47,529 bases of DNA from assembly GCA_015494795.1 (NCBI GenBank), contig WGAM01000103.1, positions 1 to 47,529 on the forward strand, given 5' to 3'. Positions 1 through 47,529 of the stretch are shown here, in pieces; the stretch's first letter is position 1; each line of letters opens with the position of its first letter. The notes beneath the pieces were generated by a model that saw only the letters and a program-made list of their open reading frames with translations, ran no database searches and had not been told where the DNA came from. Source of the stretch: Campylobacterota bacterium. Its GTDB lineage: Bacteria > Campylobacterota > Campylobacteria > Campylobacterales > Sulfurovaceae. The translations under genes were made by a program, and so were the position numbers.

Positions 1-581
1 CTTCCTGCAAACATAATATTTCTTGAGTGAAAATCACGATGAACAAAATATCCTTGTGGTTGAGATAAAACCTCATCTTTAATAAGCTCTAAAACCCCAT
101 CTAAAGCACTCTGCTCCTCTTCATCAAGTGTAATCCATAGATACTTATCTAAATACCACTCCTGCATAAGTCTCATCTCAAACATTAAAAACTCTTCATC
201 ATAAGGCTCTAACCCATTAGTATTTGCCTCTTGCATTTTTAATATCTCATGTATAGATTTCATATATAGTAATTTATAGCTATTATCATTTAATATATCT
301 ATAAGATGAGTACTTCCTAAATCCTCTAATAGAAGATAACCCTGTTCTAAATTTTGAGAATAGACTCTAGGTATCTGCACCTTGGCTTTTAATAGTCGTA
401 CTGATACATCAATAAAGGGATAGATACTCTCTACTTGCATTGATGAGTCCATTATTATAAATGTTTTATTATTAGGTAAGATTATACGATAATATTTTCT
501 ATAACTAGCATCATCACTTACCACCTCAAATTTATGTTCTTTATATCCTAATTCGTTTACCCACTCTTCAATTGGATGCAT
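1..581 (-). CDS. amgK: N-acetylmuramate/N-acetylglucosamine kinase-like aminoglycoside-phosphotransferase-fold protein (C-terminus cut by window edge)
   Basis: Reverse-strand reading from ATG at 581 gives MHPIEEWVNELGYKEHKFEVVSDDASYRKYYRIILPNNKTFIIMDSS..., continuing to ...QGYFVHRDFHSRNIMFAGR (APH catalytic loop HRDFHSRN). Adjacent to anmK, overlapping its stop by 14 nt. Absent from the ORF track because it runs off the edge. Confidence 0.75.
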   Translation of the reverse strand, partial: MHPIEEWVNELGYKEHKFEVVSDDASYRKYYRIILPNNKTFIIMDSSMQVESIYPFIDVSVRLLKAKVQIPRVYSQNLEQGYLLLEDLGSTHLIDILNDNSYKLLYMKSIHEILKMQEANTNGLEPYDEEFLMFEMRLMQEWYLDKYLWITLDEEEQSALDGVLELIKDEVLSQPQGYFVHRDFHSRNIMFAG

Positions 582-1650
582 ATATTCCACCTAATATTGT
601 ATTGTTTTTTGCACCTGTTACGGTCTTTAAATCTATAGTCTCATTTTTTAATCTCTTATAAGCAAACCATGCAAATATCATAGCTTCTATATTATCTGAA
701 CTAACTCCATAGCTATCGGTTATATCAACCTTAAGATATGGTAAATTTGTCTGTATCCTATCTAATAGATATATATTTTTAGCACCACCACCACAGATTA
801 AAAGTGTCTCTATATCAAATTTTTTTATCTCATCTGCTATAACTCTAGCAGTAAGTTCTAATAGTGTTGCTTGAATATCTCTATCTGATATTTTATCAAA
901 TGGTTCTAAATACTTTATTAAAAAATCCTTATTAAAATATTCTCTACCTGTACTCTTAGGATATTTTAATTTAAAGTAGTCATCATTTAACATATTCTCT
1001 AATAGCTCTTGATTAATCTTACCAGATTTTGCCCATTCTCCATTGTGGTCATATTTTTTACCTTTTATTTTATCTATCCATAAATCCATTAACACATTTC
1101 CACAGCCACAATCATAACCTATTATTGTGGGGGAAAAGAGACTAATATTTGCCATACCTCCAATATTTACAACTGCACATTTATCAATATGTGAAAAAAG
1201 CTCTTTATGAAAAGCAGGAGCAAATGGAGCACCCTCTCCACCAAGTGCTATATCTTTTTGTCTAAAATCAGATACTATAGTAATGCCACATCTAACTGCT
1301 ACTAAAGATGGATTACCTAACTGCATAGAAAAAGGAAATTCTCCTCTTGGCTCATGCCAAAGGGTTTGCCCATGTAGTCCAATAGCTCTAACCTCTTTAG
1401 GATCTAAATTATGCTCTTTAATTAGTAGATTAATAGCTTTTGAGTACTCTATACCTAATTTAGTATCAATTTGTCCTATCTGCTGAAGTGTAGTTGTCCC
1501 ATTAATTATAGATAATATCTCATCTCTCAAGTTATTATTAAATGGATAACTAAGAGATGCTAAAAGAGTGTAACTATATCTATCTATACTACATAGTGCC
1601 ACATCAATAGCATCTAAACTTGTTCCTGACATTACTCCAATATATATCAT
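568..1650 (-). CDS. anmK: Anhydro-N-acetylmuramic acid kinase
   Basis: MIYIGVMSGTSLDAIDVALC N-terminus and full-length 360 aa with VNIGGMANIS and GGGAKN motifs typical of AnmK. Confidence 0.95.
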   Translation of the reverse strand: MIYIGVMSGTSLDAIDVALCSIDRYSYTLLASLSYPFNNNLRDEILSIINGTTTLQQIGQIDTKLGIEYSKAINLLIKEHNLDPKEVRAIGLHGQTLWHEPRGEFPFSMQLGNPSLVAVRCGITIVSDFRQKDIALGGEGAPFAPAFHKELFSHIDKCAVVNIGGMANISLFSPTIIGYDCGCGNVLMDLWIDKIKGKKYDHNGEWAKSGKINQELLENMLNDDYFKLKYPKSTGREYFNKDFLIKYLEPFDKISDRDIQATLLELTARVIADEIKKFDIETLLICGGGAKNIYLLDRIQTNLPYLKVDITDSYGVSSDNIEAMIFAWFAYKRLKNETIDLKTVTGAKNNTILGGIYASN

Positions 1651-1665
1651 AATATTTCCTATATT

Positions 1666-2628
1666 TTATCTTTTTCTTCTTCTCATATATATAGTAAAGA
1701 GAGTCATAATAAGTAGTAGGATAGTAGCAACTGGTTTAGATAGATGGTCAAATATAAAAGAGTATCTATCTTTTAGCTCATTTTGAACTGAACTAAAACT
1801 ATTTTTATTCTTCTCCTCTTCCTCTCCTCCAATCTCTTGACTCTTATCTATTGGTTTTAATTTAGTAATTCTTCTATAGTTACTAATATAATCATTATTA
1901 TCACCCTGAATATCTTTTACAAGTAGATTTTTCTTCTTCTCCCATCTACTTACTGGGTCTTGATTATTCCATTTAATAAATAGCTTTTCATGTTTTGGGT
2001 CTATATACATATTATATTTATCGTGCATATAGAAATAGGTTCTAGCAATATCTCCCAATATACTCTTTTTAGGTTCAGCCAATCTTTTACTCGACTCTAT
2101 CTCCATATCTACTCTACCATAGACTCGTTTTTCACCGGGAATATTTCCATAAGGATAGTTACTTCTATCTCCATTTATCTCACCAATAGCTGGAACAAGA
2201 TTGTGCATATCAGCTTCCATCTGTCTAAATTTCTCATTAGTATCTCTACACTCTTTTCTACCTCCCTTTTTCCAACAAGCAAAATTGTGTCCAAAATACC
2301 ACGCAGGAACAATATGCTCCCACTCTATTCTCTTTGCCCTTTTAGGATTTTTTCTATAGTGAAAACCACAACTATCAAGTATTGGAACTAATCTTTTCCC
2401 TTTTATCTCATAGTCACAACCACCATAAAAGGTTTTTTGATGAAGTCTATATATCTTTGTAGCTAAAATTCTTTTTGAACGAGAAAAAGAGTATTTTTCA
2501 GACTTTGCAGAAAAGAGTTCAGGCTCTATAGTAGCTACATCATCTTCATTATTATTTAACTCAATATTACTATTTTGAGAAAGTAGCAAATTTGTTAACA
2601 TTATTACTATTAATATATTTTTTTTCAT
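1666..2628 (-). CDS. Endonuclease I (EndA/Dns family) with signal peptide and C-terminal transmembrane anchor
   Basis: RIEWEHIVPAWYFGH, CWKKGGRKECRD, MHNLVPAIGEINGDRSNYPYG are EndA-family motifs; C-terminus KPVATILLLIMTLFTIYMRRRKR is hydrophobic followed by basic residues. Confidence 0.88.
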   Translation of the reverse strand: MKKNILIVIMLTNLLLSQNSNIELNNNEDDVATIEPELFSAKSEKYSFSRSKRILATKIYRLHQKTFYGGCDYEIKGKRLVPILDSCGFHYRKNPKRAKRIEWEHIVPAWYFGHNFACWKKGGRKECRDTNEKFRQMEADMHNLVPAIGEINGDRSNYPYGNIPGEKRVYGRVDMEIESSKRLAEPKKSILGDIARTYFYMHDKYNMYIDPKHEKLFIKWNNQDPVSRWEKKKNLLVKDIQGDNNDYISNYRRITKLKPIDKSQEIGGEEEEKNKNSFSSVQNELKDRYSFIFDHLSKPVATILLLIMTLFTIYMRRRKR

Positions 2629-2786
2629 AAAAGAATTATATCAGATTTTTCTCTTCTGAAATATTTTTATTAAAAAAAAACAAATAAATCTATAAAACTA
2701 TTTTTAAAGCTTAATTAAAGTTTAAACTTTATATTATTTTAAGTAACTAAAACTATTATTAAGATAATTTTAAATATAAAAACATA

Positions 2787-2811
2787 TTTATTAACATAAG
2801 ATGTTAATAAA
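2787..2811. promoter_or_regulatory. Perfect 11-bp inverted repeat, possible operator
   Basis: TTTATTAACAT-AAG-ATGTTAATAAA, just upstream of a TATACT-like -10 (about 2823) and the 2881 ORF. Confidence 0.45.
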
Positions 2812-2880
2812 ATAAAATAGGTTATACTATAACTAAAATAGATATTATTATTTTTTAATATTGTTAAGATAGGAGATAAT

Positions 2881-4119
2881 ATGAGTAATAAAAGACAGTA
2901 TATAACTATAACATACTATAAAGAGAGAGAGTTTTACTTTTTAAACTATGCAATTCAGACTAAAGATGGATTTATTCCAAAAGATATTGAGCAGTTCCAT
3001 GAGAGTGATAAGATAAAATTTATAGAGAAAATTCGGAAACTTCAAGCAGAGTATCCAAATCACCATATTGTATCTATCTCCTTAGTTGCAAATCAGATTG
3101 TAGCTCAGAAAAGTAGTCCAAATAGAGCAACAGCCAAAATTTTTAAAGATACATATGTTATACAAGATGACATAGATGTAGGAGATATTCCAACAACTCT
3201 ATACTTCTCACCCTTTACAATATTATATGAACACTATAAAAATATTTTAGATGATAAACTAACACTCATTATAGGGTATTTTGATAGAAAACTATTTATG
3301 ATGTTTGTAACAGAGAATAAAATTCATCAAAGTTGGATAATAGGAACTAGAGGATTAACAGAGAAACAGATAGCAGAGAGAGTATATAAGAGTATTCAAG
3401 CCTATTATAAAATCTCATATAGTTTTGCAGACCATATTGAGATGCTTGTAGCAGAAGAGAACCCAAAACTTCTTAAGTTTCTAAGAGAAGAGTTATCTCT
3501 ACATATTGAACTCTCACAGAGTAATATTCATAATCTACTCCATCACATGGCAAGTAATCAAGAGATTGCAAAGAGTAGTTATATAAAATCTTTTAAAAAG
3601 ATAGATATAGCTCAAAATATAGAAGAGAAAGATGAGACAAAAGAGAGTAGTATTAAAAAAGTAAGAGAGAGACATAATTTAGAAGACATAAAAATAGATG
3701 AGAGTAGTAAAAAAGGAATTATTAATAGGTTTAAATTATTTTTTTCAAAAAAAGATGATGAAACTGCTTCTATTTTAGCAACTATGCTACCTATTTTACT
3801 AGTATTAGTAGTAGGAACTTTTTTTCATATAAAAAATAGTGAGATTTCTAGTAAAATTAATTTACTAGATACAGAGATTAATTCATATAAAAATAGTGTA
3901 GCTTTAAGTAGTATTTCAAAAAATATATTTCAAGCTATAGGTAAAAATGGACAGATAAGAAGAGCTACTATATCGACAGATGGAGTTGATTTAACAGGTA
4001 TAGTTTGGGGAATTGAGCCACTAAAGATGAGTCTAAAAAAGTTATATAGAGATGGTAAATTTACTATTAAACCATTAAAAAATTTTAGAACAGAATTTTC
4101 ATTTATATCAAAAGGTTAA
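2881..4119 (+). CDS. PilN/GspL-like (possibly PilM-PilN-like) single-TM protein
   Basis: 412 aa with a long cytoplasmic part, one TM (ATMLPILLVLVVGTFFHI), short coiled coil and small C-terminal domain; followed at once by a small PilO/GspM-like protein. Assigned by architecture only. Confidence 0.45.
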   Translation: MSNKRQYITITYYKEREFYFLNYAIQTKDGFIPKDIEQFHESDKIKFIEKIRKLQAEYPNHHIVSISLVANQIVAQKSSPNRATAKIFKDTYVIQDDIDVGDIPTTLYFSPFTILYEHYKNILDDKLTLIIGYFDRKLFMMFVTENKIHQSWIIGTRGLTEKQIAERVYKSIQAYYKISYSFADHIEMLVAEENPKLLKFLREELSLHIELSQSNIHNLLHHMASNQEIAKSSYIKSFKKIDIAQNIEEKDETKESSIKKVRERHNLEDIKIDESSKKGIINRFKLFFSKKDDETASILATMLPILLVLVVGTFFHIKNSEISSKINLLDTEINSYKNSVALSSISKNIFQAIGKNGQIRRATISTDGVDLTGIVWGIEPLKMSLKKLYRDGKFTIKPLKNFRTEFSFISKG

Positions 4120-4129
4120 GAGAGATAAT

Positions 4130-4549
4130 ATGAGCAGTATATTTAAAATGTCAATAGTAACAAAAATCTTTTTACTCTTTTCTATAGTAATACTATTTTT
4201 ATGGGTTATACCTACAACTACATCTTATTATAAAAATAGAAATCGCTATAATCAAGAAAAAGAGAAGTTAGAGAAACTTGATACAAGAGAAGTTCCAAAA
4301 GATATAAAACATTTTCATTCAGAGGTCTTTACAACTTATGCTAAAAGCTTTTTTGACGAAGTTAGCGTAGTATCAATACCTAATAATAAATATAGAGTAA
4401 CTATCTCATTTCCAATAGAGTCTCTTTCAAAATTTTATAGTTTTTTACAAAATATATCATTAGACTATAAGGTTATAGTAGAAGATAATATTATTTTTAG
4501 ACAAAAAGATAAAAATATAAGTGTTGAGATGAGGTTAAAGCCATACTAA
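4130..4549 (+). CDS. PilO/GspM-like single-TM protein
   Basis: 139 aa; N-terminal TM, coiled coil, then ferredoxin-like sized domain (YRVTISFPIESLSKFYSFLQNI); 10-nt gap to the preceding gene. Confidence 0.45.
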   Translation: MSSIFKMSIVTKIFLLFSIVILFLWVIPTTTSYYKNRNRYNQEKEKLEKLDTREVPKDIKHFHSEVFTTYAKSFFDEVSVVSIPNNKYRVTISFPIESLSKFYSFLQNISLDYKVIVEDNIIFRQKDKNISVEMRLKPY

Positions 4550-5848
4550 CTAAACCTCATTTCGTGGGTCTAAAACTACCTGTATTCTATCTGAAAATAG
4601 ATTTGCAGATAGAACTAAAATAGACATAAATATAAAAGATGAAAATAGAGACCACCAAACCATTGGCTCTCTTGCCATCTCTAATCTTGCTTGGTTTATC
4701 ATATTTCCCCAACTATACATAGTTGGGTCAACTCCAACCCCAACATAAGATAAAACTGCTTCTGCTAAGACCAATCCACTAAAATCTAAAACTACTGATA
4801 TTAAGATAATATGCATAAGATTAGGGATAATATGCTTTCTAATAATATTAAAATTGGTAACTCCAAAAGCCTTTGATGCCTTTACAAAATCTATCTGCGA
4901 TATTTTTAGGGTCTCTGCTCTTAATAGTCTGCAGAGTCCTGTCCATGAAGTTACACCTAAAATAACCACTAAAAATAGAAGTCGTAAATCTGACCTCTCT
5001 AATGTTGAGTTAAACCAATCTGGGTGATTATCTAATAAAACTTGAACAATAAGTACAGTAGCACTAATCAAAAGTACACTTGGAATTGAGTTTAGAGTAG
5101 TATAGATATATTGAATTATATCATCAATCCAACCTCTAAAAAATCCTGCACTAACTCCTAATGCTATTGATATTGGTAACATTACTAGAGTTGTTAAGAC
5201 TCCTATTAATACACCTGTTCTAATACTCTTTAGAGTAGCATATAAAACATCTCCACCAACTTTATCTGTTCCTAAAACATGATAGCTAAAACTCATAATA
5301 TATAACCAGCTAAATAGAACTATTAGAGTAGTTAAAGTTATATATCCACTACTCCAAGGAATGATACTATCTTTACCTCTCTTTTTTCTATAACGGATAT
5401 GTAACCATATTAGAAATAGGCTAATAGCAACTCCAATTAATATAGATTTAATAGTATCTATAACAATATTTCCACTATGGACATATTTTAAATCTCTATA
5501 AATCTGTTTAGTCTCTCCATTAATAATAGTTATATCTTTTGAGTACTCATGAGTAGCAAATGGTGCTGAGTATGTTCTCTCTCTATTTTTAACTCTATGT
5601 TCAAATGCTATATCTAATAGGCTAACTACTCTATGTTGATTTTCTACTCTAAAGTGAATAGAGTCAATTAGAGCAAAAGAGAGATAGAATAGGAGAATTA
5701 TTGCTGAAGAGAGTGCAATTTTAGATTTAAATATACTTCTCCACTGCTCTCTCACTCTAGGTGAGCGAGATACTATATATCCCCATACTATTATGCTAAA
5801 TAGGAGAAGCCAGACCATTATATCTGTCCATAGTAGAGTTATATTCAT
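4550..5848 (-). CDS. ABC transporter permease, DppC/OppC/YejE-type
   Basis: HVLGTDKVGGDVLYATLKSIRTG, ALGVSAGFFRGWIDD, RLLRAETLKISQIDFVKASKAFGVTNFNIIRKHIIPNL (EAA loop), VDPTMYSWGNMINQAR. Confidence 0.88.
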   Translation of the reverse strand: MNITLLWTDIMVWLLLFSIIVWGYIVSRSPRVREQWRSIFKSKIALSSAIILLFYLSFALIDSIHFRVENQHRVVSLLDIAFEHRVKNRERTYSAPFATHEYSKDITIINGETKQIYRDLKYVHSGNIVIDTIKSILIGVAISLFLIWLHIRYRKKRGKDSIIPWSSGYITLTTLIVLFSWLYIMSFSYHVLGTDKVGGDVLYATLKSIRTGVLIGVLTTLVMLPISIALGVSAGFFRGWIDDIIQYIYTTLNSIPSVLLISATVLIVQVLLDNHPDWFNSTLERSDLRLLFLVVILGVTSWTGLCRLLRAETLKISQIDFVKASKAFGVTNFNIIRKHIIPNLMHIILISVVLDFSGLVLAEAVLSYVGVGVDPTMYSWGNMINQARLEMAREPMVWWSLFSSFIFMSILVLSANLFSDRIQVVLDPRNEV

Positions 5849-6639
5849 GATTTAATTTTTAAAAACTTTTTATTTTTTAAATTCTTTTTAATCTCATCTA
5901 ATATACCTAAAAACTCATCAACAGTTCCAGTCCCCTGTATCATATCTATAAGCTTTTTTCCATCATTTGTTATAAAATAGAAGGCTGGAGTTCCAATAGA
6001 TTTTAATCCAAAAGGGAGTTTCTCTTTTAGTACATTCTTTTTGACTACAACAAAATCTCTATTTAGTGCCTCTTTTACTCTATCTTCAACAAAAACCTCT
6101 CTATCCATTTTCATACAACCTCGACAGTAACGAATAAATCCCTCTACCATAACTATTTTATTCTCTCTTTTTGCCTTTTTAAGCGCCTCTTTATAGCTAT
6201 ATCTCTTTACAGAGTGAGCAACTATCATCTCTTCAGATAAATTAAATAGATATGGAGCTAAAGCTTCAGCTTCATCTTCAGATAGATTAATAGGTGACAT
6301 TATATCAAAATTGATTAATACCTCATCATCTAAAATAGATTTATCTCTATCTGGTTTATTACAGTATGATATTAAAAAATCCTCAATATCCATAAGTTGA
6401 GACTCAATATCTCCACTTCTATCCCCTACTCTATCTTTAAGTGCAAAAGAGATTTCTGTAGCTGTTGGTGCTGTAAGATTTAAATCTCTATTTTCATTCT
6501 CATAATTTTTTATAAGTTTGATCTCTGCAATATATTTTATATGACAACTACTACACCTCTTTTTAAAAATCTCTTCACCACTTTTAGCATATAGAGCTAG
6601 TGATACTATTAAGCTTAATAAGATATATCTCATAATCAT
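5845..6639 (-). CDS. Periplasmic c-type heme + thioredoxin-like fold protein
   Basis: Signal peptide; CSSCH heme motif near N-terminus; C-terminal thioredoxin-like region FIRYCRGCMKMDREVF ... GTPAFYFITNDGKK (CRGC and cis-Pro context). Start may be the second ATG (6633), better spaced from AAGGAGG. Overlaps the downstream permease start by 4 nt (ATGA). Confidence 0.75.
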   Translation of the reverse strand: MIMRYILLSLIVSLALYAKSGEEIFKKRCSSCHIKYIAEIKLIKNYENENRDLNLTAPTATEISFALKDRVGDRSGDIESQLMDIEDFLISYCNKPDRDKSILDDEVLINFDIMSPINLSEDEAEALAPYLFNLSEEMIVAHSVKRYSYKEALKKAKRENKIVMVEGFIRYCRGCMKMDREVFVEDRVKEALNRDFVVVKKNVLKEKLPFGLKSIGTPAFYFITNDGKKLIDMIQGTGTVDEFLGILDEIKKNLKNKKFLKIKS

Positions 6640-6665
6640 TAACCTCCTTAACCATTTTTATTATC

Positions 6666-7643
6666 TTATCCTAATTTTATGCGAGGGTCAAATATGGTAT
6701 AGGATATATCTGTAAGTATTAATCCAACTATATATAGAAATGAACCTAAAAATACCATAGCCTTAACTATAGCAAAATCTTGTGCTTTAATAGCATCTAT
6801 AGTATAACTTCCAAGCCCCGGTATTCCAAAAAATGACTCCATAATAAGACTTCCCATAAATAGAGTAGGGATAATTACAACTACACCTGTTAATATAGGT
6901 AACATTCCATTTGGAAGAAGATGTTTAAATAGTACAGATGTTTCAGATAGCCCCTTAGCTCTTGCTGTTCTTATATAATCTCTATTTATCTCTTCTAAAA
7001 ATATGCTTCTATACCATCTAACACTAGAACCAATTCCACTAAAAACCCCTATTATAATTGGAAGGATTACAAATTTAATAGCTCCAAATCCACTTTGATA
7101 ACCAGATATTGGAACTAAATGCCACATTTTAGAGAAAAGTACCTGACCTGCAATAATATAGAATAGTCCAGATATAGACATAATAATAACAGCTACTACC
7201 ATGGTAGTAGTATCTAAAATAGTACCTCTAAATAGGATAATTATAAGTGCTAAAGATATATTTGTAACTAATCCAATAATAAAAGTGGGTAGTGCAATAG
7301 CTAAACTAGGATACATTCTCTCTTTAATATCCTCTTTTATATCTCTATTGTTATCTGAATAACCAAAATTAAAAGTAAATAGTTTAAGTGACTCTTGAAA
7401 AAAGAGTGTATCTGTTATCTTAGAGATACCTTTGGATTTATTATTTAAAAATAGAGGCTTATTATAACCCTTACTCTCTTTCCATGCCTCTATCATTTGG
7501 GGAGTTATCTGCTTTGCCCCTAATTGACTTCGTGCCATATCATTGGGACTGTTTACCATAAAAAAGAGTATAAATGTGATTAAATTTACACCAATTAATA
7601 TTGGAATTGCATATAGTATTCTCTTTATTATATATAATAGCAT
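6666..7643 (-). CDS. ABC transporter permease, DppB/OppB-type
   Basis: MLLYIIKRILYAIPILIGVNLITFILF N-terminus; YIRTARAKGLSETSVLFKHLLPNGMLPILT EAA loop; ESFFGIPGLG. Confidence 0.9.
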   Translation of the reverse strand: MLLYIIKRILYAIPILIGVNLITFILFFMVNSPNDMARSQLGAKQITPQMIEAWKESKGYNKPLFLNNKSKGISKITDTLFFQESLKLFTFNFGYSDNNRDIKEDIKERMYPSLAIALPTFIIGLVTNISLALIIILFRGTILDTTTMVVAVIIMSISGLFYIIAGQVLFSKMWHLVPISGYQSGFGAIKFVILPIIIGVFSGIGSSVRWYRSIFLEEINRDYIRTARAKGLSETSVLFKHLLPNGMLPILTGVVVIIPTLFMGSLIMESFFGIPGLGSYTIDAIKAQDFAIVKAMVFLGSFLYIVGLILTDISYTIFDPRIKLG

Positions 7644-7647
7644 CTAA

Positions 7648-7962
7648 TTAGATACTAGGTACATTGCCTGAATCACTTGCATACTCATAGACAAAATCAT
7701 ATATATGAGGAAGACTCTTACTATCTACACTATACCCATGACATATCTTTTTTATCTCATCATCTAATTTACCAGCATCATAAATCTCTTCCCACTGGTC
7801 TTGAGTATGTTTCCCTGCAAAATTACTACCTGAAATTCCACATTTGGATTTTAATTTTTTAGTGTATATCTTTTGACCTTTTGCTACATCTGAAAATAGT
7901 TGAGTAGAGATTATACCCAAACCCAATATTATAGATATAGTTATTTTAAGTAGATTTTTCAC
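7648..7962 (-). CDS. Small secreted cytochrome-c-like protein without a CXXCH motif
   Basis: GTG at 7962 (preceded by AAAAGGATAAT) gives the signal peptide MKNLLKITISIILGLGIISTQLFSDVAKGQKIYTKKLKSKCG...; the longer ORF start (8016) puts charged residues before the signal peptide. No CXXCH in the product. Confidence 0.6.
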   Translation of the reverse strand: MKNLLKITISIILGLGIISTQLFSDVAKGQKIYTKKLKSKCGISGSNFAGKHTQDQWEEIYDAGKLDDEIKKICHGYSVDSKSLPHIYDFVYEYASDSGNVPSI

Positions 7963-8028
7963 TATATTATCCTTTTTATCATCATCTAAAATTATAAATT
8001 TAAATTGTGTATTCATTGTGAATAATAT

Positions 8029-9042
8029 TTAAAGTAGTGTTCCTGCTGTTAACTTTCTATTACTTATAATATCTATCTCATAAGGATTAGTAAATATCTC
8101 TCGCTTATATGCTTCAACTGCATATCTTCCTATCATTCCAGCATTATCTGAACAGAACTCAAGTGGAACTGTATGTAGGTTTTTATTAAACTCTCTACAA
8201 AGTCTTCTATATGCTTTTCTTATATACAGATTTGCACTAGCTCCACCAACAATAGCAAAATCTTTTATATCTGAATTTTTAAAAATCTTTTTACTCTTTT
8301 GAATAAGATGAAGTTTTATAGATTTTTGAAAAGATGCAGATATATCAGCTTTATCTCTTCTCTTTATTTTAGATGCTCCTCCAAGCTCTTCAATCTTTAA
8401 TCTTACAGCATTTTTAAGTCCAGATAGAGAGAAAGCTATCTTGTTTGACTCTTTTAGAGGGACAGGAAAATTAAATCTATTCTCATCTCCCTCTTTTGCC
8501 AATTTTTCAACTATTGGCCCACCAGGGTAACCCAAACCCATCATCTTAGCTACTTTATCAAAACTCTCTCCAACACTATCATCTAAACTTGTAGCTAATA
8601 TTTTCATATTATCAAAACTATTTACTTCAATTATTTGAGTATGTCCTCCAGATATTAATAGAACTAATATTGGCATTATCTCTCTCTTCTCAATAAATAG
8701 TGAATAGATATGTCCTTTTAGATGATTGACTGCAATTAGAGGAATATCTTGAACAATAGATATGGTCTTTGCCATAGTAATTCCCTCTAAGAGTGTGACT
8801 CCAAGTCCAGGTTGATTTGTAACAGCTACTGCTTTTAGATTTTTTATATAGGGTTTTGTATCTTCTAATATATTTGGTAAGTCTATAGCATGAAGTCTTG
8901 AGGCTAATTCGGGAACAACTCCCCCATAAGAGGCATGTTTAAGCTCTTGTGAGATTTTTTTATGAAAAAGTAATTTATTTGTTTTAATACTTGTAATTGC
9001 AATTGAGCTATCGTCACAACTAGATTCTATACTTAATATCAT
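8029..9042 (-). CDS. tsaD: tRNA N6-threonylcarbamoyladenosine synthase component TsaD
   Basis: [49 protein letters not shown] motifs. Confidence 0.97.
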
Positions 9043-9070
9043 CTTGTTCCCTTTATCTTATTAAACTCTT

Positions 9071-9754
9071 TTAGATATTATAACTATTAAAACTTAAGTT
9101 CATAAAATTTGGGTCTAAATAACCAAATTGTGATGCTTCTCCTCTCAATTTTAATATATCCATCTTAGGGTCTATATTTTGTGGGCATACAGCACTACAC
9201 TCCCCACATAGAGTACAGTCCCATATTCCATTAGATTGTATATTATCTATAGTTAGTTTTTTATTATTTTCTCTAGGGTCTAAAATATATCTATAGGCTC
9301 TTGTAAGTGCAAATGGACCAATAAAATTAGGATTAACCTCCAATACTGGACATGCAGAGTAGCAAGAGCTACACAATATACAATCACTCTGTCTCTCTGT
9401 TAACTCTACATCTTTAGATGTGACTTCTACCTTTCTATATACTTTTAACCACGCAGTAGAATTTTTTAATCTATCTTTTTCAACTCTCTCTACTTTTAAA
9501 TCTTTTAATACTTTATGGTATTTTAATGGTTCAATCTTATCTCCACTCTTAATTTTACTACTACAAGCTAAAACCTCTCTACCATTAATCCTAACAGCAC
9601 AAGCACCACAGACTCCAGAACGGCAATTAGAGTCAAAAGTTAATGTTGGGTCTTGATAACTCTTAATATGATATAGTGCTTTTAATAGAGTAACACTCTT
9701 AAATGGAACTCTATATCTCTGCTCTCTCTCTCCTCTACTAATTAATATTTCCAC
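9071..9754 (-). CDS. sdhB: Succinate dehydrogenase/fumarate reductase iron-sulfur subunit
   Basis: CRSGVCGACAVRINGREVLAC [2Fe-2S] plus CILCSSCYSACP and CTLCGECSAVCPQNIDP cluster motifs. Confidence 0.92.
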   Translation of the reverse strand: MEILISRGEREQRYRVPFKSVTLLKALYHIKSYQDPTLTFDSNCRSGVCGACAVRINGREVLACSSKIKSGDKIEPLKYHKVLKDLKVERVEKDRLKNSTAWLKVYRKVEVTSKDVELTERQSDCILCSSCYSACPVLEVNPNFIGPFALTRAYRYILDPRENNKKLTIDNIQSNGIWDCTLCGECSAVCPQNIDPKMDILKLRGEASQFGYLDPNFMNLSFNSYNI

Positions 9755-11358
9755 TATTTAGCTCCTTTAAATTGACTCTTAAGCTTATTATCTTCTATCC
9801 AAAATAGAAAACTACCTAAATATCTATTATCCTCTTTAGGATAATCTATCTTATGGTGAGCCCCCCTACTCTCATCTCTCTTAATTGCTGATTTTACAAT
9901 AATCTCTCCAATATCTAATATATTTAAAAATTGTAAAAACTCTATAAGATTACTATTATACTCTCTACTCTTATCAACTATACCAATATTATTAATTGAT
10001 GATTTCATATCCTCTATCTTATTTAGAAGTATATTTAATTGACTATTCTCTCTCTTAATTCCTGCATATTTATAGAACTTCTCTCCTAAATTAGCCTCTA
10101 GTTGATAGAAGTTTTTATCAAAAGAGTCTTTATTAAATATAGACTCTATATACTCTCTATCTCTTTTTAGGTGTATATCTGAAACAGAATAGTCTCTTAA
10201 GTCTTTAGATAACTCCTTAGCTACAAATCTACCTAAAGTAATAATCTCTAATAGTGAATTACCACCTAAACGATTAGCTCCATGTATCTTAGCATTACTA
10301 CACTCACCAATAGCATAGCAGTTCTTTAATCCATTAACCTCAAGATTAGAGTTTACATCAATTCCACCCATTGTATAGTGTGCTACAGGTTTTATAGGGA
10401 TAAGCTCATCTGCTGGGTCTATCCCCTCATGAATTTTGCATAAATGAACCTCTTGAGGCATAAGTTTTAAAAGTCTATCTCTTCCTAAGTGACGCAAATC
10501 TAAATATACATCTTGATTAAAAGTGTTTATCTGTTCATATATAGCTCTTGATACAACATCTCTTGGTAGTAACTCATCTATAAATCTCTCACCATTAGAG
10601 TTAACCAAATATCCACCCTCTCCTCTTGCACTCTCACTTATTAATATAGATGAGTGTTTAAGTGCTGTTGGATGAAACTGTATAAACTCCATATCGGATA
10701 CTCTTCCGCCTGCTCTAAGAACTGATGCTATTCCATCACCTGTTGAATTTGTTGCATTTGTAGTATAGTTTTTATATATTGCTCCATATCCACCTGTAGC
10801 AATAACTACCTTTTTAGCTAAAATCTGCTCAACTTGACCTGTTCTAATATTTAAAAATGTAGCACCTTTTACTATCTTATCTTCAACAATAAGATTTAAT
10901 AGAAAATACTCATCTACTATTGTAATATTCTCTCTAAGGCAACTATCATATAGAGTGTGTAAAATTTTTAAACCTGTATAGTCTTGTGCATAACATGCTC
11001 TCTTACTAGATGCACCTCCAAGTCCTCTTTGAGCTATTTTATTATCTTTAGTTCTATTAAAAGGTACTCCTAATCTATCTAACCACTCTATAGTATTTGG
11101 GGCATTTTTACAGACTCTCTCTATCATACTAATATCAGATATTCCATGAGATGATTTTATTGTATCTTTAATATGAAGCTCAACACTATCAGAAGTAACA
11201 TTTCCTAATGCAGAATTTATTCCCCCTTGTGCCATTGTTGTTTGTGATGAGGTGGCATAACTCTTACTAACAATCAAAACTTCTAAATTCTGCTCTTTAG
11301 CTGATAGTCCAGCAGTGAGTCCTGCTCCACCTGAACCTATAATTAGAACATCTATCAT
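9754..11358 (-). CDS. sdhA: Succinate dehydrogenase/fumarate reductase flavoprotein subunit
   Basis: VLIIGSGGAGLTAGLSA, SQTTMAQGGINSALGN, EFIQFHPTAL, SESARGEGGYLVN, HYTMGGI, GANRLGGNSLLE. Confidence 0.92.
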   Translation of the reverse strand: MIDVLIIGSGGAGLTAGLSAKEQNLEVLIVSKSYATSSQTTMAQGGINSALGNVTSDSVELHIKDTIKSSHGISDISMIERVCKNAPNTIEWLDRLGVPFNRTKDNKIAQRGLGGASSKRACYAQDYTGLKILHTLYDSCLRENITIVDEYFLLNLIVEDKIVKGATFLNIRTGQVEQILAKKVVIATGGYGAIYKNYTTNATNSTGDGIASVLRAGGRVSDMEFIQFHPTALKHSSILISESARGEGGYLVNSNGERFIDELLPRDVVSRAIYEQINTFNQDVYLDLRHLGRDRLLKLMPQEVHLCKIHEGIDPADELIPIKPVAHYTMGGIDVNSNLEVNGLKNCYAIGECSNAKIHGANRLGGNSLLEIITLGRFVAKELSKDLRDYSVSDIHLKRDREYIESIFNKDSFDKNFYQLEANLGEKFYKYAGIKRENSQLNILLNKIEDMKSSINNIGIVDKSREYNSNLIEFLQFLNILDIGEIIVKSAIKRDESRGAHHKIDYPKEDNRYLGSFLFWIEDNKLKSQFKGAK

Positions 11359-11515
11359 ATATACTCCAATATATTTTTAATAAAATTATAATAAAAAAGC
11401 TTTGATTTTAATTTTTTTAGAGATATTTTAGCATTTTATCTATATTTGGGTATGGGAGGGAGGATTATAGATACTCTTATATCTTATTCAATTCTATTAC
11501 TAAAATATCGTATAA

Positions 11516-11581
11516 ACAGAATATATATATGTTAATTTCAAAAGGAGGTTATGAGTCTAAAGCCTTATAAATATATTCTGT
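11516..11581. other. Intergenic hairpin with SD-like / anti-SD-like loop (element A)
   Basis: ACAGAATATAT (11516-11526) pairs with ATATATTCTGT (11571-11581); loop contains TTCAAAAGGAGGTTATG. Confidence 0.5.
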
Positions 11582-11654
11582 TATCGTAATTATAACATAT
11601 AAATTTTAATTTAACAATAGTTTTATATAAAAAAATTAATTTTTTTTTAATATT

Positions 11655-12296
11655 TTAATTAAAACTGTAGTTAGTTCCACTATTAATAACTCTTCTACCC
11701 CATAAAAAGTGTTTTTTATAGAATATTTTTTTATTAAAACTTGTAATTACAACTTTTCTTTTACCAGAACTTGCATGTATAAACTTACCATCTTCAAGAT
11801 ATATACCAACATGATTTACTCTACCTCTATTTGCTCTGCTAGTATCAAAAAAGACCATATCACCCTTTTGAAGTTCATTAAATCTTACTAAACGACCAAC
11901 TTTAGCTTGACTTCTTGATATTCGTGGCAGATTAATTCCAATACTTTTATATACTTTTTGTGTAAATCCAGAACAGTCAAAACAGTTAGGTCCAGTTGCA
12001 CCCCAAACATAAGGTCTACCTAAAAATTTTTTTGCTTTAATCTCTATATTTTTAGTTAATAAAATATTACTATGATTAACAATCCAAGAGAGTTCTCTAT
12101 AACGATTTTCTCTATATTGTTTAAGATTAAATGAAGATACCACTCTTTTAATCATACTCTTATCTTTAACAATAGGTGTTAGAGTTACATCTGTAATAGT
12201 ATTAATCTTATTTAATGATAGATTAGTAACAATAACAAGAACTGCTAATAACTGTAAAATAACTATAATAGATAGTACTTTTTTAAATATATTCAT
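11655..12296 (-). CDS. NlpC/P60 (C40) family peptidoglycan peptidase
   Basis: GRPYVWGATGPNCFDCSGFTQKVY, KGDMVFFDT, VNHVGIYLEDGKFIHASS: Cys-His catalytic motifs. Confidence 0.93.
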   Translation of the reverse strand: MNIFKKVLSIIVILQLLAVLVIVTNLSLNKINTITDVTLTPIVKDKSMIKRVVSSFNLKQYRENRYRELSWIVNHSNILLTKNIEIKAKKFLGRPYVWGATGPNCFDCSGFTQKVYKSIGINLPRISRSQAKVGRLVRFNELQKGDMVFFDTSRANRGRVNHVGIYLEDGKFIHASSGKRKVVITSFNKKIFYKKHFLWGRRVINSGTNYSFN

Positions 12297-12450
12297 CTTT
12301 TTACCACAATTTAAAATATTTTTTCGTAATAATAATTAAAATTCCTTAATATGAAGTTAATTATCATATAAGATAAATGGAAATTATCTAAATAAGATAT
12401 TAAGTTAAAATATATATAATCTTCTAAATAATAAATAAGGTTATATATTA

Positions 12451-13149
12451 ATGGCAAATAATAAATTAAAAGAAGAGGCATTAAAAAAATTTAATGCAAA
12501 AGAGTATGATAAGGCATTAGAGCTATATCAATATTTAGCTAATGAGGGGGACCTCTCTGCAATAGCTACTATAGGGTATTTTTACCATAATGGATTAGGG
12601 GTTAAACAGGATTACTCTAAGGCTATTGAGTATTATAAAAAGGCTTCAGATGCAGGGGAACACTCATCATCTTTTAATTTAGGATTACTATATTTAAGAG
12701 GATTGGGTGTTAAGAGAGATAGTAAAAAAGCACATAGTTACTATTTAAAATCTGCTATAAAAGGAATGCCAGAGGCTCAATTTGAAGTGGCACTTATGTT
12801 TGAAAATGGTGAAGGGTGTGAACAGAACTATTCGGAGTCTGCTTTTTGGTATGAAGAGTCTGCTAAAAGAGGAAATATTGAGGCTTATAATAATTTGGGA
12901 GTTCTATATAAAGAGGGGTTAGGTGTAGAGCAAAATTTTAAAAAAGCATTTATTCTATTTAAACACTCAGCACTAAAAAATTCTCCAGAGGCACAATTTA
13001 ATTTAGGTGCAATGTATGACCAAGGCTTAGGTTGCGAGAGTAGTCAAGATAAGGCTTTAGAGTGGTGTAGAAAATCAGCTTTTAATGGACATCAAAAGGC
13101 AAAAGATATTATACATCGTATGCAACAAGATGGACAGATAGTATTTTAG
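12451..13149 (+). CDS. Sel1-like repeat protein
   Basis: Repeated A...LG.LY..GLGV.QD..KA..Y..KA motifs (e.g. IATIGYFYHNGLGVKQDYSKAIEYYKKASDAG). Confidence 0.92.
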   Translation: MANNKLKEEALKKFNAKEYDKALELYQYLANEGDLSAIATIGYFYHNGLGVKQDYSKAIEYYKKASDAGEHSSSFNLGLLYLRGLGVKRDSKKAHSYYLKSAIKGMPEAQFEVALMFENGEGCEQNYSESAFWYEESAKRGNIEAYNNLGVLYKEGLGVEQNFKKAFILFKHSALKNSPEAQFNLGAMYDQGLGCESSQDKALEWCRKSAFNGHQKAKDIIHRMQQDGQIVF

Positions 13150-13731
13150 ATGATAATTAGAAAACTATTTAAATTTGAAAATGCTCATATTGTAAGAGGG
13201 TGTAGTACTATTAAGTGTAGTCAAAATATTCATGGACACTCATATAGAGTAGAGGTATTATTAGAGTCTAACTATTTAGATAATGGACAGATGGTTTATG
13301 ATTTTGGATTAACTAAGCTATATATAAAAGAGATTATAGATGGATTTGACCATGCTATTACTCTATGGAGTGGAGATAGTAAAGATTATATAGAGAGCAT
13401 GAAAAGACACTCATCAAGATGGATAGAACTCCCTGTTAGTCCATCAGCAGAGCAGTTTAGTAGAGTTATTTTTATCTTAGTTGAGAGGATTTTAGAGTGT
13501 ACTATCATGGTAAATGGTGAGAGAGAGGTTAAACTTAAAAGTATTATAATTCATGAGACAGAGACGGGATATGCTCAAGGGTTTAGAGAAGATGCTCATA
13601 ATAAACTTATGGGAGAGATAAAATTTAAAGATATTATCTTCTCTAAAGATATACAGGATAGTTGGAGTGATACTGCTCTCTGGAATAAATTATTAAATAG
13701 AGAAAAGATAATTAATCCTAAAACAGTATAA
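13150..13731 (+). CDS. queD: 6-carboxytetrahydropterin synthase / 6-pyruvoyl tetrahydropterin synthase family
   Basis: FENAHIVRGCSTIKCSQNIHGHSYRVEV, DFGLTKLYIKEIIDGFDHAITL, HETETGYAQG: zinc His residues and catalytic motifs. Confidence 0.85.
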   Translation: MIIRKLFKFENAHIVRGCSTIKCSQNIHGHSYRVEVLLESNYLDNGQMVYDFGLTKLYIKEIIDGFDHAITLWSGDSKDYIESMKRHSSRWIELPVSPSAEQFSRVIFILVERILECTIMVNGEREVKLKSIIIHETETGYAQGFREDAHNKLMGEIKFKDIIFSKDIQDSWSDTALWNKLLNREKIINPKTV

Positions 13732-13783
13732 ATTTTATACTTCTTGTTGTATAATCACGCATAAATTTTTTTAAAGGATAAAA

Positions 13784-14368
13784 ATGAATAGATTAACAGT
13801 ACTCTCAGTAGTTACAGCATCACTACTACTTATTGGTTGTGGACAAAATAAACAGGCAGATACAGCTACAAAAGCAGAACCTGCTAAAACTGAAGTTGCA
13901 AGTACTCCTGCAAAGAGTGAGACTATTGCAGAGAAAGCTACGAAAGCTGTTAATGCAGTAAAAGAGAGTGCATCAAATGTAGTTGCAAAAACAGCAGAGG
14001 TAGCAAAAGAGGCAACTAAAGAGGTAACAGAGAAAGCTACAAAAGCTGTTGAAGCTACAAAAGAGGTAGCAACAAAGGCTGTAGAGAAAACAAAAGATGT
14101 TGTTGCAAATGCTACAGCACCAAAAGCTCCAGCTCAATTTGCTAAATGTGCAGGTTGTCATGGTAAAGATGCTAAAATGAAAGCTCTTGGTAAATCAAAT
14201 ATTATTGCAGGACAACCAAAAGCTGATTTGGTTAAAAAGATAAAAGAGTATCAAGCAGGTACAAGAAATGTTACTGGTATGGGTGGACTTATGAAAGGTC
14301 AAGTAGCAGGACTTAGTGATGCAGATATAGATGCAATTGCTACTTATGTATCAAGCTTAAAAAAATAG
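13784..14368 (+). CDS. Lipoprotein c-type cytochrome with LEA/apolipoprotein-like amphipathic repeat linker
   Basis: Lipobox LLIGC; K/A/E/T-rich 11-residue-like repeats; heme motif CAGCHG; C-terminal LSDADIDAIATYVSSLK typical of class I cytochrome c. Confidence 0.88.
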   Translation: MNRLTVLSVVTASLLLIGCGQNKQADTATKAEPAKTEVASTPAKSETIAEKATKAVNAVKESASNVVAKTAEVAKEATKEVTEKATKAVEATKEVATKAVEKTKDVVANATAPKAPAQFAKCAGCHGKDAKMKALGKSNIIAGQPKADLVKKIKEYQAGTRNVTGMGGLMKGQVAGLSDADIDAIATYVSSLKK

Positions 14369-14495
14369 TTTTAAATAATAGAGAGTGAGCTTAATGCTCC
14401 TCTTAAATCTTATATATTCTCTTTAATTAAATTTTAAAATCTTGCTATCTTGACTAATATCTTTATGTAAAATTTTTTTTTAAGTGTAATATTTT

Positions 14496-14606
14496 GAAAG
14501 ATATGAACATAAGGGGGGGTGTATCAAAGTTCAAAGGAGGTTTTTTATAAAGGAGATTATTATGAAAAATTATCTTTTTCAAGTCTATCAATAATCCATA
14601 TCTTTC
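14496..14606. other. Intergenic hairpin with SD-like / anti-SD-like loop (element B)
   Basis: GAAAGATATG (14496-14505) pairs with CATATCTTTC (14597-14606); interior contains G7, TTCAAAGGAGGTT and a second SD followed by a 10-codon ORF. Confidence 0.45.
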
Positions 14607-14674
14607 ATAATCGTATTATAAGACTAAATCATAAACACTTAGATAATAAAAAGTCAATGATTGATTAACAAGAT

Positions 14675-15406
14675 TTACTTTTGTGTAACTTTAAATGCTC
14701 TATTAATAGCTTTTATAAATGAACTTCTAACAGCCCCCTCTTCCAAAGCACTATAAGCAGATGCAGTTGTTCCAGCAGGACTCATAACACTATCTTTAAT
14801 AATAGCAGGGTGGTTAGATGAGATTAATGGTGCAAAACCTCTAAAGAGTGAATTTGTAATCTCTATAGCATCAACTCTTTTTAATCCCTCTTTTACAAGT
14901 CCGTCCATCATAGCTTCAGATACTAAAGCAAGTAGAGCAGGACCAGAACCAGCAATAGCAGTTGCAATATCTATCTCTTTTTGAGTCTCAACCCATATAG
15001 TATCTCCAATATATGAAAATATATCTATTGCACTCTCTTTTAAATCCTTATCACCCGTAATTACAGTAGTCGATGATCTAAATCTAGCAGATACATTTGG
15101 CATAGCTCTAATATAGCTCTTAGCTTTAATAGATTTTTTTAAATCTTCTAATGAAGTTCCTGCTAAAATAGAGTATAGACTATTAGCTTCTCCTATTAGA
15201 TTATTAGCTACACTCTCTAAAGCATAAGGTTTAACAGCTAATATAATATCTTTATTATTAATATTAAACTTATTTAATAGATGAATTGGATATTTAATAT
15301 CTACTTTAGATAGATTTCTTACTACAAACTCTAACTTATATCTATCTTTTAATCCATCTGCCATAGCCATAGCCATAGCTCCAGCACCAATAATTGTTAG
15401 ACTCAT
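14675..15406 (-). CDS. proC: Pyrroline-5-carboxylate reductase
   Basis: ILAVKP, YIRAMPNVSA, AIAGSGPALLALVSEAMMDG, VMSPAGTTASAYSALEEGAVRS. Confidence 0.95.
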   Translation of the reverse strand: MSLTIIGAGAMAMAMADGLKDRYKLEFVVRNLSKVDIKYPIHLLNKFNINNKDIILAVKPYALESVANNLIGEANSLYSILAGTSLEDLKKSIKAKSYIRAMPNVSARFRSSTTVITGDKDLKESAIDIFSYIGDTIWVETQKEIDIATAIAGSGPALLALVSEAMMDGLVKEGLKRVDAIEITNSLFRGFAPLISSNHPAIIKDSVMSPAGTTASAYSALEEGAVRSSFIKAINRAFKVTQK

Positions 15407-15500
15407 TTTAAAACCTTTTTATCTGATTATAGCAAAATATAATATAGTTTGAGGTATTATAATCCTCAAATTAGTTAGATAGTCAAATTTAAGGTTAAGC

Positions 15501-16151
15501 ATGTTAAAAAACTATAAAAAAGGTCTTTTTTTATTTATATTTATATTATTTTTTATTGGTTGTAGTAATAAAGATGCAATAAAGGAGTATGATAAACCTG
15601 CTCTATATTGGTATAAAAACATTATAGAAAGCATATCAGAAAATAATTTTGATAAAGCTGATGAATACTATATCTCTTTAAGAAGTGAACATCTTCGCTC
15701 TCCAATAGTTCCAACAGCTACAATGATATTAGCTCAAGCTCATATTAAAGATAAGAGTTATGTAATGGCTGATTACTATTTAGATGAGTATTTAAAAAAG
15801 TATGCTTCATCAAAAACTATTGAGTTAGCTAAATTTTTAAAAATAAAAGCAGCTTTTTTAGGAGTTAAAGATATAAATAGAGACCAAAAACTTATGATTG
15901 ATACTCTAAAAAATGTAGATAAGTTTACAAAAGAGTATCCAAACTCTATCTATAGACCTATGGTTGATACTCTAAAAGTTAGACTATATATGGCACAATA
16001 TCTATTAAATGAGAATATTGCAAGATTATATAGTAGAATTGATAAAGATAGGGCATCTAAAATTTATAGAGAGAAAAATAGAAAGTCTCCACTAAATGAC
16101 GCAGATATAAAAGCTCCTAAAGAGAGTTTTTTAGATAAAATTTTTAACTAA
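15501..16151 (+). CDS. bamD: Outer membrane protein assembly factor BamD
   Basis: Lipobox FFIGC, TPR-like helices, LAQAHIKDKSYVMADYYLDEYLKKYASS; directly upstream of lon. Confidence 0.85.
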   Translation: MLKNYKKGLFLFIFILFFIGCSNKDAIKEYDKPALYWYKNIIESISENNFDKADEYYISLRSEHLRSPIVPTATMILAQAHIKDKSYVMADYYLDEYLKKYASSKTIELAKFLKIKAAFLGVKDINRDQKLMIDTLKNVDKFTKEYPNSIYRPMVDTLKVRLYMAQYLLNENIARLYSRIDKDRASKIYREKNRKSPLNDADIKAPKESFLDKIFN

Positions 16152-16164
16152 AGGATAGCCATTA

Positions 16165-18567
16165 ATGCAACTTAGTAATTATGAACCATTCCCAACAGAA
16201 TTGCCTATCATTATTGAGGATAATATATTTTTATATCCATTTATGATAAGCCCACTCTTCTTAACAAAAAAAGAGGATATAGATGCTGCAACTTATGCCA
16301 TGGAGAAAAATTCACTAATTTTTCTAACAAACACAAAAGATGGATTTGAAGGCTCAAGAGAGTTAGATGATATTAACAGTATTGGTGTAATTGGCTCTAT
16401 TATGAGAAAAGTTCATATACCAGATGGTAGAGTAAAAATACTCTTTCAAGGTTTGGCTAAAGGGGAGATAACATCTCCTATAGAGAATGTAGAAGTAGAT
16501 GAAGTTATATTTCAAATAGCTACAATCAATTTAATTAAAAATCAATTTTATGAAGAGTTAAAGGTTACAGCTTTAGTTGGAGTATTAAATGAGAAGTTAA
16601 AACAGCTCTCAAAAGTTCAAAACAGTATCCCATCAGATATATTAAAAACAATTTCAGAAACAAATGAACCCTATAGAATTGCTGATTTAGTTGCTTCTCT
16701 ACTTAAAATATCTAAAACAGAGTCATATAATATATATAAAGAGCAGAATATAGAGAAGAGACTTATGATGCTTATTGATATTATAGTAGGTCAAATTGAA
16801 GCAGCTAGAGTTGAAAAAGAGATAAGAAGCAAAGTCCATACTAAAATAGAGCAGACAAATAAAGAGTATTTTTTAAAAGAGCAGATAAAAGAGATAAATA
16901 GAGAGCTAGGTATAGACAATCAGAGAGAAGAAGAGATAGCAGAGTTTAGAAAAAAATTAGAGTCAATAAAGCCTATTATAAAAGAGGATATATATAGTGA
17001 AATCTCTAAACAACTTGATAGATTTGCAAGAATGCATCCAGATAGTGGAGATGCACAGCAGATATATACCTATTTAGAGTGGGTATTTGAGATACCATTT
17101 GGAAAACTTACAAGTAAATCTTTAAAAGTATCTGATGTTCAAAAAGAGTTAGATAATGACCACTTCTCACTAGAAAAGCCAAAAGAGAGGATTATTGAGT
17201 TTTTTTCTGTAAAGGAGTTAGCAAATCTTAGGGGTATCTCACTAGAGGGGAGTAGAGGAGCTATCTTATGTTTCTTTGGACCTCCAGGGGTAGGGAAGAC
17301 ATCATTAGCCAACTCTATAGCAAATGCACTCTCTCGTCCATTAGTTAGGATTGCACTTGGTGGTTTGGAAGATGTTAATGAGTTAAGAGGACATAGAAGA
17401 ACCTATGTTGGAGCTATGCCTGGAAGATTGGTACAAGGGTTAATTGATGCAAAAAGTATGGATCCAGTAATTGTACTTGATGAGGTTGATAAGGTGGGAA
17501 GAAACCATAGAGGAGACCCAACCTCTGCACTACTAGAGATACTTGACCCAGAGCAGAATATAGAGTATAGAGACTACTATTTAAATTTTAATATAGATTT
17601 AAGTAAGGTAATATTTATTGCAACTGCAAATGATTTAAATACAATTCCAGCTCCACTTAGAGATAGAATGGAGTTTATTGAGGTTAGCTCATATACACCA
17701 GAAGAGAAGTTAGAGATAGCAAAACAGTATCTAATTCCACAAGAATTAAAAAAACATGCTCTTAAAAAGAGAGAGTTTAAGATTACAGATGGAGCTTTAA
17801 AGTTACTTATAGATGAATATACAAGAGAACCAGGAGTTAGAGGTTTAAGAAGAAAGATAGCAACTCTTATGAGAAAAGTAGCAACTGCTCTACTTAAAGA
17901 TAGCTCTTTAGATAAAATAACTATCTCTATAAAAGATTTACCAAAATTTGCAGATAAAAAGGTATTTGAGGTATCTAAGATTGGTAAGAGACCATTAGTT
18001 GGAGTTGTTAATGGGTTAGCATGGACTGCTGTTGGTGGAGACATGTTAAAGATAGAGGCGATTAAAATTAAAGGAAAGGGTTTAGTTCAACTAACAGGTA
18101 GCCTTGGAGATGTTATGAAAGAGTCTGCACATATCGCTTTTTCTGTTATTAAAATATTAATAGATAATAAAAGGTTAGATGTTAAAGAGGAGGATATTTA
18201 TAAAAAATATGATTTACATATACATGTACCAGAGGGGGCGACTCCAAAAGATGGGCCTAGTGCTGGTATTACAATGGCCGTAGCAATTGCTTCTATATTA
18301 TCTGAAAAGAGAGTTGATAATAGAGTAGCCATGACAGGGGAGTTGACTTTAACAGGAGAGGTTCTTCCAATTGGAGGGTTAAAAGAGAAACTTATAGCTG
18401 GATATAAAGCAGGAGTTAATAAAGTATTAATTCCAGATAAAAATTATGAGAGAGATTTAGAGGATATTCCAAAAGAGATTAAAGATACTATTACTATAGT
18501 AGCTGTTAGCAATATTGAAGAGGTTTTAAAAGAGGTTCTTATCTCAAAAATTACTAAAAAAATATAA
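16165..18567 (+). CDS. lon: Lon endopeptidase
   Basis: Walker A GPPGVGKTS, VIVLDEVDK, catalytic PKDGPSAGITM; 800 aa. Confidence 0.98.
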   Translation: MQLSNYEPFPTELPIIIEDNIFLYPFMISPLFLTKKEDIDAATYAMEKNSLIFLTNTKDGFEGSRELDDINSIGVIGSIMRKVHIPDGRVKILFQGLAKGEITSPIENVEVDEVIFQIATINLIKNQFYEELKVTALVGVLNEKLKQLSKVQNSIPSDILKTISETNEPYRIADLVASLLKISKTESYNIYKEQNIEKRLMMLIDIIVGQIEAARVEKEIRSKVHTKIEQTNKEYFLKEQIKEINRELGIDNQREEEIAEFRKKLESIKPIIKEDIYSEISKQLDRFARMHPDSGDAQQIYTYLEWVFEIPFGKLTSKSLKVSDVQKELDNDHFSLEKPKERIIEFFSVKELANLRGISLEGSRGAILCFFGPPGVGKTSLANSIANALSRPLVRIALGGLEDVNELRGHRRTYVGAMPGRLVQGLIDAKSMDPVIVLDEVDKVGRNHRGDPTSALLEILDPEQNIEYRDYYLNFNIDLSKVIFIATANDLNTIPAPLRDRMEFIEVSSYTPEEKLEIAKQYLIPQELKKHALKKREFKITDGALKLLIDEYTREPGVRGLRRKIATLMRKVATALLKDSSLDKITISIKDLPKFADKKVFEVSKIGKRPLVGVVNGLAWTAVGGDMLKIEAIKIKGKGLVQLTGSLGDVMKESAHIAFSVIKILIDNKRLDVKEEDIYKKYDLHIHVPEGATPKDGPSAGITMAVAIASILSEKRVDNRVAMTGELTLTGEVLPIGGLKEKLIAGYKAGVNKVLIPDKNYERDLEDIPKEIKDTITIVAVSNIEEVLKEVLISKITKKI

Positions 18568-18593
18568 TTTTTATAAAAAATTATATTTTTTTT
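18556..18593 (+). terminator. lon terminator, stem entirely A/T and containing the lon stop codon
   Basis: AAAAAAATATAATTTTT / AAAAATTATATTTTTTT perfect 17-bp inverted repeat (18556-18572 / 18576-18592) with 3-nt loop; TAA stop at 18565-18567 lies in the left arm. Confidence 0.7.
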
Positions 18594-18603
18594 ACAAAAA
18601 TAC

Positions 18604-18632
18604 TTGACATTATATTTTTTTTTGTCTATAAT
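18604..18632 (+). promoter_or_regulatory. Sigma70-type promoter for the tRNA/tuf cluster, exact consensus
   Basis: TTGACA (18604-18609), 17-nt spacer, TATAAT (18627-18632), about 36 nt before the first tRNA. Confidence 0.9.
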
Positions 18633-18668
18633 GCCACTCCATTTAAAGAATGACTTTAAATGAATGGT

Positions 18669-18745
18669 GCTGATGTAGCTCAGTTGGCTAGAGCAGCTGA
18701 TTTGTAATCAGCAGGTCGGGGGTTCGAGTCCCTTCATCAGCTCCA
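18669..18745 (+). tRNA. tRNA-Thr (anticodon TGT)
   Basis: Acceptor GCTGATG/CATCAGC, anticodon loop TTTGTAA, GGTTCGAGTCC T arm, encoded CCA. Confidence 0.97.
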
Positions 18746-18785
18746 TTAAAATTTTATCAGTGTTTGACCAAAATAGATATGTTTT

Positions 18786-18870
<85 letters not shown>

Positions 18871-18892
18871 TGTTATATTTAAATATTTTGAT

Positions 18893-18969
18893 GCGGGAGT
18901 AGCTCAGTTGGCTAGAGCGTCAGCCTTCCAAGCTGAGGGTCGCGGGTTCGAGTCCCGTCTCCCGCTCCA
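18893..18969 (+). tRNA. tRNA-Gly (anticodon TCC)
   Basis: Acceptor GCGGGAG/CTCCCGC, loop CTTCCAA, GGTTCGAGTCC, encoded CCA. Confidence 0.97.
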
Positions 18970-19076
18970 TGATATTATCAATTTGGGAGCTGATGTGAAA
19001 TTTTATTTTTTATTACTTCACATTACTTAGTCTCAATTATCAAATAAAATCAAGCACTTATAAAATTTTATAAAAT

Positions 19077-19151
<75 letters not shown>

Positions 19152-19237
19152 CCCTAAGTTGTATGGATATAAATATTATTTTTAAATAGTATTTGTATCC
19201 ATATTGTTATGGTATTAAAGCAATATATAGTTATTCC

Positions 19238-19246
19238 TGATATAAT
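19238..19246 (+). promoter_or_regulatory. Extended -10 promoter element for tuf
   Basis: TGATATAAT (TGnTATAAT) 42 nt upstream of the tuf ATG. Confidence 0.6.
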
Positions 19247-19287
19247 GTCAGCGAAAATTAGAATTAATAAATTTAGGAGAAAATAGA

Positions 19288-20496
19288 ATGGCTAAAGAAA
19301 AATTTGAACGAACCAAACCACATGTTAATATTGGTACAATCGGTCATGTTGACCATGGTAAAACTACATTAACAGCTGCAATTACTGCTGTACTTGCAAC
19401 AAAAAACGACTCAAAACTTATGGATTATGATGAGATTGATAATGCTCCAGAAGAGAGAGAGAGAGGTATTACAATTGCTACTTCTCATGTTGAGTATGAG
19501 ACAGATAAGAGACACTATGCACATGTTGACTGTCCAGGTCACGCTGACTATGTTAAAAATATGATTACTGGTGCGGCTCAAATGGATGGAGCTATTCTTG
19601 TTATTGCGGCTACTGATGGACCAATGGCACAAACTAGAGAGCATATTCTACTATCTAAACAGGTAGGTGTACCTTATATTGTTGTATTCCTAAATAAAGA
19701 AGATCAACTTGATGAAGAAGATAAAGAGGAGATGTTAGAGCTTGTTGAGATGGAAGTTAGAGAACTTCTTGATGAGTATGAGTTCCCGGGTGATGATACT
19801 CCTATTATCTCAGGTTCTGCTTTCTTAGCACTAGAAGAGGCTAAATCAGGAAAACTTGGTGAGTGGTCAGAAAAAATTATTGAGCTAATGGATGCAGTTG
19901 ATGAGTATATTCCAGAGCCACAAAGAGAGACAGATAAAGATTTCTTAATGCCAATTGAAGATATTTTCACTATTCAAGGTAGAGGTACTGTTGTAACTGG
20001 TAAAATTGATAGAGGTACTGTCTGTGTTGGTAATGAAGTAGAGATTGTTGGTATTAGAGATACTAAAAAGACTACTGTTACTGGTGTTGAGATGTTTAGA
20101 AAAGAGATGGATTGTGGACAAGCAGGTGATAACTGTGGTATCCTTCTTCGTGGTATCTCTAAAGACCAAGTTGAGAGAGGTATGGTTCTATGTAAGCCAG
20201 GTTCTATTACTCCTCATAAGAAATTTACAGCTGAAGTTTATGTTTTAACAAAAGAGGAGGGTGGACGACATACACCATTCTTCAATAACTATAGACCACA
20301 ATTCTATATTAGAACAACAGATGTAACAGGTTCAATTACTCTTGATGAGGGTACAGAGATGGTTATGCCAGGTGATAATGTAAGTATTACAGTTGAGCTT
20401 ATTGCTCCAGTTGCACTTGAACAAGGTACACAGTTTGCTATTCGTGAAGGTGGTAGAACTGTTGGTGCTGGTAAAGTTGTAAAAATTATAGAATAG
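19288..20496 (+). CDS. tuf: Elongation factor Tu
   Basis: [33 protein letters not shown]; full-length 402 aa. Confidence 0.99.
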
Positions 20497-20542
20497 TTGT
20501 ATGGGTTGCCCTTTGTGGCTACCCTAATTTTTAGGAGAGAGA

Positions 20543-20695
20543 ATGAGAGAAACAATTCATTTAGGTTGTGAAAAGTGTACTAGAAGAAACTATCATACAA
20601 CTAAGAATAAAAGAAATACTGCAGAGAAACTTGCTTTAAAAAAGTACTGCAAATGGTGTAAGTGCCATACTATACATAAAGAGATGAAGCTTTAA
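20543..20695 (+). CDS. rpmG: 50S ribosomal protein L33
   Basis: Not in ORF track (short). Translation [50 protein letters not shown]; 50 aa, SD AGGAGAGAG, between tuf and tRNA-Trp. Confidence 0.97.
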
Positions 20696-20723
20696 TAGCT
20701 TTATCTTCTACTAAAAAATTCTT

Positions 20724-20799
20724 AGGCCAATAGCTCAGTTGGTAGAGCACTGGTCTCCAAAACCAGGTGCCGGGGGTTCGAGTCCCTCTTGGCCTGCCA
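20724..20799 (+). tRNA. tRNA-Trp (anticodon CCA)
   Basis: Acceptor AGGCCAA/TTGGCCT, loop CTCCAAA, GGTTCGAGTCC, encoded CCA. Confidence 0.97.
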
Positions 20800-20820
20800 T
20801 AATTAAAGGTAATTATAGAG

Positions 20821-21006
20821 ATGGAAAAATTAACAACATATTTTACACATGTTAAAGAAGAGATAAGAAAAGTTATATTTCCGACAAAAGTACAAGTTAG
20901 ACAAGCATTTGTTGCTGTTTTTATAGTTGTAACTGTTATATCAATTTTCTTAGCACTTGTCGATATGCTAATGTCAGCAATAGTCTCAATGGCTATAGGG
21001 AACTAA
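20821..21006 (+). CDS. secE: Preprotein translocase subunit SecE
   Basis: 61 aa; FTHVKEEIRKVIFPTKVQVRQAF...; precedes nusG. Confidence 0.95.
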   Translation: MEKLTTYFTHVKEEIRKVIFPTKVQVRQAFVAVFIVVTVISIFLALVDMLMSAIVSMAIGN

Positions 21007-21007
21007 T

Positions 21008-21538
21008 ATGGCATTTCAATGGTATGCAATACAGGTTTACTCTGGTAGCGAACAGGCAGTTAAACGAGGGATTGAACTCTTAACTGTAGAGCATGGAATA
21101 GAAGATAAGGTAGATAGTATTATTGTTCCTACTGAAGAGGTTATAGAGGTTAAAAATGGAGAGAAGAAAATTACAGAGCGAAGTCTATACCCGGGGTATG
21201 TATTTGCTCATATTGATTTAGATACCTCTTTATGGCATAAAATTCAAAGATTACCGAAAGTCTCAAGATTTATTGGAGAGGGTAAAAATGCTACTCCTCT
21301 AACAGAAGCAGATATTAAAGTAATCTTAGACAAAATGGAAAACAAATCTGCTCCAAAACCTAAAGTTGACTTTGAAAATGGAGAGATGGTTAGAATTATT
21401 GAGGGACCTTTTTCCAATTTTACAGGTATGGTTGAAGAGTATGACCTTGACCATGGTAAGTTAAAACTGAATGTATCTATTTTTGGAAGAAATACACCTG
21501 TAGAGATATTACATACACAGGTAGAGAAGATTATATAA
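21008..21538 (+). CDS. nusG: Transcription termination/antitermination protein NusG
   Basis: MAFQWYAIQVYSGSEQAVKRGI; KOW motif MVRIIEGPFSNFTGMVEEYD. Confidence 0.98.
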   Translation: MAFQWYAIQVYSGSEQAVKRGIELLTVEHGIEDKVDSIIVPTEEVIEVKNGEKKITERSLYPGYVFAHIDLDTSLWHKIQRLPKVSRFIGEGKNATPLTEADIKVILDKMENKSAPKPKVDFENGEMVRIIEGPFSNFTGMVEEYDLDHGKLKLNVSIFGRNTPVEILHTQVEKII

Positions 21539-21539
21539 A

Positions 21540-21595
21540 ACTGAAGTAGAAAACTTCAGTAATAAAAACAAGTTTTAATTACTGAAGTTTTTATT
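21540..21595 (+). terminator. Terminator/attenuator-like three-arm structure between nusG and rplK
   Basis: ACTGAAGT (21540-47), AAACTTCAGTAAT (21551-63), ATTACTGAAGTTT (21578-90) followed by a T-rich tract; the middle arm can pair with either neighbour. Confidence 0.65.
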
Positions 21596-21636
21596 TAATC
21601 TAAAAATAAATTTCTATTTAATATAAGGAGAAAATA

Positions 21637-22062
21637 GTGGCAAAAAAAATAACTGAAAAATTTAAGTTAATGATATCAGCTGGTTCAGCTAATCCATCAC
21701 CACCGGTAGGTCCAGCTCTTGGACAGAGAGGTGTTAATATTATGGAGTTCTGTAAAGCTTTTAATGAAAGAACAAAAGATAAGATGGGATTTAAAGTTCC
21801 TGTTGAGATTACAGTTTATGCAGATAGAAGTTTTACATTTGAGACAAAACAACCACCAGCAAGTGAACTTATTATGAAAGCTGCTAATATTAAGAGTGGT
21901 TCAGATAATCCACTTAAAAATAAGGTTGGCTCATTAACTAAAGCTCAAATTGCCGAAATTGTTGAGCAGAAAATCTCTGATTTAAATACAGATGATAGAG
22001 AGATGGCTGCAAAAATCATTGAGGGTACTTGTAGAAGTATGGGTGTAGAGGTTACTGCATAA
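21637..22062 (+). CDS. rplK: 50S ribosomal protein L11
   Basis: [39 protein letters not shown] start. Confidence 0.99.
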
Positions 22063-22114
22063 AATATTATTACCACTATTTAGTGGGAGATTTTTATATC
22101 GTGGAGAGAGAGAA

Positions 22115-22816
22115 ATGAAAAAGATAAGTAAAAAGAGAAAAGCTCTTTTAGAGAAAATTGATAGTAAAAAAAGGTACTCTGTAAAAGAGGCTATTGAGCT
22201 TCTTCCAGAGTTAAAATCGGCAAAATTTGATGAGACAGTTGAAGTTGCATTAAATCTTAATGTTGACCCAAGACATGCAGACCAGATGATTAGAGGTTCT
22301 GTAGTTCTTCCAAACGGAACAGGCAAAAAAGTTAGAGTTGCTGTATTTGCAAAAGATGCAAAAGCTGATGAGGCAAAAGAGGCAGGTGCTGATATTGTAG
22401 GCTCAACAGAGTTAATTGAGCAGATACAAGAGGGTAATATCAATTTTGATACTGTAATTGCAACACCAGATATGATGGGAACTATAGGAAGAGTAGCTAG
22501 AATTTTAGGACCAAAAGGTCTTATGCCTAACCCAAAAACAGGAACAGTTACTATGGATGTTGCAAAAGCTGTAACTGAAGCAAAAGGTGGAAAAGTCAAC
22601 TTTAGAGTTGATAAAAAGGGAAATATTCATGCTGGAATTGGAAAATCTAGTTTTAGTAAAGATAAGATTGAAGAGAACTTTAGGGTTTTTATAGAAAAGA
22701 TAAATAAATCAAAACCAGCAGCAGCAAAGGGTAGATATATCTTAAATGGTGCATTGTCTCTCACTATGAGTCCAGCAGTTACATTAGATACTACTGAGTT
22801 ATTAGATATTAAATAG
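22115..22816 (+). CDS. rplA: 50S ribosomal protein L1
   Basis: [15 protein letters not shown]; 233 aa. Confidence 0.99.
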
Positions 22817-22860
22817 AGTATAAAGCTTAGGGCATTTTTTAATGCCCCTTGCTTTATGCT
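22817..22860 (+). other. Hairpin downstream of rplA
   Basis: AGTATAAAGC...GCTTTATGCT outer stem and GGGCAT/ATGCCC inner stem. Confidence 0.6.
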
Positions 22861-22874
22861 TAATAGCATAGATT

Positions 22875-22970
22875 TATTTTAGGCTAAAGATGATAGGGGC
22901 AAATGCTTAATTAATCTATCTGAAGAGATAGATGGGTTGGAGACAACACCCTATTATAGGTCGAAAGGAG
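22875..22970 (+). promoter_or_regulatory. Putative L10(L12)4-binding rplJL leader
   Basis: Position immediately upstream of rplJ; structured region with TCTATCT-GAAG-AGATAGA hairpin and GGGTTGGAGACAACACCC; consistent with ribosomal protein leader, not checked by covariance model. Confidence 0.55.
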
Positions 22971-22975
22971 AAAAA

Positions 22976-23461
22976 GTGACTAGAAGTGAGAAAGAAGCTA
23001 TAGTTAATGAGCTATCAGACTCATTTGCCAATCAAGGTGCCATAATCGTATGTGATTATAAAGGTATGAGTGTTGAGGCATTAGAGGGTGTTAGAAGATT
23101 AGCTAAAGATAATGATGTTAATGTTCGAGTAGTTAAAAATACTCTTGCAAAAATTGCACTAAAGAATGCAAATTGTGATGAGATGGAACTTACTAATAAC
23201 AACATCTTTATCTGGGGTGAAGACCAAATTGCAACTTGTAAAGTAGCAGATAAGTCGGCAGAAGCTAATAAAGATGTATTCTCAATTAAATCTGGAGTAA
23301 TAGAGTCAAAACTTGCTGATTTAGCAACAATTGAAGCTATGGCAAAACTTCCAGGTAGAGATGAACTTCTTGGTATGTTACTTAATGTTTGGAATGCACC
23401 TGTTCAAAACTTTACAATTGGCTTACAAGCATTAGCAGATAAATTAACAGAAGAAGAGTAA
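22976..23461 (+). CDS. rplJ: 50S ribosomal protein L10
   Basis: GTG at 22976 preceded by AAAGGAGAAAAA gives MTRSEKEAIVNELSDSF...; the 22937 start in the ORF track would translate the leader. Confidence 0.95.
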   Translation: MTRSEKEAIVNELSDSFANQGAIIVCDYKGMSVEALEGVRRLAKDNDVNVRVVKNTLAKIALKNANCDEMELTNNNIFIWGEDQIATCKVADKSAEANKDVFSIKSGVIESKLADLATIEAMAKLPGRDELLGMLLNVWNAPVQNFTIGLQALADKLTEEE

Positions 23462-23489
23462 TTAAAATAATTTAATAAAAGGAATAAAA

Positions 23490-23858
23490 ATGGCAATCAC
23501 TAAAGAAGATGTTTTAGAGTTTATATCAAATATGTCAGTATTAGAGCTTTCTCAACTAGTAAAAGAGTTTGAAGAGAAATTTGGTGTTTCAGCACAAGCT
23601 ACAGTAGTAGCAGGTGGTGGTGCAGTAGCAGAAGAGGTTGAAGAGCAGACAGAGTTTGATGTTGTATTAACAGGAGCTGGTGCTAAGAAAATTAATGCAA
23701 TTAAGGTTGTTAGAAAAATTACAGGTCTTGGTCTTAAAGAGGCAAAAGCTGCTGTTGAAGATGTTCCAACAACAATTAAAGAGGCTGTATCTAAAGAGGA
23801 AGCAGAAGCTATTAAAAAAGAGATTGAAGACGCTGGAGCTACTTGCGAATTGAAATAA
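23490..23858 (+). CDS. rplL: 50S ribosomal protein L7/L12
   Basis: C-terminal domain [57 protein letters not shown]. Confidence 0.99.
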
Positions 23859-23866
23859 AAAACTTT

Positions 23867-23987
23867 TCAAGCGAAACTATTTCGCTTGAGTTCTCCTCTG
23901 TTATGTTAGTAATAACAGATAAAAGATTAATAACGATATAGTGATAAGCTATTGTGCAATAGTTTTTTTGTATATCTAAAATATACA
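23867..23987 (+). promoter_or_regulatory. rplL-rpoB intergenic multi-hairpin region
   Basis: CAAGCGAAA-CTA-TTTCGCTTG; CTGTTAT/ATAACAG; CTATTG-TG-CAATAG followed by T7; TGTATAT/ATATACA. Confidence 0.6.
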
Positions 23988-24018
23988 TTCATCAATAATA
24001 ATATACATATCAAAATGA

Positions 24019-32699
<8,681 letters not shown>

Positions 32700-32712
32700 G
32701 ATGGGATAAATC

Positions 32713-33639
32713 ATGAATATAGTGGTTACATCCCCATCATTTTCAAAAAATAAAATATTGCAAAAAGAGATATATAGATATTTTCCAAATGCAAAACTAA
32801 ATTTAGATGGTAAAAGATTTACAAAAAGTGAGTTAATAGAGCATATAAAAGATGCTGATGGTTTAATAGTTGGCTTAGATAATATAGATAGGGAAGTTCT
32901 ATCTCATTGTAAAAACTTAAAAGTGATAGCTAAGTATGGTGTTGGATTAAATAATTTAGATTTAGATGAGTGTAAAAGATTAGATATAAAAATTGGTTGG
33001 AGTGGAGGAGTAAATAGATTATCTGTAGCAGAGATGACACTAGGTTATATGCTTATGCTTAGTAGAAATCTATATCTTACCTCTAATCAACTAAAAAGAG
33101 GTATATGGAATAAGAATGGTGGTTTTGAGCTTAGTGGTAAAACTGTCGGAGTTATTGGAGTCGGATTTATTGGAAAAGAGTTAATTAGACTCCTAAAACC
33201 ATTTAGATGTAAAATCTTAGTAAATGATATTATAAATCAAGATGACTACTATATAGAAAATAACTTAATTAAAGCCTCTAAAGATGAGATATATAAAAAA
33301 GCTGATTTTATTACTCTACATACTCCATTAGATAAAAGCACTTATAATCTCATAACTCTAAAAGAGATGAGGTTAATGAAATCTAATGCTATTTTAATTA
33401 ATAGTGCAAGAGGTGGACTTATTAATGAGAATGATTTAAAATATGCACTAAAAAATGGTATTATAGCTAGTGGAGCAATTGATGCCTATGAGGTAGAGCC
33501 ACCAAAAGATAAAGAGCTTATAGAGCTACCAAATCTAATTACAACTCCACATATTGGAGGAAACTCAAAAGAGGCAATATTAGCTATGGGTATGAGTGCT
33601 ATTAAAAATTTAAGATTAAAATTAGAGAGTTTAAATTGA
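32713..33639 (+). CDS. D-isomer-specific 2-hydroxyacid dehydrogenase (phosphoglycerate dehydrogenase-like)
   Basis: VGVIGVGFIGKELIRLL Rossmann motif, LHTPLDKSTYNLI, LINSARGGLINENDL, ITTPHIGG. Confidence 0.93.
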   Translation: MNIVVTSPSFSKNKILQKEIYRYFPNAKLNLDGKRFTKSELIEHIKDADGLIVGLDNIDREVLSHCKNLKVIAKYGVGLNNLDLDECKRLDIKIGWSGGVNRLSVAEMTLGYMLMLSRNLYLTSNQLKRGIWNKNGGFELSGKTVGVIGVGFIGKELIRLLKPFRCKILVNDIINQDDYYIENNLIKASKDEIYKKADFITLHTPLDKSTYNLITLKEMRLMKSNAILINSARGGLINENDLKYALKNGIIASGAIDAYEVEPPKDKELIELPNLITTPHIGGNSKEAILAMGMSAIKNLRLKLESLN

Positions 33640-34529
33640 AAAGAGTTATAGTCTTTGGTGGAAGTGGATTTTTAGGCTCTTATGTAGCTGATGAGCTAAC
33701 AAGAAGAGGTTATAGTGTTACTATTGCAGATTTAGCCCCATCTCAATATCTTCAAGATAATCAAATATTTAAATCTATAGATATTTTAAATAGAGATGAT
33801 ATTTTATCTGCTGTTAGAGATGCTGATATTGTATATAACTTTGTAGCAGTTGCTAACTTAGATGATGCAATCAATGACCCGATTAATACCATGAATATTA
33901 ATGTTATGGGAAATTTAAATATATTAGAGGCATGTAGGCATAATAATATAGAGAGATTTATCTATGCAAGTAGTGCTTATGCTCTAAGTAGTGAAGGCTC
34001 TTTTTATGGAATTAGTAAACATAGCTCTGAAAAGCTTACAGAGGAGTATTATAGAAGATATGGATTAAAATATACTATTATTAGATATGGCTCTATATAT
34101 GGAGAGAGAGCAAGTCACAATAACTATATCTATAATCTCTTAGAGAGTGCAATAAAATATGGAAAACTAGAGTTTAAAGGTGATGGTGAGGATTTAAGAG
34201 AGTATGTTCATGCGGCTGATACTGCTAAATTATCTGTTGATATATTAGAAGATAAGAGTTATGAAAATGAGCATATTATATTAACAGGTACAGAGAGATT
34301 AAAACGGATAGAGCTTTTAACCATGATAAATGAGATAATGGGAAATAGATTAGAGATAACTCAAATAGATAACTCCAATATGGGACACTATAAGATTACA
34401 CCATACTCATATCACCCAAGTGTAGCTAAAAAACTTGTAGCAAATCCATATATAGATTTAGGTCAAGGGCTTTTAGAGTGCATTCAAGTAATTGATAAGA
34501 AATTTAAATCTTACCAATCTATCTTATGA
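33636..34529 (+). CDS. NAD-dependent epimerase/dehydratase (extended SDR)
   Basis: VIVFGGSGFLGSYVADEL; YGISKHSSEKL catalytic YxxxK; TTG start overlapping the previous stop (TTGA). Confidence 0.92.
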   Translation: MKRVIVFGGSGFLGSYVADELTRRGYSVTIADLAPSQYLQDNQIFKSIDILNRDDILSAVRDADIVYNFVAVANLDDAINDPINTMNINVMGNLNILEACRHNNIERFIYASSAYALSSEGSFYGISKHSSEKLTEEYYRRYGLKYTIIRYGSIYGERASHNNYIYNLLESAIKYGKLEFKGDGEDLREYVHAADTAKLSVDILEDKSYENEHIILTGTERLKRIELLTMINEIMGNRLEITQIDNSNMGHYKITPYSYHPSVAKKLVANPYIDLGQGLLECIQVIDKKFKSYQSIL

Positions 34530-37500
34530 GCTGAATTTATATTTGGTTTAATATCTAAAAGATTACCTGTCTTTCCAACTCCTGTCCAAGTTGATGAGTT
34601 ATTTTCAGTTCCCATTACAAAGTAGTGATTAACCCCTTTTGGAATATTTGATTTTGGTTTACCTCCATAATATTGTAATTGAGGGTCTGCATATATATCT
34701 ACTCTATACTTTTGAGTTCCATGTGGATTTGTAAATCTTGTCATAATAAGTCCATTTCTACCATTTGTAAATCTAATCGGCATAGTAGGAGAGAAGGTTA
34801 ATATATTAGGAGTTGAGCTATCTGGAATTAGATTATTAACTCCTCCATCAACTGTTGCATTATGGTCTATTGATATATACCAACCATTTTCAACTCGTGG
34901 ACTACTAGCAATAGAGGTATGGTTTAATAGATTTGTATCTTTACAATATTTACTATCTACTCTACCACCACAAAATATCTCTATCTGTAGAGGTGTTCTA
35001 ATTGTATTCCTATTTTTAAAATATATTTGTGGAAATCTAACTTTATCTGGAGAGACTTTAGCAAAATAGAAGTTACGAACTGTATCATTTAAATCTTGTG
35101 AGCCTTTTGGAATATATGGATTGTTCTCATCTAATAGATTAGCTGTTGAATTTGCTTCAGTTGAGTTTGTATCAATTTTTTTAAATGTTATCTGAATAGG
35201 ATTTATTGTCTCTGCTAGATTTTTATCTATATTATATCTTATATCAAGATGAGCTTTACCATTAGTTTTAAATCTATCTTTAGATATATTGATGTTTGGC
35301 AGTAGATTAAATCTACTACTTCTACTAATAGTTACATTAGTTTCACTATTAAATTTAACAACTCTTGTAAAGTTAATATCACTCCCTTTTGTTGTCTTAA
35401 TAGATTTATCTACTCCATTATCAGATAGCGTAGTTACTCCTACATTCAATAGAGTATCTTTAGAAAAACAGCCATCTATAAAATTTGTAGTTATATTTCC
35501 ATCTTGACTCTTAGCAGTAATATCACCCTTAAGAGCAATAGCTACACTATTAAATGTAGAGTTAATCTCACTCATATATATAAAATCACTATGTGAGCTA
35601 TGTGGAATATTATCTATAGTAAAGTTTACATCAAATAGATATGGGAAAAATGAGATATTTATATCTGGATTTGAGACAATATTACAGCCTGATATAATAT
35701 TTCCATCTGATGAGGTGTATGACTTATTAATATCACAATCTCCACTCTTAATATCAACCATACTCCAATTCTCATCTTTTATAGAGAGTCTATATCTTCC
35801 AACATTCTGATTTTCAAAGAGATGAGTTATATTTTTTCCACTAATAAAGCTCTCATTAGAGATTTTATCACTCTTGTCTATACATTGAGATATATTTTTA
35901 TCTAAAAACTCTAACGCTCTAGTAACTAATGAGGTGTTATAATCTATTGATGGATTAATATCTGTTCCATTATAGCTGGAGGCTGTTACAGTTAAATTAT
36001 AATCATATCCTGATGCAAATCTTAGAGGTTTACTGTTATTTGGAGATATATTGACTCGTCTTGTTAGATTATTATCAGATAGGATTAAATGAAAATATTC
36101 TGGTCTAATTGCAAAATCATCTCTTGCATCATCATAATTTATATTTTGCATTGCATTAAAACAGCTCTCTAAATTGGTACTACAGTTTGATTGTACAATA
36201 TTGCCACTTCCATCAACTCCATAAGATACCCTAAATCTAGCTCTCTTGGTAGCTGGTAGTGAGTTTAAATCTGATGGTAGTATAATATCAACTCTACTAC
36301 TTGATATATATCCATATCTACTATATATAGTTCTATTATTATCTTCATCAATAAGCTCTAATTTAATAGTAATATTACTATCTAATTGCTGTTTGCTACT
36401 CATATCTTTTTTATATAGGATTATAGAGTAGTCAAAATCTCTACCTACAATCTGTGTAAACCATGCATTTCTCTCTTTTGAGTTAATTGAATATGAGCCA
36501 CTATTAGTTCTCTCAACATTAAACACTCCTTGTAGTGGTTTAGACTTATCTCCAAAATAGATTTGATAATCCTCTACCTCTCCATCGGTAACAAAACCTG
36601 TAGGGTTCATACTAGGGCTACTAGATACTCTAGCTCTTAGATATGTTTTTTGATTTTTTATTAAATTAGCAGGTAGAAAAATATCTATATTATGCTCTCC
36701 TGCACTTAATTTTTTATTATATATAAGGTCATTAGAGTTGTCAAAATGACCGTTGATATTTTTATCTATCCATATTTTTAAATAAGCCTCTTTAGATAGT
36801 TTTACTTTTAGAGTTGTTGTACTATTTAGTTCAAAATATTCTCCATTTATATCTTTCCCATCTAATAGAGTTAATCCATCTTCATCATCTATTCCATTAT
36901 TATCATCACCTTTAGCATCTATTGTATCAAAATAGTTAATATCATGGTCTATCTTATCACCCAAGTATATGCCATTAGATATATTATGCCACGCTTTTCC
37001 ATAAGATATAGGTGCATCTCCATAGTCTGTAAATATTAGAGTGGCATTTAGGCAGTTTGCACCATCATTATAATCAGCCTTTTGTGAGTTAGATAAAAAT
37101 CTTTTTGTTCCATTATTTAAATTAAACTCAAAAAATCCATGTCCTTTACTATCATTTGCAAAAAATCTACCACTCTTATCTGAAAATGATGAGTCAAACT
37201 CATAACCTGTATGAGGATTACCAATAAATGATACCTCTCCACTATCTACATCTATCTTAGTCAGCTTTCCACCATCAGCAATTCCATATAGATATTTACC
37301 ATTAGGTGAAAAAGAGAAATCCTTAATAGATACAGATTTAGTTAAATTTATCTCTTGAACATCTCTTTTACTATCATCATCATCTAATTTAATCTTAAAT
37401 ATCTTATTATAATCAACTCCAAAACCTGTAACATAGTAGTATCCATTATAACTAGCTCCTGCATAGGCTTGATTTGTTTTAAATATATCAGGTAATTTTG

Positions 37501-39931
37501 ATACTTCTCCTAATCTAATTATCTTACCTGTTCTACTTATCCTAAATAGCTCTTTATAGTATAGTCCATATATATAGTTATCTTCTGTAGAGTAGGTTAA
37601 GGCATTATATAGTCTCCTCTCACCTCTATCATCCATAACTTCAAATTTAAATGGAGATTTTGATGTATCTATCTTATGTAGCCACATTCTACCAGTTACC
37701 TTACTACCTCTTTTTATACTACTAGATAGATACATGTGATTATCACAAGTAAATGGCTCTTCATTATGAACATCATCATTTAATATATAAATCCCTGTAC
37801 TACTTCTTCCAAAAGTGAGATTTTTGGGGTGTCTAAGTGCTAAAATAAATAGTTCATCTGGTTCAATATTTATATCCCCATTAATAGTTACTTTGATTTT
37901 AATAGATTTTTTACCTTTTGGAATATTTAATGTTCCATGAGTTGCCATATAGTCGCTATCTTCTGATGAGCTACTCCCATCTTGTGCCGTTCTATCATAA
38001 GTAAAATAGTCTATAGATGTATTTTTTAATGCAGGTTTATCTAAAACTAATTTAATATCTATAGTATGAGTTGAGCTATTGCCCTCATAGGTTCTATAGT
38101 TAGGATTTTCTATATTTAATTTAGGGTATGAGCCATCATCATTAATAATTACCCCATTTACACTCTGTTTACCTTCTATTTTAAGATTATCTGTCTCATT
38201 ATCTATCTTAAGATAAAAATCTTCATCATTCTCTATTTTAGTATCACCCTTTATCTTAACAGGAATTTTAATAGAGGTTGCACCTTTTGGAATATTAAAT
38301 GTTGTTCTGCTAAGTGGAATATAATCCTCATTAGCCTTAGCAGTATGGTTAGAAGTACGATAATCGAAGTGTGAGTTTTCTAATGCTGGAGCATCTAATT
38401 TTAGAGTAAAATTTAAATCTCTTGTACCACTATTACCCTCTTTAATTGAATAGCTATCTTTAGTAAATGAGAGAGTAGGATATTTTCCATCATCATTTAA
38501 AATAGTAGCAGTTGCTTGATTGTTTTTTCCATAGTTTAATTTATTTAGATTGAAAATTTTAAAATAGAATTTCTCATCATCTTCTATCTTTCTATCTCCA
38601 TTTATTGGAACAGATATTTTAAAAGTGGTAGTACCATCTGGAATGGTCATATCTCCATGAGTATATAGATAATCATTATCTTGGGTTGTAGCAGTTCCAT
38701 TCCAAGTCTCATAGTGAAATGAACTACCATTTACTGATGCTTTATTCAGATTAAATATAAAATCTAAATTTTTTGATGAGCTATTTCCCTCTACTATTGA
38801 GTAATCTGAACTTGATAGTGATATAGTAGGATACTCTCCATCATCATTTAAGATTAGAGCTTGTGAGTGGTCTGTTTTAATATAACCACTTCCAGATAAA
38901 TTCATCTGTAAAAACTCATTTGCTTCTATTATATTATCTCCTATAATATCTACAAATATATCTTTAACTCTATCACCCCTATTAAATGTAATATTTCCAC
39001 TTTTAGAGATGTAATCAATTGATGAGGTTGCACTAGGTGTTGATGAGCCATCTTGAGTCTGATAGTGTATAGTCAGAGGAGTATCTAATGGGTAATCTTT
39101 TGCTAAATATACTTTAAACCTCATCTTATTATGGTTTCCAATATTTCCCTCTTTTGTATCAAAACTATCCATATATACCTTTATAGCATCATCATTTCTA
39201 ATAGTTCCCCATGCTGTATCTCTAGTAATAGTTCCCTCTGAAATAGATGATATTTTAACTTTAAAGTTTTCATTACTCTCTGGAGTTGTATCTCCAATAA
39301 TAGTAATTGGAATATATCCATATTTTTTCCCTTTACTAATTGTAAGAGTACCACTCTTTTGAATATAATCCTCTCCTGCTACTGCACTACCATCTATGGT
39401 TGTATAGTGCATTGTAATATCATTTGGAGCAGTCTGATTTAATTTAACTGTAAATTTTAAATCCCAATTAATATCTCTCTCATACTCATATCTATTATAT
39501 ATTTTTGCCTTTAGTGGTGGTCTATCATCATCATATATTGTTCCAGTTCCTCTATTTCTAGTTACGACATATCCATTTGATGAGTTTGATATATCCATAT
39601 ATAGCTTTTCACTCTTTTCATGTATATTATCATCAACTATTGGTACTTCAATAGTTTTGGTTGTTTGAAATGGTAAAAAAGTAACAGTTCCATTAATTGT
39701 ATTATAATCAATTCCACTCTTAGCTGTACCATCAACTGTTGTATAGTTTACTGATACAGGTAAAAAGTGACTCTGACTTAGTTTAATTGTAAATTTTAGA
39801 GGAGTACCACTCCCCTCATATACTCCACTTGCATCTGTAACTGTAATTTGAATATCTCCTCCATCTGCAAATAGATTTGAGTTAAATATAACTATTAATA
39901 AAATTATTATCTGTTTAAATATAATATTCAT
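34511..39931 (-). CDS. Large secreted protein with six Calx-beta repeats and a GEVED-like domain
   Basis: Signal peptide; six units ending in D-D linkers (e.g. TVDGTAKSGIDYNTINGTVTFLPFQTTKTIEVPIVDDNIHEKSEKLYMDI); DYGDAPISYGKAWH...GDDNNGIDDEDG GEVED-type region. Confidence 0.88.
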   Translation of the reverse strand: MNIIFKQIIILLIVIFNSNLFADGGDIQITVTDASGVYEGSGTPLKFTIKLSQSHFLPVSVNYTTVDGTAKSGIDYNTINGTVTFLPFQTTKTIEVPIVDDNIHEKSEKLYMDISNSSNGYVVTRNRGTGTIYDDDRPPLKAKIYNRYEYERDINWDLKFTVKLNQTAPNDITMHYTTIDGSAVAGEDYIQKSGTLTISKGKKYGYIPITIIGDTTPESNENFKVKISSISEGTITRDTAWGTIRNDDAIKVYMDSFDTKEGNIGNHNKMRFKVYLAKDYPLDTPLTIHYQTQDGSSTPSATSSIDYISKSGNITFNRGDRVKDIFVDIIGDNIIEANEFLQMNLSGSGYIKTDHSQALILNDDGEYPTISLSSSDYSIVEGNSSSKNLDFIFNLNKASVNGSSFHYETWNGTATTQDNDYLYTHGDMTIPDGTTTFKISVPINGDRKIEDDEKFYFKIFNLNKLNYGKNNQATATILNDDGKYPTLSFTKDSYSIKEGNSGTRDLNFTLKLDAPALENSHFDYRTSNHTAKANEDYIPLSRTTFNIPKGATSIKIPVKIKGDTKIENDEDFYLKIDNETDNLKIEGKQSVNGVIINDDGSYPKLNIENPNYRTYEGNSSTHTIDIKLVLDKPALKNTSIDYFTYDRTAQDGSSSSEDSDYMATHGTLNIPKGKKSIKIKVTINGDINIEPDELFILALRHPKNLTFGRSSTGIYILNDDVHNEEPFTCDNHMYLSSSIKRGSKVTGRMWLHKIDTSKSPFKFEVMDDRGERRLYNALTYSTEDNYIYGLYYKELFRISRTGKIIRLGEVSKLPDIFKTNQAYAGASYNGYYYVTGFGVDYNKIFKIKLDDDDSKRDVQEINLTKSVSIKDFSFSPNGKYLYGIADGGKLTKIDVDSGEVSFIGNPHTGYEFDSSFSDKSGRFFANDSKGHGFFEFNLNNGTKRFLSNSQKADYNDGANCLNATLIFTDYGDAPISYGKAWHNISNGIYLGDKIDHDINYFDTIDAKGDDNNGIDDEDGLTLLDGKDINGEYFELNSTTTLKVKLSKEAYLKIWIDKNINGHFDNSNDLIYNKKLSAGEHNIDIFLPANLIKNQKTYLRARVSSSPSMNPTGFVTDGEVEDYQIYFGDKSKPLQGVFNVERTNSGSYSINSKERNAWFTQIVGRDFDYSIILYKKDMSSKQQLDSNITIKLELIDEDNNRTIYSRYGYISSSRVDIILPSDLNSLPATKRARFRVSYGVDGSGNIVQSNCSTNLESCFNAMQNINYDDARDDFAIRPEYFHLILSDNNLTRRVNISPNNSKPLRFASGYDYNLTVTASSYNGTDINPSIDYNTSLVTRALEFLDKNISQCIDKSDKISNESFISGKNITHLFENQNVGRYRLSIKDENWSMVDIKSGDCDINKSYTSSDGNIISGCNIVSNPDINISFFPYLFDVNFTIDNIPHSSHSDFIYMSEINSTFNSVAIALKGDITAKSQDGNITTNFIDGCFSKDTLLNVGVTTLSDNGVDKSIKTTKGSDINFTRVVKFNSETNVTISRSSRFNLLPNINISKDRFKTNGKAHLDIRYNIDKNLAETINPIQITFKKIDTNSTEANSTANLLDENNPYIPKGSQDLNDTVRNFYFAKVSPDKVRFPQIYFKNRNTIRTPLQIEIFCGGRVDSKYCKDTNLLNHTSIASSPRVENGWYISIDHNATVDGGVNNLIPDSSTPNILTFSPTMPIRFTNGRNGLIMTRFTNPHGTQKYRVDIYADPQLQYYGGKPKSNIPKGVNHYFVMGTENNSSTWTGVGKTGNLLDIKPNINSAHKIDW

Positions 39932-40112
39932 ATTTAATATTTCCTTAAAATAAAAATTAACTTAAATATTATATCATTTTTTTATATAAAAGGAGTAAAT
40001 AGAAAGATATATTTAAGAATATTTTAATAGTTAATACCCTTAATAGATAAAATCATAATTTAATGGAATTTTGCTAATATAACTAAAATAATTTAATATA
40101 AGAAAGATTATA

Positions 40113-41408
40113 GTGAAAAAGATAGAAGATATTTTTAATTTTACATCAGTAAGTGATGATTGTGTCAAGTGTGGTAAGTGTATTCCTGTATGTACTATTC
40201 ATAGTATAAATCAAGATGAAGTTACTACTCCAAGAGGTTTTATTGAGCTATTAGGTCAATATCAGCAGGGAAATTTAGAATTAGATAAGAGTGCAAAAGA
40301 TATATTTGAGAGCTGTTTTCTATGTACTAATTGTGTCTCTGTATGTCCAAATTCACTTCCAACAGATATGGTAATAGAGGAGGTTAGAGCAGATATTGCA
40401 GATAAGTTTGGTATAGCATGGTTTAAAAAGGCCTTTTTTACACTACTTAGACATAGAAAGCTTATGGATATTATGATGAAATTGGGATATACATTTAAAA
40501 CTTGTGGATTTAAAGATGATACTAAAAGGGGTGGCATTATTCCAAGATTTCCAATGCCAATTATTAAGAGTGGAAGATTACTCCCATCTCTTAGTAAAAT
40601 TAGCTTTTTAAATAAGTATCCTAAAGAGATAGATAATGGAGGAGAAAGAAGAGTAGCAATATTTATTGGTTGTTTAGCAAATTATAACTATACAACTATA
40701 GGAGATAGCCTAATAGAGATATTTAAAGAGCTAAATATTGATGCTTTTATACCTAAAGAGCAGATGTGCTGTTCAGCTCCAGCCTATTTTACAGGAGATT
40801 TTTATACAGTTGAGAAGTTATCTAAACATAATATAGAGTATTTTGAGACTTTTATTGATGAGGTAGAGGCTATTATTATACCAGAGGCTACATGTTCTGC
40901 TATGATAAAACATGATTGGGAGATATTTTTTAGAAATAGAGATATGGAGGATTGGGCTAATAGAGCTAAAAAGTTAAATGAAAAAATATTTATGGCAACA
41001 GAGTGGTTTGATAAATTTACTAATCTAAAAGAGATTTTGGCTAAGAGAGGAGTTAAATTTGAGGATACGATAACATATCATGATGCTTGTCATGCTAAAA
41101 AGGTTCAAGGAGTATATAGAGAGCCTAGAGAGCTATTATCTCAAAACTATAATATAGTAGAGATGAGTGATAGTGATAGATGTTGTGGATTTGGTGGAGT
41201 TACTATGCAGAGTGAGAAGTACCATTTTGCAAAGTTAGCAGGTATTCCAAAAGCTAAAATGATAGAGGAGACAGAGGCAAAAGTGGTAAGTGCAGAGTGT
41301 AGTGCCTGTAGGATGCAGATAAGTAACTCTCTACATCAATCTAGTCTTGATGTGGTATTTAAAAATCCTATTGAGTTAATTGCAGATGCTCTAAAGAGTA
41401 AAAGATGA
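40113..41408 (+). CDS. (Fe-S)-binding protein with two 4Fe-4S motifs and two CCG domains (GlcF/LutA/GlpC-like)
   Basis: CVKCGKCIPVCT, CFLCTNCVSVCPNSLP, CLANYNYTT...CCSAPAYF, CHAKK...CCGFGG; GTG start. Confidence 0.88.
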   Translation: MKKIEDIFNFTSVSDDCVKCGKCIPVCTIHSINQDEVTTPRGFIELLGQYQQGNLELDKSAKDIFESCFLCTNCVSVCPNSLPTDMVIEEVRADIADKFGIAWFKKAFFTLLRHRKLMDIMMKLGYTFKTCGFKDDTKRGGIIPRFPMPIIKSGRLLPSLSKISFLNKYPKEIDNGGERRVAIFIGCLANYNYTTIGDSLIEIFKELNIDAFIPKEQMCCSAPAYFTGDFYTVEKLSKHNIEYFETFIDEVEAIIIPEATCSAMIKHDWEIFFRNRDMEDWANRAKKLNEKIFMATEWFDKFTNLKEILAKRGVKFEDTITYHDACHAKKVQGVYREPRELLSQNYNIVEMSDSDRCCGFGGVTMQSEKYHFAKLAGIPKAKMIEETEAKVVSAECSACRMQISNSLHQSSLDVVFKNPIELIADALKSKR

Positions 41409-41896
41409 GAGTTTTAATATATATACTACTATTTACTTTTATAGGGTGTGGATATAGACCATCAGCCAATTTGACAGATAAAACATTAGGCAAAAGAGTA
41501 TATACTAATGTTGTTGTATCCCTATCTGACCCTCAAAACTCTGTGTTAATACGAGATGCCATATATAAAGCACTATATAGCAAACTAAATACTACCGTAA
41601 CAGATAGAAATAGTGCAGATAGTATAATAGAGGTTAAATATAAATCTATTAAATTTCAACCATTACAGTATGATAAACATGGATATGTAGTATTCTATCA
41701 AGCTGATACTACACTAGATTTTACCTACATAAAAGATAAAAAAATAGTAAAAAAAACTATTACAGGTAGATACTCATTTCCTATTAGACCAAGTGCAATT
41801 ATATCTACCTCTTTAAGATTTGAAGCTATTAAAAATGGCTCAAATAGAGCCATAGAGCAGTTTATTGCATATCTAAGTGGATTTGGATTAAAATAG
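41405..41896 (+). CDS. LptE-like LPS-assembly lipoprotein
   Basis: Lipobox FTFIGCGYRP; 163 aa; overlaps the preceding gene by 4 nt. Family by resemblance. Confidence 0.65.
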   Translation: MRVLIYILLFTFIGCGYRPSANLTDKTLGKRVYTNVVVSLSDPQNSVLIRDAIYKALYSKLNTTVTDRNSADSIIEVKYKSIKFQPLQYDKHGYVVFYQADTTLDFTYIKDKKIVKKTITGRYSFPIRPSAIISTSLRFEAIKNGSNRAIEQFIAYLSGFGLK

Positions 41897-41899
41897 AAT

Positions 41900-42349
41900 T
41901 TAGGTTTTTAAAAAATTAGGGTCAGATATAACTTCAAATGTTAAATTTGACTCTCTTCTATTTAGCTCCTCTTGTATTGTCTCTTTTATCTGTTTTGTTC
42001 TGTTAATAGGCAACTCTGAACGGTCTATAACAAAAGTGTGATTACTCATATTAGCACCTACCTCTTTTGCATTTGATAATATATTAAATACATCATATTT
42101 ATCACTCTCAGATATAAAACACATATTAGCATTATATAAAGCCTCTTTTAAATCTGATGTAAAATCAATACTATTTTTTCTATTAATATTATCTAATATC
42201 TTCTTCTCATGTTGAGTATAATAACCTTTTTTAATATTATTAACATGGTCATGGTCTTTACAGACATATATAACTTCATTACCCATTTCTGCTAAATTTT
42301 TGCCACTAATTAACTCATCTTTATCTATACCAATTACACTTATTTTCAT
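41900..42349 (-). CDS. Truncated UDP-glucose 6-dehydrogenase-like N-terminal domain, degenerate
   Basis: MKISVIGIDKDELISGKNLAEMGNEVIYV...LKEALYNANMCFIS...VIDRSELPINRTKQIKETIQEELNRR...FEVISDPNFLKT matches the Ugd NAD-binding domain layout but has no GxGYVG and stops where the central domain should begin. ATG at 42349 has SD AGGAGA. Confidence 0.7.
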   Translation of the reverse strand: MKISVIGIDKDELISGKNLAEMGNEVIYVCKDHDHVNNIKKGYYTQHEKKILDNINRKNSIDFTSDLKEALYNANMCFISESDKYDVFNILSNAKEVGANMSNHTFVIDRSELPINRTKQIKETIQEELNRRESNLTFEVISDPNFLKT

Positions 42350-42664
42350 ATTATCTCTCCTATTATTAGTTAATGCCACTTATTTAATAAGTATTAATAT
42401 AATTCTATAATATTTAAATAAAATCTTAACTTAATAATTATATTTTTATTTTAAATTTATATTAAGAAAAAAATATAAAATCTATATAAAGCCCATAAAA
42501 TAGTGATTTTAAAAAAAATAGAATATTTTAAATAAATGTTATATTTTGTTTTTATAAAAAAATAATTATTTTTTAAAAGATATGTTAAAATTAAATATAT
42601 TGAAAAATGTTTTTGTGGTAAAATATAAAGAAAACTTAATTTAATAACTCTATAAGGATAAAAA

Positions 42665-44359
42665 ATGATTTTTAATCTCTCAAAAATAGAAAATATGTCA
42701 AAAAATATTATTAACTCACTAAAACGATTTCCAATGGCATCTCTATCGGCTCTTATAGTTACTATTATAACTATAACTCTTATGGAGTTAAATCATAATC
42801 AATTAAATAACCCTATAGTAATTACATCTATTAAAGTAGCTTTTGTTGTATCTTTAGGAGTTGTACTATTTCCTGCTCTTCGTCTATTCTCTTCAAATAT
42901 TATAATTGCTATTTTAGGAGTTGCTATCCTAGCAGGATATTACTATATACTTCCAGACTCTATAGATAATAATATTATTATTTTTAGACATATTATCCTA
43001 ATATTAGCTACATTTTTAATCCTATTTTGGGCACCTTTTATCTTTATAAAAATTAGTAATAAAAATATATGGGAGTGGACACAAAATCTTATATTGGCAC
43101 TTACCTCTAGTATATTTTTCTCTATACTACTCTATATGGGAATATCTTTAGCACTATATTCTATAGAGAAACTATTTAATATAGATATAGAGAGTAGAAG
43201 ATATATACAACTTGGAGTTGCTATTTTAGGAATATATGGCATAAATCTATTTCTATCTCAAATTCCTAGATATATACTACTACTCCAAGCAAGGACATAT
43301 ACAAAAGCTGAAGTTATATTTACAAAATATATCTTAACCTCACTTACTATAGGATATTTCCTTATTATATCTGCTTATAGTATAAAGATAATAGTAACAC
43401 AAGAGTGGCCAACTGGTATTGTAGCTTGGATTTCAATCCTATTTTCAGTTGTTGCAATTTTAACATATCTATTTTGGACACCTCTACTAAAAGAGGAGAA
43501 TATTAAATTTAAGATAGCTATATGGGGTGCTGTATTTACACAAACCATAATGTTAGCCATATCTATATGGATAAGAGTTAAGGAGTATGGTATAACAGAG
43601 AGTAGATATTTTATTGCTCTATTTGGTGCGTGGCTTATTTTAATGTCAATCTATTTTATATTTAAAAGAGAAGCTAGTTATAAATGGTTATTTATAACTC
43701 TTACCATACTACTTATTGGTTCTCAATTTGGAAAATATAGTGCTACTACTATAAGTAGAGATAATCAGATTAAAAGATTAGAGAGTATGTTAAAAGATTT
43801 TAATAGCTCAAAGATTACTAAAAAAAGAGCAGAAAATATATATAGTACAGTAAGATACCTATTTTTACGACATGGAATAGATAGCCTAAAATCTGTTACT
43901 CCTGATATTATTAAAAAATATAGTTATAGTAATAGTAGCAGTTATTTTCCTAATTTTGCTATAAAAGAGTTAGGAATAGAAGATATATTAAATCAAAATA
44001 GCAATAAGATAGTATCCTTCCATATAAAACAGAAGAGGAATATTATAGATATTAAAGAGTATAGTAAATTTATTAAATTTATATATAATAAAAACTATTT
44101 AAAAAAAGAGAAAAAATATAATAACTTAATTATTAAAGTAGATAATAATCATTTAATAATTAAAAAAGATATAAATATAGTTGCAAATATAGATTTAGAT
44201 AGTTTTATTAAAAATCTAAAAACAGATAGAGAGTATAATATAATAGATACAAATAAGATGGAATATATAAATAGTAAGATAGGAATAAAAATTTTATTTA
44301 GAACTATTATTAAAAATGGAGGTGATATTACTATGATAGATGCCTATATTTTACTTTAG
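42665..44359 (+). CDS. DUF4153-like polytopic membrane protein
   Basis: About 10-12 hydrophobic segments; RFPMASLSALIVTIITITLM N-terminus typical of DUF4153 proteins; hydrophilic C-terminal tail. Confidence 0.6.
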   Translation: MIFNLSKIENMSKNIINSLKRFPMASLSALIVTIITITLMELNHNQLNNPIVITSIKVAFVVSLGVVLFPALRLFSSNIIIAILGVAILAGYYYILPDSIDNNIIIFRHIILILATFLILFWAPFIFIKISNKNIWEWTQNLILALTSSIFFSILLYMGISLALYSIEKLFNIDIESRRYIQLGVAILGIYGINLFLSQIPRYILLLQARTYTKAEVIFTKYILTSLTIGYFLIISAYSIKIIVTQEWPTGIVAWISILFSVVAILTYLFWTPLLKEENIKFKIAIWGAVFTQTIMLAISIWIRVKEYGITESRYFIALFGAWLILMSIYFIFKREASYKWLFITLTILLIGSQFGKYSATTISRDNQIKRLESMLKDFNSSKITKKRAENIYSTVRYLFLRHGIDSLKSVTPDIIKKYSYSNSSSYFPNFAIKELGIEDILNQNSNKIVSFHIKQKRNIIDIKEYSKFIKFIYNKNYLKKEKKYNNLIIKVDNNHLIIKKDINIVANIDLDSFIKNLKTDREYNIIDTNKMEYINSKIGIKILFRTIIKNGGDITMIDAYILL

Positions 44360-44381
44360 ATAGAGTTATTGGCAATAGAGT

Positions 44382-44660
44382 TTAAAGCCTATTGCTACAA
44401 CTTCTAGTTGCACAACTACCACCATCAATATTAAATATATCTCTATATTTACACTCTCTACACTCAAATGTAACCATTTTTGTACCACTGCACCCACCCC
44501 CTCTCTGGTCAATTATCTCAACTGTTGCTTTATGACACTTTGGGCAGATACCATTTGTAATTGCTAATAGTTTCTCTTTTTTCTCTTTCATAAAATATAT
44601 ATAGCTAACTATTAGTCCAATAATCACAATAAGAAGAAATGCTACTAGATAGAAGTCCAT
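44382..44660 (-). CDS. Small single-TM protein with zinc-ribbon-like CPKC/CREC
   Basis: N-terminal TM, CPKC...CREC pair and extra Cys (GGGCSG, GGSCATRSCSN); 1-nt overlap with msr stop (TAATG). Confidence 0.7.
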   Translation of the reverse strand: MDFYLVAFLLIVIIGLIVSYIYFMKEKKEKLLAITNGICPKCHKATVEIIDQRGGGCSGTKMVTFECRECKYRDIFNIDGGSCATRSCSNRL

Positions 44661-45517
44661 TAAAATCTCTTAATATAGTTATGGCAGTATGGTTTTGAAC
44701 CTCTTAACTTATAGTAGTTTTGATGTTCATGCTCTGCAATATAAAACTTATGTTTTTTTGCATCAATAAGTTTTGTAACAATACTCATTCCACTCTCCTC
44801 TAATTTATCAATAAGTTCAATAATAGTCTCTCTCTCCTCTATATTATTATAGAATATTGCTGATATATATTGAGAGCCTATATCTGGTCCTTGTCCATCT
44901 GCCTGTTCTGGATTATGTATCTCAAAAAATAGTTTTACTAAATCTCTATATAATATAATATCTGGATTATATGTAACTTCAACAGTTTCAATATGTCCTG
45001 TATCTCTATAGCATACATCTTGATATGTTGGATTTTCTAAGTCTCCACCCATATAACCAGAGTTTGCACTTAATACTCCATTCTGTTTGCTAAACCAATA
45101 CTCAACACCCCAAAAACATCCACCTGCAAAATATGCTTTTTTATAACTACTATTTTTGCTAAATGGTTTAAAGTTTAATGATATAGAGTTAACACAGTGT
45201 CTAGTATTTTTAGGTGTAAACTGCTCACCTCTAAAAACATGTCCTAAGTGTCCACCACAATTTGCACAGACAATCTCTACTCTAACACCATCAATATCAG
45301 CTATCTCTTCTACTGCCCCTTTGATAGAGTCATCAAAACTTGGCCAACCTGAACCTGAATTAAATTTGTCATTTGAGTTAAATAGAGGAGAGTTACACTT
45401 TTTACATATATATATACCATCTTCATAGAAGCTATTAAACTTACCACTAAATGGCATCTCTGTTCCCTTCTCCTCTATAACTCTCTTCTCTTCACTATTA
45501 AGCTTATTATATTTCAT
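44660..45517 (-). CDS. msrBA: Bifunctional peptide methionine sulfoxide reductase MsrB-MsrA
   Basis: MsrB: CKKCNSPLF, GSGWPSF, CANCGGHLGHVF, RHCVNSISLNF; MsrA: AYFAGGCFWGVEYWF, YCHNYI. Confidence 0.95.
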   Translation of the reverse strand: MKYNKLNSEEKRVIEEKGTEMPFSGKFNSFYEDGIYICKKCNSPLFNSNDKFNSGSGWPSFDDSIKGAVEEIADIDGVRVEIVCANCGGHLGHVFRGEQFTPKNTRHCVNSISLNFKPFSKNSSYKKAYFAGGCFWGVEYWFSKQNGVLSANSGYMGGDLENPTYQDVCYRDTGHIETVEVTYNPDIILYRDLVKLFFEIHNPEQADGQGPDIGSQYISAIFYNNIEERETIIELIDKLEESGMSIVTKLIDAKKHKFYIAEHEHQNYYKLRGSKPYCHNYIKRF

Positions 45518-45526
45518 TATTTAGTC

Positions 45527-46891
45527 CTATCTTTTTTGATAGATATAATCTAACATATCTCTATTATCTCTATCTTTTAAATCTCTCTTTTTAAAGTTAA
45601 AACTCTTATATAGAGCTATTGCTACTCTATTTTTAGAAAATACTTCTGCTATTAATCTCTCAATTTTTAATCTATTAAAACCATAATCTATAATTAATTT
45701 CATTAGAATTTTACCAAATCCTCTACCTCTACTATCGGGTCTAACATATAAGCCAAAATCAGCCCTCTTATTAATATAATCTATATTTGTAAAATCAATA
45801 ACTCCAATATCTTCACCTCTATATCTCACTAAAAAATATACTCTATCTCTCAATACTCTTAGTGAATTAATATAATTTAGGTGTTCATCTAAATAGATTA
45901 TCTCTCTATTTAACATCCATTTTCTAATATCTTTATGGTTTCTCCACTCTAAAACTTTCTCTTTTTCACTAAGAGATAAATCTGTAAAGTTAATAAGAGT
46001 AGTATCTAATCTAATTAACATTAAATCTATATACTCTCTAAGTAAATCTCTATTAAATCTATCTAAAATTAACTCTCTCTTCTCTTTTAGATAATTAAAC
46101 ATATCATTTTGATTTTCTGCTGTCTTTATAGCAATAAATGGAATATTCATATAGTCTATCTCATTTAATATAACACTAGGAGTAACTATTGCAAAATCAC
46201 TCTGTCTCATTAGTTTTGCAATTCTGTTTGAGTCTATATGTAGAGTAATATTATCTCTATTTAATATATATCTTTTTAATCTATCTAAATTTATATTTGC
46301 ACTTGAAGTTACTACATGTATATTGAGATTTTTAAATTTACCTGCTACACTCAATATTAGAGGTAAAATTTGAGTATGGTCACTTCCTCCCATTGATAGA
46401 AATAGAGTCTTTTTATTTTTCTCTCTTTTAAACTCATCTCTAACCAATCTATACTCTCTTCCACATCTAACTTCACAACTTTTAGGTAGTAAATTTTTAT
46501 ATCTGCTACTATTTGCACTAATATTATGATTTAATAAAATATCGCAATAGTGCTTTTGATATCTATCATCTAATACCATAATAGTCAATTTAGGATTTAG
46601 AGTTTTAAGTTTTTTCTCAAAATCATAATCTATATCATAGTTATCTATAACTATCATATCTATATCTAATCTCTTAATAACTCTATCAAGCTCATCTATA
46701 CTATTAGATTTTAAAATCTCAACTCTATATCCAGCCTCTTCTATCTTATAGTTTATATTCCCATCTAACTCTTCAGTTGCAAATATAACCTCTCTATACT
46801 CTTTTGCTAAGACTAAATCTCGCATAATATGCCCTGTGCCAATAGTTGAAGATGAATTGGCTCTAAATAAAACTTTTATATCTTTAATCAT
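45527..46891 (-). CDS. Fused PseG (UDP-sugar hydrolase) - PseH (GNAT acetyltransferase), pseudaminic acid pathway
   Basis: N-terminal half: FRANSSSTIGTGHIMRDLVLA, SMGGSDHTQILPLIL (PseG); C-terminal half: LSEKEKVLEWRNHKDIRKWMLNREII...RGRGFGKILMKLIIDYGFNRLKIERLIAEVFSKNRVAIALYKSFNF (PseH GNAT). Confidence 0.88.
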   Translation of the reverse strand: MIKDIKVLFRANSSSTIGTGHIMRDLVLAKEYREVIFATEELDGNINYKIEEAGYRVEILKSNSIDELDRVIKRLDIDMIVIDNYDIDYDFEKKLKTLNPKLTIMVLDDRYQKHYCDILLNHNISANSSRYKNLLPKSCEVRCGREYRLVRDEFKREKNKKTLFLSMGGSDHTQILPLILSVAGKFKNLNIHVVTSSANINLDRLKRYILNRDNITLHIDSNRIAKLMRQSDFAIVTPSVILNEIDYMNIPFIAIKTAENQNDMFNYLKEKRELILDRFNRDLLREYIDLMLIRLDTTLINFTDLSLSEKEKVLEWRNHKDIRKWMLNREIIYLDEHLNYINSLRVLRDRVYFLVRYRGEDIGVIDFTNIDYINKRADFGLYVRPDSRGRGFGKILMKLIIDYGFNRLKIERLIAEVFSKNRVAIALYKSFNFKKRDLKDRDNRDMLDYIYQKR

Positions 46892-46894
46892 AAT

Positions 46895-47338
46895 TTAATC
46901 TTTTAACTGCTTTAAGTTTTTTACTATAAAATCTAAATATCTATTATCATCAATATATGAGTCTATAAGCTCATTTTTTAAGTCAGGTTCAATATTTTTA
47001 ATTAATTTAATAACTATTTTTTCAAAATTATTTATATTATTATGGATAATATTCCAAATCTCATCTGCATCTATACCAAAATATTCATGTGTTATAACAT
47101 TTCTAAAATCTACAATTTTTCTATAATAATTATCTAATAACTTAGCTTTTAATAGATATTTACTAGCCTCTCCAATAATTTGAAACTCTCTAATTACACT
47201 ATCCCAACTTATAAAGTCATAAAGTAACTCTTGAGCATTATTAAATTGTAAAGATACATATTTAATTTTATTTATTGCTATATAAATATCAAAAATAAAT
47301 AGTTCTATATTTCTACCAACTTTTGATATATCATACAT
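46895..47338 (-). CDS. HEPN domain toxin (DUF86/HepT-like)
   Basis: RX4HXY motif RNVITHEY; helical 147-aa protein next to an MNT nucleotidyltransferase. Confidence 0.85.
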   Translation of the reverse strand: MYDISKVGRNIELFIFDIYIAINKIKYVSLQFNNAQELLYDFISWDSVIREFQIIGEASKYLLKAKLLDNYYRKIVDFRNVITHEYFGIDADEIWNIIHNNINNFEKIVIKLIKNIEPDLKNELIDSYIDDNRYLDFIVKNLKQLKD

Positions 47339-47504
47339 AAATAAAATCTTTTTTAATTCTATTTTTTATAAAACTTTTCATACTATCAAAATAACCCATA
47401 TCAATATTTTTATTTAATCTTTTTTCTAAAAAATTTATAGCTTCCATTCTTATAAAGAAATTTTTATCTTTTATTTTTAATATAGCAATATCAATATCAC
47501 TATC
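47331..47504 (-). CDS. MNT-family minimal nucleotidyltransferase antitoxin, N-terminus lost at contig end
   Basis: DSDIDIAILKIKDKNFF...: the SDIDI acid motif of MNT; overlaps HEPN by 8 nt. True sequence ends at 47504; the MYKRQ start is adapter-derived. Confidence 0.82.
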   Translation of the reverse strand, partial: DSDIDIAILKIKDKNFFIRMEAINFLEKRLNKNIDMGYFDSMKSFIKNRIKKDFIYV

Positions 47505-47529
47505 CTGTCTCTTATACACATCTCCGAGC
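47505..47529 (+). other. Nextera transposase adapter (sequencing artefact)
   Basis: CTGTCTCTTATACACATCTCCGAGC is the Nextera mosaic end plus start of the read-2 adapter. Confidence 0.98.

Follow-up and report, generated by a model that had tools for sequence, protein, structure and literature searches.

The described toxin-antitoxin system closest to the gene pair treated here is SO_3165/SO_3166 of Shewanella oneidensis, in which MntA uses a GSX10DXD motif to move AMPs onto the tyrosine of the RX4HXY motif of HepT, silencing its RNase activity (PMC7641770). The window analysed here (47,529 nucleotides, the entire contig C103 of the 1.92-Mb, 154-contig assembly G000) shares with this system a putative PF01909-type antitoxin, with GSX10DXD across the proposed join to contig C130, and a PF01934 toxin with RX4HXY, encoded by adjacent and overlapping genes. 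However, sequence identity is low, and the present pair, known from its sequence, is located in a pseudaminic acid operon. Compared to the pseB-pseC-pseF-pseG-pseH cluster, all five functions are present and arranged as in the sister genome G016, but pseG and pseH are fused and mntA-hepT lies between pseF and pseGH. A third comparison concerns other draft contigs that end in Nextera adapter, from which C103 differs in nothing; here the adapter happens to interrupt a catalytic motif and to supply a GTG in frame. As untrimmed adapter at contig ends is a common artefact and the gene family is already known, the operon placement is the main point of interest.

Adapter sequence at the contig end and the false start it creates

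The last 25 nt of the window, CTGTCTCTTATACACATCTCCGAGC (bases 47505-47529), are identical to the 25 nt of the Nextera read-2 adapter that lie next to the insert, and the earlier note was right to read them as a Tn5 mosaic end plus adapter. The features at this end of the contig are:

47505..47523, + strand: Tn5 mosaic end, 19 nt, a library artefact (exact match)
47524..47529, + strand: CCGAGC, the first 6 nt past the mosaic end, Nextera read-2 (i7-side) adapter (sequence)
47331..47519, - strand: mechanical ORF beginning MYKRQ, its first 5 residues adapter, an artefact (ORF translation)
47331..47504, - strand: genuine 3' part of mntA, the last 57 codons and stop, from D-S-D-I-D-I (family and profile matches)
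46895..47338, - strand: hepT, HEPN ribonuclease toxin, 147 aa, RX4HXY as RNVITHEY, overlapping mntA by 8 nt (PF01934, E 3.5e-15)

In the Nextera read-2 adapter the mosaic end continues with CCGAGC, as it does here. An exact match of 25 bases that runs to the final base of a contig cannot reasonably be put down to chance. Within the window the mosaic end has one exact match and no other at up to three mismatches. A search of the contig ends for the adapter had been proposed earlier; across the full length of all 154 contigs, the 3' end of C103 is the sole 14-19-mer match, while an 11-mer search of the assembly gave one additional copy (C122:9091). The adapter begins where the insert stops and faces outward, which is the pattern left by adapter read-through. 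Reads of a Nextera (Tn5-tagmented) library would have run past the end of the insert into the read-2 adapter, which was left untrimmed, the assembler adding 25 nt of it to the end of C103.

A scan of public draft genomes with the 25-mer gave at least 127 matches in at least 119 stretches, a non-random sample in which many contigs belong to one series of metagenome bins (SRR39331xx-SRR39333xx). Among the matches listed, the distance to the contig end is 0-165 nt in 126 of 127, all of which point outward. The bases flanking the adapter in the listed contigs (G1, Y4, W5, R6, C9) fit the known target preference of Tn5. The sole deep-internal match among the 127 listed, in JAOAJQ010000047.1 of an archaeal bin (L054:3952-3976), is likely a misjoin. 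In the window's own family the mosaic end is present in 7 of 175 genomes, and all 16 reverse-strand copies begin at contig bases 1-8. The 34-nt form of the adapter occurs in 41 phage records and nine plasmids, and the full 34 nt are found internally, far from the ends, in phage records (NC_054919.1:76726-76759, MK327937.1:110018, MK327945.1:123962, LR535910.1:240196) and also in plasmids (e.g. NZ_CP040712.1:163066), some falling within annotated genes (baseplate hub/tail lysozyme). This suggests misjoined or disrupted assemblies.

One frame of the reverse complement of the adapter, AGATGTGTATAAGAGACAG, contains GTG-TAT-AAG-AGA-CAG and is translated as MYKRQ; that the ORF start is an artefact of this reading, as had been claimed, is borne out. 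The frame remains open up to the contig end, where it reads LGDVYKRQ. At the 126 other adapter ends among the matches listed, 26 ORFs of at least 60 aa start at an adapter ATG (MCIRD...) and 25 at an adapter GTG (MYKRQ). With 51 such frames, false N-termini can enter protein databases, and the warning against such starts holds generally, beyond C103. Within the literature covered, a search for MCIRD, VYKRQ or MYKRQ as a known artefact found no relevant paper, and searches on adapter contamination and the mosaic-end sequence returned nothing directly pertinent.

The two halves of mntA

The genomic part of the cut protein comprises 57 aa (DSDIDIAILKIKDKN...FIYV). Its relatives are small proteins of about 95-104 aa, present in 22 of the 100 genomes searched (its own included), and in nearly all those examined the following gene overlaps by 8 nt, stop codon included, as hepT does here. 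The full-length relatives are PF01909/PF18765 nucleotidyltransferases scoring well over the Pfam cut-off, and a search of the PDB with a close relative matched the Mnt antidote alone (5yep/6m6v/7bxo). The 57-aa part itself reaches 17 bits, under the Pfam cut-off as is expected at such a length, and matches PADLOC PDC-S09 at E 4e-9. HepT scores 56.2 bits against PF01934 (cut-off 23.5) and occurs once in the genome; searches with it found no sequence match among solved structures and no match among plasmids. Among viral contigs none was confirmed. From this sequence evidence the cut frame is identified as mntA, a predicted ordinary antitoxin of about 96 codons in an MntA-HepT (HEPN-MNT, type VII) pair. 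If the pair works as in Shewanella, MntA would silence the RNase activity of HepT by adenylylating the tyrosine of RX4HXY, and it is on this analogy that we infer a type VII mechanism of adenylylation and neutralisation.

The residues D-S-D-I-D-I with which the genomic part begins are the second half of GSX10DXD, the GS half being missing from the window because the contig stops between GS and DXD. A tblastn search of the own genome, using a relative's N-terminal half as query, identified C130:8553-8645, 13 nt before the end of that contig at 8658:

C130 8544..8658, contig 3' end: start of mntA, the first 38 codons (tblastn, read-through)

The terminal translation of C130 is MNSSIINKLKELKPILREKYGIEEFAIFGSVAKGIDKK plus one G, ending ...GSVAKGIDKK+G. 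When this G is shared as the first base of the window's GAT, the frame is kept and GS-VAKGIDKKDS-DID is read, that is, GSX10DXD; the motif is complete only across this one-base overlap, with GS from C130 and DID from the window, and without the overlap the frame breaks at the join. Of 29 relatives, 28 share the X10 spacing, and in G024 both halves are spaced identically to the C130/C103 join. Identity to G024 is 81% in the N-terminal and 61% in the C-terminal half, an uneven split which a more conserved active-site half can explain. Since one shared base is below the usual overlap of a de Bruijn assembler, trimming of C130 must be assumed. With a single HepT in the genome, no alternative partner is evident for either the N-terminal half on C130 or the C-terminal half in the window. 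Two further matches were rejected as the missing half, both being contig-internal and weaker: C81:5612, a nucleotidyltransferase of its own with an open frame of 110 aa, and C108:4509.

The contig break lies inside mntA, between the GS and DXD of the catalytic motif. It is the assembly that interrupts the gene, and a cut within the organism is not shown. The earlier statement that the protein is truncated and its N-terminus unknown stands as regards the cut at the contig end, but not as regards the N-terminus, for which 38 codons are found at the end of C130; the frame, the motif spacing, the length conserved among relatives and the arrangement of the genes in the sister species all support this. 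Nor had the gene been recognised in that note as mntA of an MntA-HepT pair.

Gene order across the proposed join and the alternatives to it

On C130 mntA is preceded by metK, pseB, pseC and pseF, the last overlapping mntA by ATGA. In the window, hepT is followed by:

45527..46891, - strand: pseGH fusion (PseG hydrolase and PseH acetyltransferase), 3 nt after the hepT stop (TIGR03590 and TIGR03585, above cut-off)
44660..45517, - strand: msrBA fusion, the next cluster gene, in the order of the sister species (NF004042)

Elsewhere in the window, a 1806-aa ORF (34511-39931, - strand) contains five stretches that match a sodium/calcium exchanger model far under the cut-off; these are probably Calx-beta-type repeats, and the protein is perhaps a repeat adhesin.

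The sister genome G016 carries metK-pseB-pseC-pseF-pseGH-msrBA on a single contig that lacks mntA-hepT. DNA identity to G016 amounts to 91% as far as C130:8514 and to 87% in the window below position 46900, both contig ends being spanned. In G016 pseF overlaps pseGH by 14 nt at an empty site (L174:4679-4709), and PseF ends differently in the two genomes, over its last ~10 residues. The fact that pseF adjoins pseGH on one contig is independent evidence that C130 and C103 are neighbours, and the same order without the pair places mntA-hepT at the pseF-pseGH boundary. The true order would be metK-pseB-pseC-pseF-[mntA-hepT]-pseGH-msrBA.

One alternative accepts the adapter but not C130 as neighbour, mntA then being 5'-truncated or continuing in an unassembled gap. 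The overlap of just one base, across which we infer the physical junction, speaks in its favour; yet the frame and exact X10 spacing across the join, the single hepT, the ATGA overlap that couples mntA to pseF on C130 and the unbroken succession of pseF and pseGH in G016 render it highly unlikely. A chimera of bin or assembly, in which hepT and the 3' part of mntA at the end of C103 derive from another organism, would be in line with the low GC of the pair (19%, where the pse genes on either side have 26-32%) and with its absence from G016. However, hepT is continuous in the assembly with pseGH-msrBA, which has 87% DNA identity to G016, and on the independent contig C130 the start of mntA overlaps the end of the matching pseF, so that we consider such a chimera exceedingly improbable.

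A natural origin of the sequence, as the end of an IS50/Tn5-like transposon in the genome, was rejected, its probability being negligible. The mosaic end is known to be similar to the outside and inside ends of Tn5, but it is a synthetic hybrid, the Nextera-specific CCGAGC comes next, the last 3 kb of the window are without a transposase, the 14-19-mer search found no second copy in the genome, and the 34-nt adapter is absent from all 5,426 complete E. coli genomes searched. An untrimmed adapter on C103, a cut mntA and C130 as the neighbour carrying its start together form, with little doubt, the correct explanation.

Setting of the pair in the pseudaminic acid operon

The GC content is 19% in mntA-hepT, 32% in pseC-pseF and 26% in pseGH. 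The low value is as expected of a recent arrival, and by its composition and context mntA-hepT looks like a recent insertion. In G008 an acyltransferase-like ORF, partly N-masked and named by eye, is situated between pseF and pseG (L175:3388-4589), and the boundary may therefore accept extra genes. PseG and PseH are one fused protein here and in G016, and separate ORFs in G008. Among 29 other HepT loci, compared with flanks of about 1.5 kb, none has a pseF/pseGH context; two lie near distant PseB-/PseC-like genes (25-31% identity). Among the eight papers listed on HEPN-MNT, no mention of pseudaminic acid was found.

Once the adapter is recognised, two contigs of the assembly can be put in order and the antitoxin is recovered; left unrecognised, it would be annotated as a truncated anomaly, and the toxin next to it would seem unpaired. 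The pair (C130:8544-8658 with window positions 46892-47504) shows the ATGA overlap with pseF, the 8-nt overlap of mntA with hepT and the 3-nt gap before pseGH. It is conceivable, albeit doubtful, that mntA-hepT entered exactly at the boundary of pseF and pseGH, with translational coupling on both sides, the supply of antitoxin being tied to expression of the surface-glycan operon. If this were so, loss of the operon would carry a cost.
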